From: Cyclobacteriaceae bacterium
GTDB lineage: Bacteria; Bacteroidota; Bacteroidia; Cytophagales; Cyclobacteriaceae
DNA length: 64,000 nt
Direction: 5' to 3'
NCBI GenBank assembly: GCA_019694875.1
Contig: JAIBBC010000001.1
Location: 868,001 to 932,000 of the forward strand
A program made the translations under genes and the position numbers. This document shows, in pieces, positions 1 to 64,000 of the stretch. The stretch's first letter is position 1. Each line of letters starts with the position of its first letter. The notes under the pieces were generated by a model. That model did no database searches. It was not told where the DNA came from and saw only the letters and a program-made list of their open reading frames with translations.

Positions 1-396
1 GCCCATCTCGAAAAGCATTTTGCCTTTCATCAGTTCAAGAGCTTCCGCCCTTTTGTTCTCGATGTGAATTTCAATTTGCTCCTGCAGCGCCTCGTTGCCT
101 TTCGTTTTGCTGTAAACTTTTGAAAAGAATTCATCCGACTTCATCGGTTTACCGACAAATTTTTTAACCACCGACTCCTGTTCCATGGCGTCCGTGAGTT
201 TGATCAGTTCATAGTCGCGATCGTCAAGTCCTTTTGAAAATTCGCGGGCATTTTTCGAGGAGATATTCTGATGCTGGAAGGTCAGTTTTCCCTTTTCGTC
301 CAAATGGACAATGTACGACTCGATCAACAGTCCCAGGTACTCATGCTGGAAGAGCGAATAGATGATTTGGAACGGTTGTGAGGCTGAGACCTTCAT
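1..396 (-). CDS. N-terminus of a probable SNF2/DEAD-box-type helicase (cut by window edge)
   Basis: The reverse strand is open from an ATG at 396 to base 1, giving 132 codons without a stop, so the C-terminal part lies outside the window. The protein begins MKVSASQPFQIIYSLFQHEY and is rich in charged helical sequence. No Walker or helicase motif is reached. The start resembles, from memory, the long N-terminal region of the roughly 950-residue SNF2-type helicases of Bacteroidota. The 100 bases between it and the LolC-like gene hold no recognisable promoter. The family call is tentative; the reading frame itself is solid. Confidence 0.5.
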   Translation of the reverse strand, partial: MKVSASQPFQIIYSLFQHEYLGLLIESYIVHLDEKGKLTFQHQNISSKNAREFSKGLDDRDYELIKLTDAMEQESVVKKFVGKPMKSDEFFSKVYSKTKGNEALQEQIEIHIENKRAEALELMKGKMLFEMG

Positions 397-496
397 GAGT
401 AGCTACATTTTCCGTCATTTTGAGAGAACGGAACCTCCAAGTTAATCATTTTGGCTGAGAAAAACCTTGAAAATCGTGCAATTTCATACGCGATCC

Positions 497-1720
497 TTAC
501 AGATCGGCAGGCGAAAAAGTGCGGGTTGCAACCTGTGCCGGGCGGTAGGAAACCAGAAAAGTGATCACGACCATGGCGAGTGTGATGTAAACAAAGTCAG
601 ACAAGATCATCTTAACCGGGTAGCCTTCGGTCACGGAGTTTTGCATCCCCATGGAGATGAACCCAAAGCGTTGCTGGAAAAAACAAAACGTTGCACCGAG
701 TACAAGACCGAGCAGCGTTCCGCCAACAGCAATGAGAGCGCCTTCTGTTAAAAATACTTTGCGAAGTAAATTTTGATCTGCCCCCATCGAGGCAAGCAGT
801 GAAATATCTTTCTTCTTGTCGAGCACAAGCATCATCAAACTGAAAAAAATGTTGATCGATGCAATGCCCAGCAATAAAACTCCTCCACCAAACGCAAAAA
901 GTTTTTCAATCTTCAGCAGACGGTAGAGATCTTTGTGTTGCTCCTCCAGAGACAGAACAGAAAAATTTTTTCCGAGTGCAGCTTGAAGATTGCTTTGAAC
1001 GCTGGCGGGATTTACATTATCAGCAACTTTTATTTCGAGAGACGTCCGCTTGTTTCCATACTGCATGACATCACGTGCAAACTCAAGCGGCACGATTACA
1101 TAGTTCTCATCAAAGCTCTGAACGATTGAAAAAGCCGCGCCCACGATAATGTTTTGATGCGAATAGATTTTCGAAATGTCAACAACTCCGGGTTTAACAT
1201 TGTTGATATAATAAATCTGCAAGGGGTGAAAGTTGTCACCGATCTGAATGGAGAGTGAATACTGTACACCACGACCTACTATGGCGTACGGTGTCTGACC
1301 ACTTTTTAGTGCGAGCTCACCTTCCGCAATGGCGTTATCAATCCGGTGCTGATCAATGAAGTTGTCGCTTACCCCCTTCAGTTTAACTACCTGGTTCGCT
1401 TCCCGGTAACGGGCATATGCATAATCTTCAATCACTTCTGTTACAATCGCAACGCCTGCAACACCTTTTATTTTGGAACGGAGTTCATCGTTCATCTCGA
1501 ACGACTTTCCTTCTACCGCCTCAATTTTTATCTGCGGATCGAACGATTGATTGAGTGAACGCAAGAGATGTTCCAGGCCATTGAACACCGAAAGCACAAT
1601 AATCAACGAAGCTGTGCAAACTGCCACCAAAATAAGCGTGAGGCCGGAAATAATATTGATAAAGTTCCTCTTGCGTTTAGAGAACAGGTATCGTTTCGCT
1701 ATGAAGAACGGCAGATTCAC
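497..1720 (-). CDS. ABC transporter permease, LolC/LolE (FtsX-domain) family
   Basis: This 407-residue inner-membrane protein has the MacB/FtsX layout: a membrane helix near residues 24-46, a large periplasmic domain (about 47-270), then three helices in the C-terminal third. The N-terminus (LPFFIAKRYLFSKRKRNFIN) and the KKKDISLLASMGA loop after the second helix are typical of LolC/LolE lipoprotein-releasing permeases and related exporters. No cognate ATPase lies alongside, so the partner must be encoded elsewhere. It starts 2 bases after rbfA ends and is probably co-transcribed with it. The substrate cannot be read from the sequence; lipoprotein release is the family expectation. Confidence 0.85.
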   Translation of the reverse strand: MNLPFFIAKRYLFSKRKRNFINIISGLTLILVAVCTASLIIVLSVFNGLEHLLRSLNQSFDPQIKIEAVEGKSFEMNDELRSKIKGVAGVAIVTEVIEDYAYARYREANQVVKLKGVSDNFIDQHRIDNAIAEGELALKSGQTPYAIVGRGVQYSLSIQIGDNFHPLQIYYINNVKPGVVDISKIYSHQNIIVGAAFSIVQSFDENYVIVPLEFARDVMQYGNKRTSLEIKVADNVNPASVQSNLQAALGKNFSVLSLEEQHKDLYRLLKIEKLFAFGGGVLLLGIASINIFFSLMMLVLDKKKDISLLASMGADQNLLRKVFLTEGALIAVGGTLLGLVLGATFCFFQQRFGFISMGMQNSVTEGYPVKMILSDFVYITLAMVVITFLVSYRPAQVATRTFSPADL

Positions 1721-1722
1721 AG

Positions 1723-2109
1723 TTACTCTTCTTCCCCGCGGTCCGGTTTTGCGGTTGACGGAATGTTAAGATTCTTGATGAGCGAATCCATCCGCTGAGC
1801 ATTCTCTTCCACTTCATCGAGATAAAAAATCAATTCCGGGATCACCCGCACCTGCTTCCGGATTTTATCTCCGAGTGCTTTACGGATTTCTCCCTTCCGG
1901 CTGTTGATCTTTTCAAGCGTGGCTTGTTTATCCTTAGCCAACATCATGCTGATGTAAATTTTCGCCACACCTAAATCAGGGCTAACCTTTACCTCGGCAA
2001 CGGTAATGAATGCATTGTCGAGTATTCCACGCTTATCGCGCTGAAAGATGTCGCTGATCTCTTTTTGAATCAGTCGGGCGAATTTTAATTGTCGGGTTGA
2101 ACCTGCCAT
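1723..2109 (-). CDS. rbfA: Ribosome-binding factor A
   Basis: This 128-residue protein matches RbfA, the KH-fold factor that binds the 30S subunit and helps mature the 5' end of 16S rRNA. Diagnostic stretches are the N-terminal RLIQKEISDIFQRD helix, VTVAEV-type strands with SPDLGVAKIYIS (residues about 42-54), and the C-terminal VRVIPELIFYLDE segment. Length is normal for the family. It is the first gene of a leftward pair with the LolC-like permease, which follows after 2 bases. The AT-rich upstream region (2110-2170) is shared divergently with the membrane protein at 2171. Confidence 0.93.
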   Translation of the reverse strand: MAGSTRQLKFARLIQKEISDIFQRDKRGILDNAFITVAEVKVSPDLGVAKIYISMMLAKDKQATLEKINSRKGEIRKALGDKIRKQVRVIPELIFYLDEVEENAQRMDSLIKNLNIPSTAKPDRGEEE

Positions 2110-2170
2110 GAACTTTAAAGTTAAAATATAAAATATTAAAATTATCTTGACGCGTTCTTAAAGTTTCGAA

Positions 2171-3571
2171 GTGGTAGGTTATTTCAGAATTAATGATCCA
2201 TACCGGCTGGTCGGGTTGCTGGTAATTATGACATTATTGTCGCTGCCACTTTTCATTGATACACCCGATGTAACCGTTACGGAACTGAAAAGCTTTGTAA
2301 TCGGTGAGCGTGTTAACGATGGTTTTGGACTTTATCATGGAACGATCGACAGCACCCCCCCGCTGACTTCGTGGTTCTATGGCTTGTTCGACATGGTTTT
2401 TGGCAGATCGCTAACCGGTCGTCATATTGTTGCGTTCATCATCCTCTTCATTCAAAGTGCGTTTCTGGGAATCATACTGATTGATAAAAAGGTATTTACC
2501 GAAAACACCTACATCCCGTCACTGTTGTTTTCGCTTCTTGCCTTCATATCCTTCGATTCCATTGCGCTAACGGGCGATTTGCTCGCGTTTGGTGTGTTGC
2601 TGCTGGCACTGAACAACCTGATCAAGGAAATTGAATTTCGAACACCGCGTGATGAAACCGCGTTCAACCTGGGAATTTTCATCAGCCTGGCTTCCATGTT
2701 CAGTTTTTCATACAGCATTTACCTGCCGGGCGCGATTATCATCTTATCCATATTTACCCGAAGCACCATTCGCAAATACCTGCTGGTGGTGTTCGGCTTC
2801 CTGCTTCCGCATCTTTTGCTCATTTGCATTTTCAACCTGAAAGGCCACGCCACTGAGCTATGGCAGAACTACTACCTACATAACTTAAGCTTTCCGGCTA
2901 ACGATTTGATTAGCACCAAGTCGCTGTTGCTGCTTTGCACAGTTCCGCTGTTTTATCTTTTTGTGTCGCTGTTCATCCTTAACCGTGACGCCCGCCTGAC
3001 TAAATACCAATCACAGATTTTCCAGATGATGTTTCTGTGGTTTGTGATCGCCTTCGCGCAATTTTTCATTGCTGCCGATTTCAGACCTCAAAGTATCATT
3101 ACCGTGTTGCCTCCCGTCAGCTTCTTTCTGACGCACTTTCTCTTGTTGATTCGCAGAAGAAAGTTTACAGAAATGAACACATTAATTCTTACCGTGGGTA
3201 TTGTTGTGCTGGCTTATCTCACACGTTATCAAAAAATTCCACAGATCAGTTTCCGGGATCTTATTGTGCGGGAAAGCAACGTGCCGGTTCAGAATAAAAA
3301 GATTTTGGTACTAAGTGACGATCAGTCAATTTTTCTAAACAATACTCTTGGCTCTCCTTTCTACGATTGGGACTTAGCGACCGATGTTTTCAGAAATCCC
3401 GATTACTACGAAAACCTGTTTCGCGTTCACCGTGCGTTTGAAAAGGAAAAACCCGAAGTGATTATCGATCCGCAAAATCTGATGGCAGGATTCTTCAAGC
3501 GTTTGCCCGAACTCAGGAAGTTGTATGCAAAATCTCCGGAAGGCTATACGTTAAAAAAGATCAACAGCTGA
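2171..3571 (+). CDS. Polytopic membrane protein, DUF6427/GT-C-like
   Basis: The protein has 466 residues, starts at GTG, and carries roughly ten to twelve hydrophobic segments over residues 10-360 plus a soluble C-terminal tail of about 100 residues. The first extracytoplasmic loop holds acidic and polar residues (FIDTPDVTVTELKSFVIGER), as in GT-C-type membrane glycosyltransferases and the DUF6427 family of Bacteroidota. I do not see an unequivocal DD or DE catalytic motif. The function is unknown. It is transcribed divergently from rbfA, and its last 11 bases overlap the convergent rpiB end. Confidence 0.7.
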   Translation: MVGYFRINDPYRLVGLLVIMTLLSLPLFIDTPDVTVTELKSFVIGERVNDGFGLYHGTIDSTPPLTSWFYGLFDMVFGRSLTGRHIVAFIILFIQSAFLGIILIDKKVFTENTYIPSLLFSLLAFISFDSIALTGDLLAFGVLLLALNNLIKEIEFRTPRDETAFNLGIFISLASMFSFSYSIYLPGAIIILSIFTRSTIRKYLLVVFGFLLPHLLLICIFNLKGHATELWQNYYLHNLSFPANDLISTKSLLLLCTVPLFYLFVSLFILNRDARLTKYQSQIFQMMFLWFVIAFAQFFIAADFRPQSIITVLPPVSFFLTHFLLLIRRRKFTEMNTLILTVGIVVLAYLTRYQKIPQISFRDLIVRESNVPVQNKKILVLSDDQSIFLNNTLGSPFYDWDLATDVFRNPDYYENLFRVHRAFEKEKPEVIIDPQNLMAGFFKRLPELRKLYAKSPEGYTLKKINS

Positions 3572-3995
3572 TCTTATTCACACGCCTTTCATGCCGGCCG
3601 CCTTCAAAACTTGAGTGCAAAAACCGGTCAAGAATTTTCTCAGCCTGTTCAACACTTACGTATCGCGCGGGGATGCAAAGCACGTTTGCATTGTTGTGTT
3701 GACGGGCCAGCGCTGCGAGTTCTTCGTTCCAGCAGATAGCAGCGCGAATGCCTTGATGCTTGTTAGCCGTAATCGCCACACCGTTGGCGCTGCCGCATAG
3801 CAAAAGACCGAGCTCAAACTCTTTCTTTTCAACTGCTTCAGCAACCGGATGTGCAAAATCAGGATAATCGGCCGACTCGGTATTATATGTTCCGAAGTCT
3901 TTTGTTTTGTATGCGTTCTTCTCGAGCCACTTTTTCAGGACTTCTTTGAATTCGAATCCCGCGTGGTCGGCACCTATAGCGATTGTTGGCATCAT
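3561..3995 (-). CDS. rpiB: Ribose-5-phosphate isomerase B
   Basis: This 144-residue protein has the RpiB/LacAB fold signature. The N-terminal IAIGADHAGFEFKE binds phosphate, the LLLCGSANGVAI loop carries the catalytic cysteine, HNNANVLCIPAR is the conserved central motif and GGRHERRV closes the phosphate site. It interconverts ribose-5-phosphate and ribulose-5-phosphate in the non-oxidative pentose phosphate pathway. Two consecutive ATG codons (3995 and 3992) are possible starts. The first overlaps the end of tatC by 4 bases, which suggests coupled translation downstream of tatC. Confidence 0.95.
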   Translation of the reverse strand: MMPTIAIGADHAGFEFKEVLKKWLEKNAYKTKDFGTYNTESADYPDFAHPVAEAVEKKEFELGLLLCGSANGVAITANKHQGIRAAICWNEELAALARQHNNANVLCIPARYVSVEQAEKILDRFLHSSFEGGRHERRVNKISC

Positions 3996-4819
3996 GATTG
4001 GTTTTCCTGTGCTTCCTGCTTCAGTTTCTTGCGAAGTACCACAGCAGAAGTAAAGATACTGATCTCGTAGAGAAAATACAGTGGTATGGAGATAATGGAT
4101 AAGCTGAACGGATCAGCGGAAGGTGTAATTACCGCGCCCAGAACAATAATTCCCACGACAGCATGCCTGCGATACTTGCGCATCAATTGCGGAGTAATCA
4201 TTCCAATTTTAGTAAGGAAATAAACCACTACCGGAAATTGAAATAAGAGTCCGCAACCCAGAATCAAACTTGCCACAGTTGATACATACGAGGTAATGTC
4301 AAATTCATTGACAATCATTTCGCTAACCGAATAGGTAGACAAAAACCAGATTGTCATGGGCGACAAAATAAAGTATCCGAATGCTACGCCAATCAGGAAT
4401 AAACCTGAAATCGCAACAACAGCACCTTTTGAGAATTTCTTCTCCTTCAACCTCAGACCCGGGCGAATGAACGACCACAACTCCCAGATCACATAAGGAA
4501 AGGCTACAATCAGACCGATAACTGCTGCAGCCGTGATCGACATCATAAACTGCCCGGTCATGTTCCGGCTCTGAACTTTGAAGGGCAGACTGGTTACGCA
4601 AAGTGTATCCGTTGCTCCTACCCAGTCACCCAGCTTGCACATCCATTTGAAAAAAATGAAATCAACTTTTGCAGGAGCAAATACGATGTTGTCGAAAATC
4701 TCTTCGATGTAAATAAAGGCGGTAATCATCAACACCACAATGGCGAGCACTGCCCGGATAATATGCCACCGTAATTCCTCGAGGTGATCGAGAAAGGTCA
4801 TTTCTTTTTCTTCACTCAT
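3992..4819 (-). CDS. tatC: Sec-independent protein translocase TatC
   Basis: This 275-residue inner-membrane protein has the six-helix TatC topology. It opens with the family hallmark TFLDHLEELRWHIIRAV, and FPYVIWELWSFIRPGLRLKEKK contains the conserved proline-glutamate region that recognises twin-arginine signal peptides. The later hydrophobic stretches (GAVVAISGLFLIGVAFGYF and beyond) match helices 3-6. TatC is the docking core of the Tat pathway. The TatA/E partners are not in this window. It lies 19 bases after glyA and overlaps rpiB by 4 bases, forming a leftward glyA-tatC-rpiB operon. Confidence 0.95.
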   Translation of the reverse strand: MSEEKEMTFLDHLEELRWHIIRAVLAIVVLMITAFIYIEEIFDNIVFAPAKVDFIFFKWMCKLGDWVGATDTLCVTSLPFKVQSRNMTGQFMMSITAAAVIGLIVAFPYVIWELWSFIRPGLRLKEKKFSKGAVVAISGLFLIGVAFGYFILSPMTIWFLSTYSVSEMIVNEFDITSYVSTVASLILGCGLLFQFPVVVYFLTKIGMITPQLMRKYRRHAVVGIIVLGAVITPSADPFSLSIISIPLYFLYEISIFTSAVVLRKKLKQEAQENQS

Positions 4820-4838
4820 CTGCTCCGCTCAAACACAT

Positions 4839-6110
4839 TTAAGAATACAATGGGAATTTTTTCATCAGGTTGTTCACCTTACGCTTCACTGCTTTGAGGT
4901 TGCTGGCATCATTCGGTGCCATTAGCACTTCATCGATCAGGTCAACCACTTTAACAGCGTCTTTCTCTTTTAAACCACGGGTAGTAATAGCCGGAGACCC
5001 GATGCGCATGCCTGAGGTAACGAAAGGCGATTGCGTATCGAACGGAACCATGTTTTTATTGATGGTAATGTCCGCCTTGATCAACGATTCTTCAGCAATT
5101 TTTCCGGTAAGATTTTTTGAGCGAAGGTCAATCAGCATCAGGTGGTTATCGGTTCCGCCCGAAATAACCTTATAACCTTTTGCGGTAAACGCATCCGACA
5201 TCGCTTTCGCATTCTTGGCAACCTGAACGATATAGTCCAGATATTCATCCGACAATGCTTCCTGGAAGGCAACTGCTTTTGCAGCGATTACATGCTCGAG
5301 CGGACCACCCTGTGTTCCCGGGAACACACCTGAATCGAGTAACGAAGTAATCTTCCGGATCTCTCCTTTGGGTGTTTTCAATCCCCATGGGTTATCGAAG
5401 TTCTTTCCAACCATAATCAATCCGCCACGAGGCCCGCGCAGGGTTTTATGCGTAGTTGTTGTAACGATGTGGCAATGTTCCATCGGGTCGTTCAGCAAAC
5501 CGCGCGCAATCAATCCTGCCGGATGCGAAATGTCGGCCATCAGTAACGCACCAACGGCATCGGCTGCCTCGCGAAGTTTTTTATAATCCCAGTCGCGGCT
5601 GTAAGCCGAAGCACCACAAATAATCAACTTCGGTTTTTCCCGTTTGGCTGTTTCAATTACTTTGTCAAAATCAATTGTTCCGGTCTTTTCTTCTACGCCA
5701 TAAAAAGTCGGCTGATAAAGTTTACCCGAGAAGTTTACCGGAGATCCGTGCGTAAGGTGCCCGCCATGCGAGAGATCAAATCCCAGAATTTTGTCGCCCG
5801 GTTTTAATACAGCCAGCATAACAGACGCATTTGCCTGAGCACCTGAATGTGGCTGAACGTTAGCCCATTCTGCCCCGAAAAGTTTGCAGGCCCGGTCAAT
5901 GGCCAGTTGTTCAATCTCATCCACCACTTCACAACCGCCATAATAACGTTTGCCGGGAAGCCCTTCCGCATATTTGTTGGTAAGCACTGTGCCCTGAGCT
6001 TTCATCACCTGAAGCGAAGTAAAATTCTCGGAAGCAATCAGCTCAATGCCATGTTCCTGGCGTTGCTTTTCCTTTTCGATGAGGTCAAAAATGACTTTAT
6101 CTTTTTTCAT
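4839..6110 (-). CDS. glyA: Serine hydroxymethyltransferase
   Basis: This 423-residue enzyme is a PLP-dependent fold-type I SHMT that converts serine plus tetrahydrofolate to glycine and methylene-tetrahydrofolate. The PLP lysine is K222 in [15 protein letters not shown]. The N-terminal IELIASENF and [17 protein letters not shown] segments, the [10 protein letters not shown] motif and the C-terminal [15 protein letters not shown] are all canonical. It heads the glyA-tatC-rpiB operon. A TACTTTTG -7 box sits 26 bases upstream of the ATG, with no other gene between. Confidence 0.97.
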
Positions 6111-6136
6111 GGAAAGATGAGATTAGAAATGAAGGC

Positions 6137-6144
6137 CAAAAGTA
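6137..6144 (-). promoter_or_regulatory. Bacteroidota -7 box for glyA
   Basis: Read on the minus strand this is TACTTTTG, a perfect TAnnTTTG. It lies 26 bases upstream of the glyA ATG. No good -33 TTG is seen at the expected 17-23-base spacing, so only half the promoter is supported. Confidence 0.5.
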
Positions 6145-6180
6145 AACAGGATTTCGCGATAAAGGAATAAACCAAAATCA

Positions 6181-6501
6181 CTATTTGCTGAGCAAAAGCA
6201 CGACAGGGGTTGTATACATTACGAGTATCGGCACAAACAGGATTACCGAGAACAAAATAGTTAACAGCAACCTCACGAAGACGTGTTGTTTCTTCAAAAA
6301 TTCAGACGAAAGAACAATTATGCCCGCCACGACAACTGCGCCAGCTTGCACGAATGTGATTGTCACCGGATCGAACACGAAATAGGTATCATGGAACTGC
6401 ACATCCAGATTGGAGTATGAAAATCCGGTGTAAACGCCAACAAGCGCGATGCTGATAACGATGACCAGAAGAGCTCTGATCGCTATCACTCCGGGCTTCA
6501 T
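6181..6501 (-). CDS. Small three-helix membrane protein with an HDTYFV motif
   Basis: This 106-residue protein begins at the ATG at 6501 (MKPGVIAIRALLVIV), 7 bases after the TPM-domain gene. The same frame stays open further upstream only because it reads through that gene's glycine-rich tail. Three hydrophobic helices (about residues 7-27, 47-63 and 74-103) flank an extracytoplasmic LDVQFHDTYFV segment. That segment resembles the loop before helix X of heme-copper oxidase subunit I, but the following heme ligands (HFH) are absent. It ends an apparent operon with the two TPM-domain genes. The function is unknown. Confidence 0.7.
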   Translation of the reverse strand: MKPGVIAIRALLVIVISIALVGVYTGFSYSNLDVQFHDTYFVFDPVTITFVQAGAVVVAGIIVLSSEFLKKQHVFVRLLLTILFSVILFVPILVMYTTPVVLLLSK

Positions 6502-6508
6502 TTTGAAA

Positions 6509-7435
6509 CTACCAGCTTCCACTGCTGCCGCCTCCGCCAAAGCTTCCGCCTCCACCGGAGAAACCTCCGCCACCACCCCAGCTGCTGCCTCCGCCAGAAC
6601 TGAACCAACCGGAACCAGACGACCAACCGCCTCCGCCACTGCCGCGATTGTTTGACGATTCATCCTGCCAGCCCTTGCGTTTAAAAATGGTTCGAAGAAT
6701 TGGGTATCCGATAATGTAGGCTATCAAAATGCCAACACCACCCTTGTAGCCAACGGCTACGTGCGGAAAAAGCGCATAGAAAGGAGTGAGAAAGGCATAC
6801 AGTACCCATCCGCCAGCACCCTTGGTTCGCAGTCCGCCTAACGTGAACACGCCTAATATTCCGAAGATGAAAAGACTGATGAAGATTCTTTCGCTAACGC
6901 TCATCGATGAATTGTCATCGACTGTTTGTTCAGCTGTGTACTCCCCCGCTATCGCCTGAATGATTGCGTTTGTTGCTAAGAGAACTCCGGCATCATAATC
7001 ACCACGCCTGAACTCGGGCGCCATTTCGTTTCGGATAATCTGACTGCACAAAGCATCGGTCAGCACACCTTCCAAACCCTGTCCAACTTCGATACGCATT
7101 TTACGGTCATCAATGGCGATCAACAGCAGAACCCCGTTGTCGTTCTTTTCAGAACCTAGTTTCCACTCATCGTGTGCTACGTGTATCGAGTATTCTTCCA
7201 GTGATTCGCCATTCAGTGATTTTAAAATGAGAATAGCAATCTGGTTGCCCGTGGAGTCCTGGTGAAGTTTCAGTTGATATTCAAGATTCTGAATAGTCTG
7301 GCCCGATAAAACTCCTGCCTCATCGTGCACACGTTTACCGGCAAGCGGTGGAACTTCCAATTGTGCAAAACCAACAGTCGATACAATCCAGAAAACGAAA
7401 AGCAAAAATGATTTGCGGGAAACAGCCGAACGCAT
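6509..7435 (-). CDS. TPM-domain protein with signal peptide and glycine-rich tail
   Basis: From the ATG at 7435 the product is 308 residues. An ATG at 7474 would overlap the preceding gene, and the 7435 start gives a clean signal peptide (MRSAVSRKSFLLFVFWIVST, cut near GFAQ). The TPM (TLP18.3/Psb32/MOLO-1) domain covers about residues 30-165, with the conserved DNGVLLLIAIDDRKMRIEVG and GLEGVLTDA stretches. Two or three membrane helices follow, and the protein ends in a Gly/Ser/Trp-rich tail typical of YgcG-type members. The molecular role in bacteria is unclear. It pairs with the second TPM gene upstream; the LemA gene often found beside such pairs is missing here. Confidence 0.85.
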   Translation of the reverse strand: MRSAVSRKSFLLFVFWIVSTVGFAQLEVPPLAGKRVHDEAGVLSGQTIQNLEYQLKLHQDSTGNQIAILILKSLNGESLEEYSIHVAHDEWKLGSEKNDNGVLLLIAIDDRKMRIEVGQGLEGVLTDALCSQIIRNEMAPEFRRGDYDAGVLLATNAIIQAIAGEYTAEQTVDDNSSMSVSERIFISLFIFGILGVFTLGGLRTKGAGGWVLYAFLTPFYALFPHVAVGYKGGVGILIAYIIGYPILRTIFKRKGWQDESSNNRGSGGGGWSSGSGWFSSGGGSSWGGGGGFSGGGGSFGGGGSSGSW

Positions 7436-7442
7436 GGGGTGA

Positions 7443-8093
7443 TTAATTAATCCGGAGATCGTCACGAAGTTCATTGATATCGTCCGGTGTTTTATGGAAA
7501 CCTTTTTCGAGCAGAATTTCTCCGCAGCGCTTTAACGCGCCTTCAAGGCCTTCAACAATTTTATCTCTGCGGATGTGATCGGTGAGATTGATCACAATCT
7601 TATCCCATTCCCTCTGCTCAACCACTTTACTGATTCCCGTGTCCGCCATCACGATTACTTCATGTTCGAGAAACGAAATAAAAATCATGATTCCTGTTCG
7701 CTGCCGTGTATTGAAAATTTCTTCTTCGAGAAAAGCATTCTCCGCGCGTTGTCGCGTAGCATGATCTTTGTGTTTCTGTTCAATCAGCAGGCGCTTCAAC
7801 GGATTAACAAAATGCGCGGCCAGCGCGCCTAATCCTCCCACCACCAGTACCGCGAAAAAAATCAGCAATGGATCATAAATCGCAAATGCAGGAACATAAC
7901 GATCGAAAACGATAATCAGCAGGAATGCAAATGAGCCTGCGAAAAGACTGGCTTTATAATTGGCAATGGTGTAGTGACCGCTTTTACCAACAATAACCGG
8001 AACAATCTCTCCGGAAATTTTGCTCTCCGCATCGTGAACGGCCGCCTTGATCCGATTCAGATCATTTTCCGAAAATTTCGAACGAAGATTCAT
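7443..8093 (-). CDS. TPM-domain membrane protein
   Basis: This 216-residue protein has an N-terminal soluble stretch (AAVHDAESKISGEIVPVIV), two membrane helices near residues 48-67 and 73-93, and the TPM core with IFNTRQRTGIMIFISFLEHE and VVEQREWDKIV. It belongs to the second type of TPM protein, lacking a signal peptide and a Gly-rich tail, and is normally encoded next to a YgcG-type partner, as here. The two genes are separated by 7 bases and probably translated together. The activity is unknown; membrane-associated repair or phosphatase-like roles have been proposed for the fold. Confidence 0.85.
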   Translation of the reverse strand: MNLRSKFSENDLNRIKAAVHDAESKISGEIVPVIVGKSGHYTIANYKASLFAGSFAFLLIIVFDRYVPAFAIYDPLLIFFAVLVVGGLGALAAHFVNPLKRLLIEQKHKDHATRQRAENAFLEEEIFNTRQRTGIMIFISFLEHEVIVMADTGISKVVEQREWDKIVINLTDHIRRDKIVEGLEGALKRCGEILLEKGFHKTPDDINELRDDLRIN

Positions 8094-8133
8094 AACCGGC
8101 TGGGTTTTAGATTACGAAAGATAAGTTTTTTAC

Positions 8134-8850
8134 TTAACTCTTAAGCTGTCGCAGGTACAGTTGGATGGTATTCTCCAGTCCAAAATATAAAGCATCTGCA
8201 ATGAGCGCATGACCGATCGAAACTTCTTCCAGATCGGGAATTGATTGTTTCAGGAATTTCAAATTGTGCAGGTCAAGATCGTGTCCGGCATTAACACCCA
8301 ATCCGTTCGCGATTGCTGCCTGCGCAGTGTTAATGTACGGCTGTACTGCTGCCTCGCGATTTTTATGATAATTACTCGCGTATGGCTCGGTATACAATTC
8401 AATTCTATCGGCTCCGATTTTCGCGGCACCTTCTGCCATTGCTTCCACCGGGTCGACAAATAATGAAACGCGGACGTTTATTTTCTTTAACTCCTGAACG
8501 ATCTCTGTTAAATATACTGCGTGCGTCAGCGTATCCCACCCGGCATTGGATGTGATCGCATCCGGTTTGTCCGGAACAAGTGTTGCCTGAACCGGCTTTG
8601 CTTCGCGAACGAGTTGCATAAAACGATCGTCCGGATATCCCTCAATGTTAAATTCCGTTGTCACCACGTCTTTCAACTGAATCACATCGCGGTAGCGGAT
8701 GTGACGCTCGTCCGGACGCGGATGAACCGTGATGCCCTGCGCGCCAAAACGCTCACAGTCGATGGCAACCTTAACCACATCCGGGTTATTTCCCCCGCGT
8801 GCGTTGCGCAGCGTGGCAATTTTATTAATATTTACCGATAGCCGTGTCAC
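8134..8850 (-). CDS. pdxJ: Pyridoxine 5'-phosphate synthase
   Basis: The product is 238 residues from a GTG at 8850 (then [19 protein letters not shown]). The frame stays open to an ATG at 8895, but that extension has no counterpart in PdxJ and would begin upstream of the promoter box. PdxJ condenses 3-amino-1-hydroxyacetone phosphate with deoxyxylulose phosphate to pyridoxine phosphate in vitamin B6 synthesis. Canonical signatures are [37 protein letters not shown] and [15 protein letters not shown]. It is divergent from the YqeY gene, with a well-formed promoter in the 61-base gap. Confidence 0.95.
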
Positions 8851-8871
8851 CGTTTTATTAATTTCGCACGT

Positions 8872-8899
8872 CAAACTTAACGAATCCACGCACAAACAA
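8872..8899 (-). promoter_or_regulatory. Bacteroidota sigma-A promoter for pdxJ
   Basis: On the minus strand TAAGTTTG (8872-8879) is a perfect TAnnTTTG -7 box, and a TTG (8897-8899) stands 17 bases upstream of it as the -33 element. The expected transcript starts near 8866, about 16 bases ahead of the GTG at 8850. This supports that start over the more distal ATG. Confidence 0.65.
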
Positions 8900-8911
8900 A
8901 TTCATTTTGTC

Positions 8912-9364
8912 ATGAGCCTGAAACAAAAAATAGATGCCGACATCAAGGCTGCGATGCTCGCCAAGAACAAGGAAGAACTGGATGCGCTTCGAAGCATTAA
9001 ATCCATGATTTTGCTGGCCGAAACAGAAAAAGGTGTTTCTGCCGAAATAACTTCTGACACCGAAAGCAAGCTGTTGATGAAAGCTGCCAAGCAACGGAAA
9101 GAGTCGGCTGATATTTTTCAGCAGCAAAACCGGGCTGACCTGGCCGAGAAAGAATTGTTTCAGTTAAGTGTCATCAGCCGCTATCTGCCCAAACAACTTT
9201 CCGCAGAAGAACTGGAAGCAGAGTTAAAGAAAATTATTGCCGAAGTAGGTGCAAAAGGTCCGCAGGATGTTGGTAAGGTAATGGGAACCGCAACAAAAAA
9301 ATTAGCCGGGCTCGCTGAAGGCAAAGCAATCTCCGACACCGTTAAAAAACTGCTGGCGTCTTGA
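8912..9364 (+). CDS. GatB/YqeY-domain protein
   Basis: This 150-residue protein starts at the ATG at 8912 (MSLKQKIDADIKAAMLAKNK). The frame is open further upstream, but that part runs across pdxJ. It is a stand-alone YqeY protein, an all-helical relative of the tail domain of the GatB amidotransferase subunit. Typical stretches are LRSIKSMILLAE, the QRKESADIFQ helix, YLPKQLSAEELE, and the C-terminal GPQDVGKVMGTATKKLAG. A tRNA-binding role is proposed for the family. Its TGA overlaps the TTG start of the CvpA gene (TTGA). Confidence 0.92.
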   Translation: MSLKQKIDADIKAAMLAKNKEELDALRSIKSMILLAETEKGVSAEITSDTESKLLMKAAKQRKESADIFQQQNRADLAEKELFQLSVISRYLPKQLSAEELEAELKKIIAEVGAKGPQDVGKVMGTATKKLAGLAEGKAISDTVKKLLAS

Positions 9365-9870
9365 GTAAGATTGACATCGTCCTCATCATTATCCTGATCA
9401 TTGGCGCTGTTGCGGGATATAAAAAAGGTTTTCTTTCCGAACTGTTCACGCTTCTGGGAATCATACTGGGCGTATTAGCCGGCTTCAAGCTGATGGGCGC
9501 AGCCATGCTAATGCTGGATGAACACTACGACATTAACGAACAGGTTTTACCGTACGTAGCTTTTGCGGTTGTGTTCCTGATCGTAGTAATCGGTGTAACG
9601 CTTCTTGGTAAAGCCTTTAAGACTTCACTTGAAAAAACAGTATTGGGAAGTGCCGACAAACTTTTTGGCGCCATTCTCGGAATTTTTAAAGCAGCCTTTA
9701 TGGCAAGCGTGCTCATCTGGTTATTTACATCGTTAAACATTTTCGCCCCGGCTTCCTTTACAGAAGATGCCTGGCTCTATCCCACAATTGCACGGCTCGC
9801 CCCTGCAGTTACTTCGTGGATTGGTGAAATTTTCCCGGTTTTCAGTGATCTTTTCGGGCAAGGCGCCTGA
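9361..9870 (+). CDS. CvpA family membrane protein
   Basis: This 169-residue protein starts at TTG and overlaps the YqeY stop by 4 bases. It has four hydrophobic helices (about residues 5-23, 28-48, 63-84 and 100-124). The opening (IDIVLIIILIIGAVAGYKKGFLSELFTLLGIILG) is characteristic of CvpA (colicin V production) proteins, as is the later LDKLFGAILGIFKAAF-like segment. CvpA homologues support envelope integrity and bile or stress resistance in other bacteria. The exact function is unresolved. It is probably coupled to yqeY translation. Confidence 0.9.
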   Translation: MSKIDIVLIIILIIGAVAGYKKGFLSELFTLLGIILGVLAGFKLMGAAMLMLDEHYDINEQVLPYVAFAVVFLIVVIGVTLLGKAFKTSLEKTVLGSADKLFGAILGIFKAAFMASVLIWLFTSLNIFAPASFTEDAWLYPTIARLAPAVTSWIGEIFPVFSDLFGQGA

Positions 9871-9937
9871 AAACTTTTTTGCGAAGCCCTTTGTTTGATT
9901 TTTTTTTCTTTACTTATCGGATACAAATCCTACCGTT

Positions 9938-10690
9938 ATGGCATTGATCGTTAAAGAAGAGGCCGGATTTAAATTTATCGATGAAGGACAAGGTGAAGTT
10001 GTGCTTTTGTTGCATGGTTTATTTGGTGCGTTAAGCAACTGGGAAGGAGTTGTTAATCGCTTCTCAAAAAATTACCGTGTGGTTATCCCCATGCTTCCCA
10101 TTTATGAAATGCCGATTAAGGAAGCGGGCCTCGAAGGCCTTCGGAAGTTCCTCGAAGAATTTGTTGCCATGAAAAAACTCGACAACATGATGATCATGGG
10201 CAACAGTTTAGGCGGGCACATTGCATTGGTTTATACACTAAAGAATCCTGATAAGGTAAAAAAACTCATTCTTACCGGAAGCTCAGGTTTATTCGAAGAC
10301 GGAATGGGAGGTTCATATCCGAAGCGCGGCAACTACGAGTATATTAAAGAGCGCGTAGCCTATACCTTTTACGATCCTTCAGTGGCCACCAAGGAATTGG
10401 TCGATGAGGTTTTCGAAACAACCAACAGCATTCCGAAATGTTTGCGCATTGTTGCAATTGCGAAATCCGCACAACGTCATAACATGGCCAACGATATTCC
10501 GAACATCAAGGCGCCAACGCTTTTGGTATGGGGTTTGAACGATACCATCACGCCTCCGGCCGTTGCACACGAGTTTAACAGGCTGATTCCCAACTCAACG
10601 CTCCGGTTTGTGGATAAATGTTGCCATGCCCCAATGATGGAGCACCCTGAAAAATTTAATGCGCTGGTCGAAAACTTTTTGGCTGCGTAG
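9938..10690 (+). CDS. Alpha/beta-fold hydrolase
   Basis: This 250-residue cytoplasmic protein has a complete hydrolase triad. The nucleophile S90 sits in the GNSLGG elbow, the acid is the aspartate in WGLNDTITPP near residue 205, and the base is H230 in CCHAPMMEHPE. The oxyanion motif LLLHGLFG is near residue 25. It falls with the MhpC/esterase-type hydrolases. The substrate cannot be inferred. It sits alone between cvpA (67 bases upstream) and the CBS gene (24 bases downstream) and may be read with the latter. Confidence 0.88.
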   Translation: MALIVKEEAGFKFIDEGQGEVVLLLHGLFGALSNWEGVVNRFSKNYRVVIPMLPIYEMPIKEAGLEGLRKFLEEFVAMKKLDNMMIMGNSLGGHIALVYTLKNPDKVKKLILTGSSGLFEDGMGGSYPKRGNYEYIKERVAYTFYDPSVATKELVDEVFETTNSIPKCLRIVAIAKSAQRHNMANDIPNIKAPTLLVWGLNDTITPPAVAHEFNRLIPNSTLRFVDKCCHAPMMEHPEKFNALVENFLAA

Positions 10691-10714
10691 TGTATTAATA
10701 GACAAATACGAACC

Positions 10715-11380
10715 GTGATAGCAGAAGATCTGATAAACCACATGATTCCGCCCCTGAAGGCAACGGATGATGCGCACAAGGCGATTGTGTGGATGGAGGA
10801 ATTCCGGTGTAACCAGATGCCGGTGGTTGATAATGGCAAACTGCTCGGGTTTATTTCAGAAGAAATCATATTGGAAGGTAATGATGTTGAAAAACGGTTG
10901 AAAGATTTCGACCTGATCGGAGCAGCATGTTACGTTCATATGAACTCACACTTCTACGATATTCTGAAAGTTGCAGCCGACAATAAATTACAGATGGTTG
11001 CGGTGCTAACGGAGGAAGAAATTTATAATGGCGTGATCACGATGCAGGACACGCTGAGCTCGTTCGCTCAAACGGCTGCTGTGCAAACTCCGGGTGGTAT
11101 TCTCGTGCTCGCCATGAACCACAACGATTACTCACTTTCGGAGATAAGCAGGTTGATTGAAGAAAATCACACGCGTGTGTTGAGCAGTTTAGTTAAGGAA
11201 GATCCGCTTGATCCGGGTAAGATCAGGCTCACACTTAAGCTTGATCAACTCGACTTAACCCGTATTGTTGCCACACTCGAGCGATTCAATTACAAGGTCA
11301 TTGGCCGGTATCAGGAAGCTCCGTCAAACGGTTCCGACAAAGAGCGCATCGACATGCTGCTCCGGTATCTCGACATCTGA
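10715..11380 (+). CDS. CBS-domain protein with C-terminal ACT-like region
   Basis: This 221-residue protein starts at GTG. It has two CBS motifs: residues about 1-55 (MIAEDLINHMIPPLKATDDA ... NQMPVVDNGKLLGFISE) and about 70-120 (AACYVHMNSHFYDILKVAAD ... MVAVLTEE). The C-terminal half (GILVLAMNHNDYSLSEISRLIE) resembles an ACT regulatory domain. Such proteins bind adenosine nucleotides and sense energy state, but no enzymatic partner is fused here. It precedes nadK by 85 bases, an arrangement that may reflect shared regulation. Confidence 0.82.
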   Translation: MIAEDLINHMIPPLKATDDAHKAIVWMEEFRCNQMPVVDNGKLLGFISEEIILEGNDVEKRLKDFDLIGAACYVHMNSHFYDILKVAADNKLQMVAVLTEEEIYNGVITMQDTLSSFAQTAAVQTPGGILVLAMNHNDYSLSEISRLIEENHTRVLSSLVKEDPLDPGKIRLTLKLDQLDLTRIVATLERFNYKVIGRYQEAPSNGSDKERIDMLLRYLDI

Positions 11381-11465
11381 CAATCAAATAATTTTCGGTT
11401 TTCGCGTAACGTGCTTATCTTTAAGATTAGGCCTTAACTGCCTTAACGTTTAAATCTGAGCGCGA

Positions 11466-12341
11466 ATGAAAATAGGGGTTCACGGAAAAGAGTTTAACCG
11501 ACAACTCACTCCGCTTATTGAGAGAATCTTCGGGATTCTCAGCGCACATAAAGCCGAGCTCCACGTTTCTGCCGCCTTCGAAAAATGTCTTAAGCCAGGT
11601 ATTTTCAAATCATTCAAACGGAAGATTTATAAGGAAGGGACCGATCTTAAGAAACTCGACATTTTTCTCAGCTTGGGCGGAGACGGTACCTTGCTGGAGT
11701 CTGTAACCCACATTCGCGACCAGGAAACCCCGATTTTGGGTATAAATACCGGCCGGCTTGGCTTTCTGGCAACAATCAGTAAAGAAGATGTGGAAACAGC
11801 GCTTACAAAAGTGCTCGAAGGAGCATTTAAGCTCGACAAACGGACGCTCTTAAGGCTGCAATCAAATAAAAAGCTTTTTGGTAAGCTCAATTTCGCCCTA
11901 AACGACTTTACGATTGTCAAAAAAGACTCCTCTTCCATGATTACGGTTCACACGTATGTTGACGGGGAATTTCTGAATTCATATTGGGCAGACGGCCTGA
12001 TCGTATCCACCCCCACTGGCTCTACAGGTTATTCGCTAAGCTGCGGTGGACCGCTGGTTTTCCCCGGATCCGGCAATTTCATTCTCACCCCTGTTAGCCC
12101 CCACAATCTCACGGTAAGGCCTATTGTTGTGTCCGATAATGCAGAATTGTCATTTGAAGTAGAAGGTCGAAGCAAGAAGTTTCTGGTTTCCCTTGACTCG
12201 CGAATTGCTATTGTTGACGAGTCGGTGAGGCTTAAGGTGGTTAAAGAGAGCTTTAAGGCCAACCTAATTTCGCTTGAAGGGCAGCATTATTTCAAAACCC
12301 TGCGCCAAAAGCTAAATTGGGGGTTGGATGTAAGGAATTGA
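11466..12341 (+). CDS. nadK: NAD kinase
   Basis: This 291-residue enzyme phosphorylates NAD to NADP. It carries the GGDGT motif at residues 71-75 (LSLGGDGTLLESV), GINTGRLGFLATI, the NDFTIVK segment for adenine binding, and the glycine-rich STPTGSTGYSLSCGGPLV region. Length and layout are those of bacterial PpnK/NadK. A TATCTTTA box at 11416-11423 is a near match to the -7 consensus, 42 bases ahead of the ATG. The upstream gap (11381-11465) holds nothing else. Confidence 0.96.
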   Translation: MKIGVHGKEFNRQLTPLIERIFGILSAHKAELHVSAAFEKCLKPGIFKSFKRKIYKEGTDLKKLDIFLSLGGDGTLLESVTHIRDQETPILGINTGRLGFLATISKEDVETALTKVLEGAFKLDKRTLLRLQSNKKLFGKLNFALNDFTIVKKDSSSMITVHTYVDGEFLNSYWADGLIVSTPTGSTGYSLSCGGPLVFPGSGNFILTPVSPHNLTVRPIVVSDNAELSFEVEGRSKKFLVSLDSRIAIVDESVRLKVVKESFKANLISLEGQHYFKTLRQKLNWGLDVRN

Positions 12342-12349
12342 ATTTTTAC

Positions 12350-12357
12350 TAAATTTG
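12350..12357 (+). promoter_or_regulatory. Bacteroidota -7 box for the envelope block
   Basis: TAAATTTG matches TAnnTTTG exactly and lies 30 bases ahead of the ATG at 12388. A TTG at 12324-12326, inside the end of nadK, is a possible -33 element at 23-base spacing, the edge of the usual range. Confidence 0.45.
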
Positions 12358-12387
12358 TAGTCCGTTGATTTTGAAACACTTATCCAG

Positions 12388-13437
12388 ATGAAAAAAGTTG
12401 GCCTCTTGTTATTGATTATGGCGTTTTTTGCAGTCTCTGCGCAAGAGGCTTATAGTCAGATCAATCGCAGAAATATTAAGAAGAGTAACCGTAACATTGG
12501 CAATTTCAGAGGCAACAAGTCGAGCTTCAAAAGAAATATTTACAATGCCGTTGGAATTTCGTTGAATGCGTTCAACTATTATGGTGATCTCTCGCCAAGT
12601 GCGAAAAAATTAAGTACCGATCTGGCTTTCACCCGGCCGGCGGTGGGTGGTTCATTCGTTCATCGCTTCGGCCCGCGTTATCAGCTCGTTGCAAGTTTTA
12701 TGTTTGGAGGAATTAAGGGTTCCGACAGCAAATCCGCTGATCCAAACGATCAGGATGCAGCATTCCGGTACGTGCGTAATCTGTCGTTTCGTAACCGGAT
12801 TCAGGAAATTTCAGTTGTTGGTCAAATTGACTTATTCGAAAACGATGCAACGTACCTGAGCCGCGCCAAGTGGACACCTTACCTCTACGCGGGGATTGCA
12901 GTTTTTCACCATAATCCACAAGCAAAAGTACCCGACACTGATCTGACAGGAGCTGCATTCCCAAATGCAGGTGAGTGGGTTGATTTGCAGCCGCTTAAAA
13001 CAGAAGGAAAAGATTACAAATTAGTACAGGCTGCTATACCATTCGGACTGGGTGTACGTTTTAAGCTCACTGAGGTAATTGACATTGCCGGTGAATTTGG
13101 ATTCCGTTACACATTCACCGACTACCTGGATGATGTAAGCGGCTATTATGTTGACTTGCGCACACTGGATGGAGAGCTCGCAAGAGCTATGTCGTACCGC
13201 TCGAATGAAGTAAAGACAGGCGTTAGCAACAAGGTTGATGCGATTATTGCTAACAAGTATCACGGATACGAAGGTGATCTTGGATACACAACAGTTGCAG
13301 GGTTTGGACACGTTAATGAAGATGAACAGAAGTCAAAAAATATTCGGGGTACAGGCGACAAAGACCTCTATATGGTTACATCTGTTCGTGTTACTTACAT
13401 CATCAACAGAAATTATCACCGGGCCAAATTCAGATAA
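12388..13437 (+). CDS. Outer-membrane beta-barrel protein, DUF6089-like
   Basis: This 349-residue protein has a signal peptide (MKKVGLLLLIMAFFAVSAQE) and alternating hydrophobic strands ending in aromatic residues, consistent with a beta-barrel. The IGISLNAFNYYGDLSPSAK-like opening after a basic Asn/Arg linker, the GDLSP motif and the C-terminal TSVRVTYIINRNYHRAKFR place it near DUF6089. It is the first of two adjacent relatives, and its TAA overlaps the next ATG by one base. Location beside uppS and bamA suggests an envelope role. No specific function is known. Confidence 0.82.
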   Translation: MKKVGLLLLIMAFFAVSAQEAYSQINRRNIKKSNRNIGNFRGNKSSFKRNIYNAVGISLNAFNYYGDLSPSAKKLSTDLAFTRPAVGGSFVHRFGPRYQLVASFMFGGIKGSDSKSADPNDQDAAFRYVRNLSFRNRIQEISVVGQIDLFENDATYLSRAKWTPYLYAGIAVFHHNPQAKVPDTDLTGAAFPNAGEWVDLQPLKTEGKDYKLVQAAIPFGLGVRFKLTEVIDIAGEFGFRYTFTDYLDDVSGYYVDLRTLDGELARAMSYRSNEVKTGVSNKVDAIIANKYHGYEGDLGYTTVAGFGHVNEDEQKSKNIRGTGDKDLYMVTSVRVTYIINRNYHRAKFR

Positions 13438-14114
13438 TGCTTAAGTATCTGATCGGTGCTGCATTTTTTTGCATTGCCACAACGGTAGTTGCACAGCGGT
13501 CAGAACTTGGATTCGGGATCGGAACCTTTAACTATACGGGCGATCTCGTAAGAAACTACAACTTCAAATACTCGCGGCCGGCAGCAACGGTTATATACCG
13601 GTCCAACATCAATAAAATTGTGAGCTTTCGTGCCGCGCTAACCGGTGGCAAAATAGAAGCATCCGAAAAGCCTATTGATGTTTTTGCGGCTCAGCGCAAT
13701 GCTTCTTTCGACATTTTTTTGCTTGAGGGCTCGATGGGAATTGAATACCATTTTCTCAACTGGAAAGATGGTAAAGTGCCCATGCGTTTTACCCCGTATT
13801 TGTTTGGCGGACTGGCACTGTTCGGCATTTCGGGTAACGATACCAAACCGGCTGAATACAGCAACGTTCAGATGGCTGTTCCATTTGGGGGAGGTTTTAA
13901 GTATATCGTTAACCCACGCTGGTATGTAGCTCTCGAATTCGGAGTACGGAAAACCTTTTTTGACTACCTCGATAACGTGTCGGATTTCAAGGATCAGGCA
14001 CAGAAAAATTATCGCTACGGCAACCCCAACGATACCGACACATACTACTTTTTGGGTATCACCCTCACCCGCACGTTTTACGATATTCCCTGCCCCACAA
14101 ATCCTTATAAATAA
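13437..14114 (+). CDS. Outer-membrane protein, DUF6089 family
   Basis: This 225-residue protein has a signal peptide (MLKYLIGAAFFCIATTVVAQ) followed by ELGFGIGTFNYTGDLVRNYN, the DUF6089 opening. Barrel-like strands include FTPYLFGGLALFGISG and RWYVALEFGVRKTFFDYLDNV, and it closes with YYFLGITLTRTFYDIPCPTN. It shares the YTGDL/YYGDL motif and the TFFDYLDNVS/TFTDYLDDVS repeat with the preceding gene, so the two are paralogues from tandem duplication with later divergence. DUF6089 next to uppS-bamA is a recurrent arrangement in Bacteroidota. The role is unknown. Confidence 0.85.
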   Translation: MLKYLIGAAFFCIATTVVAQRSELGFGIGTFNYTGDLVRNYNFKYSRPAATVIYRSNINKIVSFRAALTGGKIEASEKPIDVFAAQRNASFDIFLLEGSMGIEYHFLNWKDGKVPMRFTPYLFGGLALFGISGNDTKPAEYSNVQMAVPFGGGFKYIVNPRWYVALEFGVRKTFFDYLDNVSDFKDQAQKNYRYGNPNDTDTYYFLGITLTRTFYDIPCPTNPYK

Positions 14115-14150
14115 GGCAGTTAAGATCAACGGCTTTACGTTAAAATACGC

Positions 14151-14158
14151 TATTTTTG
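14151..14158 (+). promoter_or_regulatory. Bacteroidota -7 box overlapping the upstream uppS start candidate
   Basis: TATTTTTG is a perfect TAnnTTTG. It covers the in-frame TTG at 14156, which therefore cannot start a message made from this promoter. The next TTG, at 14165, is 6 bases beyond the box, close to the expected transcription start. No clear -33 TTG is present. Confidence 0.45.
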
Positions 14159-14164
14159 CCGCCC

Positions 14165-14917
14165 TTGGCATCGTTTAAAGAACATATCGACTTCAATAAT
14201 CTGCCCCGCCATATTGCCGTTATCATGGACGGTAATGGAAGGTGGGCGAAAAAGAAAGGCGCGATGCGCATTTTCGGTCATCGCAATGCAGTTCAGGCGG
14301 TTCGGGATGTAACTGAAGGATGCGGTGAAATAGGTATCAAATTCCTGACGCTTTATGCATTTTCAACCGAAAATTGGGGCCGTCCAAAGGAGGAAATAGA
14401 AGGGCTGATGGAGCTTCTGGTAAACACCCTTAAGCAGGAAATAAAAACATTGATGGATAACCAGGTAAAACTAATTACCATCGGTGATACATCTCATCTT
14501 CCGGAGGATTGCCAGAAAAACCTCGATTGGGCCATCAACGCCACCCGGAATAACAGCGGCCTTAAGCTTGTGCTTGCATTAAGCTACAGCGGTCGCTGGG
14601 AAATTACCCGGGCGGTAAAGGCAATTGCGGCCGAGGTTAAAGCAGGGAAAGTAAACGAAGAAGACATTAACGAGGAAATGATAAGCCGGCACTTACAAAC
14701 CGCTGAGATTCCTGACCCGGAACTGCTCATCCGCACCAGCGGTGAAATGCGCGTAAGTAATTTTTTGCTGTGGCAGATCGCGTACTCGGAATTGTACATC
14801 ACTCCAACGTTATGGCCTGACTTCCGCAAAGAACATTTATACGAAGCTATCTGGTCGTACCAACAACGCGAACGCAGATTTGGCAAAACAAGTGAACAAT
14901 TGAATCCGGTTAGTTGA
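14165..14917 (+). CDS. uppS: Isoprenyl (undecaprenyl) diphosphate synthase
   Basis: The enzyme is 250 residues from the TTG at 14165 (reading M-ASFKEHIDFNNLPRHIAVI). A TTG at 14156 is also in frame but lies inside a -7 box. UppS adds isopentenyl units in cis to farnesyl diphosphate to make the C55 lipid carrier for peptidoglycan and O-antigen. Signatures are MDGNGRWAKKKG with the catalytic aspartate, GHRNAVQAVRDV, LYAFSTENWGRP, and the C-terminal DPELLIRTSGEMRVSNFLLW. Its TGA overlaps the bamA ATG by 4 bases. Confidence 0.95.
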   Translation: MASFKEHIDFNNLPRHIAVIMDGNGRWAKKKGAMRIFGHRNAVQAVRDVTEGCGEIGIKFLTLYAFSTENWGRPKEEIEGLMELLVNTLKQEIKTLMDNQVKLITIGDTSHLPEDCQKNLDWAINATRNNSGLKLVLALSYSGRWEITRAVKAIAAEVKAGKVNEEDINEEMISRHLQTAEIPDPELLIRTSGEMRVSNFLLWQIAYSELYITPTLWPDFRKEHLYEAIWSYQQRERRFGKTSEQLNPVS

Positions 14918-17601
14918 TGAGACTTCTAGTTCTAGTTACCCTTTTATTTTTTGTCGTTTTCAATTCTGTTGGTCAGATCAACCGGAGAAATCGTGAACGT
15001 GCAGTTACGAGTGCCGACAATAACCTGAACTATGCGAATCCTGGTGAATACGTAATTGCTGGCATTGAAGTAACGGGACTGAACGTTCTCGACAAGACTG
15101 CCATGATTGCCCTAACCGGTTTACGCGTGGGCGATAAAATCAAAATACCAGGAGATGCAATCACCACGGCTATCCGCAGATTATGGAAGCAAGGTCTGGT
15201 GGGTGATGCCGTTATTAACGTCCAGAAAATTGAAGGCGAAAATGTTTGGCTTGTGATTAAGCTTTCCGAACGGCCACGTCTCACCAATTTCTATTTTGTC
15301 GGAATCCGCAAAGGACAGGAGAGTGCATTGAAAGAAGATCTTACCCTTATCCGTGGAAAGATTGTTAACGATGCCATGCTGCGCAACACCGAGCTGGCAG
15401 TGAAAAAATTCTTCGTGAAGAAAGGCTTCCTCAACACTGAAGTAAAAATTGTTCAGGAGCGCGACACATTCTCAACCGATGGTATTCGCCTCCGCATTGT
15501 TGTAAATCCGAAGTCGAAGGTGAAAATCAACCGGATTACGTTAAGAGGCAACGACAACATTACCGACCGTAAACTTAAAGGTAAAATGAAGGGTACGCAC
15601 GAGTATGCGCGCTTTACCCTTCACCGTGCCATCATTGGCGAACTCATCACGTTAAAGCCAAAAGAATTTTTTGGATCGAATCATCCGGTAACGTGGCGCC
15701 AGGTTGGAAAATTCTTTACGGATAACGTAAAACTTAACGTCTTTAAGGGTTCCAAGTTCATCAAAACCGACTACGAAGACGATAAAAAGAAACTCATTGC
15801 ACACATGAACGCCAAAGGCTATCGCGATGCTGATATTGAGTTTGATACGGTTTACAATTATGACGATCGGTCAATCAACATCGACATTAACATTCACGAA
15901 GGGCCGAAGTACTATTTCCGCAACATCACCTGGACCGGCAACTACCTCCACAGCGATAAGACATTGAACAGCATTCTGGGCGTAAAGAAAGGCGATGTAT
16001 ACAATCGCGAGCAGATTGATAACAAGCTCACATTTAACCCGAAAGGACCAGACATCAGCGGATTGTACATGGACGATGGTTATTTGTTCTTCAACGTAAC
16101 TCCGGTTGAAGTTGCCGTGGAAGGTGATTCGATCGACATCGAAATGCGTATCCGCGAAGGCGCACAGGCAACACTAAATGAAATTACGATCACCGGTAAC
16201 GATCGTACGAGCGACCACGTAATCAGACGCGAACTTCGCACCGTACCCGGACAGAAATTCAGAAGATCGGATGTGATCTACACACAGCAGCGTCTCGGTC
16301 AGCTTGGATACTTCAATGCGCAAAACATTCATCCGAATATTGTTCCTAACATGGCGAATGCCACAGCCGACATCGAATGGCAGGTGGAAGAGCAATCGAA
16401 CGACCAGATCGAACTCTCCGGTGGTTGGGGCGGATACTTTGGTTTCGTGGGAACACTTGGATTGACCTTCAATAACTTCTCACTGCGTAATGTTCCGAGG
16501 ATTAAAGACTGGAGACCGTTACCGGTTGGTGATGGCCAGCGCTTGTCGCTGAAGATCACCGCTAACGGAAGAAGCTTCCAGAACTACGGTATTTCATTCA
16601 CCGAACCGTGGCTTGGCGGAAGAAGACCTCAGTCGTTAACCATCAGTGCCAACAAATCAATTTCACGTTATTCGAACAACGGAACCCTCACCGACCTGAA
16701 TTCTTCATTGAAAGTTGATAACATCTCCGTGGGTTTCGGCCGGGTGCTCAAATGGCCGGATGATTTCTTCACACTGATGAACACAGTTTCATACACGGTG
16801 TATTCGGTTGAAAATGTAAACCCGGGAACATACGGACTGGGTTGCTCCGATTGCTCTTCGTACGGTTTCAAATTGAATACCACCATTGCGCGTAACAGCA
16901 TCGATGACCCGATGTATCCGAAAAGTGGTTCAACGATCTCTCTTAGCGTTGATTTGACACCACCGTATTCATCATGGAGAAATCTGAACTATGAAACTGC
17001 AACCACTGAACAGAAGAACAAGTTTGTTGAATACCACAAGTGGATGTTCGATTCGAAATTCTATATCCCGTTAGATCGTCAGTCACCACACAAGCTTGTG
17101 CTGGAGGCAAAGGCTCACTTCGGGTTTATCGGTTCGTACTCGAAGTCCTTGGGCCTCGGGCCGTTTGAGCGATTCTATTTGGGTGGTGATGGCTTAGCCG
17201 GTGGGGTTGGCTCGTTCGTGTTAGGTCAGGAAGTGATTGGTTTGCGCGGATATCAAAACAACCAGATTACTCCGCCATTCGACCAGTTGAGCGGAACCGT
17301 ACGAGGCGGTATAGTGTACGATAAATTCGGCCTGGAACTGCGTTATCCGATTACAACAAGCCAGGCGGCCACCATTTACGGTTTTGCATTTACAGAAGCC
17401 GGAAACAATTGGTATAATTATGAAGACTTTAATCCGTTTGAGATGTATAAATCTGCGGGTTTTGGAGCCAGAATTTTCATGCCTGCATTTGGTTTGATTG
17501 GAGTGAACTGGGCTTATGGATTTGATCCGTTCCCGCTGGGAAGCGGAAACAAGCGAAGCGGCCCGCAGTTCCACTTCACCATTGGTCAACAAATCAGATA
17601 A
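14914..17601 (+). CDS. bamA: Outer-membrane protein assembly factor BamA
   Basis: This 895-residue protein has a signal peptide (MRLLVLVTLLFFVVFNSVGQ), five POTRA repeats over about residues 45-480 (for example VAGIEVTGLNVLDKTAMIAL and ITITGNDRTSDHVIRRELRT) and a C-terminal 16-strand barrel. The lid-lock motif region includes FYLGGDGLAGG, and the last strand ends in an aromatic-rich HFTIGQQIR. It is the core of the BAM complex that folds outer-membrane proteins. It is translationally coupled to uppS and followed by two Skp-type chaperone genes. Confidence 0.95.
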   Translation: MMRLLVLVTLLFFVVFNSVGQINRRNRERAVTSADNNLNYANPGEYVIAGIEVTGLNVLDKTAMIALTGLRVGDKIKIPGDAITTAIRRLWKQGLVGDAVINVQKIEGENVWLVIKLSERPRLTNFYFVGIRKGQESALKEDLTLIRGKIVNDAMLRNTELAVKKFFVKKGFLNTEVKIVQERDTFSTDGIRLRIVVNPKSKVKINRITLRGNDNITDRKLKGKMKGTHEYARFTLHRAIIGELITLKPKEFFGSNHPVTWRQVGKFFTDNVKLNVFKGSKFIKTDYEDDKKKLIAHMNAKGYRDADIEFDTVYNYDDRSINIDINIHEGPKYYFRNITWTGNYLHSDKTLNSILGVKKGDVYNREQIDNKLTFNPKGPDISGLYMDDGYLFFNVTPVEVAVEGDSIDIEMRIREGAQATLNEITITGNDRTSDHVIRRELRTVPGQKFRRSDVIYTQQRLGQLGYFNAQNIHPNIVPNMANATADIEWQVEEQSNDQIELSGGWGGYFGFVGTLGLTFNNFSLRNVPRIKDWRPLPVGDGQRLSLKITANGRSFQNYGISFTEPWLGGRRPQSLTISANKSISRYSNNGTLTDLNSSLKVDNISVGFGRVLKWPDDFFTLMNTVSYTVYSVENVNPGTYGLGCSDCSSYGFKLNTTIARNSIDDPMYPKSGSTISLSVDLTPPYSSWRNLNYETATTEQKNKFVEYHKWMFDSKFYIPLDRQSPHKLVLEAKAHFGFIGSYSKSLGLGPFERFYLGGDGLAGGVGSFVLGQEVIGLRGYQNNQITPPFDQLSGTVRGGIVYDKFGLELRYPITTSQAATIYGFAFTEAGNNWYNYEDFNPFEMYKSAGFGARIFMPAFGLIGVNWAYGFDPFPLGSGNKRSGPQFHFTIGQQIR

Positions 17602-17604
17602 AAT

Positions 17605-18141
17605 ATGAGGTTTTACCTTATTACAGTTTTTTTTGTCATTTTCGGCCTGAATTTTGTCAACGCTCAGAGGTTCGGGTACATTGACACGGATTTTATCCTG
17701 AAAAAAATGCCCGAATACGGCAAAGCCCAGGAAGAAATAAATCGTTTGTCGGCCCTTTGGGAAAAAGAAATTCAGGAAATGGCGAAAGGTATTGAGGCGC
17801 AATACAATACGCTGCAGGCTGAGCAAGTACTGCTGACGGATGCGATGAAAAAAGAACGCACCGATGCAATCAAAAAGAAAGAAGCTGACCTGAAGGAGTA
17901 TCAGAAAAAAGTTTTCGGTTTTGAGGGTTTGTTCTTTCTTAAAAAACAGGAATTGATCAAGCCGATTCAGGATAAAGTTTGGGATGCAGTAGACAAGATT
18001 GCAAAGAAAAACGGTCTGGCAATTGTGTTTGATAAGTCGGGGGAGTTGGTGATGATCTATACGGATCCGCGCTACGACTACACAGACTTCGTGCTGGACG
18101 AACTTGGACTGGGCGACCCAAATGATGTTGTAAAAAATTAA
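17605..18141 (+). CDS. Skp/OmpH-family periplasmic chaperone (first copy)
   Basis: This 178-residue protein has a signal peptide (MRFYLITVFFVIFGLNFVNA) and the OmpH opening QRFGYIDTDFILKKMPEYGK. A long charged coiled-coil follows (about residues 40-110) and then the conserved hairpin LIKPIQDKVWDAVDKIAKKNG with a final strand AIVFDKSGELVMIYTDP. Skp chaperones hold unfolded outer-membrane proteins for BamA. It follows bamA by 3 bases and precedes a second OmpH gene, forming the bamA-ompH-ompH order common in Bacteroidota. Confidence 0.9.
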   Translation: MRFYLITVFFVIFGLNFVNAQRFGYIDTDFILKKMPEYGKAQEEINRLSALWEKEIQEMAKGIEAQYNTLQAEQVLLTDAMKKERTDAIKKKEADLKEYQKKVFGFEGLFFLKKQELIKPIQDKVWDAVDKIAKKNGLAIVFDKSGELVMIYTDPRYDYTDFVLDELGLGDPNDVVKN

Positions 18142-18162
18142 TTGAGCATAAATTTAACTGTA

Positions 18163-18744
18163 ATGAAAAAACTAGTTTTCGTATTCGCATTTGCTTTGAT
18201 AACAGCTGCTTCCATGGCACAGACACCTGCGGCCGTAAAAATCGGCTATGCTGATGTTGAATACATTTTCTCTAAAATGCCGGAAGCCAAGCAAATTCAG
18301 TCTGACCTTGAAGGACTTCAGGCGCAATTGAAAAAACAGTACGACACCAAGTACAACGAATTCCAAACTAAGCTTAAAACGTATCAGGATAATGTCAACA
18401 ATCCAAACATTCCGGATGCAGTAAAACAAAACTCTGCACGTGAACTCGAGCAATTGCAAGCCAATCTGCAGAAGCTTCAGGAAGATTCACAGGCTGATTT
18501 GCAGAAGAGAAATTCTGCATTGCTCGGACCTGTACAAGAGAAGGTTGGTAAAGCGATTGAAGACGTTGCAAAAGAAAATGGTTTTTCATTGGTACTTAAC
18601 AACCAGATCAGCGGACTGGATGTAATCCTGTTCGGTGACGAAAAACTCGATGTGTCGGACCTTGTGCTGAAGAAAATGGGCGTTAACCCTGATGCGCAAA
18701 CAACCCCTGCTGCCAATACTACTACGACTCCTAAGAAGCCGTAA
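18163..18744 (+). CDS. Skp/OmpH-family periplasmic chaperone (second copy)
   Basis: The protein has 193 residues from the ATG at 18163 (MKKLVFVFAFALITAASMAQ). A TTG at 18142 in the same frame lacks a signal-peptide start and is rejected. The mature part begins KIGYADVEYIFSKMPEAKQI, followed by a coiled-coil rich in Gln/Lys/Glu and the LLGPVQEKVGKAIEDVAKENG hairpin. A proline/threonine-rich tail ends the chain. It is a paralogue of the upstream copy with low identity outside the domain ends. An intrinsic terminator follows 24 bases later. Confidence 0.9.
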   Translation: MKKLVFVFAFALITAASMAQTPAAVKIGYADVEYIFSKMPEAKQIQSDLEGLQAQLKKQYDTKYNEFQTKLKTYQDNVNNPNIPDAVKQNSARELEQLQANLQKLQEDSQADLQKRNSALLGPVQEKVGKAIEDVAKENGFSLVLNNQISGLDVILFGDEKLDVSDLVLKKMGVNPDAQTTPAANTTTTPKKP

Positions 18745-18768
18745 TCACACAACATAAAAATTGATAAG

Positions 18769-18797
18769 ACCCCGTCCCTGAAAAGACGGGGTTTTTT
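18769..18797 (+). terminator. Intrinsic terminator of the bamA-ompH operon
   Basis: An 8-base stem (ACCCCGTC at 18769-18776 with GACGGGGT at 18785-18792) and an 8-base loop are followed by a T run. It sits 24 bases after the second ompH stop and just before the LD-carboxypeptidase gene, closing the 12388-18744 block. Confidence 0.92.
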
Positions 18798-18811
18798 ATT
18801 TACTTGGAATC

Positions 18812-19711
18812 ATGATTAAACCCGGGTTTCTTCGAAAAGGTGATAAGGTTTGCCTGGTGGCGCCCGGGCGCAAGCTTGATCGCGCAAGCATCGACACGGC
18901 TGCTGGTATTCTTCAGGAACATGGATTATCCGTAAGGCTGGGCGAAAATCTTTTTAGTTCCGCACATAGTTATTTGTCGGGCAGCGATGCTGAACGGTTA
19001 GCCGATCTGCAGCGCGCATTGGACGATCCATCGATCAACGCAATCATTTGTGTTCGTGGTGGATATGGAACTAACCGCATTCTTGACCAGCTCGATTTTA
19101 CCCGATTCGTAAAAGCACCTAAATGGGTTTGCGGGTTCAGCGATGTCACGGCATTACATTTGAAATTGCAGGCGGTGGGAATTGAAAGCATTCACGGAGC
19201 AATGCCTGTACAGTTTCAAAAAAACGGAGCCGGCCATTCCGCTGAAAGTCTGATTAAAACACTGTTTGGAACGTTCGAACCGCTCACTGCGCAATTTTCC
19301 GCAGCAAACCGGTTAGGTGAGGGAACCGGGAAATTAATCGGTGGAAATCTGTCGTTGCTTACTGACTCGCTCGGAACATCCAACGAAATTCAAACTGAAA
19401 ACAAAATTTTAGTGATCGAGGAAGTTGGTGAATATGCATATCGGTTTGACCGGATGATTGTGCAACTCAAACGCGCTGGCAAGTTGAATAAGCTTGCGGG
19501 CCTTGTTATTGGCCACATGACCGACATCAAAGAAGGTGAATTACCTTTTGCAGAAACAGTTGAGCAGATGCTGAGGTATCATACCCGGGAATTCAACTAT
19601 CCGGTTGCATTCAATTTCCTTACCGGCCACGATCATCCGAATCTTTCATGGATTGAAGGTGCAGATGCACGCCTGACAGCAACCTCTACAGGATCAACCC
19701 TTACCTTTTAA
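18812..19711 (+). CDS. LD-carboxypeptidase, peptidase family S66
   Basis: This 299-residue enzyme of the LdcA/MccF family cleaves the L-D bond releasing the terminal D-alanine of murein tetrapeptides during peptidoglycan recycling. The nucleophile is S110 in CGFSDVTALH. VRGGYGTNRILDQLD is the conserved loop before it. The acid-base pair is probably E in VIEEVGEYAYRFDRM (near residue 208) and H in NFLTGHDHPNLSW (near 271). There is no signal peptide, so it acts in the cytoplasm. It stands alone after a terminator and ends convergently on the aminotransferase gene with a 4-base overlap. Confidence 0.92.
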   Translation: MIKPGFLRKGDKVCLVAPGRKLDRASIDTAAGILQEHGLSVRLGENLFSSAHSYLSGSDAERLADLQRALDDPSINAIICVRGGYGTNRILDQLDFTRFVKAPKWVCGFSDVTALHLKLQAVGIESIHGAMPVQFQKNGAGHSAESLIKTLFGTFEPLTAQFSAANRLGEGTGKLIGGNLSLLTDSLGTSNEIQTENKILVIEEVGEYAYRFDRMIVQLKRAGKLNKLAGLVIGHMTDIKEGELPFAETVEQMLRYHTREFNYPVAFNFLTGHDHPNLSWIEGADARLTATSTGSTLTF

Positions 19712-20613
19712 AACGGGAGTTTTTCCGAATACTTCGGAATAAGTGTCTTGAATTTTTGCTGAAGGTCATTCAGCAGCGAGCTTCCAGAACGGTTAATTAT
19801 TTTTCTGCCATCAATTTCGTGAATGGGTGTAAGTTCGCCCATCGTTCCCGTGCCGAAAACCTCATCGGCTGTATAAAATTCTGTTAATGAAAGATTACGT
19901 TCTTCAATTGCGATGTTGTGCGCTTTACATAATTCTATCACCAGGCTGCGGGTTATCCCATGCAAACATGCATCCGCATGCGGTGTATAAACAACATTGT
20001 TTTTGGTCATGAACAGGTTGATGTCATTCAGTTCGGCAACAAATCCCTGATGATCGAGCATCAATGCTGCATCAACCCCCGCGACGTTAGCCTGAATCTT
20101 GGCCAGGATATTATTCAACAGGTTGTTGTGATGAATTTTTGAATCAAGAAATTGCGGATTGTTCCTCCGCATAGAAGACGTGATAACACGAATGCCCGTG
20201 TTGTTATCGTACACAAGTGGCTTCCATTCGGCCAGCACAATCAGGCATGAGCCTTTGGTATTCACGCGCGGATCCATTCCCGAAGTAACTTTTTCACCGC
20301 GTGTAAGCGTAAGCCGGATGTGGGTTTCATCCTTCATACCATTTGCTTTCAACGTTTCAAAGATCGCTTGTCTGACAGTATCCTTAGTGGGTATATCAGT
20401 AAATGCGAGGGCGTGAGCCGAAGCTTGTAATCGGTCAAGATGCTTATCCAGACAAAAAATTCCGCCATTGTAAACGCGCAATCCTTCCCACACCGCATCA
20501 CCACCCTGAACAGAACTGTCGAAAACAGAAACTTTTGCTTCACTTCTTGGCAGCAGTTTTCCACCTACATGAACGATAATGTTCTCGTTTTTTGGATTGT
20601 ATTTCTGGAGCAT
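19708..20613 (-). CDS. Class IV (branched-chain/D-amino acid type) aminotransferase
   Basis: This 301-residue fold-type IV PLP enzyme has its Schiff-base lysine at K159 (LDSKIHHNNLLNN) and the conserved glutamate at E194 (GFVAELNDINLF). The FDSSVQGGDAVWEGLRVYNG segment lies at the domain interface, and FGTGTMGELTPIHEIDGRKI is the phosphate-side loop. The family includes branched-chain aminotransferase, D-alanine transaminase and aminodeoxychorismate lyase. The substrate cannot be decided from sequence. It follows a sulfotransferase-like gene by 3 bases, and the two are likely to act together. Confidence 0.9.
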   Translation of the reverse strand: MLQKYNPKNENIIVHVGGKLLPRSEAKVSVFDSSVQGGDAVWEGLRVYNGGIFCLDKHLDRLQASAHALAFTDIPTKDTVRQAIFETLKANGMKDETHIRLTLTRGEKVTSGMDPRVNTKGSCLIVLAEWKPLVYDNNTGIRVITSSMRRNNPQFLDSKIHHNNLLNNILAKIQANVAGVDAALMLDHQGFVAELNDINLFMTKNNVVYTPHADACLHGITRSLVIELCKAHNIAIEERNLSLTEFYTADEVFGTGTMGELTPIHEIDGRKIINRSGSSLLNDLQQKFKTLIPKYSEKLPF

Positions 20614-20616
20614 AGG

Positions 20617-21327
20617 TTAAGGTCGGATCGCGTGAGTTAAGAGTTTTTTATAATATACATCGGCTTCATCAGCCAACGACTTAAGGCCATCCGGGAGCGT
20701 GCGTTCGCTGGTAGCCTGCTTTTCAAAACCTGTCGATTTATGAACGTTCGCATACCAGTGCGGAGCCCAAACTCCGTCATACGGCTTCGGGCCGGCAGTC
20801 CAACTGAGCATTTGTTTTTGAAATTCGATTCCCGCACGATCGCAAACCTGCTTCAGTACTGACTCCGGATTTTCAAGCAGCAAGCCCGAATCAAGCACGA
20901 TGCTTTTTGGATCGTTAAATTCATCAAAGAGTTTCCATTCGTATTCGATACCGATATCGCGCATCACCGGCTTTTCAATAACCTGGGCATAGCTCGCAAT
21001 GATTTGCCGGGGGTTCCGGATTAGAAAAATGTTTACGCACTTCGAAAGGAAGTCATGGTTAGTCATCACTTCAATATGATGCGCCATGTTTTTGATGAAG
21101 TAAACAGGTTTGGAGTGCTGCGAAAAAATTTGCGCTTTAACGGTTTCTTCGTTTGCCGATTGGGCTTTCAAAACATCTGACTTACCCGGATGGTTAACAT
21201 CCGTTTTTGAGAAGTACATCGCATAAAACGGTTCGTCCACCACGGTAGTATCGCTGCGCTGCGCGAACGAATACATTAAGGCGGTTGAAATGTTCCGGGG
21301 GCCGGAGATCAGGTGCAGGTATTTCAA
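20617..21327 (-). CDS. Sulfotransferase-like P-loop protein
   Basis: This 236-residue cytoplasmic protein has a PAPS-type 5'-phosphosulfate loop near the N-terminus (LISGPRNISTALMYSFAQRSD, with a P-loop variant at residues 8-20) and the 3'-phosphate motif around IFLIRNPRQIIASYAQ (R104 onward). The family is annotated as sulfotransferase or branched-chain-aminotransferase-like. From memory, plant proteins of the latter name fuse this domain to a class IV aminotransferase, matching the neighbour encoded 3 bases downstream here. True PAPS-dependent activity is not established. The acceptor is unknown. Confidence 0.75.
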   Translation of the reverse strand: MKYLHLISGPRNISTALMYSFAQRSDTTVVDEPFYAMYFSKTDVNHPGKSDVLKAQSANEETVKAQIFSQHSKPVYFIKNMAHHIEVMTNHDFLSKCVNIFLIRNPRQIIASYAQVIEKPVMRDIGIEYEWKLFDEFNDPKSIVLDSGLLLENPESVLKQVCDRAGIEFQKQMLSWTAGPKPYDGVWAPHWYANVHKSTGFEKQATSERTLPDGLKSLADEADVYYKKLLTHAIRP

Positions 21328-21363
21328 ACGTAAAAAGTTTGCCGGTAAGCTACAATTTTTTGA

Positions 21364-21984
21364 TCAACCGAACGAGACCAGGTATTTCACAAGTGCGTAA
21401 AGGCCGAGTGCCAGCAATATGATGCCGGGTATAAACTTTACATTCCGGTTAGAAGAGAAGGCAACACTCATTCGCTTCGCCAGATACGCCACCAACATTA
21501 GCAGCATAAATGCGCCCAGTGATATTCCGAGCAGATAACTATGAACTTCAGCGGCACTTGACAGAGCGATCCAGCCCTGGCTTTTCAAATAAGCCGTTAT
21601 TCCGATCCAAAATGGCATCGCCAGTGGATTGAGAATGCTTAACACGATTCCTTTTCTGAACCCGCTTTCGCGAACCGGTTCTACTTCACGTGTTTTCTGT
21701 GTTGCGCTCCGGAGTGTAACAATTCCGAGTGTTATCATGACCAATGCGCTAATCAATGTAAAGTTTTGGACGATAACCGGTGAAGAAGTAATCCAGTCTT
21801 CAAAGATCAATGCAACCCATGCGTAAGGATATTCAATCAGCGCTGCAGCCAGCGCAAAGCGGAAAGCAACATCCATTTTTTGTTCCATACCCAGTCTGAG
21901 CATGGTGAGGTTAAGCGTGCCGGGCGGAATTGAGCCCAGAAAGCTGAAGGCCAAGGCAATGAAAAATGTGGCGATCAGGCTCAT
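21364..21984 (-). CDS. LysE-family amino acid exporter
   Basis: This 206-residue membrane protein has six hydrophobic helices and the LysE/RhtB opening: LIATFFIALAFSFLGSIPPG followed by TLNLTMLRLGMEQKMDVAFRFALAAALIEYPYAWVAL, with GSIPPGTLNLT corresponding to the usual GPGP-like motif. NPLAMPFWIG matches the second conserved segment. The family exports amino acids and small polar compounds. Its start overlaps the end of the ATP-grasp gene by 4 bases, so the exporter may export that enzyme's product. Confidence 0.88.
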   Translation of the reverse strand: MSLIATFFIALAFSFLGSIPPGTLNLTMLRLGMEQKMDVAFRFALAAALIEYPYAWVALIFEDWITSSPVIVQNFTLISALVMITLGIVTLRSATQKTREVEPVRESGFRKGIVLSILNPLAMPFWIGITAYLKSQGWIALSSAAEVHSYLLGISLGAFMLLMLVAYLAKRMSVAFSSNRNVKFIPGIILLALGLYALVKYLVSFG

Positions 21985-23024
21985 TGCGGAAGGGTTGCTT
22001 CCTTGAATTTTTTATAAATCTCTTTGCCTTCGCGATAGGAGGTAAAGGCAATTCCACGCCTGTGATTTTGCATGCTGATCAAAAAGATATTTTTCCAGTG
22101 CGTAAACAAGATACCGAAGGCCTTCCACAACGAAAATCCTGGATGGTAAATATGCGCAGGTTCGGCCCCGCAACCGTTCAGTTCCATGATTTTAATGTCG
22201 CCCTCGTATAACGCTTCGATTGATGCACACCGAAGGTCATATCGCCCGAAATAAAATCCATCAATTTGTTTACTGATAACATCAAATGTTTTTGAAAGGC
22301 GTTCATTGATCAAATGCTCTCCGTTCACAAAGGTGGTTCCGAGCGAATGATTACCGATGGAGTTTAGAACAAACTTCTCTCCGGCCGGGAGCACGTTAGT
22401 TAACCGTTGCGAATGTGCATTTGCTAGTTTAGGCCATTGAAGTTTCGCGCGGGGCTTGGCAAGAATTAGTTCCTGCAGGTTAGACCTACCATCACCGGTT
22501 ACGGTAAGCATATCTTTAATTACCACCGAAGTTACGTTTCCTTCGCCCTCGTTTGGAAAACGTGTATAAAACACACCCAGCTCTATCGGCAAATCGAGAA
22601 ACTCCTGAATAAGAAAATCTTTATTCAACGACCCGAGATACGATTCGATTTGAGACTCATATGAAATTTTTTTTACCATGAATCCGCGCTCACCCAAGTC
22701 GGGTTTAAAAATTACCGGTAAATGGAAGTTGTGTTTTCGTAGGGTATCAAGCACATCAGTTTTTGTAGCCGGGGCTTTGATCAATACCGTTTTTGGTTTG
22801 TACCGATCGGGGATAAGATTCAATACATCGTGTTTTGATTCTCCAAACATTCCACCCAGCACAATGGTGGGGTTAGAGGCCGAAAAGAACAGCAATGACC
22901 GCGCGCGAAGTGATAGCCAAAGCCAGTAGATGAAAAGGGGAAATTGAACGATGCCGAACGGCCAGTACTCCCAGGCCGTAAGTCGAATGATAAAATTGCT
23001 GTTACGGAATTTCGTCCAGCTCAT
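21981..23024 (-). CDS. ATP-grasp ligase-like protein with an N-terminal membrane segment
   Basis: This 347-residue protein starts with a hydrophobic helix (about residues 22-46). From residue 95 it carries an ATP-grasp domain: VIFKPDLGERGFMVKKISYE for the nucleotide lysine strand, LIQEFLDLPIELGVFYTRFP, and IKIMELNGCGAEPAHIYHPG near the magnesium-binding end. Relatives are annotated D-alanine-D-alanine-ligase-like, but specificity is unknown. ATP-grasp enzymes join a carboxylate, as acyl phosphate, to an amine or thiol. It is followed with 4-base overlap by a LysE exporter and preceded 6 bases away by a DinB gene. Confidence 0.8.
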   Translation of the reverse strand: MSWTKFRNSNFIIRLTAWEYWPFGIVQFPLFIYWLWLSLRARSLLFFSASNPTIVLGGMFGESKHDVLNLIPDRYKPKTVLIKAPATKTDVLDTLRKHNFHLPVIFKPDLGERGFMVKKISYESQIESYLGSLNKDFLIQEFLDLPIELGVFYTRFPNEGEGNVTSVVIKDMLTVTGDGRSNLQELILAKPRAKLQWPKLANAHSQRLTNVLPAGEKFVLNSIGNHSLGTTFVNGEHLINERLSKTFDVISKQIDGFYFGRYDLRCASIEALYEGDIKIMELNGCGAEPAHIYHPGFSLWKAFGILFTHWKNIFLISMQNHRRGIAFTSYREGKEIYKKFKEATLPQ

Positions 23025-23030
23025 GAAATT

Positions 23031-23543
23031 TTATCGTGCCGCCAGGGTTTCCTGATATCGGATGGTGGACGCGGCTATTCCAAAATCATGGGCGAGTTTA
23101 ACATACGGTGCTGCTTCGCGGATACCGATTTTCATGATGGCCATGTGGTGCACCGCATGTTCGATGTTATAGACCAGTTCGCGCAGGTAATTTGTTTCAA
23201 TAGTAACGAACTCTTCCTTGTCGAGATCATAAGCTGCCTCAAGCTTCAAGGCTTTGTCGGTGCGATGTGACTTAACAAACTCATCTATTTTACTGATCAC
23301 CGAAAGTGCTATGAACTTGTCCGTTTCAATTAACTTATCGTGTGCGCGTTTATCGTAGTTGATTACTCCGCCTTCAAAACCATTCTCCAGGCAAATAAAA
23401 AATTCCAGTGTGTGACGCAGGTGCTGGCCGAGCGTTGAGTTGCCCAACGCATCAACAGGTTTAACAAAATCCCGCTCTGAAAGCTGACTAACCATCCCGG
23501 TAAGGTGACTTAGTATGTTAGAGCATGCGTGATTGATATTCAT
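23031..23543 (-). CDS. DinB-family four-helix protein
   Basis: The protein is 170 residues from the ATG at 23543 (MNINHACSNILSHLTGMVSQ). A TTG ten codons upstream falls beyond the -7 box and is rejected. It is a four-helix DinB/YfiT bundle with the three-histidine metal site suggested by GQHLRHTLEFF (about residues 39-49) and YNIEHAVHHMAIM (about 132-144). Some DinB relatives are metal-dependent thiol transferases (bacillithiol, mycothiol), others are uncharacterised. It appears to be the promoter-proximal gene of the 19708-23543 leftward operon. Confidence 0.85.
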   Translation of the reverse strand: MNINHACSNILSHLTGMVSQLSERDFVKPVDALGNSTLGQHLRHTLEFFICLENGFEGGVINYDKRAHDKLIETDKFIALSVISKIDEFVKSHRTDKALKLEAAYDLDKEEFVTIETNYLRELVYNIEHAVHHMAIMKIGIREAAPYVKLAHDFGIAASTIRYQETLAAR

Positions 23544-23559
23544 AATGGGGGATTCTGGC

Positions 23560-23567
23560 CAAAGATA
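23560..23567 (-). promoter_or_regulatory. Bacteroidota -7 box for the DinB operon
   Basis: On the minus strand TATCTTTG matches TAnnTTTG. It lies 16 bases upstream of the DinB ATG at 23543. There is no clear -33 TTG. It would drive the run of closely spaced genes down to 19708. Confidence 0.5.
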
Positions 23568-23630
23568 AGGCAAAACTGAAGATAATTTAACATTCTGGTT
23601 ACAGTGCCGACAAAAGTTCTGTTTGAACGG

Positions 23631-24089
23631 TCAGTGAACAATTTTAGTCCAGTTACGGTCGCCTGCATCTTTTAATTTTTGCTCGTTTTTATTCCATTTT
23701 TCCAGAGTGTTGTTCGTCCAGAAATTATAAAACAAGTAAAGTTTTCCATCCAGGATCTTATAAGTCTCCGGATCGACTTTCACCTTCTCGCCATTCTCAC
23801 CCATGGCATAGGCGCACCAGCCGCCATACGCAGGTTCATACTTGTCGGGCTCGGTTTTAAATTTTGTCAGATTGACCTGACTGGCGAAATGATATGTAAC
23901 GCCTTTGTACGAATAGCTCAGGCTGCTTTTTCCTTCGGCCGGTTTGCCATCAAAATAGCTTACCGGGTCATAGCCTTCCAGGGCCAGGCCATCTTTTACG
24001 TTATAGTGCTTTTGGCGGAGGGCATCGGTTTGCGCAAAGGTGGCAACCGAGAACATCATAAACAGGAGCGTCAGACTGAATCTCATCAT
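23631..24089 (-). CDS. Secreted YHS-domain protein
   Basis: This 152-residue protein has a signal peptide (MMRFSLTLLFMMFSVATFAQ) followed by a YHS domain: GLALEGYDPVSYFDGKPAEG, then YKGVTYHFASQVNLTKFKTEPDKYEPAYGGWCAYAMGENG. The GYDPVSYF opening and the cysteine in GGWCAYAMG are the family hallmarks. YHS domains occur in metal-handling proteins, and periplasmic forms are often annotated as copper or heavy-metal related. The next ATG (24086) is an equally good start. It lies alone, 87 bases downstream of the DinB promoter region and 74 from recX. Confidence 0.85.
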   Translation of the reverse strand: MMRFSLTLLFMMFSVATFAQTDALRQKHYNVKDGLALEGYDPVSYFDGKPAEGKSSLSYSYKGVTYHFASQVNLTKFKTEPDKYEPAYGGWCAYAMGENGEKVKVDPETYKILDGKLYLFYNFWTNNTLEKWNKNEQKLKDAGDRNWTKIVH

Positions 24090-24163
24090 AGTAACTTACG
24101 AATAAAACCCGAAGGTAGGTTTTCGGAAAGGGGGGATTTGTCGCGCACGCTACAATTCGAAAA

Positions 24164-24643
24164 TTAGTCCGGCAATGCGTTTTTCAACGCTTTCCACACA
24201 AGTTCAGGCTCAAATCCTTTTTGGATGACCGACTGCGCAATTTTGTTCCGCAAAACGAAGCGATCTTCAGTTTCGGGCTGCTCAAGCTTTTCTGCAATAA
24301 GCTTCTCTAACGTCAGCTGATAATCTGCTTCCTCGATGTCTTTCAAACCAATCTGGATACACTTCTTTGAAATGCCCTTGCCCTCAAGCGCATGCACAAT
24401 CTTGATGCGGCCCCAGTGTTTAATCCGGAATTTTCCACCCGCAAAAAGTTTTGCAAAGCGTTCCTCGTTCAGAAATCCTTCGGTTATCAGGTAACTGAGT
24501 AATTCATCAGCATCTGAAGAATTCAGTCCGTACTCGTAGAGTTTATTTTTTACTTCCTGATGGCAACGTTCCTGGTAAGCACAATAACGCAATGCTTTTT
24601 GTCGCGCCTGCTCAACCGTTAATCGCTTGCGGGATTGTTGCAC
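24164..24643 (-). CDS. recX: Regulatory protein RecX
   Basis: This 159-residue protein is built of three tandem three-helix repeats as in RecX, which binds RecA filaments and modulates recombinase activity. Key segments are ARQKALRYCAYQERCHQEVKNKL (repeat 1), SYLITEGFLNEERFAKLFAGGKFRIKHWG (repeat 2) and GFEPELVWKALKN (end of repeat 3). Bacteroidota RecX often has cysteines in the first repeat, as here (YCAYQERC). It follows the YcxB-like gene by 3 bases and is probably co-transcribed with it. No recA is in the window. Confidence 0.92.
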   Translation of the reverse strand: MQQSRKRLTVEQARQKALRYCAYQERCHQEVKNKLYEYGLNSSDADELLSYLITEGFLNEERFAKLFAGGKFRIKHWGRIKIVHALEGKGISKKCIQIGLKDIEEADYQLTLEKLIAEKLEQPETEDRFVLRNKIAQSVIQKGFEPELVWKALKNALPD

Positions 24644-24646
24644 AAA

Positions 24647-25129
24647 TTACTTCACCAGTTTTTTGGTTTTTAATACACTGCCCACAAACTTCCGTTCATT
24701 ATCAGTATTAAAAATCCGGAACGGCAAATAGATCAGTTGTGCCTTGTTGATGAACAGCACAAAGTAATCTTTGCCAATATCAGCGCTTTTAATCTGGTCC
24801 CACTTCATGGGCATCCCTTCGCGCGCATTGATTTTCATCACAATCTGCTGGCTGCTGATCTCGTATGAGAATTTTTCGAACAACATTTTCCCCTGTTCGA
24901 GCTGAGTTACCCCATAAAACTGAATCCACCAGAATAAAATGTAAAGACCCAGGCCGACACCCGCTCCGATAAACCACCAGAACGTATCCGCACCGGGAAT
25001 CATGTATCCAAGACAAAGTACAAAAGCACCGAGCGCAGCAATCCAACCTTGCTTCTTCAAAACAGCCTGCAACGCCAGCTTGATATAAATCTTCTTTTCG
25101 AGTTTGTAATTTTTTGTTTTAACGATCAT
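24647..25129 (-). CDS. YcxB-like membrane protein
   Basis: This 160-residue protein has two membrane helices (about residues 29-45 and 50-72) between a short basic N-terminus and a C-terminal beta-rich domain. FSYEISSQQIVMKINAREGMPMKWDQIKSADIGKDYFVLFINKAQLIYLPFRIF matches the YcxB-like C-terminal pattern, in which W and the IxKR/LPxR strands recur. The family is uncharacterised. It sits 3 bases upstream of recX and 23 bases downstream of nadC in the same direction. Confidence 0.78.
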   Translation of the reverse strand: MIVKTKNYKLEKKIYIKLALQAVLKKQGWIAALGAFVLCLGYMIPGADTFWWFIGAGVGLGLYILFWWIQFYGVTQLEQGKMLFEKFSYEISSQQIVMKINAREGMPMKWDQIKSADIGKDYFVLFINKAQLIYLPFRIFNTDNERKFVGSVLKTKKLVK

Positions 25130-25152
25130 AACCTATCAACAATCAATTCTTT

Positions 25153-26010
25153 TTAAAATGCCTTGAGGCTTAAGTCCATGCTTTTGATGGAATGCGTTAA
25201 CGCCCCTACCGAAATAAAATCCACCCCTGTTTCTGCCACTGCGCGAATTGTTTCATCCGTGATGCCTCCGCTGGCTTCTGTTTGATACTTGCCGGCAATG
25301 AGTGCTACAGCTTGTTTCATATCCGCAGTCGACATGTTATCCAGCATGATCACGTCCACCCCGCTTGTCTCCAAAACTGCCTTTACCTCCTCCAGGTTGC
25401 GCGTTTCTATCTCAATCCGGAGATTTTTTTTCGTGGCGCGAAGATACTCTTTTGTTTGATTGATTGCTTGTGCGATTCCGCCTGCCATATCAACATGATT
25501 ATCTTTTAACATGATCATGTCGTACAGGCCGATCCGGTGATTCAATCCTCCTCCGATTATCACAGCCCATTTCTCAAGCAGCCGGAAGTTGGGAGTTGTT
25601 TTGCGGGTGTCCAGAAGTCGTGCATGAGTTCCTGCAATCAGTCCGGACAGATACCGGGTGTAGGTAGCGATTCCGCTCATGCGCTGCATACAGTTCAATA
25701 CCAGCCGTTCGCATGTTAAGATAGATCGTGCCGATCCTTCCACCACAAAAGCTACATCTCCTTTTTTAACGGGTTGGCCATCAGAAATTGAGCCGGAGAC
25801 TTTGAGGGAAGAATCGAAATGCCTGAAAATAATTTCGGCAAGTTCAACACCCGCGATAATGCCGTCTTGTTTAACCAGAAGCCGGGCTTTGTGTGTAGCC
25901 GATGCGGGTATCGAAGCCAGCGTGGAGTGATCGCCATCGCCAACATCTTCAGCAAACGCTGACGTGATAAATTGTTGCAAAAATTGATCGGTGATATACG
26001 CAGGTCTCAC
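25153..26010 (-). CDS. nadC: Nicotinate-nucleotide pyrophosphorylase (carboxylating)
   Basis: This 285-residue quinolinate phosphoribosyltransferase makes nicotinate mononucleotide in de novo NAD synthesis. Diagnostic residues are in ILTCERLVLNCMQRMSGIAT, LLDTRKTTPNFRLLEKWAV, the GGGLNHRIGLYDMIMLKDNH segment that binds quinolinate and PRPP, and EIETRNLEEV with VDVIMLDNMS. The C-terminal SGGITDETIRAVAETGVDFISVG closes the barrel. nadA and nadB are not in the window. The upstream gap to DUF4783 (64 bases) shows no clear -7 box. Confidence 0.96.
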   Translation of the reverse strand: MRPAYITDQFLQQFITSAFAEDVGDGDHSTLASIPASATHKARLLVKQDGIIAGVELAEIIFRHFDSSLKVSGSISDGQPVKKGDVAFVVEGSARSILTCERLVLNCMQRMSGIATYTRYLSGLIAGTHARLLDTRKTTPNFRLLEKWAVIIGGGLNHRIGLYDMIMLKDNHVDMAGGIAQAINQTKEYLRATKKNLRIEIETRNLEEVKAVLETSGVDVIMLDNMSTADMKQAVALIAGKYQTEASGGITDETIRAVAETGVDFISVGALTHSIKSMDLSLKAF

Positions 26011-26074
26011 GGCACAAAAATGATCAGGATTTTCGGATTTACGGTCTGCCGGATTCCTGTTTGTGCGTAGGCCG

Positions 26075-26479
26075 CTACTGTTTCACAAAGGAAATTTCCT
26101 GAATGAGCTGATCTTTGTTGATCGTTTTGATCTTCATCCACACACGGTATACATCACTTCCGCTTTTGTATTCACCAATTGCGAACGGTTGTCCGCCTTT
26201 TGAAGACCCCTGGTGAATAATATTGAAATCGTTTGGTGCGTGAGTTTTGAAAAAATCGCGCAGCACAAACTCCGCCTGTGCCTTGCTGTAATTCTGAAGC
26301 TTGCCCTCAATCGTTACATCAACCGTCTGGTTCAGGTATTTCGACAGTTCTTTTGCGCTACCCGCCTTAATAGCTTCTTTTACCTGGTCTACAACCTCGT
26401 TTTTCTGTGCCAGCGCAGGGTTGGAGGCCAAAAAGAGCACACCAATTGCCATCGACAAAAACAACCACTTTCTCCTCAT
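26075..26479 (-). CDS. Secreted DUF4783 protein
   Basis: The protein is 134 residues from the ATG at 26479 (MRRKWLFLSMAIGVLFLASN, signal peptide ending near ALAQ). An upstream start at 26509 would lie beyond a -7 box. The mature domain has the NTF2-like pattern of DUF4783: VKEAIKAGSAKELSKYLNQTVDVTIEG, then VLRDFFKTHAPNDFNIIHQG and YRVWMKIKTINKDQLIQEISF. The family is a small periplasmic protein of Bacteroidota without known function. It lies downstream of its own promoter, divergent from gpmI. Confidence 0.85.
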   Translation of the reverse strand: MRRKWLFLSMAIGVLFLASNPALAQKNEVVDQVKEAIKAGSAKELSKYLNQTVDVTIEGKLQNYSKAQAEFVLRDFFKTHAPNDFNIIHQGSSKGGQPFAIGEYKSGSDVYRVWMKIKTINKDQLIQEISFVKQ

Positions 26480-26495
26480 AGCGTTGAGATATACC

Positions 26496-26503
26496 CAAAA
26501 GTA
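26496..26503 (-). promoter_or_regulatory. Bacteroidota -7 box for the DUF4783 gene
   Basis: On the minus strand TACTTTTG matches TAnnTTTG, 16 bases ahead of the ATG at 26479. This position favours that ATG over the one at 26509. Confidence 0.5.
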
Positions 26504-26630
26504 TGCCATACAAAGGTGATTATGAAATTAACCTGAATATCCCACCAAGAGGCGGCATTTCGAACTAAATTTCAATTTGGTATGTATGCTTCCAGGGGGC
26601 CAAAGTAACCTCTTAATGCTTCAATAGAGT

Positions 26631-26638
26631 TATATTTG
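26631..26638 (+). promoter_or_regulatory. Bacteroidota -7 box for gpmI
   Basis: TATATTTG is a perfect TAnnTTTG lying 20 bases ahead of the gpmI ATG. No -33 TTG is seen at 17-23 bases. The rest of the 179-base divergent gap (26480-26658) holds only the opposing DUF4783 box. Confidence 0.55.
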
Positions 26639-26658
26639 CGGCCTAATTTCTTTGCATT

Positions 26659-28179
26659 ATGAATAAAAAGGTGCTGTTGATGATCCTGGATGGATGGGGC
26701 ATCGCGGTTAATAAAAACGTTTCCGCAATTGACCATGCCCGCACGCCATTTATTAATTCACTTTATCCGAAATATCCGAACAGCAAGCTTGAGGCTTCCG
26801 GCCTTGCCGTTGGCTTACCGGCCGGACAAATGGGTAACTCAGAAGTAGGCCACATGAACATCGGGGCCGGACGGGTGATTTATCAGGACCTGGTGAAAGT
26901 CAACAAGGCAATCACCGATAAGGAACTTGATAAAAATCCGTTGCTGCTTGATGCGATTCAATACGCAAAGTCAAACAACAGGAATTTCCATTTGATTGGA
27001 CTGGTTTCTGACGGTGGCGTGCACTCGCACATTGACCACCTGAAAGGCATTTGCTCAATCATTCATAACAACGGAATTAAAAATCTTTTTGTACACGCTT
27101 TTACAGACGGACGTGACACCGATCCGAAAGGAGGTATCGGCTATCTGAAAGATCTTCAAGACCATTTACGCCAAACGAGCGGAAAGATTGCAAGTGTTGT
27201 GGGGCGGTATTTTGCTATGGATCGCGACAAGCGCTGGGAACGTGTTAAGCTTGCGTACGATTTGCTTGTGCATGGAATCGGTGATGCCGCAACGGATGTT
27301 CTGGCAGCCGTTCAAAAATCGTATGATAACAATGTCACCGATGAATTTATCAAACCTATCGTGATGGTTGAAAACGGTAAGCCCGTTGCAACTATTCAGG
27401 AAGGCGATGTGGTATTGTGTTTTAACTTCCGTACCGATCGCGGACGCGAAATTACGCAAGCGTTAACGCAGCAGGATTTTCCGGAGCAAAACATGAAGGC
27501 CCTGAACCTGTATTATATCACGCTTACCAACTACGATGACACATTCAGGAATGTGAAAATCATTTTTGACAAGGATAACTTGAACAACACACTGGGTGAA
27601 GTATTGGCGAGAGCCGGGAAGAAACAAATCCGCATTGCGGAAACGGAAAAATATCCTCACGTTACATTCTTCTTTTCCGGTGGCCGGGAGCAGGAGTTTG
27701 AAGGCGAGACACGTATTCTTTGTCCGTCACCGAAAGTTGCTACGTACGACCTGAAGCCCGAGATGAGTGCAAACGATCTGAAGGACAAACTTATCCCGGA
27801 ACTTGATAAGAAGTATGCTGACTTTATTTGTCTGAATTTCGCGAACCCTGACATGGTTGGTCATACCGGTGTTTTTGAAGCTGTAGTTAAGGCATGCGAA
27901 ACAGTTGACTATTGTGCGAGTAAAGTAACCGAAGCAGCGTTGCGTAATGGTTATACGATTATCATCATTGCCGATCATGGTAATGCCGATTTCATGATCA
28001 ATGAAGATGGTACGCCTAATACTGCGCACACAACCAGTCTTGTTCCGTGCATTTTGGTAGATGACTCTTATAAAGGAACCCTTAAAAACGGTAAGCTGGG
28101 TGACCTCGCGCCAACCATTCTTACGCTGATGGGAATTCCGGTGCCACCGGAAATGACGGGTAACGTGCTGGTGGGGTAA
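26659..28179 (+). CDS. gpmI: 2,3-bisphosphoglycerate-independent phosphoglycerate mutase
   Basis: This 506-residue enzyme of the alkaline phosphatase superfamily interconverts 3- and 2-phosphoglycerate using two metal ions. The opening LMILDGWGI holds the first metal aspartate. The phosphorylated serine is in GQMGNSEVGHMNIGAGR (near residue 64). HAFTDGRDTDPKGG, RYFAMDRDKRWER, and the second metal cluster in FANPDMVGHTG and IADHGNADFMINEDG complete the site. Length is standard. A lipoprotein gene follows 14 bases later. Confidence 0.97.
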   Translation: MNKKVLLMILDGWGIAVNKNVSAIDHARTPFINSLYPKYPNSKLEASGLAVGLPAGQMGNSEVGHMNIGAGRVIYQDLVKVNKAITDKELDKNPLLLDAIQYAKSNNRNFHLIGLVSDGGVHSHIDHLKGICSIIHNNGIKNLFVHAFTDGRDTDPKGGIGYLKDLQDHLRQTSGKIASVVGRYFAMDRDKRWERVKLAYDLLVHGIGDAATDVLAAVQKSYDNNVTDEFIKPIVMVENGKPVATIQEGDVVLCFNFRTDRGREITQALTQQDFPEQNMKALNLYYITLTNYDDTFRNVKIIFDKDNLNNTLGEVLARAGKKQIRIAETEKYPHVTFFFSGGREQEFEGETRILCPSPKVATYDLKPEMSANDLKDKLIPELDKKYADFICLNFANPDMVGHTGVFEAVVKACETVDYCASKVTEAALRNGYTIIIIADHGNADFMINEDGTPNTAHTTSLVPCILVDDSYKGTLKNGKLGDLAPTILTLMGIPVPPEMTGNVLVG

Positions 28180-28193
28180 CAAATCGGGCAGAA

Positions 28194-28793
28194 GTGAGAA
28201 GTATATTCTTTTTTCTCGCAGTAGCAGTTTTGGTCGGGGCTTGTAAAAACGAGCGGAAGCAGACCGTCTTTTATTATCCGATCGATAGCCTGATCGAGGC
28301 CCAGGTTTTTTATCTGTCGGAATCGCATGCATCTCTTTCCAAAAAAGCAACCATTGATGGTGAACATGATGAGATTGTTACTCCGAAAGACACCACCGGC
28401 TGGCGCCACGAGCTGAATGTATTCGCACAGCTCAACGACATCAATAAACCTTCCAATTATCGCAAATACCAGGTGGAAACAGGCAAACGAGACGCAAACA
28501 GCAACCTGTTGGTATACTCCATGGAAAGTAACGATTCGTTGCCGGTAGATTATTTGAAGATTTATTATCTCAGCGATCTGAACAACATTCGCAAGATAGA
28601 AGCCCGCTATCATGAAGAAAATTCGTTGCTGGGCAACGCGCGATTGCTCAGCAGTAGCCGACTATTGACAATGAATTTTGAAAACATCAACAATAAAATC
28701 GTGCTCACATCCTACTCTATCACCGGGGGACAGAAAACGCTCTTGGGCGATACTGTTCAATTCTCGGTTAACGGGATGATTACATTACCTTAA
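28194..28793 (+). CDS. Putative lipoprotein of unknown function
   Basis: This 199-residue protein starts at GTG and has a lipoprotein signal (RSIFFFLAVAVLVGAC) giving a lipidated cysteine at about residue 17. The mature part is mixed alpha/beta with no motif I recognise; its middle contains DSLIEAQVFYLSESHASLSKKA and a strand-rich C-terminus. It lies between gpmI (14 bases) and the ABC exporter gene (2 bases), so it is probably part of that operon. The two following genes are an exporter and a Fur regulator. I do not recognise the family. Confidence 0.75.
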   Translation: MRSIFFFLAVAVLVGACKNERKQTVFYYPIDSLIEAQVFYLSESHASLSKKATIDGEHDEIVTPKDTTGWRHELNVFAQLNDINKPSNYRKYQVETGKRDANSNLLVYSMESNDSLPVDYLKIYYLSDLNNIRKIEARYHEENSLLGNARLLSSSRLLTMNFENINNKIVLTSYSITGGQKTLLGDTVQFSVNGMITLP

Positions 28794-28795
28794 TT

Positions 28796-30589
28796 ATGGC
28801 TAAACGTTCGCACGAACCCTTACGGAAAGAAGAAAAGCGAAAACTTGATAAGGCCGGCCTCAAAAAGCTGGCGGGCATTTTCCGCTTCATGCTGCCGTAC
28901 AAGGGCTTGTTCATTCTGGGTTTGATGGCGCTTGGGTTATCCACGTTTACCATCATGGCATTCCCTAAACTCGCGGGCGAACTGGTTGATGTTGCCACGG
29001 GGAGCTCAAAGTACTTCTCTACCATCGAACAAGTAGTGATTACGCTGGTAATTGTTTTATTTATTCAGAGCATATTTTCTTTTATCCGGGTGTATACATT
29101 CTCCAATGTTAGCGAACGGGGAATTGCAGACGTCCGTAAAGCCGTGTATCAAAAAATACTGTGGTTGCCGATGACGTTTTTTGACTCGCGGAGAACCGGT
29201 GAGTTGATGAGCCGGATCACTTCCGATGTAGCTACGCTTCAGGACACATTCAGTTTTACGTTAGCCGAATTCTTCCGGCAAGTACTTTCATTGATCTTCG
29301 GTACCATTATAATTTTCTATCTCACTCCATCGCTCGCGCTGTTTATGCTGCTTACGTTTCCGGTTATTGTAGTAGCTGCCCTTATTTTTGGTACCTATAT
29401 CCGAAAGCTTTCGCGCAAAACTCAGGACAAGCTTGCAGAGGTTAATGTAATTGTGGAAGAATCTTTTCAATCAATCTTCGTGGTGAAAGCGTTTACAAAC
29501 GAGCTGTTTCAAATCAACAAGTTCACGAAGGCGTTGCAGAAGGTTGTGATGGTAGCCATCCGGTCATCGTTATACAGAAGTCTCTTTGTTTCGTTCGTCA
29601 TTTTTGTTTTGTTCGGTGGAATTGTTGCCATCGGATGGCATGGTGCTAACCTGGTACAGACACATGAGTTACAACCCGGAGAACTTTTTTCATTTGTGTT
29701 CTATACTGCCATTATCGGATTTTCAATTGCAGGACTGGGAGATATCTATGCTCAATTGCAGCGTGCAATAGGCGCATCGGAGCGTGTTCTTGACATTCTC
29801 GCATTACAGGACGAAGCGGAACCGATAGATGACCAGCGTTTACAGTTAAGTGGAGAAATTGTTTTCGATAACGTTTCATTCTCTTATCCGTCCCGCGTTG
29901 ATTATCCTGTTTTAAAAGATCTCAACTTTAAGATAAAGACCGGAGAGAAGATTGCGCTCGTAGGCAAAAGCGGTTCGGGTAAATCAACCATTATCAATCT
30001 GTTGATGCGGTTCTATCCGGTTACGGAAGGAAGCATCGTGGTCGATGGTGTCGATATTCAATCCTATCATCTTACAGGTTACCGTCATAACCTGGGTGTG
30101 GTTCCGCAGGAGGTAATTTTGTTCGGAGGAACCATTGAAGAGAATATCGCATACGGAAAACCGGGCGCTTCGCTGGAAGAAGTAACAGAAGCTGCGCGCA
30201 AAGCCAATGCACTCGAATTCATTGAACGTTTCCCCGAAGGCTTTAAAACCCTGGTGGGTGAACGGGGTGTAAAATTATCTGGCGGGCAACGTCAGCGCAT
30301 CGCCATTGCACGCGCCATTTTGAAAGACCCTGCTATTCTCGTTCTGGATGAAGCTACCAGCTCGCTCGATGCGCAATCAGAAGTTCTCGTTCAGCAGGCG
30401 CTGGAAAAATTGATGGAAGGCCGAACCACAATTGTAATTGCCCACCGCCTAAGCACCATTAAAAAAGTAGACCGCATTTTTGTCATAAACGAAGGCCGCC
30501 TTGCGGAAATGGGCTCCCATGCTGAACTTACGCAGGTAAATAACGGTATATATAGTACGCTGCTTAAGTTGCAGCTTCATGAATCATGA
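28796..30589 (+). CDS. ABC transporter, fused permease and ATPase (MsbA-like)
   Basis: This 597-residue half-transporter has six membrane helices over about residues 30-300 (with IMAFPKLAGELVDVATG and MSRITSDVATLQDTFSFTL) and an ATPase domain from about 350. Walker A is ALVGKSGSGKSTI, the signature is VKLSGGQRQRIAIARAIL, Walker B is ILVLDEATSSLD, and the H-loop is VIAHRLSTI. It should work as a homodimer exporting a lipid or amphipathic compound. Its stop overlaps the next ATG by 4 bases, which couples the exporter to the Fur-family gene. The substrate is unknown. Confidence 0.92.
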   Translation: MAKRSHEPLRKEEKRKLDKAGLKKLAGIFRFMLPYKGLFILGLMALGLSTFTIMAFPKLAGELVDVATGSSKYFSTIEQVVITLVIVLFIQSIFSFIRVYTFSNVSERGIADVRKAVYQKILWLPMTFFDSRRTGELMSRITSDVATLQDTFSFTLAEFFRQVLSLIFGTIIIFYLTPSLALFMLLTFPVIVVAALIFGTYIRKLSRKTQDKLAEVNVIVEESFQSIFVVKAFTNELFQINKFTKALQKVVMVAIRSSLYRSLFVSFVIFVLFGGIVAIGWHGANLVQTHELQPGELFSFVFYTAIIGFSIAGLGDIYAQLQRAIGASERVLDILALQDEAEPIDDQRLQLSGEIVFDNVSFSYPSRVDYPVLKDLNFKIKTGEKIALVGKSGSGKSTIINLLMRFYPVTEGSIVVDGVDIQSYHLTGYRHNLGVVPQEVILFGGTIEENIAYGKPGASLEEVTEAARKANALEFIERFPEGFKTLVGERGVKLSGGQRQRIAIARAILKDPAILVLDEATSSLDAQSEVLVQQALEKLMEGRTTIVIAHRLSTIKKVDRIFVINEGRLAEMGSHAELTQVNNGIYSTLLKLQLHES

Positions 30590-30996
30590 ACAGTTCATTT
30601 CGCATCCTGAGAGATTTCAAGCTTCGGTCTACTCCAAGCCGGGCTGCTATTTTGGATGCGTTTCTCACGCACAATTACGCGCTTTCTCATGGCGACCTTG
30701 AAAAAGAGGTGCCGGCTTCGTTCGACCGGGTAACTGTTTACCGGACGTTAAAAACCTTCCTTGACAAAGGACTTATTCATAAAGTACTTGATGGGGAAGG
30801 GGGAATGAAATACGCCCTTTGCAGCGAAGCCTGCACCACCGCAAACCATCATCACGACCACGTTCATTTCAAGTGCATTCAGTGCGGACAAACCAACTGT
30901 TTACAGGTTGAAATCCCCGAAATTAAGCTGCCAAAAGGGTATCAGGCAGGGGAGATAAACCTGCTCATTCAGGGCATTTGCGGTACCTGCCGTTAA
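30586..30996 (+). CDS. Fur-family regulator, probably zinc-responsive (Zur)
   Basis: This 136-residue protein has the Fur winged helix (LRSTPSRAAILDAFLTHN, then SFDRVTVYRTLKTFLDKGLIHKVLDGEG) and a C-terminal metal-binding dimer domain. Metal ligands are in HHHDHVHFKCIQCGQTNCL and the final ICGTCR, giving two CxxC pairs. The sequence is closer to Zur/PerR-type members than to classical Fur. It follows the ABC transporter with 4-base overlap. A candidate target is the palindrome over the TonB-receptor start at 45276-45290. Metal specificity is inferred. Confidence 0.88.
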   Translation: MNSSFRILRDFKLRSTPSRAAILDAFLTHNYALSHGDLEKEVPASFDRVTVYRTLKTFLDKGLIHKVLDGEGGMKYALCSEACTTANHHHDHVHFKCIQCGQTNCLQVEIPEIKLPKGYQAGEINLLIQGICGTCR

Positions 30997-31055
30997 AATT
31001 CATTTGAATTCGGTTTCCTTTTCAAGTAATCCCCTATAAATCACCCGTGTAAGTT

Positions 31056-31084
31056 TTTGGGATTAAATTAAATTAGTACTTTTG
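31056..31084 (+). promoter_or_regulatory. Bacteroidota sigma-A promoter for the TerC gene
   Basis: A TTTG (31056-31059) and a TACTTTTG -7 box (31077-31084) are 17 bases apart, matching both elements of the consensus. Transcription should start near 31090, giving an unusually long leader of about 70 bases before the TTG start at 31159. Confidence 0.65.
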
Positions 31085-31090
31085 AAGGCT

Positions 31091-31131
31091 GTAGGCAGCT
31101 AAAACCGCTAAAAACTTGGCAACTTGCCTAC
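31091..31131 (+). promoter_or_regulatory. Possible structured leader of the TerC message
   Basis: GTAGGCA (31091-31097) and TGCCTAC (31125-31131) can form a 7-base stem closing a 27-base internal loop, right at the predicted 5' end of the transcript. TerC-type genes elsewhere are often controlled by manganese riboswitches, but the yybP-ykoY consensus is not visible on this strand. Confidence 0.3.
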
Positions 31132-31158
31132 TCCCCTAAATGCTGAACTGAGAACCAT

Positions 31159-32181
31159 TTGCTGAGAACATTCGATATACTCCTCTTTTCCCTTTTCAGT
31201 GGCGGTCAGCGAGAGACTATTCTCTTCGGTATTTTCCTTGCTGTCATTATTATTTTCATGGTTGTCGATCTGGGGCTGTTTCATAAACAGGCTCATAAAA
31301 TCACAACCAAGTCAGCACTGTATCAATCTATCTTCTGGGTATCCATCAGTACGCTATTCGGGTTGCTGATTTATTTCGGTGGTCCGTATGCACACCTGGA
31401 GGGAGGAGTTCCTTCAAATCTGACAGGCTCTGATGCTGCAGTTCTTTATTTCTCTACATACTTAACGGAGTACGCACTTTCGGTCGATAACATCTTCGTG
31501 ATTCTGTTGATCCTGAAGTATTTTAAGGTTGATGAAACATTCTATCATAAGATTCTATTCTGGGGAATTTTAGGTGCAGTTATTTTCCGTGCAATATTCA
31601 TTTTTGTGGGTGCAATCCTCATCCACAAATTCCACTGGATTCTGTACATCTTTGGCGTATTCCTGATCTATTCCGGAATCCGGATTTACTTTGAAGATGG
31701 TGACGAAAAGATTGAGCCTGAGAAAAATCCAATCCTAAAAATCTGTCGCAGATATCTTCCAATTTCTGCAACGGACAATGGAGGAAAATTCTTTTTCACC
31801 GAAAACGGAAAATGGTTCTTCACGCCATTGTTTCTGGTGGTTGTTCTGATCGAAACGACCGATCTCATTTTTGCAGTTGACTCTATTCCGGCTGCCTTTG
31901 CGATCACGCAGAATGAATTCCTGATTTATACATCGAACATTTTTGCAGTAATGGGATTGCGCGCCATGTTCTTCCTGCTGGCGGGCATTATCGATAAATT
32001 CTATCTCCTTCAGAAAGGTCTTTCAATCATTCTTTTCTTCATCGGTGCGAAAATGCTCCTGGAAATTTTCCATATCGAACTGAACGTGTACCTCTCGTTT
32101 ACGGTTATCATCGCCACGCTAACGCTGTCGATTATATTCTCTGTGCTGATTCCCCGCAAGGAGAAGGCCGAAGCCGAATAA
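31159..32181 (+). CDS. TerC-family integral membrane protein
   Basis: This 340-residue protein has nine or so hydrophobic helices. The start is TTG at 31159; the frame is closed by a stop 15 bases upstream and no ATG occurs before residue 35. Family hallmarks are VVDLGLFHKQAHKITTKSAL, TYLTEYALSVDNIFVILLIL with its conserved Asp/Asn, and LFLVVVLIETTDLIFAVDSIPAAFAIT. TerC/Alx proteins export manganese or help metallate exoenzymes; tellurite resistance is the historic name. It ends 3 bases from the convergent TerB/LETM1-like gene. Confidence 0.92.
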   Translation: MLRTFDILLFSLFSGGQRETILFGIFLAVIIIFMVVDLGLFHKQAHKITTKSALYQSIFWVSISTLFGLLIYFGGPYAHLEGGVPSNLTGSDAAVLYFSTYLTEYALSVDNIFVILLILKYFKVDETFYHKILFWGILGAVIFRAIFIFVGAILIHKFHWILYIFGVFLIYSGIRIYFEDGDEKIEPEKNPILKICRRYLPISATDNGGKFFFTENGKWFFTPLFLVVVLIETTDLIFAVDSIPAAFAITQNEFLIYTSNIFAVMGLRAMFFLLAGIIDKFYLLQKGLSIILFFIGAKMLLEIFHIELNVYLSFTVIIATLTLSIIFSVLIPRKEKAEAE

Positions 32182-32184
32182 TTT

Positions 32185-33444
32185 CTATAATTCTTCTGTA
32201 AACAGATTCTTAGGCAGAATCTTCATCAACACCGGAAGTGTCAAAAATCGTTGAGGCAGTGAAATAATCACAAATGTTGGTATCGTTTTAAGGATAACGA
32301 TCAACTCATGCCGGATATGCTCATTTTCTTCAGGCGAAAGCTCTTCGGTTCTCGCCTTTTTGAGTAACCCAACAACTTCTTCCCGGTCCTGAATTTCTTT
32401 GATCAACCGGGTTTTATTTTTCTCGGCAATCTTTGAAATACGGCTGATAAAGTCCTCACTAACCTGCTTGTAGTCCTGCTTGTCCTGCAGATAATCCAGC
32501 TGTTCCCAGTGTTCCAGAACAAAGCCCTCGATGGCAATCAGGCTGTTATCGAGATCGTCTTCCGATAATCCGAGATAACTGCAGAAGCGCTTCATGAAAT
32601 TATGTTCGGCCTGCTCCACTTTCTTATCGGCCCATGTAGTCAGAATGGCTATTTCAAGGAAGAATTTTTTAAGTATCCATGAGTTTTCCGAAGGGAGGTT
32701 GATCGACTCCACGTCAATACCCTTATCAAACAGGGTCATGGCTTCTTTTCGCCTCTCCGTATTGAGGTCACTGCTGTGAATGAAGAGTTCAAGCATCTTG
32801 CGTTCTTCGAAGTCAACGGTGTTATCGCAGTGAGCGGCCGCTGCGATCACCTTAACAATCGAAAAGCGAAGCTCGTCACGTTCATACCGGAAGAAGTCCG
32901 CTACGATCTTATCGGCATTCGTGTGAATCCATTGGCCGAAAATAAATACATCCAGAAACAACAGGCTGTTATGGAAGAAGTACGTCCAGAAGTTTCCCTG
33001 AAATTCAACCGTACGCTCTACGCGTTTGTCCAGAATTTTTTCGGCTACCTCGACTGGTGAGCGTTTTTTACCAAAAAGACTCTTGGTGGGTATTGCGAGT
33101 TCGGGAAAGATGTTATTGTAAAAGTTTCCGATGTTTTCAATCGTCTTCAAAAAAACCTGCGAAAGGTCTTCCGAAGTTTTTACCGGCTTGTCGTAAAACA
33201 AAAGTGAACTACTGATCAGACTTTCCGCCAGCAGAATCTTCATCTTATCCTTCTCGCTCCAGTTTTCAGAATTCGGATAATCAAGATGCCCAACATTCTG
33301 GCCATACATCAACCCGGTAGGCTGAAGAATTCTATAGAGCGAATGCTCCGGATGCGACCCACGCTTCTGCAGCGAAAGATCTTTAAGCGCATCTTTCTTA
33401 AAATCGAGGTATTCTTGTAACCAACCTTTTTCGTTAGGTTTCAT
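32185..33444 (-). CDS. TerB-like and LETM1-like domain protein
   Basis: This 419-residue protein lacks a signal peptide. A TerB-like helical segment lies near residues 195-245 (VKVIAAAAHCDNTVDFEERKMLELFIHSSDLN) with a second related acidic part around 268-300 (ILTTWADKKVEQAEHNFMKRFCSYLGLSEDD). The last 70 residues (KARTEELSPEENEHIRHELIVILKTIPTFVIISLPQRFLTLPVLMKILPK) resemble the ribosome-binding/LETM1-like region of mitochondrial LETM1. The role is unknown; ion homeostasis or membrane-ribosome tethering are guesses. It sits convergent to terC and a few genes from a separate TerB-like protein. Confidence 0.7.
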   Translation of the reverse strand: MKPNEKGWLQEYLDFKKDALKDLSLQKRGSHPEHSLYRILQPTGLMYGQNVGHLDYPNSENWSEKDKMKILLAESLISSSLLFYDKPVKTSEDLSQVFLKTIENIGNFYNNIFPELAIPTKSLFGKKRSPVEVAEKILDKRVERTVEFQGNFWTYFFHNSLLFLDVFIFGQWIHTNADKIVADFFRYERDELRFSIVKVIAAAAHCDNTVDFEERKMLELFIHSSDLNTERRKEAMTLFDKGIDVESINLPSENSWILKKFFLEIAILTTWADKKVEQAEHNFMKRFCSYLGLSEDDLDNSLIAIEGFVLEHWEQLDYLQDKQDYKQVSEDFISRISKIAEKNKTRLIKEIQDREEVVGLLKKARTEELSPEENEHIRHELIVILKTIPTFVIISLPQRFLTLPVLMKILPKNLFTEEL

Positions 33445-33498
33445 GAGGCTAGTGCGGGGATGAGATCAAATTAGACAATCCTGATCGTTGAAAAAAAT

Positions 33499-34014
33499 TT
33501 ACTTTAACGCTTCGCGCCAGCCTTTTTTCTCCATGGATTTTGCTGACTCCTCCACCTTTCCCTTCAGTGATTTTTTAAACTGATCCAGTTTTTTTGCGAC
33601 AGCCTTATCAGCGGATCCGATAATTTGAGCTGCGAGAATACCGGCATTGCGGGCTCCATTTAATGCTACCGTTGCCACCGGAACTCCTGATGGCATCTGC
33701 AAAATAGAAAGCACCGAATCCCAACCGTCAATTGAATTTGATGATTTGATCGGCACACCGATTACCGGCAACGAAGTTATGGATGCCACCATACCCGGCA
33801 AATGGGCGGCTCCGCCCGCCCCGGCAACAATCACTTTTATTCCGCGTGTGCGGGCATCTGTAGCGTACTCCACCATACGAAGCGGGGTCCGATGAGCCGA
33901 AACTACCGTTATCTCGAACGGAACATTCAATTCTTCGAGTACTTCGGCAGCCTCCTTCATGATTTTGAGGTCCGACTGGCTTCCCATAATAATTCCCACT
34001 ACCGGCTTTGTCAT
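33499..34014 (-). CDS. purE: N5-carboxyaminoimidazole ribonucleotide mutase
   Basis: This 171-residue enzyme has the class I PurE signature [23 protein letters not shown] with the catalytic serine and aspartate, [15 protein letters not shown] with the catalytic histidine, [18 protein letters not shown], and [20 protein letters not shown]. It moves the carboxylate from N5-CAIR to give CAIR in purine synthesis. The ATG overlaps the purK stop by 4 bases, so PurK and PurE, which act in sequence, are coupled. A 40-residue lysine-rich tail follows the core. Confidence 0.96.
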
Positions 34015-35147
34015 GCAATTACCTTGAGAGTTTGTTTTACAAAGTTCGCTTTCTTTTTCAAGCTGTCAATATCATCATCTAAAATGGTCACGTGCCCCAT
34101 TTTACGAAATGGTTTTGTCTGGTTTTTACCGTATAAATGAACATGTACACCTTTCACATTCATAACTTCTTCAAACCCCGCATACCGGGCAGGTCCGGAA
34201 AATCCAGGCTCACCGAGTAAATTCACCATGGCACTGGGCATGATCAAATCGGTCTTACCGAGCGGCAAACCGGTGATAGCACGCAGGTGCTGTTCATATT
34301 GAGAAGTTACATTAGCTTCTATTGTTTGATGACCGCTGTTATGCGGACGAGGAGCGATTTCGTTAACCAACACTTCGCCTGAAGCAGTTACAAACATTTC
34401 AACCGCCAGTAATCCAACCATGTTGAGTTTTTCAATGATGCTGCGTGCAATTGCGTCAGCCCGTTGAGCCACATCCGTTGATATCTGTGCGGGTGCAAAC
34501 AAATACTCAACAAGATTTTGGGTCGGATGAAATACCATTTCAACAGCCGGAAAAGTGTCGACCTGGCCATGCGTATTCCGTGCAACAATCACCGAAATTT
34601 CCTTTTCAAACGGCACAAGTTCTTCAAGCAACCCGGGTTTATCGAACGCGTGTTGTAAATCACCTGCTCCACGCAGAATCTGAACTCCGCGCCCATCGTA
34701 TCCTTCTTTCCCAAGTTTATTAACCATCGGGTAGCGCACGTGCCGGGCAACATCATCCTTGTTCTCGGTCAGCACGAAATAGGCCGTGGATATGCCGTTG
34801 CTTTTATAAAATGTCTTTTGAACTCGTTTATCCTGAATCAGCTCGATTACTTCCGGTTGCGGAAAAACTTTTTTGCCTTTTCGAACAAGTTCCTTGAGGG
34901 CGCTTGTGTTAACGTTCTCAATTTCTATGGTAATGATATCACACAACTCGCCAAACTTCATTACAGTGTCATAATCGGTAAGCTTGCCTTCAGAAAAGGG
35001 CGCCAGCGAACTGCAGGGTGCGTTTTTGTCGGGATCGAGAACGCTGAAATTAAAATTGAAGTCTATCCCTGATTGAATGAGCATGCGGCCGAGTTGACCT
35101 CCGCCTAAAATTCCGAGTTTGAAATCCTGGTTAAATGTATTCGCCAC
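34011..35147 (-). CDS. purK: N5-carboxyaminoimidazole ribonucleotide synthase
   Basis: This ATP-grasp enzyme converts AIR and bicarbonate to N5-CAIR. From the GTG at 35147 it has 378 residues ([23 protein letters not shown]). A GTG at 35171 that overlaps the VOC gene stop is also possible and would add eight residues. Features are the GGGQLGRML loop, [17 protein letters not shown] for ATP binding, [13 protein letters not shown]-type strand, [24 protein letters not shown] for metal binding, and the [18 protein letters not shown]-terminal signature. It is followed by purE. Confidence 0.95.
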
Positions 35148-35167
35148 GTTGCAAGTTAGTGTTAAAA

Positions 35168-35569
35168 TCACTCAGACCATACTGAGCAGATTTCAAGGCG
35201 ATTGTTGTCAGGGTCAAGTGTTTCGAACTCATAATATCCGTCACCGGTTTTTCGCGGGCCTCGCAAAATCTTGCATCCGGCATCCCGCATGGTTTCGCAC
35301 ATCCTGTCGACCTCAGCCATGCTGCCTGCTGCAAACGCGATATGGATTATTCCGAGATATTGATCAATCGGATTATTTAAATTCTCAGGAACTTCCGGTT
35401 TTTTCATGAGTTCAAGGCGAGCTCCATTATCAAACCGGATAAAATAGCTTTCAAATCGGGTTGTTGGATTTATGTATTTAGCAGAACAGGTTCCGTTGAA
35501 GAACTTCACATAAAAATCCCTTAGTTCATCAAGCCGCGTTGTCCAGATTGCAACGTGTTCGAGGGTCAT
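35168..35569 (-). CDS. VOC (glyoxalase/dioxygenase) family protein
   Basis: This 133-residue protein has two beta-alpha-beta-beta-beta modules. LEHVAIWTTRLDELRDFYVKFF opens the first and contains the metal histidine, GIIHIAFAAGSMAEVDRMCETMRDAG opens the second, and GDGYYEFETLDPDNNRLEICSVW holds the terminal metal glutamate. Substrates of the family range from methylglyoxal-glutathione to antibiotics. None can be assigned here. Its ATG overlaps the stop of the HEAT-cyclophilin gene by 4 bases, and its own stop lies close to the purK start. Confidence 0.87.
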   Translation of the reverse strand: MTLEHVAIWTTRLDELRDFYVKFFNGTCSAKYINPTTRFESYFIRFDNGARLELMKKPEVPENLNNPIDQYLGIIHIAFAAGSMAEVDRMCETMRDAGCKILRGPRKTGDGYYEFETLDPDNNRLEICSVWSE

Positions 35570-37476
35570 TTGATCAACGAAACACTAATGATCTTGTCGC
35601 CTACCTCAATCTGGTGAACCACATCCATTCCTGCTTCGGTAACGGCAAAAATCGAATAGCGCCCGTCAAGGTGTGGAGTGGGGGAATGCGTAATAAACCA
35701 TTGCGTTCCTTCAGTGTCTTTACCGGCAGAGGCCATTCCAACAGAGCCTTCGGTATAATGTCTTTCCGAAAATTCCGAACGGATTGAATAGTCTTCACTG
35801 CCCCACCCGTCTCCGCGGTTGCATCCACCCTGGATAACAAAGTTTGGCACCACCCGATGGAAGTTTTTGCCATCAAAGTATTTACTGGTGGTAAGCTGAA
35901 CAAAGTTTGCCACTGAACCCGGGGCCTCCTCAACCAACAGCCGGAGGGTAATGTCACCTTTTTCAGTTTTTATCAAAACGCGCTGATCCTTTGGAATGCC
36001 TTTAACGAGTTCCCAGTTGATCGGGTGATTGAATTCATTCTTCACCGGATCGGCCGCCTTTCTCCCTTCAAAGTATGCGAGTGCTGCCTCAAGCGGTTGC
36101 AACGCTTCGTTGTCCTTTGGAAGCGACAGTTTGTTTTTTGCCTCCTTTAAAAAAGTATAGTCGGTTATTATCTCTTTGTATCCGAGCGCAGGATCGGTCA
36201 ATGCATCGGCCACAATACCAATCACTGCCGGGTCGCCCGTTTGGATAGCTTTGATATAGATATTGGCGAAATCTTTTTTCTGCGCAGGATTGAATGCCGG
36301 GTTTCTATTCACGGATACGAGTGCAGTTGCCGCGGTTGATTTAATAACCGGAACAGTCGTCGTTTGCAGTTCATGATCTATGAATGTCACGGCACGGCTG
36401 GATTTCCCCAGTGCAGAAAGCAGCGCAGCTTTTCCATAAACATCCGGTTCTGTTTCGTAGAGATGAGTTATCTCCGTAACAACTGCTTCACTATCCAAGC
36501 CAGAAAGTGAAGCCTCGTATAAGAGGCCCCGAACGCGTTTGTGAGTCGTTGCTTGGGCAAGTGAGGCAATCTCTGCTGCTTGTTCAGCAGAAGCCTTCGC
36601 AAGAATAGCTTCTGCTGCGGTTACTGCTACGTTAACATTTTTGTCTTTCAACGCTTCGTATAATTCTGCCTTTACTTCCGTCTGCGGAAATTCCTGCAAC
36701 GCACGTACGGCTCCGATGCGCACACGATAGTCAGCATCTGCCCGAAGAATCTGTTTTAGTGCATCACGCGATGAAGGCGACTTTATTCTCCGTAAAGCAG
36801 TAGTTACGCATGCGCGAATCCAGGGTGATTTATCATTCTTTGCAGCATCAATTAGTGCTGCTTCGGCAAAATCGAACTGCCGGGCACCGCGCATAAAAAA
36901 ATTAGCCGCAGCCAATCGGGTTTGCAGGCCATATGCGGGTTTCAGGAAACCGATGGCCTTTAAAGCTATTGTTGAATCAGCTTTGTTTCGCAACCCAAGT
37001 CGGTAATATGCCCACGCAAGTCCTTCGCTGATCAAAGAATCTTTTACCGGTAACGTGAGTTGATCGACATCTCCGCCCATAAAAGTCTTTCCGCACGACT
37101 CAAGAATGTGTCGCAGAACAACCGGATTTTTCTCTTCCTGAAGCGCCTTCCACAATGCAGCTGCCGCGGGCTTAACTGCTATTTGTCCAAGTGCGATTGC
37201 TGCTTCTTTTCGTACTTCAGCTTCCTTGTCAAACCGCAACACTTCTAAAAGCGGATCAACACTTAGCGTATCCTGAACGGAAGCAAAAGCCAGCACCGCT
37301 TCCTTGCGGTATTCCGGATTAGCATGTTTAAAAAACAAATGGAGGCTGTCCGCCTGTCTTCGGTCCTGAAACTCAGCAATTCTTATCAAGATTGGATCCG
37401 CGAATTTGTTTGTAGGTGTGTTGGTGCAGGCTGCGAGTGTGCCTGCAACAATTATCAATGCAATAGTAATTCTCAT
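35566..37476 (-). CDS. Lipoprotein with HEAT repeats fused to a cyclophilin-type peptidyl-prolyl isomerase
   Basis: The protein is 636 residues from the ATG at 37476 (MRITIALIIVAGTLAAC), with a lipoprotein signal placing the lipidated cysteine near residue 17. Residues about 50-460 are HEAT/PBS-type helical repeats (for example LLEVLRFDKEAEVRKEAAIALGQI). Residues about 485-636 are a cyclophilin: VLIKTEKGDITLRLLVEEAPGSVANF, FHRVVPNFVIQGG with the catalytic arginine, GSVGMASAGKDTEGTQWFIT and RYSIFAVTEAG. It should sit in the periplasm, anchored in a membrane, with the repeats recruiting clients for proline isomerisation. Partners are unknown. Confidence 0.87.
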   Translation of the reverse strand: MRITIALIIVAGTLAACTNTPTNKFADPILIRIAEFQDRRQADSLHLFFKHANPEYRKEAVLAFASVQDTLSVDPLLEVLRFDKEAEVRKEAAIALGQIAVKPAAAALWKALQEEKNPVVLRHILESCGKTFMGGDVDQLTLPVKDSLISEGLAWAYYRLGLRNKADSTIALKAIGFLKPAYGLQTRLAAANFFMRGARQFDFAEAALIDAAKNDKSPWIRACVTTALRRIKSPSSRDALKQILRADADYRVRIGAVRALQEFPQTEVKAELYEALKDKNVNVAVTAAEAILAKASAEQAAEIASLAQATTHKRVRGLLYEASLSGLDSEAVVTEITHLYETEPDVYGKAALLSALGKSSRAVTFIDHELQTTTVPVIKSTAATALVSVNRNPAFNPAQKKDFANIYIKAIQTGDPAVIGIVADALTDPALGYKEIITDYTFLKEAKNKLSLPKDNEALQPLEAALAYFEGRKAADPVKNEFNHPINWELVKGIPKDQRVLIKTEKGDITLRLLVEEAPGSVANFVQLTTSKYFDGKNFHRVVPNFVIQGGCNRGDGWGSEDYSIRSEFSERHYTEGSVGMASAGKDTEGTQWFITHSPTPHLDGRYSIFAVTEAGMDVVHQIEVGDKIISVSLIK

Positions 37477-37478
37477 GG

Positions 37479-37853
37479 TCAAATAGAAGAGATAGAAGCC
37501 TTAGCGACTACATCATCAAATTCAATTCCCGAAACCTTGATGCAATAAAGCAACAGGCGAACTTCTTTTACATGAACCCGTCCGTCCACCTCTGACATTT
37601 TATACAGAATCACGAACGCCCGGAGTTTTTCTTCATCTGTACACCGGTTCATGTATTCGATGCCGGTTTGATAAATCTCCCGACCGCGCTTGGTACGAAT
37701 CGCTTCCTTAAATTCGTCAAAGATACTTTCGGAAATTCCTTCTTTACTTTTTATTGAATTGAGAGCCTGAGTTTCATTTTCATCAACAACACCATCCGCA
37801 CTCATTAGCAAATGAACCAGATAGAGTAAGCCAAGCTGATAGTTCCTGTTCAT
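37479..37853 (-). CDS. TerB-like protein
   Basis: This 124-residue all-helical acidic protein has TerB-type internal repetition: LLYLVHLLMSADGVVDENETQALNSI in the first half and LRAFVILYKMSEVDGRVHVKEVRLLLYCI in the second, each with an Asp-Gly metal-loop-like turn. There is no signal peptide. Its TGA sits 2 bases ahead of the HEAT-cyclophilin ATG, so the two are likely to be co-transcribed. The TerB domain binds divalent cations in characterised members; the role here is unknown. Confidence 0.82.
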   Translation of the reverse strand: MNRNYQLGLLYLVHLLMSADGVVDENETQALNSIKSKEGISESIFDEFKEAIRTKRGREIYQTGIEYMNRCTDEEKLRAFVILYKMSEVDGRVHVKEVRLLLYCIKVSGIEFDDVVAKASISSI

Positions 37854-37904
37854 GGACTGGAGGGATTTATGTCCCTAAATATAAAGAAAGGATTGAATGA
37901 TGTT

Positions 37905-40013
37905 TCAGGATAACAACTGAAACACGGCAAAAGAGGAAATATATGCCAGGGCCGACATGTAGGCCAGCTGCAGAAGCGGCCATTTCCATCCTTTGGTTTC
38001 ACGGTAAACGATGGCCAGCGTGCTCATACACTGCATGGCAAACGTGTAGAACACCAGAAAAGAGAACGCAGTAGCCGGAGTAAACCTTGGCCCTCCGGTA
38101 TCCGGATTGATTTCTTCGCGCATTCGGTCTTTGATAGTCTGATCGTCATCGCTGCCGATGCTATAAATGGTGGCTACGGTTCCTACAAAAACCTCACGCG
38201 CTGCAAAAGAGGTGATAAGTGCAATCCCGATTTTCCAGTCGAAACCCAATGGCTTGATTACCGGCTCAATTCCCTTCCCGATAATTCCGGCATAAGAATG
38301 CTCAAGCTTGTAGGCTGCCACACGGTTTTCGAGTCCCTCTTCGGTGAGGCGGAGATTGGCTGATTCGATCAAAACATGTTCACGGGCTTTTTCAAATTTC
38401 TCGCCCGGGCCATAACTCGCCAGTACCCACAACACAATTGAAATAGCCAAAATTACCTTACCCGCTTCAAATACAAACGTCTTTGTCTTTTCAACAATGG
38501 TATAACCGATGTTCGACCACTTCGGCCAGCGGTATGCCGGTAACTCCATGAGCAGGTAGCTTCTCTCCTTTACACGAACCAGGTATTTCATAACCAATGC
38601 CGTGAGCATGGCAGCGGCAAATCCTAAAAGATACAGACCCATCAGGGCAAGTCCCTGCAAACTGAATAATCCGATTACTGATTTATCGGGCACGACAAGT
38701 GCAACCAGAATTGTAAACACGGGCAATCGTGCGGAGCAACTCATCAGCGGAGTTACAAAAATGGTTATGGTCCTTTCTTTCCAGTTGTCGATGGTACGTG
38801 TTGCCATGATAGCCGGAATGGCACACGCTACACCCGACATGAGCGGAACAATGCTTTTCCCATTCAATCCGAATTTGCGCATGATCTTGTCCATCAGGAA
38901 AACCACGCGCGCCATATATCCTGATTCCTCCAGAAGTGCAATGAAAGCAAACAGGATTGCGATTTGCGGTACGAAGATTACGATACCTCCAATTCCCGGT
39001 ATGATGCCTTCGGTAAGCAACCGCGTAAGCATACTGCTTGGCAAAAGCTGGCCGAAATAGTGGCTTATTCCCGCAAAAGCCCGGTCAATTAAATCCATCG
39101 GCACCGCGGCCCACGCAAAAATGGATTGAAAGATGAGAAAGAGGACAGCGAAAAAAATCACATATCCCCAAACTTTGTGTGTCAGGATTTTATCAATTGC
39201 CGATGTGTGTTTCTTCCAGGGCAAATCGGCCGCTTTTAAGGTAACGCGATCGAGCAACGTTTGAATGAAGGTGTATCGATGAATAGCTTCCGCACCCTGA
39301 AATTTCCCCGGAAAGAAATCGTATGTCTCGCTTACATTCTGCAGGAACGCACGACCATCAGCGTTTAAGAACTTTAATGATTCAGGCTGTTGCAAAAACT
39401 GGTAGGCTTCATAATCATTATCCAGCTTGAAACGTTCACGCACGTTCTCAACTGCCAGCCTAAGATCTGTATAAATATCAAAGACATTTTTTGCCGGCAA
39501 CTCAACCGGCTTGCTCACAACGTTCTTCAGTTCTTCGATGCCACTTCCTTTTCTGGCATTAATCGGCACGACCGGAATGCCGAGTTCGGACGACAGTGCC
39601 TGCAGATCATAACTGATACCTGCGCGTGCTACCAGGTCCATCATGTTGAGCGCTAAAACTGTCGGTAGCCCTAAGTCGGTTATCTGCGTAAGCAGCAGCA
39701 AGCTTCGTTTAAGATTCGTTGCGTCTGCAATAACCACTACTTTATCCGGGCAAAGAGGAGATGCATGATCCAGCAGAATTTCGCTGACAATGCGTTCGTC
39801 CAGACTGCGCGGATATAAACTATAAATTCCGGGGAGGTCGATGATCTCCGCATTGGTACCATCCGGTAAAACAGAAAATCCCGAACGTTTTTCAACCGTT
39901 ACGCCCGGAAAGTTTCCGATCTTCTGATTCAGGCCCGTAAGATGATTGAACACAGACGACTTCCCGGAGTTGGGATTGCCGACCAATGCAATCTTCAAAC
40001 GTGCAGCAGACAT
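37905..40013 (-). CDS. feoB: Ferrous iron transporter FeoB
   Basis: This 702-residue membrane protein has an N-terminal GTPase domain with G1 ALVGNPNSGKSSVFN, G3 DLPGIYSLYP and G4 ALNMMD. A helical spacer follows and then two Gate regions with about eight membrane helices, including LTEGIIPGIGGIVIFVPQIAIL and LMSGVACAIPAIMATRTI. The cysteines in VACAIPA and LMSCSARLPVF are the conserved ones. It imports Fe(II). Its ATG shares one base with the feoA TAA (TAATG), so FeoA and FeoB are coupled. Confidence 0.97.
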   Translation of the reverse strand: MSAARLKIALVGNPNSGKSSVFNHLTGLNQKIGNFPGVTVEKRSGFSVLPDGTNAEIIDLPGIYSLYPRSLDERIVSEILLDHASPLCPDKVVVIADATNLKRSLLLLTQITDLGLPTVLALNMMDLVARAGISYDLQALSSELGIPVVPINARKGSGIEELKNVVSKPVELPAKNVFDIYTDLRLAVENVRERFKLDNDYEAYQFLQQPESLKFLNADGRAFLQNVSETYDFFPGKFQGAEAIHRYTFIQTLLDRVTLKAADLPWKKHTSAIDKILTHKVWGYVIFFAVLFLIFQSIFAWAAVPMDLIDRAFAGISHYFGQLLPSSMLTRLLTEGIIPGIGGIVIFVPQIAILFAFIALLEESGYMARVVFLMDKIMRKFGLNGKSIVPLMSGVACAIPAIMATRTIDNWKERTITIFVTPLMSCSARLPVFTILVALVVPDKSVIGLFSLQGLALMGLYLLGFAAAMLTALVMKYLVRVKERSYLLMELPAYRWPKWSNIGYTIVEKTKTFVFEAGKVILAISIVLWVLASYGPGEKFEKAREHVLIESANLRLTEEGLENRVAAYKLEHSYAGIIGKGIEPVIKPLGFDWKIGIALITSFAAREVFVGTVATIYSIGSDDDQTIKDRMREEINPDTGGPRFTPATAFSFLVFYTFAMQCMSTLAIVYRETKGWKWPLLQLAYMSALAYISSFAVFQLLS

Positions 40014-40246
40014 TAATTCAGAATTGAGATTGTTGCCGCCTCCTCCAGGCGAAGTGAAAGTTCATACCCGAGCACACTGATACAGATCGGGTCACCCAGC
40101 GGGGCAGTGAAATTAAATCTTACCGGAGCACCTGGCAGGCAGCCCATTTCTAACAGTTTAACAGACAAAACTTCGTCACTGAAGCCTGAGATGATTGCGA
40201 TCTCACCCGGCTTCATTTGCGCTACGTTTTTGGCTGTTTCCTGCAC
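40013..40246 (-). CDS. feoA: Ferrous iron transport protein FeoA
   Basis: This 77-residue cytoplasmic protein starts at GTG. It has the SH3-like FeoA fold: MKPGEIAIISGFSDEVLSVKLLEMGCLPGAPVRFNFTAPLGDPICISVLGYELSLRLEEA, with the LLEMGCLPG and GDPICISVLGYELSLR signatures. It supports FeoB activity. A two-element promoter lies 20 bases upstream and overlaps the start of a small gene on the other strand. Expression is probably iron-regulated, but no Fur box is identified with confidence. Confidence 0.92.
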   Translation of the reverse strand: MQETAKNVAQMKPGEIAIISGFSDEVLSVKLLEMGCLPGAPVRFNFTAPLGDPICISVLGYELSLRLEEAATISILN

Positions 40247-40266
40247 TTATTTAGATTAATTTCAAA

Positions 40267-40297
40267 CAAAGATATGGGCCGGGTTACTGGAATCCAA
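40267..40297 (-). promoter_or_regulatory. Bacteroidota sigma-A promoter for feoAB
   Basis: On the minus strand TATCTTTG (40267-40274) matches the -7 consensus, with a TTG (40295-40297) as -33 element 20 bases further upstream. The -33 element touches the ATG of the opposing 56-residue gene. The transcript should begin near 40260, about 14 bases ahead of the feoA GTG. Confidence 0.6.
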
Positions 40298-40467
40298 TGA
40301 TTTTGGTCAGTAGCTTGGCACCATTGAAAAAGAAAAGTCAAAAAAATCTCAAGCCAAAAGCGAAAGAAAAAAAACAGCCTCCCGTGAAGGAGGCTGAAAA
40401 AGATGAGTCTTTTGATTTTGGTGGAATTCCGGACAGAAATCTTAAAAAGAATCTGGGATGCGGATAA
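40297..40467 (+). CDS. Conserved small protein ending LKKNLGCG
   Basis: This is a 56-codon gene from ATG 40297 to TAA 40467. A TTG at 40315 (reading M-APLKKKSQKNLKP) is an alternative, perhaps better, start. The N-terminal half is lysine-rich and low in complexity. The end is a compact motif: FDFGGIPDRNLKKNLGCG. From memory, short Bacteroidota proteins share this tail, including the cysteine. The function is unknown. It ends one base before the convergent S41 protease gene, and that gene's terminator lies inside it on the other strand. Confidence 0.65.
   Translation: MILVSSLAPLKKKSQKNLKPKAKEKKQPPVKEAEKDESFDFGGIPDRNLKKNLGCG
40367..40396 (-). terminator. Intrinsic terminator of the S41 protease gene
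   Basis: On the minus strand an 8-base stem (CAGCCTCC at 40375-40382 with GGAGGCTG at 40389-40396, loop CGTGAA) is followed by eight U residues. It lies about 70 bases beyond the protease stop and wholly within the opposing 56-codon gene. Confidence 0.88.
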
Positions 40468-40468
40468 T

Positions 40469-41905
40469 CTATTCTACCAACGATGATTTGATTGCTCCGG
40501 CTACCCGTTCATCGTCAATGACGAGGTTATAACTGCCGCGTTTAAAGTCGGCCGATGTCCCGATGGAAATTCGTTCACGCGAACGCGCTGTGCTTTTTTG
40601 TCGGGTACCACCACCGCCTGTAATGTGATCAATCGCCAGGCTTAACAACTCCTCGCTTTCATCGCCAAGAGGCTTCAACAGCAGGCTATTGTCTTCATCA
40701 ACAATATCCGGAAAAAAACCCTCGCTGTAGTTCGACTCGTTTGCGCTGTTGTACGATTTGACAACGATCGGTTGCATACCCCATTTGTTTTTTGGATCGT
40801 CTTCTTCATAAATGGAAATCGATCCCACATTTTTTCCGATCGTGGTATCACCTACAATGAATACATCCATCGTTGGTTTGAGTCCGTTGATCAGAAGTTC
40901 GCTGGCTGATGCTGTTCGTGAGCTGGTCAACACATAAACCCGGCTGTTGTTTAGCAGGGAGCCAACGTTTTGACTTTTGGTAGTAAACTTTCTGATCAAT
41001 ACATCTGCGCCATATTGACTTACCAATGCAGCGGAAAGATCGTTGTTATAACTTCTCTTGGTAAAAACCGTTGTTGCGTCAACGTTATCCCCGATTAGGC
41101 TGGCCAGGTTAACGGTGGCTCCTTCAGCTCCTCCACTATTGTAACGCAAGTCGACAATCAAATCTGTAATTCCCTGTGTTTTAAAGTTTGAAAATACAGC
41201 ATCCATCTCGTCATTGTATTGCGTACTGCTTGATGTTGGGCCGGTGGCGAAGAAATTATATACATAGTACCCGATCTTATGCCCGTTCTCTGTTTCAATA
41301 ATTTTGCTCATGAAGTTCGGGTTTTCGGCAAATTCAGCGGTATTCAGTGAAAGTGTGCCTTTGTCAACATTCCCTTCTGCTGTGGGCCTGAAATACTCTA
41401 TCGTATGATTTTCACTCATGGCACCAAGCAGGGTTTGATAGTTTGAAAGTGTCATCAGTGTTCCGTTGATGTGTGTAATAACATCACCGCGTTGTAGGTC
41501 TTTATTTTCGGTATCGACTAACGACCCCTCTTTAATGTACATCACCTGTGCAACTACATTTTGAGTACCCTCGAGGTAAAGCTTGAATTCGTATCCGGCT
41601 TCCTTGTTCACACCTTGCAGGGAATTTAACAACTCAACATAATTCTCCTGAATCCAGGAGAAGCGATCCTGATCTGATAACAAGGCTTCAAAAAATTTAT
41701 TGGGATCTTGGGACTTGCCGGGTGGCTTGGGTAGATCAAGATTCCACAGGTAATACAACTTCATGTTGTCGTATATCCAGTTGTTTACATATCTATTCCC
41801 GCTATCGGCATTATCGTCATCATTACACGCCATGATTCCGGCAAGCGCCACAACAAGAACAGCAGTAAATGCATTTTTAAAAACAGTCATCTTTGCACGT
41901 TTCAT
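40469..41905 (-). CDS. S41-family peptidase, lipoprotein
   Basis: The protein is 478 residues from the ATG at 41905 (a GTG one codon upstream is possible), with a lipoprotein signal (VFKNAFTAVLVVALAGIMAC, cysteine about residue 27). A PDZ-like domain spans about 100-180 (EGSLVDTENKDLQRGDVITHING). The C-terminal-processing-protease core follows: LIVDLRYNSGGAEGA, the nucleophile serine in SSRTASASELL (residues 331-336), and the general-base K358 in GDTTIGKNVGS. It would act in the periplasm or at the cell surface as a serine/lysine endopeptidase. Substrates are unknown. It stands alone with its own terminator. Confidence 0.93.
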   Translation of the reverse strand: MKRAKMTVFKNAFTAVLVVALAGIMACNDDDNADSGNRYVNNWIYDNMKLYYLWNLDLPKPPGKSQDPNKFFEALLSDQDRFSWIQENYVELLNSLQGVNKEAGYEFKLYLEGTQNVVAQVMYIKEGSLVDTENKDLQRGDVITHINGTLMTLSNYQTLLGAMSENHTIEYFRPTAEGNVDKGTLSLNTAEFAENPNFMSKIIETENGHKIGYYVYNFFATGPTSSSTQYNDEMDAVFSNFKTQGITDLIVDLRYNSGGAEGATVNLASLIGDNVDATTVFTKRSYNNDLSAALVSQYGADVLIRKFTTKSQNVGSLLNNSRVYVLTSSRTASASELLINGLKPTMDVFIVGDTTIGKNVGSISIYEEDDPKNKWGMQPIVVKSYNSANESNYSEGFFPDIVDEDNSLLLKPLGDESEELLSLAIDHITGGGGTRQKSTARSRERISIGTSADFKRGSYNLVIDDERVAGAIKSSLVE

Positions 41906-41942
41906 CACCTTCTGTTTAGGTAAAAAGTTTTATCAATTATAC

Positions 41943-44372
41943 TTAAATACTCTCTGTAACAAACACCCGCTTTACACGCTCGCTGGTATTGGTCAGGATT
42001 TCGTAGGGAATGGTCCTGATTTTCGCGGCCAGTTCATCCACACTTAATCCGTGTCCGAAAACAATAACCTCAGCTCCCTCGTTCGCATCAATTCCGGTCA
42101 AATCAACCATGGTCATATCCATACAAACATTTCCGATAACCGGTGCCCTTTTCCCGTTTACCAGCACCTCGCCAACTCCGTTGCTGAAAGCGCGGCTATA
42201 GCCATCGGCATATCCGATAGCGATTGTGCCGATACGCATGTCGTTTATCGCCTTCCCCTTGCGGCCGTAACCCACGGTTTCCCCGGCCTTAACGTCCCTA
42301 ATCTGCGAAATCAATGTTTTTAACGTGTTTACAGGCTTCAAATTGTGCTTTTCGGCAGTAGGATCCACGCCATAAAGGCCTACACCCAGTCGTACCATAT
42401 CGAACTGGTATTCCGGGAAGCGAAGAATTCCGGGGGTATTTAGCACATGCAAAATCGGTCTGTAGCCCAACGATCCCATAAGCCTTGAAGCTGCCATCTT
42501 GAACTCGTTAATCTGCTGGCGCGAAAAATCGTCCAGCGCAGCCTCATCCGAGCCCGATAAATGCGTAAACACTGACGCTACTTTCAGGTTTGAGTTGGCT
42601 TTCAGCAACTGAATCAGTTCTGCTATTTCGTCTACTTCAAATCCAAGCCGGTGCATGCCGGTGTCTATTTTAATGTGCACGTTCCAGGTTCTGCCTTTCA
42701 AAAATGAAATAAACGATTTAAGGATAGCAAAACCGTACAACTCGGGTTCAAGATTGAAGTTGATCATGGCTGAAAATCCTTCTTCCGTTGGATTCATCAC
42801 CATCACCGGAGTTTTGATGTTGTTCTTTCTTAACTCCACACCCTCATCGGCATATGCAACACCCAGATAATCTACTTTATGATATTGCAACAGGTTTGCG
42901 ATCTCAACACTTCCGCTTCCATACGCAAGCGCTTTCACCATAACCATGAGTTTGGTGGCGGGTGCAAGTTTTGACTTGAAGAAATTAAGGTTGTGAATCA
43001 ATGCGCTCAAATCAACTTCCATCACCGTACCATGAACCTTGCGCTGCAACCGGCTTACAATCTGTTCGAATCCAAATGTGCGGGCTCCTTTTATCAGGAT
43101 CACTTCATCGTGAAACAAATCGGCATTGAATGACGCAAGAAACTCGTCTGTTGAACTGTAAAACACAGCTGTTGAAGTGATCTTCTTATGATACTTCGAT
43201 AAAGCTTTTCCAATACCCACAAATTTTGTTACACCACTCGCATTGACAAGCTGTGCAATGCGATCCGTAAGCTGGTTTTCGTCCATGCCCGACTGAAGTA
43301 TGTCGGATAAAATGAGCGTCTTATTTTTCTTTTGATTTTGATTCGATAACAGGTCTAAACTTATCTGTAAACCACCCAAATCGTTGTTGTAGGCGTCATC
43401 GATAAGCTGATTTTGGTTGATGCCCTCCTTCAGCTCAAGGCGCATGGGCACGGCCCGGAGTGAACTCAACCCCTGCCGTATTTGGTCAATATCTGTACCC
43501 AGGTAAAGTAAAATTGTCATGCACTGAAATGCATTTTCGACAGATGCTGTATCGGAGAAAGGCAAAAAAACACCAAACTTTTGGCCCTTCCACGATACCT
43601 CAAATCTATCTTCAGCTTTTGCTATCCGGGCATCCGCTTCCGGTGAAAAACCCCAGCTTATCAGCGGAAGATTTGCAGCTTTTAAGTGAGCAAATGCGTT
43701 CGCCTGATCGGCACAGCAAACCAATGCTTCAACGTTTTTAAACAGCCTGATTTTTTCGCTGATTTTCTGATCGCCTGATTGAAAGTTCTCGTCATGCGCA
43801 GTGCCCAGTGTGGTGAATACGCCTATTGTTGGCTTGATGATACGCTGAAGCTTTTCCATTTCGCCTGGCCGTGAAATCCCGGCTTCAAAAATTCCAAGCG
43901 TATGATACGGTTGCAGCTGCCAAACCGAAAGTGGCACACCAACCTGTGAATTATAACTACCCGGATTTTTTACAATTGTGTATTGCGGAGACAACAAATG
44001 ATACAACCATTCTTTCACAATTGTTTTTCCGTTGCTTCCTGTTACTCCTATAACAGGAATGGTAAATCTGTTTCTATGGAACGCTGCTATCTTTTGCAAA
44101 GCATCGGTCGAAGAAGTGACTTGAATGAAATTTGCTTCCGGAAATTTCTTAACATCTACAGCTTCTTCAACAACAAACTGGCGAACACCGTTATAATAGA
44201 GTTGAGGTATGTATGAATGTCCATTATGATTTGCTCCGCGGATAGCGAAGAACAAAGCTCCGTCTCCGGCTCTCGCTTTCCTGCTGTCAATAATCAGCTC
44301 ATCAACATTTCTGTCGACCGATTGCTGGACGATGGTTCCGTTTGTTATTTCTTTGAGTTGAGAAAACTGCAT
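41943..44372 (-). CDS. Bifunctional MurF ligase / alanine racemase
   Basis: This 809-residue fusion has two complete domains. MurF (about 1-435) has GVTGSNGKT (109-117) and SYNSQVGVPLSVW and adds D-Ala-D-Ala to UDP-MurNAc-tripeptide. The alanine racemase (about 440-809) has its PLP lysine in MVMVKALAYGSG, VKIDTGMHRLGF, the catalytic-tyrosine region VGYGRKG, and AIGYADGYSRAF. The fusion links supply of D-alanine to the ligation that consumes D-Ala-D-Ala. It is common in Bacteroidota. A CsaA gene precedes it by one base. Confidence 0.95.
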   Translation of the reverse strand: MQFSQLKEITNGTIVQQSVDRNVDELIIDSRKARAGDGALFFAIRGANHNGHSYIPQLYYNGVRQFVVEEAVDVKKFPEANFIQVTSSTDALQKIAAFHRNRFTIPVIGVTGSNGKTIVKEWLYHLLSPQYTIVKNPGSYNSQVGVPLSVWQLQPYHTLGIFEAGISRPGEMEKLQRIIKPTIGVFTTLGTAHDENFQSGDQKISEKIRLFKNVEALVCCADQANAFAHLKAANLPLISWGFSPEADARIAKAEDRFEVSWKGQKFGVFLPFSDTASVENAFQCMTILLYLGTDIDQIRQGLSSLRAVPMRLELKEGINQNQLIDDAYNNDLGGLQISLDLLSNQNQKKNKTLILSDILQSGMDENQLTDRIAQLVNASGVTKFVGIGKALSKYHKKITSTAVFYSSTDEFLASFNADLFHDEVILIKGARTFGFEQIVSRLQRKVHGTVMEVDLSALIHNLNFFKSKLAPATKLMVMVKALAYGSGSVEIANLLQYHKVDYLGVAYADEGVELRKNNIKTPVMVMNPTEEGFSAMINFNLEPELYGFAILKSFISFLKGRTWNVHIKIDTGMHRLGFEVDEIAELIQLLKANSNLKVASVFTHLSGSDEAALDDFSRQQINEFKMAASRLMGSLGYRPILHVLNTPGILRFPEYQFDMVRLGVGLYGVDPTAEKHNLKPVNTLKTLISQIRDVKAGETVGYGRKGKAINDMRIGTIAIGYADGYSRAFSNGVGEVLVNGKRAPVIGNVCMDMTMVDLTGIDANEGAEVIVFGHGLSVDELAAKIRTIPYEILTNTSERVKRVFVTESI

Positions 44373-44373
44373 A

Positions 44374-44706
44374 CTAAAACAGACGCGACCCGTTTGCTAC
44401 AGGTCTTTCTATTGAACTTAACACTACCCGATTCTCTTCATCGGGGAAACCCGTAACCAACACTTCTGAAATGAAGTTTGCGATCTGCTTCGGCTCGAAG
44501 TTTACAACACACACAACCTGTCTCCCGACCAGTGTTTCCGGAGTATAGAGCGCGGCAATTTGTGCACTTGATTTTTTGATTCCCAAATCACCCAAATCCA
44601 CCCAAAGCTTGATGGCTGGTTTTTTTGCTTCCGCGAATAATTCTGCCCGGACGATTGTGCCGGCCCGCAGGTCAACTTTGGTAAAATCTGCCCAGGAAAT
44701 GGTCAT
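44374..44706 (-). CDS. csaA: CsaA-type tRNA-binding-domain protein
   Basis: This 110-residue OB-fold protein is homologous to Csa[73 protein letters not shown] is the classic sequence. Family members bind tRNA-like RNA and have chaperone-like activity in B. subtilis. The ATG has no strong upstream signal. It is followed one base after its stop by murF-alr, so it probably leads that transcript. Confidence 0.92.
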
Positions 44707-44816
44707 AACGAGTAAAATAAGGCGGAAAATATTACTTCAATGGTTAAATATGGTTCATTATAGCCTATCTTTAATTTCCCAAACGAAATTCTGACCTTCT
44801 GTGTAACTATGGAAGT

Positions 44817-44824
44817 TAATTTTG
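44817..44824 (+). promoter_or_regulatory. Bacteroidota -7 box for the 44845 gene
   Basis: TAATTTTG matches TAnnTTTG and lies 20 bases before the ATG at 44845. It is downstream of the in-frame ATG at 44809, which supports the shorter gene. Confidence 0.5.
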
Positions 44825-44844
44825 CGTTTAGGCAACATTACCTG

Positions 44845-45228
44845 ATGAAGCTTAAAACCTGCCATACCTTTTCAGCGGCCGTGTTTTTCACGCTCGTTTT
44901 GCCATTAACTTCAATGGCGCAGGATGACAGGTTCGGTTTCGATGAAAATTCCTCCAAAGAAGTAGTTAAACAAGATCCGGAATCACCATCCGGCACCGAT
45001 AATACCCCGGAATCGCGCATAAATAAGCTTCCTTCAGCTTCCGCTGCTCAGGAAACGCCTGTTTTCGTGCGGGATGCGGAAATTAAATCGAAGCCTGCTC
45101 CAAAAACAGTCGAAAAAGCTCCAAAAGAGGACGAAAAGCTTCAAAAAAAGGAGGAAGAAGACCCGCTTTCCTTCAATTTCCTGTATTACATCATCGAAAA
45201 ATTCAAGTTTTCTGACATCGTAGAGTAG
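44845..45228 (+). CDS. Small secreted protein, low-complexity mature region
   Basis: The protein is 127 residues from the ATG at 44845 (MKLKTCHTFSAAVFFTLVLP, signal peptide ending near SMAQ). A longer version from 44809 would start upstream of the -7 box. The mature part is rich in Glu, Lys, Pro and Ser, looks disordered, and closes with a short hydrophobic segment (FNFLYYIIEKFKFSDIVE). I recognise no domain. It stands 54 bases upstream of the TonB receptor but has its own promoter, and the receptor has another. Confidence 0.65.
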   Translation: MKLKTCHTFSAAVFFTLVLPLTSMAQDDRFGFDENSSKEVVKQDPESPSGTDNTPESRINKLPSASAAQETPVFVRDAEIKSKPAPKTVEKAPKEDEKLQKKEEEDPLSFNFLYYIIEKFKFSDIVE

Positions 45229-45248
45229 CCATTTGTACTATTCGGATG

Positions 45249-45277
45249 TTGGTTTTTTACTTGAATTTATATATTTG
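45249..45277 (+). promoter_or_regulatory. Bacteroidota sigma-A promoter for the TonB receptor
   Basis: A TTG (45249-45251) and a perfect -7 box TATATTTG (45270-45277) are separated by 18 bases. The box ends 5 bases before the ATG at 45283, so the transcript should start at or inside the start codon, giving a leaderless message. Confidence 0.65.
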
Positions 45278-45290
45278 CAACAATGTTGCA
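45276..45290. promoter_or_regulatory. Candidate Zur/Fur operator (15-base palindrome)
   Basis: TGCAAC-AAT-GTTGCA has perfect 6-base arms around a 3-base centre. It covers the end of the -7 box and the start codon, so a bound dimeric repressor would block polymerase directly. The symmetry and size fit a Fur-family protein. A candidate regulator is encoded at 30586. Confidence 0.6.
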
Positions 45291-47667
45291 GGTACGTATT
45301 TTCGCCTTCCTTTTTCCGTTGATTGTTTTCGCGCCAGTTCTTTCTGCTGCGCAGGATTGCACGCTGGTTCTGTCCGGTATCGTAAAAGAAAAAAATGGTG
45401 AGCAGCTGCCCGGTGCAACAGTAGTGCTCGTGGGAAGATCAGCGGTTGCCGATGCCGATGGAAAATTCAGGTTTCTGAACCTCTGCCCCGGCACCCTGCA
45501 GCTTTCGGTGAATTATGTAGGCTACCGGAATTTCGAGATTGGGGTTAACCTTCAACGCGACACGGTGATTACAATCACCCTCACCGATGATGAAACAACC
45601 TTACAGGAGGTTGAGATCGTAGGAAACACGGAGTCTAAAAGCGGGCTCACCAATTCGTCTTACAGTTTATCGAAAGAAGAGCTGGAGCATTTCAGCGGTA
45701 AGTCGTTAGGTGAAGCGCTCAAGCGTGTGCCTGGTGTGAGTGCATTGCAAACCGGCCCTGCCATTTTTAAACCCGTTATTGATGGCTTGCACAGCCAGCG
45801 TATCCTTATTCTGAACAATGGCATCCGCCAGGAAGGGCAACAATGGGGAATTGAACATGCGCCTGAGATTGATCCTTTTATCGCATCGGAAATAAAAGTT
45901 GTTAAAGGATCAGAAGCGGTCCGTTACGGATCGGATGCCATCGGAGGTGTAATTATTGTTGATACACCACCCATGCACCAGGCTCAAAAGTTTGGGGGTG
46001 AATTAAATGCCGGTGTTTTTTCAAATAACCGCATGGGCGTTTTCTCCGGTTTGCTGGAAGGTGGTTTCAAAAATTCGGAGAACATGAGCTGGCGATTGCA
46101 AAGCTCCGTAAAAAAAGGAGGCGACTATTCAACTCCCGATTATGTACTTTCCAATACCGGTGTTCAGGAAATAAATTTTTCCGGAGCAATCTCCCTGAAA
46201 CAGGAAGATCGCGGAGCAGAAATTTATTTCAGCAGCTTCAATACCGAGATCGGAATATTGCGCGCTGCGCATACCGGCAGTCTCGAAGACTTCGACAACT
46301 CTATCCGCAATCAAAAGCCGTGGTACATCCAAGACTTTACGTACACCATCAATGCTCCGCGGCAAAAGATCAATCACCAATTATTAAAGATTAGTGCGTT
46401 TAAGAAAATCGCAGGTGTTGGAACACTGAACATTTTATATGGTGGTCAGTACAACCAGCGCAAAGAGTTTGACATCCGCAGGGCAGGACGAACCGGTAAG
46501 CCTGCCATGTCGCTTGATCTGTTCAGCAACATTCTGGATGTATCACTCGATCATACCTGGCGAGGCTTTACCGGCAGCATTGGCGTCAACGGAACATACA
46601 AAGACAACTCGAATGTACCGGGTACCGGAATCAGACCGCTAATCCCCAATTACCAGCAACTGAATGGCGGGTTATTCATTATTGAAAAGTATCGTAAAGA
46701 CAAATGGTTAGCAGAAGCCGGTTTACGATTTGATCATCAGTATCTGAAAGTCATTACGTTCATTAACAATCAGGACCTGGTAAAGCCAACGTTCAATTTC
46801 AATTATGTGTCAGGCTCGCTGGGTGTATCGTATTACATGAATGAGTTTGCAAGGTTAACATCACACGCAGGTGTTTCCATGCGACCTCCGCATGTAAGTG
46901 AACTATACAGTGAGGGGTTGCACCACGGTACTGCGTCTATTGAATATGGGTTAATGAACCAGAATGGATTTCAAACAGATCAATCGCTGATCAAGAAAGA
47001 AATCTCCACCAAATTTACAGAGGGATTCCAGCTAATCAGAAAGACATTTTCGCTGGAAATTTCCGGTTATCTGAATCATATCTCCAACTATGTTTTCCTG
47101 AAACCAACCGGAACTGCCCTCACCATTCGCGGATATTTTCCCGTGTTCAATTACAATCAAACCGAGGCCATTTTAACAGGAATAGACGGGTTGATGCATT
47201 GGGATGTTACGAGAAACTTTGAGTATGCGGGCACATTTGCTTACCTGTATGCAAAAGACGTGACCAACAACGATGTGCTTACATTTATTCCGCCTGCGCA
47301 GATGGAACATGCGTTAACGTGGCATCAAACAACTCCAAAGAGATATGAGTTCTTCATCACGGTTAGTGCGCCCGTAGCGTTTAAGCAAATCCGGGCACCG
47401 AAAACAGTGTACCCGCTGGACGCAGCATCGTATGAAGGCGATAAGGTTTTTGACTTCGCTCCCGCACCGGATGGTTACATCCTGTTGAACATGGAGGCTG
47501 GCATTAAGTTACCCGTAAAGGATCATTTTCTTTCCATTACCCTGGAAGGAGAGAATCTGACAAATGCTTCCTATCGTGTGTATATGAATCGCCTCCGGTA
47601 TTTTGCCGATGAACCGGGAACAAATTTTATGCTTCGCCTGAAATACAATTTCCACAGTCACGAATAA
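45283..47667 (+). CDS. TonB-dependent receptor with CarboxypepD_reg-like domain, probably zinc uptake
   Basis: This 794-residue outer-membrane receptor has a signal peptide (MLQVRIFAFLFPLIVFAPVL), a CarboxypepD_reg-like Ig domain (about 28-105; LSGIVKEKNGEQLPGATVVL), a plug (about 115-230; LKRVPGVSALQTGPAIFKPVIDGL, QQWGIEHAPEIDPF, VVKGSEAVRYGSDAIGG) and a beta-barrel ending MLRLKYNF. The plug sequence is close to ZnuD-like receptors. The start codon lies in a palindrome and 5 bases after the -7 box. It is followed by a lipoprotein of a family often paired with such receptors. Zinc as substrate is inferred. Confidence 0.9.
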   Translation: MLQVRIFAFLFPLIVFAPVLSAAQDCTLVLSGIVKEKNGEQLPGATVVLVGRSAVADADGKFRFLNLCPGTLQLSVNYVGYRNFEIGVNLQRDTVITITLTDDETTLQEVEIVGNTESKSGLTNSSYSLSKEELEHFSGKSLGEALKRVPGVSALQTGPAIFKPVIDGLHSQRILILNNGIRQEGQQWGIEHAPEIDPFIASEIKVVKGSEAVRYGSDAIGGVIIVDTPPMHQAQKFGGELNAGVFSNNRMGVFSGLLEGGFKNSENMSWRLQSSVKKGGDYSTPDYVLSNTGVQEINFSGAISLKQEDRGAEIYFSSFNTEIGILRAAHTGSLEDFDNSIRNQKPWYIQDFTYTINAPRQKINHQLLKISAFKKIAGVGTLNILYGGQYNQRKEFDIRRAGRTGKPAMSLDLFSNILDVSLDHTWRGFTGSIGVNGTYKDNSNVPGTGIRPLIPNYQQLNGGLFIIEKYRKDKWLAEAGLRFDHQYLKVITFINNQDLVKPTFNFNYVSGSLGVSYYMNEFARLTSHAGVSMRPPHVSELYSEGLHHGTASIEYGLMNQNGFQTDQSLIKKEISTKFTEGFQLIRKTFSLEISGYLNHISNYVFLKPTGTALTIRGYFPVFNYNQTEAILTGIDGLMHWDVTRNFEYAGTFAYLYAKDVTNNDVLTFIPPAQMEHALTWHQTTPKRYEFFITVSAPVAFKQIRAPKTVYPLDAASYEGDKVFDFAPAPDGYILLNMEAGIKLPVKDHFLSITLEGENLTNASYRVYMNRLRYFADEPGTNFMLRLKYNFHSHE

Positions 47668-47688
47668 ATAAACTAAATGTTATCTGAT

Positions 47689-48258
47689 ATGAAAAAAGTC
47701 CTGAACGCAAAGTTTAATCGTCTTGTGCTCACCCTGGTTGTAGTGTCTCTGTCGCTGATGGCAAGTTGCAGTGATGACCCGGAGGCAACGAATGAAGAGG
47801 AGGTAATTACCACCGTTGTGGTTACACTTACGCCAGCCGAAGGCGACCCGGTACTACTAACGTGGGATGATGCCGACCTTGATGCCGTAGTAGATGAATC
47901 AGAGGTCAACGTCAGCGCCAACCTGGAGATTTCGAAAACATATACAGCAGTTATTCAGCTTTTGAACAAAAGCGTCAATCCGGAAGTTGACATTACAATA
48001 GAAGTAGCAAAGGAAGCTGAAGATCACATCTTTTGCTTCACGGTAACCGGTGCGAACATTGCCATCACTAATCGCAATACCGACTCCAATGGTTTGCCGT
48101 TGGGCATCACCTCAACGTGGACAACCACAACACTAAGCAGTGGTACAGTAACGGTTGTTTTGCGTCACCAGCCCGGTGTAAAAACAGGAGATTGCCCCGG
48201 TGCAGGCGATACCGATGCCAGCATTACGTTCCCGGTTAACGTGGGCATTCCGGTGTAA
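47689..48258 (+). CDS. Lipoprotein paired with the TonB receptor
   Basis: The protein is 189 residues from the ATG at 47689 (MKKVLNAKFNRLVLTLVVVSLSLMASC), with a lipobox at LMASC. The mature domain is beta-rich and acidic: EEVITTVVVTLTPAEGDPVLLTWDDADLDA, LEISKTYTAVIQLLNKSVNPEVDITIEV, and VTVVLRHQPGVKTGDCPGAGDTDASITF. Proteins like this recur in Bacteroidota next to zinc-type TonB receptors. A surface or periplasmic ligand-binding role is inferred. It follows the receptor by 21 bases and shares its promoter. A TTG or ATG farther upstream (47677) is less likely. Confidence 0.78.
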   Translation: MKKVLNAKFNRLVLTLVVVSLSLMASCSDDPEATNEEEVITTVVVTLTPAEGDPVLLTWDDADLDAVVDESEVNVSANLEISKTYTAVIQLLNKSVNPEVDITIEVAKEAEDHIFCFTVTGANIAITNRNTDSNGLPLGITSTWTTTTLSSGTVTVVLRHQPGVKTGDCPGAGDTDASITFPVNVGIPV

Positions 48259-48266
48259 CAAATAAT

Positions 48267-49001
48267 TTACTTAACGAGAAATTGCTCGAGGTCCTGGAGA
48301 TTCAGGATTCCTTCATAGTACGCCTTACCGAAAATAACTGCGAACACGCCCATGTCGTTGAGGCGTTTTATGTCGTCAACTCCCCGGATACCTCCGCTGG
48401 CGAGCACGCACATCTCGGGGAAGCGATCAATGATGCTCTGGTAAAAATCGAATGCCGGGCCCTCGAGCACTCCATCCCGAGATACATCGGTACTCTTCAC
48501 ATACTTGAGACCGCGTGAATAGAAGTATTCCAGGTGCTCGAACAACGTCAACTCCGACTTACTCTGCCATCCGCGGAAAAGCAGATTCATGGATTTGATG
48601 TCAGTAACATCGGCCCCGAGGGTAATTTTCTCACGACCATACGACATCACCCAGGAAGCAAACAACTCCGGGTTTGTTACTGCAATGCTGGATGCCGTAA
48701 TAAAATCAGCACCCGATTCATAGGCCTTGCTGATGTCGCCATCGTTGGAGATTCCGCCCGTGAAATCAATTTTGAGATCAGTGTGACCTGCAATGGCTTC
48801 CACCACATGATAATTGACGGGGCTTCCGCGCTCAGCGCCATCCAAATCAACCAGGTGTACCACCTCGATGCCATGGTCTTCAAACCGCTTGGCGAGGTCC
48901 AGTGGATTTTCGTCATATGCCTTTTCACTGGTGGGATCACCCTTGCGCATTTTAACTACTCTGCCCTTCCGGATTGCTATCGATGGAATAACCTGTATCA
49001 T
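48267..49001 (-). CDS. HisA-like TIM-barrel protein lacking the first catalytic aspartate
   Basis: This 244-residue protein aligns along its length with phosphoribosylformimino-AICAR ribotide isomerase (HisA). EVVHLVDLDGA, LKIDFTGGISNDGDI, KITLGADV, TDVSRDGVLEGP and VLASGGIRGVDDI are all present. However, the N-terminal motif is VIPSIAI where HisA has IPAIDL, so the general-base aspartate (D8) is alanine at residue 9. D131 and D176 remain. It stands alone rather than in a his operon. Either it is a HisA with altered chemistry or a paralogue with another sugar-phosphate substrate. Confidence 0.8.
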   Translation of the reverse strand: MIQVIPSIAIRKGRVVKMRKGDPTSEKAYDENPLDLAKRFEDHGIEVVHLVDLDGAERGSPVNYHVVEAIAGHTDLKIDFTGGISNDGDISKAYESGADFITASSIAVTNPELFASWVMSYGREKITLGADVTDIKSMNLLFRGWQSKSELTLFEHLEYFYSRGLKYVKSTDVSRDGVLEGPAFDFYQSIIDRFPEMCVLASGGIRGVDDIKRLNDMGVFAVIFGKAYYEGILNLQDLEQFLVK

Positions 49002-49146
49002 TTTTACCTGTTCGGATCGCTAAAATACCACAACACCCTTAAACATCAACAGATTTTCTCAATTACTGTCTGATCGCGGCAGGAGTTTTGCCGGATCGAG
49101 CATAAATTATCGCTACCTTTAAGTAACCCACGTGACCGCTGAATCT

Positions 49147-50733
49147 ATGAATCGCGCTACCGTAATCGTTTGTTTGCTCGTGCTTTCGCACGTGGCATTT
49201 TCTCAAGCCAAAATTCGCAGGCTCCCGAATTCAATCAACAACCCGAGCATAAATGTGCTTGCTCCTTTTATCAGTCTGGATGGTTCTGCTATTCTTTTTA
49301 CATCGGACTATGCTGATGATGGCACGCTGGTGTATTACAGTCAGCGCGAAAGTGGCGACTGGCAACAGCCCGCGGAACTCCCCAAGCACCTCAACAGCAA
49401 GCTTAACTTTTTGAAAGGATATTCTTTAAGTCCTGACGGCAAAACTATGTACATCACATCAGCCAAGTCTGGCGGTGTAGGTGGCTACGACATCTGGTCA
49501 AGTGATTTCAAAGGCAACATCTGGTCGCCCATTAAAAACCTTTTCCTTCCCATTAACACTAAGGGTAATGAAGGTTGTGCAACCTTCACCCCGGATGGCA
49601 ACACGGTTTATTTCATGCGCTGCGAAAAGATGGATATGCAGAAAGCTGATAACTGTAAGATTTTCATGGCGAAAAAGAAGCCGGGAACCGATCAGTGGAA
49701 TGAACCCGTTGAATTGCCAGCCAATGTAAATACCGGAAACTCGCAAACACCCCGCATTGCAGCAGATGGTGAAACGCTAATTTTTGCTTCAGATAAAATC
49801 GGACCTGGGAAACGCGGAATGGATTTGTTTGTAACCAAATTTATAAATGGAGTTTGGTCAAATCCGGTTGCAATTGATGTTGTTAATACTGAAAAAGATG
49901 ATCAGTATGTGAGTCTTCAGGCCAACGGACGATACCTGATGAAAGAAGCTCCGGGAAAATTCAAGAGCGAGATACAGGAGTATCTTCTTCCCGACAACCA
50001 ACGGCCGCGTGGTGTAATGAAGGTAGAGGGATTTGTAAAAGATGCCGCAGACAAGCCGACACCCGCGTACATTTCTGTTTTTGATTTATACAGCAATAAG
50101 CGGGTTCTCAGTTCGCGACCTGAGGCAGATGGATCGTTCTTCTTTTACCTGCTGGAAGGAAAGGCCTATGAAGTTTCCATCGACCATGAAGAAGGTTCAT
50201 ATACATACTTCTCAAAGCAGTATGATTTGATGCATGATGATGTGTTGCGTAACGACAAGGTTAACGTTGTTCTTAAGCCCGTAGCAGCAGGGGATGAACT
50301 CGAACTGTCGGGGCTTCAGTTTGTACCGCACTCATTGGAGCTTGACAACAATGCCGAATCAGAGTTGAGACGCTTAACACGCCTGATGAAGAACGTACCG
50401 CTTAACTTTGAAGTACAGGTTTTGCTGGCGGGTTATCTAGAAGACTCTGTACGAACATCCGATGATCTGACGGAAGTTATTGTTGATTCCACCAATGTAG
50501 TATTGCAAAAAGTTGATTCACTCGGGCAACTTTCAACGCAAGACAGTATCATCGTCAAAACCCGGTATCATAATGATCGCACGCAAAAAGAAGCTGCTGT
50601 GATTATCAATAAACTCACGGCTGCAGGAGTTGAGCCGCAACGGCTGAGCGTATTTGTGAATGCGCGTCCGGAAGATGTTATTGAAAACCGCAAAACGGTT
50701 ATTAAAGTTGTTGCGCGTCAAAAACGGAATTAG
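49147..50733 (+). CDS. Secreted PD40-repeat protein with OmpA-like C-terminus
   Basis: The protein is 528 residues from the ATG at 49147 (MNRATVIVCLLVLSHVAFSQ). A GTG at 49132 is also in frame. Residues about 35-280 are WD40-like PD40 repeats (FISLDGSAILFTSDY, YSLSPDGKTMYITSAKSGGVGGYDIW, ATFTPDGNTVYFMRCE, PRIAADGETLIFASDK). A CarboxypepD_reg-like module follows near 300-380. The last 140 residues resemble a degenerate OmpA domain (SLELDNNAESELRRLTRLMK) with an insertion. Such proteins bind the peptidoglycan-outer-membrane interface or parts of secretion and gliding machinery. A TACCTTTA box at 49114-49121 is a likely -7. Confidence 0.82.
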   Translation: MNRATVIVCLLVLSHVAFSQAKIRRLPNSINNPSINVLAPFISLDGSAILFTSDYADDGTLVYYSQRESGDWQQPAELPKHLNSKLNFLKGYSLSPDGKTMYITSAKSGGVGGYDIWSSDFKGNIWSPIKNLFLPINTKGNEGCATFTPDGNTVYFMRCEKMDMQKADNCKIFMAKKKPGTDQWNEPVELPANVNTGNSQTPRIAADGETLIFASDKIGPGKRGMDLFVTKFINGVWSNPVAIDVVNTEKDDQYVSLQANGRYLMKEAPGKFKSEIQEYLLPDNQRPRGVMKVEGFVKDAADKPTPAYISVFDLYSNKRVLSSRPEADGSFFFYLLEGKAYEVSIDHEEGSYTYFSKQYDLMHDDVLRNDKVNVVLKPVAAGDELELSGLQFVPHSLELDNNAESELRRLTRLMKNVPLNFEVQVLLAGYLEDSVRTSDDLTEVIVDSTNVVLQKVDSLGQLSTQDSIIVKTRYHNDRTQKEAAVIINKLTAAGVEPQRLSVFVNARPEDVIENRKTVIKVVARQKRN

Positions 50734-51281
50734 CGCGAGAACGGAACTGCAACCACGGTGTTATCCCACAACAACACCATCTCAGCTTCTTCTCCTACTT
50801 TTTCAAAAGCAATGGTGAATTGTTCAAAGGTGCGTTCCTGATTTACAGCGAGAATAGAAAGTGTTAACACATCGTTGGCCGGATTGCGGTTTGCTTCTCC
50901 TGTGTGGTTAATCCCCCATTGTCCGTATTCCGAGTTGAAAATTACAGTCCACGTGGTACTGTCAGGGATGGTCCAGAGCGAGTACTTTCCCGGTACTAAA
51001 TTTTTACCGTCAATCACGAGCGGCTTATTCGTTTCGAATGTTGTTGCCTCATTGGCACCGGTACGCCAAACTTTTCCGTACGGAACGAGTTCACCGAAGA
51101 TCTTCCGGCCGCGCTTCGAAGGCCGGTTATACAGCACGTTGATTTTTAAATCACCTTCCGTATACGTTACTTCTTCTTCGGGACTTAACGACTTCGTTTT
51201 CTTAAGCTGGATGTGCTGAACCAGCAGCAGTATCGCGATAAGCGCCACCCCTACGGCCAAAAAAATCAGAAAGCGTTTCAT
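50730..51281 (-). CDS. DUF2911 protein
   Basis: This 183-residue protein has an N-terminal membrane anchor (MKRFLIFLAVGVALIAILLLVQHI) and the DUF2911 domain: INVLYNRPSKRGRKIFGELVPYGKVWRTGANEATTFETNKPLVIDGKNLVPGKYSLWTIPDSTTWTVIFN. The GKVWRTGANEATTF motif is diagnostic. The family is widespread in Bacteroidota and of unknown function. It converges on the PD40 gene with 4 bases of overlap. Confidence 0.92.
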   Translation of the reverse strand: MKRFLIFLAVGVALIAILLLVQHIQLKKTKSLSPEEEVTYTEGDLKINVLYNRPSKRGRKIFGELVPYGKVWRTGANEATTFETNKPLVIDGKNLVPGKYSLWTIPDSTTWTVIFNSEYGQWGINHTGEANRNPANDVLTLSILAVNQERTFEQFTIAFEKVGEEAEMVLLWDNTVVAVPFSR

Positions 51282-51373
51282 TTCTTGTCGGTAATTCTCG
51301 TTTTAAAGCCAGTCCGGGCGCAAAACATACGATAATTTCGCCTGTTTTCTATAGAAAGTAGCCGAATCCGTTC

Positions 51374-51381
51374 TATTTTTG
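51374..51381 (+). promoter_or_regulatory. Bacteroidota -7 box for the 40-residue membrane peptide
   Basis: TATTTTTG matches TAnnTTTG and ends 20 bases before the ATG at 51402, the same spacing as several other genes here. No clear -33 TTG is seen. Confidence 0.5.
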
Positions 51382-51401
51382 GCCTTCTAAAGCTATCAGT
51401 T

Positions 51402-51524
51402 ATGTTCGATGCATCCTGGACTCCGTTTTACGTGGTAATTGCATTATTTGTTTTGGCCATCATTTCTCCCTGGATTTTCCCCAACAAGATGGTCAGCAAA
51501 AACAAGCACGATAACAAATTCTAA
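51402..51524 (+). CDS. 40-residue single-span membrane protein
   Basis: This is a 40-codon gene from ATG 51402 to TAA 51524, with one predicted membrane helix (FYVVIALFVLAIISPWIF, residues 9-26) followed by a polar basic tail (PNKMVSKNKHDNKF). A -7 box with standard spacing stands 20 bases upstream. The LOG-family gene follows 15 bases later and may share the transcript. I do not recognise the family. The composition and promoter argue for a real gene rather than chance. Confidence 0.6.
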   Translation: MFDASWTPFYVVIALFVLAIISPWIFPNKMVSKNKHDNKF

Positions 51525-51539
51525 CAGGCAATCGCCTAC

Positions 51540-52073
51540 ATGAAAATCTGCGTTTTCTGCGGATCTTCTTCCGGTAATAATTCCGTTTACAGCCGTACGG
51601 CAAAAGAATTAGGCGCACTCATCGCTCAACGAAATCATTCATTGGTTTACGGAGGCGGTAACGTGGGGCTCATGGGCATTGTAGCCGATGCCGTTCTCGA
51701 AAACAAGGGCGAGGTGACGGGAGTAATTCCCCGTTTCCTGATGGATCGTGAAGTAGGTCATTCCGGGCTTACATCGCTTGAAATTGTGAGCAGCATGCAC
51801 GAACGCAAAAAGCGAATGGCCGATTTATCGGATGCGTTTCTTGCAATTCCCGGAGGATGGGGCACACTGGAAGAACTTGGTGAGATTTTAACCTGGAAAC
51901 AATTGGGTTTGGTTTCTCAGCCAGTGGGTGTACTCAATACAAATGGCTTTTTCGATCCGCTGCTTACTCAGATGAAGCACATGGTACAGGAGGGATTTCT
52001 TCGCGAAGAGAATTTTTCTTCCATTAAAACCAGTCAATCACCTTCAGAAATCCTGTCGCTGTTAATACCGTAA
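51540..52073 (+). CDS. LOG-family (TIGR00730) nucleotide phosphoribohydrolase
   Basis: This 177-residue Rossmann-fold protein has CVFCGSSSGNNSVYSRTAKELG at the N-terminus, LVYGGGNVGLMGIVADAVL, and the PGGWGTLEELGEILTWKQLG motif that is the PGGxGTxxE active site with its catalytic glutamate and the preceding MHERKKRM arginine. Family members cleave AMP or cytokinin ribotides to the free base plus ribose 5-phosphate. A role in purine salvage or pyrimidine/purine nucleotide clean-up is likely in bacteria. Confidence 0.93.
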   Translation: MKICVFCGSSSGNNSVYSRTAKELGALIAQRNHSLVYGGGNVGLMGIVADAVLENKGEVTGVIPRFLMDREVGHSGLTSLEIVSSMHERKKRMADLSDAFLAIPGGWGTLEELGEILTWKQLGLVSQPVGVLNTNGFFDPLLTQMKHMVQEGFLREENFSSIKTSQSPSEILSLLIP

Positions 52074-52131
52074 TCGGGGGTATACTTCTTTCCATAAAAT
52101 TTGTTTTACCTTGAAGTAAGACTCTGGTCTT

Positions 52132-53376
52132 ATGCGGTTCCTCCTATCTGTAATCTTAGCGTTTTCTATTTCAGCGTCTTATGGCCAAACCTTAGGATTT
52201 TCGTTACCTCCGGGACAGAAGCGAGCCGATATTCCCATTCAAATTCATAATAACCTTGTTGTTGTATCGGTTACGATCAACGGAACATTGCCATTGAAAT
52301 TTATTGTCGATACCGGAGTTCGCACGGCAATCCTCACGCAAAAAATGTTCTCCGATATCCTGGAGTTAAAGTACACCCGCAAGTATACCATTGCCGGGCC
52401 AGGAGGAAATAAATTGGTAGATGCATTTATCACCAACAACGTATCTATTTCAATGCCGGGACTCAATGGCACGTTAGGTGTTGAGGGTAAGGGGCATACC
52501 TTATTGGTTCTTGAACAGGATCTTCTGGAGTTACGTAATTATCTCGGGGCCGATGTTCACGGAATTTTAGGTTATGAGTTGTTCAGCCGTTTCATTGTCC
52601 GCATCGACTACAGAAGAAAAGTTATGACGTTGTTCGCTCCGGGTAAATTCCATCCGTCAAAAAAGTTCCAAGAGCTGCCGATGCTGATTGAAGATACCAA
52701 GCCATTCATACTCACTCCCATCAGCATAGATCAAAACAACATTTTAACTGCTAAACTTCTTGTCGATACCGGGGCCAGTCACAGTTTACTGCTTGAGCCA
52801 ACATCCGATAAAAGAATTGTTGTACCGCAAAACCGCGTGAGCACCGTTCTTGGACGGGCACTAGGTGGAGTGATAACGGGCAAAACCGGGCGAATACAAT
52901 CTGTTGAGTTCGGCAAGTTCAAATTACCTAACGTGATTACCCATTTTCCTGATTCCAACAGTTACCTGGATACGCTTAAGCATTCGGTTACATTCAGAAA
53001 TGGTTCTATCGGTGGCGAAATACTTAGTCGCTTTACGGTTGTACTTAATTTCCCCCAGGGAAAACTGTATCTTAAAAAGAATGCCGATTTCAAAAAGCCG
53101 TTCTTTTTAAACCTGAGCGGACTGGAGATGAAGGCAAAAGGTGCACGGCTGGATGTGTATGAGGTTATTGATGTGCGGGAGCTTTCACCAGCACAACAGG
53201 CCGGGGTTATGCGCGGAGACCTAATTATCTCTGTGAATGGAATGTCTACGAAGGACATGCGCCTTAACCAGTTAAATGCATTGCTCAACTCCGCTCCCGG
53301 CAAAAGGGTTCGGATAGAGATCGAGCGAAACAAAACACATCAGAAGCTTGAACTTAAGCTGGCGAGCCAAATTTAA
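52132..53376 (+). CDS. Secreted aspartyl protease with two retropepsin-like lobes and a PDZ domain
   Basis: This 414-residue protein has a signal peptide (MRFLLSVILAFSISASYGQ). Two DTG catalytic triads lie in one chain: FIVDTGVRT (D60) and LLVDTGASHS (D212). Together they can form a pepsin-like two-lobed site without dimerising. A PDZ domain follows at about 325-410 (VRELSPAQQAGVMRGDLIISVNGMS). Relatives are annotated as aspartyl protease family or retropepsin-like in Bacteroidota. It should act in the periplasm or at the surface. Substrate and physiological role are unknown. Confidence 0.88.
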   Translation: MRFLLSVILAFSISASYGQTLGFSLPPGQKRADIPIQIHNNLVVVSVTINGTLPLKFIVDTGVRTAILTQKMFSDILELKYTRKYTIAGPGGNKLVDAFITNNVSISMPGLNGTLGVEGKGHTLLVLEQDLLELRNYLGADVHGILGYELFSRFIVRIDYRRKVMTLFAPGKFHPSKKFQELPMLIEDTKPFILTPISIDQNNILTAKLLVDTGASHSLLLEPTSDKRIVVPQNRVSTVLGRALGGVITGKTGRIQSVEFGKFKLPNVITHFPDSNSYLDTLKHSVTFRNGSIGGEILSRFTVVLNFPQGKLYLKKNADFKKPFFLNLSGLEMKAKGARLDVYEVIDVRELSPAQQAGVMRGDLIISVNGMSTKDMRLNQLNALLNSAPGKRVRIEIERNKTHQKLELKLASQI

Positions 53377-53415
53377 CCTGCACGCAGTCTCACAAACTTT
53401 CTTTAGCTTCCGCGG

Positions 53416-54528
53416 ATGGATGCCGCAAACAGAGTAATTATTGCCGGTGGTGGCCTCGGGGGGCTAATCGCTGCGATACGACTCAACCGCGCAGGATTTG
53501 CCTGTACGCTTATTGAAAAAAAGCGTTATCCTTTCCATCGCGTTTGCGGAGAGTACATTTCCCATGAAACAACAAGTTTTCTGAAACGCGAGGGGTTGTA
53601 TCCTGAGGCGTTCAATCCACCCCAGATAACAACCCTTCAATTAAGTTCGGTAAGCGGCAAAACGTCCAGCGCGGCACTCGATTTGGGCGGATTCGGTATT
53701 AGCCGGCATACATTCGATCATCATCTCTGCGGGATTGCCGAGAAAGAAGGCGTTAAGGTTTTGAATGATACCGAGATTGAGTCAATCGACTATGGCCATT
53801 CGTTTCAGGTAAAAACGATAAGTCAGTTATTCGAAGCGGATCTTGTTATCGGGGCATTCGGGAAACGGTCGAAGCTTGACATTCAACTCAACAGAAGGTT
53901 CATTAAAGAGCGCTCGCCTTATGTCGGGGTTAAGTATCATGCACGAACCGATCATCCGGACAACCTGATCGCACTTCACAATTTCCGTGGAGGATATTGC
54001 GGTGTAAGCAATGTTGAAGAGGGAAAAACAAATGTGTGTTACCTGACACATCGTGATCACCTGAAAAAAACGGGGGGTATTGAAGCGCTTGAACAAACCG
54101 TTCTGTTTGAAAATCCTTTACTGAAAACCTTATTCACCAACGCAGACTTCCTGTTTGAAAAGCCTGAGGTGATTAACGAAATCTCTTTTCAAACAAAGGA
54201 GCCGGTATTAAATCATGTCTTGATGGTAGGCGATGCTGCAGGGATGATCACACCGCTTTGCGGAAACGGAATGGCAATGGCCATACATTCAGCCAAGATA
54301 CTTACTGATTTGATGATCGAACATAATAATCGTTTACGGGATGATCTCGAAAGAGCGTACTCTGCCGCGTGGCGAAAAGCGTTTTCCAAACGTTTGTGGT
54401 TTGGCAGACAAATTCAACATAACTTGTTTGGAACGGAGGCTGGTTCAAATTTGGCGGTGAGTCTTGCCGTTAATTCACGTTTCATCACCAATACGCTTAT
54501 AAAATTAACGCACGGGAAACCATTCTAA
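53416..54528 (+). CDS. FAD-dependent oxidoreductase of the type III PKS locus
   Basis: This 370-residue flavoprotein is of the geranylgeranyl-reductase/aromatic-hydroxylase type. The dinucleotide fold is VIIAGGGLGGLIAAIRLNRAGF with IEKKRYPFHRVCGEYIS. The second FAD motif is LMVGDAAGMITPLCGNGMAMAIHSAKI, and DLVIGAFGKRSKLD the conserved middle. It may hydroxylate or reduce an aromatic or isoprenoid substrate. It is the first gene of the cluster with UbiA, type III PKS and methyltransferase; by analogy with SrsC of Streptomyces it could oxidise an alkylresorcinol to a quinone, which is inference. Confidence 0.85.
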   Translation: MDAANRVIIAGGGLGGLIAAIRLNRAGFACTLIEKKRYPFHRVCGEYISHETTSFLKREGLYPEAFNPPQITTLQLSSVSGKTSSAALDLGGFGISRHTFDHHLCGIAEKEGVKVLNDTEIESIDYGHSFQVKTISQLFEADLVIGAFGKRSKLDIQLNRRFIKERSPYVGVKYHARTDHPDNLIALHNFRGGYCGVSNVEEGKTNVCYLTHRDHLKKTGGIEALEQTVLFENPLLKTLFTNADFLFEKPEVINEISFQTKEPVLNHVLMVGDAAGMITPLCGNGMAMAIHSAKILTDLMIEHNNRLRDDLERAYSAAWRKAFSKRLWFGRQIQHNLFGTEAGSNLAVSLAVNSRFITNTLIKLTHGKPF

Positions 54529-54531
54529 TGA

Positions 54532-55434
54532 TCACTTATCCGGCAGCAGCACTTGTAACACCTGTGTGTTGTCGAGAAAAAAGTAAATGAAGAAGATATT
54601 CAGACAGGTTGCCGAGATAAAATTCAACAGCATGGTATACCGATGATTTGCGAACGACTCGTCCCGGATCACTTTAATAAACCAGAATAAAAAATATCCA
54701 AGCACCGGTGCCAAGGCGATGAAGAATGCGATCACATACTTCATGTTAAAAAACTCCGTAAAGTAATAGGTGAACAGTGCCGCAGCCAAGGCGAACACCG
54801 TTGCCGTAAAATAGAACGTTCCTTTTATTCCCAGCTTCACGCTGAGTGTTTTATCTCCGCGTTTCATGTCTTCTTCGTGTTGATACACCTGCGTCATCGG
54901 GTAATTAGCCCACAACATCACAGTTGTTAACATCGCAGGAAGCAAAACATGCGGGTGCAGACAGGCTTGAAGCGGAAGATTGTTCACACCCACGTAACAC
55001 ATTAAAAATGTAAATGCACCCTGAAACAAGCCGGCCGCTACCCACCCGGTGACGGGCATTTTCTTTAGGCGGATCATCGGGTGACTGTATGCTTTCGAGA
55101 CAAGTCCGTAAACAAAAAGCATCAGCGCAAACAGGGGGTTGATGAGAAAATACCCCAGCGCCAGCGCGATCAGATCAAAAAGCAGCGATAAATAATACAG
55201 GCCTTTGTCAACTTTTGGCGGGTTTTTAAGGCCTCCAATGCTTTTTTCATCTTTATCGAAATAACTGTTGTATCCGTTACTGGCTGGGTACAGAAATAGA
55301 TGAAGCGTGACGAATACCCATAACAGCCGGGGTTCGCTTAGATTGGGCGAAATGGCTACTGCAAACAGAAAAACAGGCAACAGAAAATATGAGAAGGGTA
55401 TGCGAAGGTGAAGCCAGGAGGAACGTGAAAGCAT
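54532..55434 (-). CDS. UbiA-family membrane protein with altered aspartate motifs
   Basis: The protein is 300 residues from the ATG at 55434 (MLSRSSWLHLRIPFSYFLLP). Upstream ATG 55488 would overlap the opposite start. Eight or nine membrane helices fit the UbiA prenyltransferase fold. The first motif reads SNGYNSYFDKDEKSIGG (N53-G68), where the third aspartate of NDxxDxxxD is K64. The second reads QVYQHEEDMKRGDKTL, where the first aspartate of DxxxD is Q185 and D189 remains. Canonical UbiA needs these to bind magnesium-diphosphate. It might be a divergent prenyltransferase or a non-catalytic relative. It lies on the opposite strand within the PKS locus. Confidence 0.82.
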   Translation of the reverse strand: MLSRSSWLHLRIPFSYFLLPVFLFAVAISPNLSEPRLLWVFVTLHLFLYPASNGYNSYFDKDEKSIGGLKNPPKVDKGLYYLSLLFDLIALALGYFLINPLFALMLFVYGLVSKAYSHPMIRLKKMPVTGWVAAGLFQGAFTFLMCYVGVNNLPLQACLHPHVLLPAMLTTVMLWANYPMTQVYQHEEDMKRGDKTLSVKLGIKGTFYFTATVFALAAALFTYYFTEFFNMKYVIAFFIALAPVLGYFLFWFIKVIRDESFANHRYTMLLNFISATCLNIFFIYFFLDNTQVLQVLLPDK

Positions 55435-55486
55435 GCAGCAACAAAACTGATCTAAATTAAGATATTTTGAGCTATACTTGAACTCC

Positions 55487-56590
55487 ATGAGCTACATTAC
55501 CTCTGTTGGAATAGCCGTTCCGGATAATTGTTTTGATCAGTCGCAAATCGGGAAATTCATGATCAAGGCCATGCAGCTTGATTACGAAAACAGCCGCAAG
55601 CTTCAGGCGATATTCCGGTCGAGCGGTATCGCTCAGCGTTATTCGGTGTTGAAGGACTATGGAAAAGAAAACGACTTCAATTTTTATCCTAATACCTCCG
55701 ACTTTGAACCGTTTCCTTCAACTGAAAAAAGGTTAGCAGAATATCAACAACATGCCATTAAGCTTAGTGTTGCTGCGGTGAATAACTGCGTTGCTAAACT
55801 TTCCGGATTTAATCTTAAAAGTGTAACACATTTAATCGTTGTAAGCTGCACGGGTATGTATGCTCCGGGCCTCGACATTGACCTGGTTCAACAACTTGGA
55901 TTGCGGCACGATGTTCAGCGGCTAAGCATCAACTTCATGGGTTGCTATGCGGCATTTAACGCAATCAAAGCAGGTGATGCTTTCTGCAAAGCAGATGGTG
56001 ATACCACGGTACTGGTAGTATGTGTAGAGTTATGCAGCATTCACTTTCAGAAGCAGGCAAGTGAAGATAATATGCTTGCCAACGCGTTGTTTGCGGATGG
56101 TGCTGCAGCATTGATGATGCAATCCAACGCACGTTCCGGAGCAAACCTCACACCCACTGCATTTCATAATGCACTTTCCTTTACTGCCGAACCACAAATG
56201 GCCTGGCGCGTAGGAAACCTCGGGTTTCAAATGAAACTGACTTCCTATGTTCCTGAGATCATTCAGGGTGGAATCAGAAAACTAACAGAGGAGATGCTGT
56301 TGAAGATTAAAATGAATTTTGCAGACATCAGGCATTTCGCCATACATCCCGGTGGAAAGAAAATTCTTGAGGTTATCGAACAGCAACTTGGCATCTCTCA
56401 TGACGACAACAAACATGCGTACTCGGTCTTAAACCGGTATGGCAATATGTCGTCTGCCACAGTGTTATTTGTGCTGGATCATTTGCTTCATACACTGACT
56501 CCCGAGAACAGTGGAGAGAATGTTTTGAGCTTTGCCTTCGGACCGGGTCTCACGCTTGAAAGTATCTTATTTACGATTCAGTATGCCTGA
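55487..56590 (+). CDS. Type III polyketide synthase (chalcone synthase-like)
   Basis: The enzyme is 367 residues from the ATG at 55487 (MSYITSVGIAVPDNCFDQSQ). A TTG three codons earlier is less likely. The catalytic triad of type III PKS is intact: C153 in SINFMGCYAAFNAIKA, H287 in HFAIHPGGKKIL and N320 in NRYGNMSSATVL. The GFGPG-like loop is FAFGPGLTLE. These enzymes extend an acyl-CoA starter with malonyl-CoA and cyclise to pyrones, resorcinols or phloroglucinols. Starter and product are unknown. It overlaps the methyltransferase gene by 8 bases. Confidence 0.95.
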   Translation: MSYITSVGIAVPDNCFDQSQIGKFMIKAMQLDYENSRKLQAIFRSSGIAQRYSVLKDYGKENDFNFYPNTSDFEPFPSTEKRLAEYQQHAIKLSVAAVNNCVAKLSGFNLKSVTHLIVVSCTGMYAPGLDIDLVQQLGLRHDVQRLSINFMGCYAAFNAIKAGDAFCKADGDTTVLVVCVELCSIHFQKQASEDNMLANALFADGAAALMMQSNARSGANLTPTAFHNALSFTAEPQMAWRVGNLGFQMKLTSYVPEIIQGGIRKLTEEMLLKIKMNFADIRHFAIHPGGKKILEVIEQQLGISHDDNKHAYSVLNRYGNMSSATVLFVLDHLLHTLTPENSGENVLSFAFGPGLTLESILFTIQYA

Positions 56591-57302
56591 TCTCTCAAAA
56601 CGTTCGGAGGCAATTGAAATCATGGACGACCTGAACTGTTCAGGGCCGGTTATTGCGCAAACATTACAGGAACTTGAATTCATTAACAAATGGCTTGGTG
56701 GAAATGCCATTACCTTAAATGGATTAAATAAGGTTCTTGCTACATGCTCAAAGCCGGAGTTGAAAATTGCCGACCTCGGCTGTGGCGGGGGTGACATGTT
56801 GTTGCTGATTAGTCAGCAGCTCAAGAAAAAAAATATCACCGGACAACTAATCGGCATCGATGCTAATCCGAACATCATTGCGTATGCCCGTGAGCACACT
56901 GCGTCCGACAAATCGATCACGTATAAAGCATTAAATATTTTTTCGGAAGAATTTCAACGGGAACGCTTCGACATTGTTTTCGCCACGCTGTTCTTCCATC
57001 ATTTCACACGCGGGCAATTGATCGATCTGTTTACACATCTGAAAAACGTTACATCCTGCGGAATTGTAATAAACGATCTGCATCGGCATTTTCTCGCGTA
57101 CCACTCCATCAAATTGCTGACAAGCCTGTTCTCAAAATCCGATATGGTGAAGAACGATGCGCCTGTTTCGGTGCACCGCGGTTTTTCCCGTGCAGAACTG
57201 AAAGAAATCCTGCATGCTGCCGGCATTACAAACTACACGTTAACGTGGAAGTGGGCTTTTCGGTGGCAGCTCGTTATCCGAACCGAAAATAGTCTGGCAT
57301 AA
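56583..57302 (+). CDS. SAM-dependent methyltransferase of the type III PKS locus
   Basis: The enzyme is 239 residues from the ATG at 56583 (MPDLSKRSEAIEIMDDLNCS), which overlaps the PKS stop by 8 bases. A longer frame upstream is only the PKS gene read out of frame. The SAM motif I is KIADLGCGGGDMLL (62-73), followed by GIDANPNIIAYAREH and FDIVFATLFFHHFTRG. The N-terminal region resembles the methyltransferases paired with type III PKS genes (such as BpsB and SrsB, from memory). It probably methylates the polyketide product. Tight coupling to the PKS supports this. Confidence 0.9.
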   Translation: MPDLSKRSEAIEIMDDLNCSGPVIAQTLQELEFINKWLGGNAITLNGLNKVLATCSKPELKIADLGCGGGDMLLLISQQLKKKNITGQLIGIDANPNIIAYAREHTASDKSITYKALNIFSEEFQRERFDIVFATLFFHHFTRGQLIDLFTHLKNVTSCGIVINDLHRHFLAYHSIKLLTSLFSKSDMVKNDAPVSVHRGFSRAELKEILHAAGITNYTLTWKWAFRWQLVIRTENSLA

Positions 57303-57339
57303 TTTTTCGTAATTTTAGTTCGATTAACCTCCATATATC

Positions 57340-57900
57340 ATGAAATCCATTCTTCGAGTTTCTGTTGTGCTGCTGGCATTAACAGCGTTTGGCTGCGCTT
57401 CAGGCGTGTTAGGCAAAAAAGTCCGAGAGCCATTCCAGGGAAATGCATACGAATCTAATAATCGGTTCTGGCGCGGTACCGGAAAGGGATCAAGCTCGCA
57501 AGACAATATCGCGAGAAGCAAAGCCGACATTGATGCAAAAGCACAATTAGCAGGTCAGGTCAACACTACCATGAAACAGGTAGCTGATCAGTACCTCGGC
57601 CAAACCGAAAACGCACAGGCAGCTGATGTGGCTGATAAATTTCAAAGCCTGGTTCGTCAAATCATGAACACCAGCATTTCCGATCTCCGCAAAATGGGCG
57701 AGGAAAAATATTATAACGAGGAAAAGAAAGAGTATACCGTGTTCATTGCGTATGAGATTAAAAAGAATGCGATGTTGCGTTTCATGAAGAAGCAGGCGAA
57801 GGTTGACCAAACCATCAATGAACGCCAGCGCGACCTGATTGAAAAAATTGTCGATGAAGAAATTAAGAAGGCAGACGCAGCTGATGAAGAGGGTAATTAA
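57340..57900 (+). CDS. LPP20-type lipoprotein
   Basis: This 186-residue protein has a lipoprotein signal (MKSILRVSVVLLALTAFGC, cysteine 19). The mature part is helical and polar: SSSQDNIARSKADIDAKAQLAGQVNTTMKQV resembles the LPP20 pattern in which aligned Ala/Lys-rich helices precede a strand core, and EKKEYTVFIAYEIKKNAMLRFM is the conserved second part. The gene has a TAATTTTA near-consensus -7 box 22 bases upstream. A bidirectional terminator follows 23 bases after the stop. The role is unknown; it is probably an outer-membrane lipoprotein. Confidence 0.8.
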   Translation: MKSILRVSVVLLALTAFGCASGVLGKKVREPFQGNAYESNNRFWRGTGKGSSSQDNIARSKADIDAKAQLAGQVNTTMKQVADQYLGQTENAQAADVADKFQSLVRQIMNTSISDLRKMGEEKYYNEEKKEYTVFIAYEIKKNAMLRFMKKQAKVDQTINERQRDLIEKIVDEEIKKADAADEEGN

Positions 57901-57923
57901 AACCTACATAGATCTTAAAGAAA

Positions 57924-57951
57924 AAGCCTGAGGAGTTCAGGCTTTTTTTAT
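57924..57951. terminator. Bidirectional intrinsic terminator
   Basis: AAGCCTGA (57924-57931) and TCAGGCTT (57937-57944) form an 8-base stem with a GGAGT loop. T runs follow on the plus strand and, as complements of the upstream A run, on the minus strand. It serves both the lipoprotein gene and the convergent P450 gene, whose stop is inside the hairpin (57937). Confidence 0.92.
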
Positions 57952-59253
57952 TTCGAGCATAACCCGATCCGGCCGCAGGGTCACCAGCGGATTAGGTTTG
58001 GGGTGAATTTCGGTTGGATCAATTTCGAATGAATGAATCATCGTTTGTAAAAAAATTGCCATTTCGGCCATGGCAAAGTTATTGCCGATACAGAGCCTCG
58101 GGCCTCCGCCAAATGGATAGAATGCCTTCGGTTTGCGCTTGTCATCGTTCTCTTTCGCAAATCGCTCCGGAATAAAAGAATCCGGTTCCGGCCAATACCG
58201 GGCATCGCGGTGCAATCCATAGTAAAACAAAATAATCACAATTCCTTTCGGATACGTAAATCCATTGTAAGCGTCATCGGTAAGGGCCATACGATCGCTT
58301 ATCCAGGCGGGCGGATACAAACGCATGCTTTCTTTTATCACAGCCGCCAATGCATCATTCGTTGTTGCCTCGTTTACGGTTAACCCTTGTGTTGCTGCTT
58401 TCAGCTTAGTCATTTCGGTTTTATGATTTGCAAGCAAATACAATGTCCAGGAAAGTGCGTTTGCGGTTGTTTCATGACCGGCAATGAGTACAATTAAGAT
58501 TTCGTCAATTACCTGATCTTCATGCATCGGCTCGCCTGTATCTTCATACCGTGCATCCAACAACATATCCAGCAGGTCATTGAATTTTTGACCGCTTTGT
58601 TTTCGGGTATTGATGATGTCCCGAATAATGACCCGTGCATTTCCCGATCGCTGAAGATTCTTTTCTACCTCTCCTGAAAGTTTAAACCACCAGCTTTTGT
58701 ACGGCTGGCGTAAATCCTTGATTACAAAAGCCTGTACTTCATTGATAAAGTCACTCAGCTGATCACGCGTTTCCTGCGGCACTTTTATGTTGAATAGTGA
58801 GTTGATAACGATTTCAAACGCCAGCTTATGCATGTACGGGTAAACGTCTATTCTGCCGGTGGGTAAGGAGGCGAGAAAGTCATCAACCGTTTTTTTGATA
58901 ATGGCATACAGCGCATGAATTTTATCAAGGTGAAAACCGGGTTGAATGAGCCTTCGCTGTTTCAACCAGTAGTCACCATTTACCGTCAAAAGACCTTTCC
59001 CCAAAAAGCGGCCAAGCTCTTCGGTCTGGATGGGCGACTTATGATAATTTTTGTGGTTCGTTCTTAAAACATAATCGATAAATCCTGGGTCTTGCGTAGC
59101 GATCAAACGCCTGGTGCCGAGATCAACCGTATACGTACCGTCAAATTTCTCCATGCTTTCCTCCATGGTGCCGATCGGGTTTTTCACTTGTTTATAGGTT
59201 CTAACAAGCGACTGGAGAAAATTATATCCGGCAGGCAATGCGTAGTTTTTCAC
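57937..59253 (-). CDS. Cytochrome P450
   Basis: This 438-residue soluble P450 starts at GTG. The I-helix oxygen-activation motif is IAGHETTANALSW, the K-helix ExxR is IKESMRLYPPAW, the ERF segment is PERFAKEN, and the heme-binding loop is AFYPFGGGPRLCIGNNFAMAEMAIF with the axial cysteine. It groups with CYP102/CYP4-like bacterial fatty-acid or terpene oxidases. No ferredoxin or reductase lies next to it. It is convergent with the lipoprotein gene and separated from the type III PKS locus by a terminator, so a shared pathway is possible but not shown. Confidence 0.93.
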   Translation of the reverse strand: MKNYALPAGYNFLQSLVRTYKQVKNPIGTMEESMEKFDGTYTVDLGTRRLIATQDPGFIDYVLRTNHKNYHKSPIQTEELGRFLGKGLLTVNGDYWLKQRRLIQPGFHLDKIHALYAIIKKTVDDFLASLPTGRIDVYPYMHKLAFEIVINSLFNIKVPQETRDQLSDFINEVQAFVIKDLRQPYKSWWFKLSGEVEKNLQRSGNARVIIRDIINTRKQSGQKFNDLLDMLLDARYEDTGEPMHEDQVIDEILIVLIAGHETTANALSWTLYLLANHKTEMTKLKAATQGLTVNEATTNDALAAVIKESMRLYPPAWISDRMALTDDAYNGFTYPKGIVIILFYYGLHRDARYWPEPDSFIPERFAKENDDKRKPKAFYPFGGGPRLCIGNNFAMAEMAIFLQTMIHSFEIDPTEIHPKPNPLVTLRPDRVMLEIKKA

Positions 59254-59297
59254 GTGTCAGGGAATTCTATTTGAATATAAACACTTGATTTGGAATT

Positions 59298-59305
59298 TAT
59301 GTTTG
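59298..59305 (+). promoter_or_regulatory. Bacteroidota -7 box for the deoxynucleoside kinase gene
   Basis: TATGTTTG matches TAnnTTTG and ends 32 bases before the ATG at 59338. It lies after the in-frame TTG at 59290, so the shorter gene is correct if this promoter is used. A TTG at 59271-59273 is a weak -33 candidate (24-base spacing). Confidence 0.5.
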
Positions 59306-59337
59306 CGCGTACGGTTCGTGAGGTTAATTTAGCGGTC

Positions 59338-59970
59338 ATGTCTTCGCCTCTCAAGCACATCGCCATTTCAGGCAATATCGGTTCCGGCAAAAGTACGCTG
59401 GCTGAAAAGTTAGCTAAACACTACGGCTGGATTCCGTTGTTTGAGTCGGTTGAGAATAACCCTTACCTCCGGGATTTTTACGAGGACATGAGCCGCTGGG
59501 CTTTTCACTTGCAGGTATATTTTCTCAACAGTCGCTTCCGTCAGATCAACGAAATCCGCAACAACGATAAAACAATTGTGCAGGACCGTACGATTTACGA
59601 AGATGCGCACATCTTCGCTGCCAATCTGCGCAAGAGCGGCCACATCAGCGAGCGCGATTATCAAAGCTATTTCGATGTGTTCAACTCGATGATCGAATTT
59701 GTAAAGCCACCCGATCTGTTGATTTATCTGCGGGCCGATATCCCGAAACTCGTTAAGCAGATTGAAAAACGTGGCCGCGATTTTGAATACGCTATTCGCA
59801 TCGATTATTTAAAAAATCTGAACGAACATTACGAAACGTGGATCAGCAACTACACGCAGGGGAAGTTGTTAATCATTGATGTGAACAAGCTTGATTTTGT
59901 TGAGCGTGTGGAAGACTTCGCGTATGTGATCAGCCAGGTTGATTATGAGTTGAACAACCTGTTCAGCTAA
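59338..59970 (+). CDS. Deoxynucleoside kinase
   Basis: The enzyme is 210 residues from the ATG at 59338 (MSSPLKHIAISGNIGSGKST). It has the P-loop ISGNIGSGKST, the substrate-side VENNPYLRDFYEDMSRWAFHLQ, the DRTIYEDAHIFA motif with the catalytic acidic residue and arginine, and the LID-region arginines in KQIEKRGRDFEYAI. It phosphorylates deoxyadenosine, deoxyguanosine or deoxycytidine for salvage. Substrate choice is not determinable. It converges on the GH3 gene with 8 bases of overlap. Confidence 0.93.
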   Translation: MSSPLKHIAISGNIGSGKSTLAEKLAKHYGWIPLFESVENNPYLRDFYEDMSRWAFHLQVYFLNSRFRQINEIRNNDKTIVQDRTIYEDAHIFAANLRKSGHISERDYQSYFDVFNSMIEFVKPPDLLIYLRADIPKLVKQIEKRGRDFEYAIRIDYLKNLNEHYETWISNYTQGKLLIIDVNKLDFVERVEDFAYVISQVDYELNNLFS

Positions 59971-61498
59971 CCGGGTTCGTTACTTTAATCATTTCCAGAA
60001 TGTCATCCAGGTATTCGCGTGAATTAGACAATCGCGGAACTTTGTTCTGACCTCCCAGTTTACCGCGCTTCTTCATCCATTCGTAAAAAGTCCCTTCTTC
60101 AGCAGCATGAACAACGGGTTTCACAAGGGCCAGATCTTTTTCACGCTTGGCGTCATAGTCTGAATTGATGCTTCGCAACGTGTCGTCCAGCGTATCAACA
60201 AATTTTTTATGACTACCCGGCTTCTTAGCAAACTCGATCAGCCATTCATGACCTCCGCGTTTCCCCTGATCGATGTAAACCGGTGCTGCAGTAAAGTTGC
60301 TCATTACTGCTCCGGTCGCCTCGCAGGCTTTAGTGATTGCCATTTCTGCATTCTCGACAATTACTTCTTCACCAAATGCATTGATAAAATGTTTTGTTCG
60401 CCCGGAGATTTTTATGCGATAGGGAAGGATCGATGTAAACTTAACCGTATCACCAATGTTATAACGCCAAAGGCCTGCGTTGGTGCTGATAATCATGGCG
60501 TAGTTTTTCCCAATCTCAACTTCACTTAACTGAACGGCCTTCGGATTTTCAGCTTCAAGTTCTTCTACCGGAAGGAATTCATAATAGATTCCATAATCGA
60601 GCATCAACAATAACTCTTCGGAGTCGCGCTGATCCTGAATACCAAAAAAACCCTCGCTTGCATTGTAAGTTTCCCAATAGTTCATGCTCTTTTTGGGAAT
60701 CAGTTTTTTAAAGAGATTGCGATACGGGCCAAACGCAACCGCTCCATGGAAGAATACCTCCAGGTTAGGCCACACTTCCGTGATATTTTTCCTGCCTTGC
60801 GCTTCAACAATTTTTTGAATGAGCAGAATCGTCCAGGTAGGCACTCCGGCAATGCTCGTAACATTCACACTTGCTGTTTCGAGTGCCATCTTTTCGATCT
60901 TCTCCTCCCAGTTGTTCATCAAAGCCGTATCCAGACTTGGCGTGCGAATGAATTCCGCCCACTCAGGAAGGTTTTGCATGATTACAGCCGATACATCTCC
61001 ATAGTATGATGTAGCAGATGAGTCGTATTCGTTAAGCTGGTAGCTGCCACCCACTCCCAAACTTCTGCCGTCAAATATTTTCGTTTCAGGATGTGTGTTC
61101 ACATAAATCGACAGCATGTCTTTGCCGCCCTTGAAGTGACAATCCTCAAGTGCTTCCGGTGAAACCGGAATAAACTTGCTTCGTGCATTGGTTGTACCGG
61201 ACGACTTTGAAAACCACTTTATTTCTGAAGGCCAAAGAATGTTCTGCTCGCCCCGCATGAGCCGTTCGATGTATGGGAACATGTCTTCGTACGAGGAAAT
61301 TGGAACGCGTTCCGCAAACTGTTCGTAAGTTGAGATTGAATCAAAATCATATTTTCGGCCAAATTCAGTTCCTTTTGCAGTTTTTAGCAGCTTCTGCAAA
61401 AGCTCATCCTGCACGTCATGCGGGTATTTCATGAACAGCTCGATCTGGTGGATCCGCTTTTTCATTACCCAGGTGAGGATGGAATTGATTAAACCCAT
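59963..61498 (-). CDS. GH3-family acyl-adenylate-forming protein
   Basis: The protein is 511 residues from the ATG at 61498 (MGLINSILTWVMKKRIHQIE). An alternative start 24 bases upstream sits in the palindrome region. It is homologous to plant GH3 amido synthetases, with the ATP motifs WFSKSSGTTNARSKFIPVSP (P-loop-like A3), NYWETYNASEGFFGIQD (A5) and LWRYNIGDTVKFTSILPYRIKISGRTKHFINAFGEEV (A7-A8). Bacterial GH3 proteins are common in Bacteroidota and mostly uncharacterised. The carboxylate and amine it couples are unknown. It follows lptB. Confidence 0.93.
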   Translation of the reverse strand: MGLINSILTWVMKKRIHQIELFMKYPHDVQDELLQKLLKTAKGTEFGRKYDFDSISTYEQFAERVPISSYEDMFPYIERLMRGEQNILWPSEIKWFSKSSGTTNARSKFIPVSPEALEDCHFKGGKDMLSIYVNTHPETKIFDGRSLGVGGSYQLNEYDSSATSYYGDVSAVIMQNLPEWAEFIRTPSLDTALMNNWEEKIEKMALETASVNVTSIAGVPTWTILLIQKIVEAQGRKNITEVWPNLEVFFHGAVAFGPYRNLFKKLIPKKSMNYWETYNASEGFFGIQDQRDSEELLLMLDYGIYYEFLPVEELEAENPKAVQLSEVEIGKNYAMIISTNAGLWRYNIGDTVKFTSILPYRIKISGRTKHFINAFGEEVIVENAEMAITKACEATGAVMSNFTAAPVYIDQGKRGGHEWLIEFAKKPGSHKKFVDTLDDTLRSINSDYDAKREKDLALVKPVVHAAEEGTFYEWMKKRGKLGGQNKVPRLSNSREYLDDILEMIKVTNPVS

Positions 61499-61510
61499 AA
61501 CGAACGAACA

Positions 61511-61530
61511 TCCAAAATACAAATTTTGGA
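61511..61530. repeat. 20-base perfect palindrome upstream of GH3
   Basis: TCCAAAAT-ACAA-ATTTTGGA has 8-base arms and a 4-base centre, 12 bases ahead of the GH3 ATG and 25 bases after the lptB stop. It could be an operator or a weak hairpin without a T run. No regulator is suggested by the neighbours. Confidence 0.55.
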
Positions 61531-61555
61531 TAAGAATGGAGCCTGCGTGTACCTT

Positions 61556-62308
61556 TTACAGGGAATTGTCGGTAACCGACTTGGATCTGCGAAGCTCGAA
61601 GTTCTGGCCGAGATAAACTTTGCGCACTTGCGGGTCACTGGCCAGCTCATGAGCAGTACCTGACTTGAATAATTTGCCGTCAACCATCAGGTATGCGCGA
61701 TCGGTAATCGATAAAGTTTCGTCTACGTTGTGATCGGTAATCAGGATACCGATGTTTTTACTTTTGAGCCGTGCAATAATGGTTTGAATTTCCTCCACTG
61801 CAATCGGGTCGACACCGGCAAAGGGTTCATCAAGCAAAACAAACTTCGGATCAACCGCCAATGCCCTCGCAATCTCGGTTCTTCTTCTTTCACCACCCGA
61901 CAGCGACATACCCAAATTTTTCCGCACCTTTTGCAGACTGAATTCTTCCAATAGCTGATCTACTTTTTCTTTCCGTTGCTTACTGGTGTTGTCGCGCATT
62001 TCTAAAACGGCCAGAATGTTTTCTTCAACGGTAAGCTTTCTGAATACCGATGCTTCCTGCGCGAGATATCCCAATCCAAGCTTGGCGCGCTGATACATGG
62101 GCAGCGGAGTTATCTCCTCATTCTCCAGAAATATTTTTCCTTCATTGGGTTTGATAAGCCCAACGATCATGTAGAACGATGTCGTCTTCCCGGCACCATT
62201 CGGACCGAGCAGACCCACGATCTCTCCCTGGTTAACTTCCACGGAAACATTGTTAACCACCGTGCGGGTTTTATATTTCTTAACAAGATTCTCTGCCCGT
62301 AATTTCAT
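61556..62308 (-). CDS. lptB: LPS export ABC transporter ATPase LptB
   Basis: The protein is 250 residues from the ATG at 62308 ([20 protein letters not shown]); an in-frame TTG at 62317 overlaps the recJ stop. Walker A is [17 protein letters not shown], the Q-loop is [22 protein letters not shown], the signature is [17 protein letters not shown], Walker B is [15 protein letters not shown] and the H-loop is [13 protein letters not shown]. These are the LptB-specific forms. LptB drives LPS extraction with LptFG, which are not in this window. It follows recJ by one base. Confidence 0.94.
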
Positions 62309-62309
62309 A

Positions 62310-64000
62310 TCAATCAAACTTAATGTCTTTCGCGCGAAGCTGAATAGACGTATATCCGTTATAATAATTTTCTTCTATCGTGAATGCCATGCGGAAAGGT
62401 GTTTGCATGGCAAGCTGTTCGTAATGTTCACCCAAATCAAACCCTACTACCTGGAATGCACTGCCGTTTCCTTCCTGCGATGCCGTGAACTTAACATGCC
62501 GGTCTTTGAAGTTTGATAAGGAATTCGATACGTAAACATTTTGCGCTTCAAACACAGGCCGCTGATTTTCCGGTCCGAAGGGTGCCATCTGCTTCAGCAC
62601 ATTGATAAACTTAGGTGTAATCGCATCGAAGGAAATGGTTGTATCAATTTCAATCGAAGGTGTGAGCATCTCGGAAGTGATCTGTGCCGTCACAACCTCT
62701 TCAAAACGCTGTTGAAAAGCCTCGAGGTTTTTTTTCTCCATGGTAAGGCCCGCGGCATACTTATGACCGCCAAACTTTTCGAGCAGGTCGCTGCACTTGC
62801 AAATCGCCTCATACAAGTCGAAACCCATTACGCTGCGCGCAGAGCCGGTTATTTTATCGTTCGATTCCGTAAGGATCACAGTGGGGCGGTAATATTTTTC
62901 GATACACCGAGCAGCAACTATGCCAATTACTCCCTTGTGCCACGTGTTTTTAAATAAAACAGTCGATTTCGCTGAGCGGAGCACCTCATTGTTGTGGATC
63001 ATTGACAAGGCCTCCTCGGTTATGTCAAGATCGAACTGCCTGCGGGTATCATTGTTAAGATTCAATGCACCTGCCAGCTCTAGTGCTTCCGATTCCGTTT
63101 CTGCGATCAGCAATTCAACTGCCGCGCTCGCATGTGCTACCCGGCCGGCAGCATTGATGCGTGGACCAAGCGTGAACACGATTCCGGATACATCCAGGTC
63201 GCTGCGATTTTGCGACACTTCGCGTAAAGCTTTCAGGCCCGGTAACGGGTTTTCATTCAGCTTTTTTAGTCCGAAATACGTAAGGATTCTGTTCTCACCT
63301 GTGATCGGGACAATATCGGATGCAGTACTTACAGCAACCAGATCGAGAAATCTGTAAACCTCCTGTTCATTGCGGTGTTGTCGTGCGAAAGCCTGGATTA
63401 GCTTGAAGCCAAGCGCGCAGCCGCTGAGTTCTTTGTATGGATAGTGGCAATCGTTTCTTTTCGGATCCAGTACGGCAACTGCATTTGGGATTTCTTCATC
63501 CGGCAGGTGATGATCGCAGATAATAAAGTCTATTCCTTTATGATCCGCCAGCACAACCATGTCGGAAGCCTTAATGCCACAGTCTAACGCAATGATTAAG
63601 GAATAACCATTTTCATCAGCCCACTCGATGCCAGCTCGCGATACGCCATAACCTTCTTTATGCCGGTCGGGAATATAAACTGCACAATGCGGATGAAACT
63701 CGCGGAGGTAGCTGTAAACAAGGGCCACTGCTGTGGTGCCGTCTACATCGTAATCGCCATACACCAGTATTTTCTCACCCGTATCAACAGCTTGTTTTAA
63801 ACGATCAACAGCTTGTTGCATGTCCTTCATTAAAAACGGATCATGCAGTTTATCAAGTGTTGGCCGAAAGTATGCTTTTGCGGAGTCGAAATCATTTGTG
63901 CCGCGCTGCACGAGAATGGTGCTGAGGTACGGATTGATGTTGATCTCCTGCGAGAGTTTTTCAACCGCTTCGCGTGGGGGAGTTTGCTTATAAATCCAGC
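62310..64000 (-). CDS. recJ: Single-stranded-DNA-specific exonuclease RecJ (N-terminus cut by window edge)
   Basis: The frame is open to the window edge; beyond the GTG at 63911 it continues through [20 protein letters not shown], matching the RecJ N-terminus, so only a few residues are missing. The DHH phosphoesterase motifs are [20 protein letters not shown] and [24 protein letters not shown]. The DHHA1 part has [13 protein letters not shown] and [15 protein letters not shown] with the [17 protein letters not shown]-binding loop. An OB fold ends the protein. It degrades single-stranded DNA 5'-3' in RecF and mismatch repair. It is translationally linked to lptB. Confidence 0.95.

Follow-up and report, generated by a model that had tools for sequence, protein, structure and literature searches.

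Four neighboring genes, encoding a flavoprotein, a UbiA-fold membrane protein, a type III polyketide synthase (PKS) and a class I SAM-dependent methyltransferase, tend to be inherited jointly: in a bacterial order which, judged from named relatives, is Cytophagales, most genomes have either all of them or none. We lean, with somewhat more confidence than doubt, to the reading that the four enzymes form a pathway to a tailored phenolic lipid. The genes were analyzed in one window (the whole stretch of 64,000 nucleotides) and compared with loci and genomes of relatives.

Organization of the locus

The flavoprotein gene (53416-54528, + strand, 370 aa) is separated by a gap of 3 bases (54529-54531) from the UbiA-fold protein gene (54532-55434, - strand, 300 aa). 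The PKS gene (55487-56590, + strand, 367 aa) comes next, and the methyltransferase gene (56583-57302, + strand, 239 aa) begins before the PKS stop, with an overlap of 8 bases (56583-56590); the strand order of the four genes is +,-,+,+. The UbiA and PKS genes diverge from start codons separated by a spacer of 52 bases seen in the sequence (55435-55486), which is presumed to be the site of both promoters. Coordinates and domain scores agree with the initial annotation, which had described these four reading frames with their families, gaps and overlap. The UbiA frame is open as far as an ATG at 55488, and we take 55434 as the likelier start, since this is where the conserved N-terminus begins and since the whole open frame counts only 289-291 codons in several relatives (G056, G075, G117), too few for the longer form; the rows of the UbiA alignment were trimmed to the Met nearest the 55434 start and their agreement is thus partly by construction.

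The type III polyketide synthase

The PKS passes the cut-offs of both Chal_sti_synt domains (PF00195, 94.7 bits; PF02797, 78.8 bits; cut-off 27 each) and its catalytic triad C153, H287, N320 is invariant in the 16 rows of the alignment, that of the window included, so that a type III polyketide synthase is predicted from domains and triad together. The best PDB matches are Steely1 (2h84, E 8.2e-49) and pks18 (1ted, E 8.7e-45). The flexirubin/DarB dialkylresorcinol type was rejected, the DarB-type ketosynthase score being 21.7 bits versus a cut-off of 550. The sequence does not discriminate between a resorcinol and a pyrone product; alkylpyrones are the products assigned to the type III PKS clusters of myxobacteria (PMC12224551).

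FabA-like, ketoacyl synthase and SDR genes lie beside the PKS in three triads of relatives (L170, L171, L177), consistent with fatty acyl priming of the PKS in these triads. Two of these (L170, L171) are FAD-MT-PKS triads of family f26, which we take to be Flavobacteriaceae, as we take family f13 to be Hymenobacter-like. They combine the flavoprotein and methyltransferase subfamilies of the window and the fatty-acid-type genes alongside with a distinct PKS clade of their own (support 1.0 in a FastTree phylogeny with midpoint rooting), and their two genomes gave no match to the UbiA protein of the window.

The UbiA-fold protein

The UbiA protein scores 70.8 bits on PF01040 (cut-off 34.2) and has a predicted membrane alpha-helical UbiA fold, score and fold together placing it in the superfamily; the closest folds are those of prenyl diphosphate-binding UbiA enzymes. 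A PDB sequence search returned zero matches at E 1, and a plasmid search for its relatives zero matches at E 1e-3. A function in menaquinone synthesis was rejected, since MenA has a gene of its own in this genome (277.4 bits on TIGR00751, cut-off 102.15), as has haem O synthase.

Both Asp-rich motifs depart from the canonical form. Instead of NDxxDxxxD, the first reads NSxxDxD in 102 of 102 rows (98 of them distinct over a 180-residue core): N56 and D60 are kept, the second residue is Ser, the last Asp is lost, with position 64 varying, and D62 is invariant. The second motif is QHxxD in place of DxxxD, Gln replacing the first Asp in all 101 aligned rows (one row being gapped), compared with NIRDIDSD in the same region of the MenA of this genome. 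Four distant proteins (L162-L165), excluded from this count, retain NSYWDKDE and the Gln and have lost the His. Such a variant would be a means of probing how much change the metal-binding site of a prenyltransferase tolerates.

The protein is probably a prenyltransferase acting on the polyketide, and we treat it as a candidate: with both motifs altered, the putative prenyl transfer is not assured. A serious though doubtful alternative is that the PKS, the methyltransferase and the flavoprotein give a methylated product of the alkylquinone or alkylpyrone type, like the srs, hid or ftp systems, and that the UbiA protein modifies it otherwise, without the classical two-Mg prenyl chemistry, for instance by joining the polyketide product to another membrane lipid or by using a non-prenyl donor. 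The nearest folds, those of prenyl diphosphate-binding UbiA enzymes, argue against this, as do the one Asp remaining in each motif and the further invariant Asp62.

The flavoprotein and the methyltransferase

The flavoprotein (FAD_binding_3, 50.7 bits, cut-off 22) carries the GxGxxG and GD FAD motifs and the fold of group A flavin monooxygenases, and its nearest solved folds are halogenases. The WxWxIP motif is diagnostic of flavin-dependent halogenases; looked for in the flavoprotein, it gave no match, Trp being present only at 319 and 328, and a halogenase is judged unlikely from the sequence, although the closest solved structures are of this type. With its group A monooxygenase/halogenase-like fold, the protein is probably a ring hydroxylase of the polyketide. 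It could instead reduce the prenyl chain, a step needed for a dihydrogeranyl group such as that in the agq product discussed below, and several features point that way: its top NCBIfam score is for the geranylgeranyl-reductase superfamily (93 bits, under the cut-off), it has a conserved CGE motif, and the reductase-like 3oz2 ranks 24 among its Foldseek matches. We nevertheless judge this reading improbable, since the same FAD subfamily is retained in three genomes (G199, G214, G224), all without a locus-type UbiA, which makes the polyketide, rather than a prenyl chain, the probable substrate of the flavoprotein; the CGE motif is present in L170, L171 and L177 as well.

The methyltransferase scores 50 bits on Methyltransf_25 (PF13649, cut-off 27) and contains the SAM-binding Rossmann motif DLGCGGGD expected of class I enzymes; on NF004851 it reaches 130 bits, under the cut-off of 243. 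The labels DpgA, GG-red-SF and PRK06202 were rejected as family names, the scores being under cut-off.

Co-occurrence and gene neighborhoods

Co-occurrence was followed in 148 genomes of the order, and a second sample covered 395 genomes, with match cut-offs of E 1e-30 for the PKS, 1e-20 for the UbiA protein and the flavoprotein and 1e-25 for the methyltransferase; up to 16, 13 and 19 candidates were scored per genome in the first sample and up to 6 and 5 in the second, so that misses are possible in both. Among the 148 genomes, 92 carry all four genes, 37 none and 19 some. The PKS, carried by 107, and the UbiA protein are jointly present in 105 and jointly absent in 38 (phi 0.92), versus phi of 0.29 and 0.39 for two control families over the same genomes, whose prevalence (46/148 and 129/148) is unlike that of the PKS. 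Without 21 small genomes, hand-picked from rounded sizes, phi is 0.85 versus 0.15 and 0.09. Three genomes (G075, G124, G134) have the UbiA protein without a PKS match and four retain the PKS and UbiA pair alone; a further seven are without a methyltransferase match and a further two without a flavoprotein match, indicating either that not all steps are essential or that some partners have diverged. The UbiA protein, initially regarded as an added gene, is instead the one that accompanies the PKS most consistently.

Fisher tests treat related genomes as independent, and within-genus absences are better evidence for joint inheritance: in genera g3, g28, g37 and g57, species with none of the four genes are found alongside species with all four. 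Physical linkage cannot be the whole reason for the co-occurrence, since 26 of the 92 four-gene genomes have all three partners at more than 10 kb from the PKS gene or on a different contig. The proposal of a single functional locus is supported, the genes co-occurring genome-wide even where they are scattered. A PKS-methyltransferase pair by itself had been named as an observation that would speak against it: such a pair, with only the methyltransferase beside the PKS, occurs in 3 of the 80 named loci (the best 80 of 304 confirmed relatives), but no genome of the 148 has the PKS and methyltransferase while lacking both others, and four have them with only one of the other two.

The named loci lean to close relatives and have full flanks in 58 of 80 cases. 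Among these best 80 of 304, the methyltransferase gene adjoins the PKS gene on the same strand in 75, and the UbiA gene is divergent from it at a distance of 700 bases or less in 67. The initial annotation held that the locus is not one operon, which fits the alternating strands of the window, but two relatives (L172 and L186), one of them from another order, have a single same-strand run UbiA-PKS-MT-FAD. It is highly improbable that the UbiA protein (and the flavoprotein) are chance neighbors of the PKS-methyltransferase pair, as the alternating strands and the 59 of 92 four-gene genomes with at least one partner not near the PKS might suggest, given the co-occurrence in the 148 genomes, which holds for scattered genes and is weaker for the controls, and these four-gene runs.

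Comparison with known systems

The srsABC set consists of a PKS, a methyltransferase and a hydroxylase, and the agq cluster also includes methyltransferase and monooxygenase genes (agqB, agqC). The likeness to srsABC seen by the initial annotation stands for the type of set, but the closest precedent is agq of Actinoplanes, with its PKS and membrane prenyltransferase. The four enzyme classes of an agq-type pathway are encoded together at the window locus. The likeness is one of enzyme classes; agq is from another phylum, and the window set differs by its altered UbiA motifs and by spanning an order, often scattered in the genome.

The agq system of Actinoplanes missouriensis, which yields alkyl-O-dihydrogeranyl-methoxyhydroquinones, shares with the window the type III PKS, the membrane-bound prenyltransferase and product hydroxylation (PMC10896814, PMC3227686): AgqD is a membrane prenyltransferase which O-prenylates an alkyl-methoxyhydroquinone (PMC3227686), and the alkylresorcinols made by AgqA are then prenylated and hydroxylated (PMC10896814). 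In the los cluster of Micromonospora endolithica (loseolamycins), a UbiA family prenyltransferase, a methyltransferase and the losA PKS are near neighbors, but the gene adjoining losA is annotated as an acyl-CoA dehydrogenase and the reported products are alkylresorcinols (PMC7587189). Cyanobacterial hidABC and planctomycete MT-FAD-PKS operons share the PKS, described as an alkylresorcinol synthase, the methyltransferase and the FAD oxidoreductase (PMC10896814). In Raphidiopsis mediterranea one hierridin-like cluster includes a prenyltransferase gene too, of unstated type, whereas the remaining clusters of that clade are described without one, unlike the window (PMC8086630). For srsABC of Streptomyces griseus and ftpA of Myxococcus, PKS-made resorcinols are oxidized to alkylquinones, and the description, in the part accessible, includes no prenyltransferase, unlike the window locus (PMC10896814). 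In the passages of genome surveys that were consulted, type III PKS clusters of Bacteroidota appear as predictions only. As the initial annotation had supposed, no characterized Bacteroidota version of the four-gene pathway, or product, was found in the open papers searched.

Proposed pathway

From the enzyme classes and these precedents, the most likely product would be a methylated, hydroxylated and prenylated alkyl phenol or hydroquinone, comparable to what the agq pathway of Actinoplanes makes; we infer the starter, the ring type, the order of steps, the prenylation and the role of the product. The PKS would add malonyl units to a fatty acyl starter and then cyclize the chain, probably to an alkylresorcinol, the methyltransferase would contribute one methyl group, and the flavoprotein would hydroxylate the ring to give a hydroquinone or quinone bearing a methyl or methoxy group. 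In the membrane, the UbiA-fold enzyme would attach an isoprenoid chain drawn from the prenyl diphosphates of the cell, and the resulting lipid would reside in the membrane and might be redox-active. Since genomes mostly have the four genes either all present or all absent, a single series of knockouts or a single heterologous operon could connect such a lipid with a large part of the order.

Menaquinone is regarded as the quinone on which the Cytophagales, like several further lineages of Bacteroidota, depend. A much bolder and rather unlikely extension is that these bacteria would make a second, polyketide-derived prenylated quinone, serving as electron carrier or membrane antioxidant, by way of a dedicated membrane transferase whose catalytic type would be new, with Gln and His for metal-binding Asp.

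Other genes around the locus

In some named loci an extra gene, for a xylose-isomerase-like TIM barrel, recurs between the flavoprotein and UbiA genes; sought in the genome of the window, in a search run without a positive control, it gave no match, and it was taken as unrelated to the pathway. The P450 gene neighboring the four genes in the window (57937-59253) was matched in 2 of 100 loci examined, a set in which some genomes were fetched twice.

The four-gene locus

The flavoprotein, UbiA-fold, type III polyketide synthase (PKS) and methyltransferase genes constitute a genuine pathway, ordered and broadly inherited, for which the best reading is the synthesis of a tailored phenolic lipid that is probably prenylated. 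The four open reading frames of the initial annotation were reproduced in coordinates, strands, spacers and overlap, and their family names were borne out, each gene exceeding the Pfam curated cut-off: the flavoprotein (53416-54528, plus strand; FAD_binding_3), the UbiA-fold protein (54532-55434, minus strand; UbiA), the PKS (55487-56590, plus strand; both Chal_sti_synt domains) and the methyltransferase (56583-57302, plus strand; Methyltransf_25). Three bases separate the flavoprotein from UbiA and 52 bases UbiA from the PKS, while the PKS and methyltransferase overlap by 8 bases. No variation occurs in the PKS triad C153-H287-N320 over the 16 alignment rows, the window included, and the closest solved structures by sequence match are Steely1 and mycobacterial pks18. 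The source genome measures 4.68 Mb; the PKSs of the best named relatives, 82-83% identical, come from Cyclobacteriaceae MAGs, so the order was read as Cytophagales. The UbiA frame is open up to an ATG overlapping that of the PKS (CATG; 55434-55489), and we favour the downstream start because the open frames of several relatives are shorter.

Joint inheritance within Cytophagales

The survey covered 148 whole Cytophagales genomes and found the PKS in 107, UbiA in 108, the flavoprotein in 103 and the methyltransferase in 98, all four being present in 92, none in 37 and a partial set in 19 (PKS, UbiA and flavoprotein, 7; PKS and UbiA, 4; PKS, flavoprotein and methyltransferase, 2; PKS, UbiA and methyltransferase, 2; methyltransferase alone, UbiA alone, UbiA with flavoprotein, and these two with methyltransferase, 1 each). 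The presence or absence of the PKS matches that of UbiA in 143 of the 148 genomes (both 105, neither 38). The phi coefficients versus PKS were 0.92 for UbiA, 0.87 for the flavoprotein and 0.80 for the methyltransferase, against 0.29 and 0.39 for the P450 and squalene/phytoene synthase control families; without 21 small genomes they were 0.85, 0.79 and 0.69, against 0.15 and 0.09. Since Fisher values treat genomes as independent, which they are not, more weight was given to joint absences within genera: species with none of the four stand beside species with all four in g3 (G144; G064), g28 (G025, G083, G111; G056), g37 (G041; G070) and g57 (G123; G081), absence in G083, G111 and G123 being inferred from their not figuring among the matched genomes. 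The squalene/phytoene synthase control is also missing from G144, which may therefore be a generally reduced genome, and is present in the other five. The four genes are thus largely inherited as a unit.

All three partners lie within 10 kb of the PKS in 33 of the 92 full-set genomes, and 26 have no partner within that distance on the PKS contig (some contigs being short); many genomes therefore hold a complete but dispersed set.

Gene order and the core role of UbiA

In the 80 named loci (the best of 304 confirmed relatives; up to 8 kb taken per side, full flanks in 58), the PKS has all three partners nearby in 43, UbiA and methyltransferase in 21, flavoprotein and methyltransferase in 9, methyltransferase only in 3, flavoprotein and UbiA in 2, and UbiA only or flavoprotein only in 1 each. 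UbiA lies divergently less than 700 bases from the PKS in 67, the methyltransferase adjoins it on the same strand in 75, and the window's own arrangement recurs in 23. Among the nine loci with flavoprotein and methyltransferase that lack UbiA are those of Hymenobacter, Pontibacter, Adhaeribacter and Rufibacter, with flavoprotein, PKS and methyltransferase on one strand. The fetched genomes of family f13, which lack UbiA at the PKS locus, carry it elsewhere.

UbiA is the core partner of the PKS. Only G029 and G059 of the 148 genomes have a PKS without UbiA, and their PKS matches are weak (E 1.2e-42 and 1.1e-40). The one of these two that was placed in a tree, from G029 (locus L177), forms a distinct clade (support 1.0; branch length 1.73) with the two PKSs of family f26, a family that we take, as a guess, to be Flavobacteriaceae. 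The two f26 triads (L170, L171) run flavoprotein, methyltransferase, PKS; this UbiA was unmatched at E 0.001 in their genomes (G214, G199) and likewise in the f23 genomes G224 and G243, and no f26 genome is among the 60 UbiA-positive ones of 395 across the phylum (E 1e-20). In L170, L171 and L177 the PKS is followed by FabA-like, ketoacyl-synthase or SDR genes, which points to a fatty acyl starter at these loci. In L170 (3990-8600) and L171 (4579-10042), the distinct type III PKS with methyltransferase and flavoprotein is followed by fatty-acid-synthase-type genes that look like a dedicated starter supply.

Spread across Bacteroidota

At E 1e-20, the PKS family (both types) was matched in 179 of the 395 phylum genomes and UbiA in 60; 34 of the latter belong to a distant group within family f43, with E values of about 1e-32 to 1e-42. 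Neither f43 genome fetched (L188, L189) has its UbiA near a PKS, and this flavoprotein was unmatched in 19 of 19 f43 genomes tested. This distant f43 UbiA group (L188:4806-5693; L189:4735-5613) retains NSYWDKDE and the second-motif Gln; the L188 gene adjoins a thioredoxin-like gene. Families f23, f24, f27 and f32, outside Cytophagales, include 12 UbiA-positive genomes, and UbiA adjoins the PKS in 11 of them. The most telling evidence that the genes share a pathway is the contiguous same-strand run of UbiA, PKS, methyltransferase and flavoprotein in L172, from a different order (f24), and in L186, from Cytophagales (f19).

Precedents

There is precedent for a type III PKS product being modified by a membrane prenyltransferase: AgqD O-prenylates an alkyl-methoxyhydroquinone (PMC3227686), and the alkylresorcinols from AgqA are described as prenylated and hydroxylated, with an enigmatic function (PMC10896814). 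The same enzyme classes are already known together in this Actinoplanes missouriensis agq cluster. In the loseolamycin locus of Micromonospora endolithica, genes listed as UbiA, methyltransferase, acyl-CoA dehydrogenase and losA follow one another (PMC7587189), and a prenyltransferase is encoded in one hierridin-like cluster of cyanobacteria (PMC8086630). In the open literature, most subscription papers lying beyond the search, Bacteroidota type III PKSs appeared only as predicted cluster types, in reports on Flavobacteriaceae (PMC7440613; PMC10734526), Hymenobacter psoromatis (without a similar cluster; PMC11925752), Reichenbachiella (PMC10752948) and Fulvivirga (PMC12565237), and no characterised product was found. 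As far as the literature searched goes, what is new is how widely the pathway extends over Cytophagales and into some neighbouring lineages, its retention in genomes where the genes are scattered, and the altered UbiA site (NSxxDxD and QHxxD in place of NDxxDxxxD and DxxxD).

Flanking genes

The adjoining cytochrome P450 gene (57937-59253) looks like a recent neighbour, since it was matched in just 2 of 100 loci examined (L056, L057). Downstream of the methyltransferase, a putative lipoprotein of 186 residues (57340-57900), with no Pfam match, has counterparts in 50 of the 80 named loci (best of 304). In the same 80, the aspartyl-protease/PDZ protein upstream of the flavoprotein (51540-53376) is matched in 44 and the LOG-type gene preceding it in 33.
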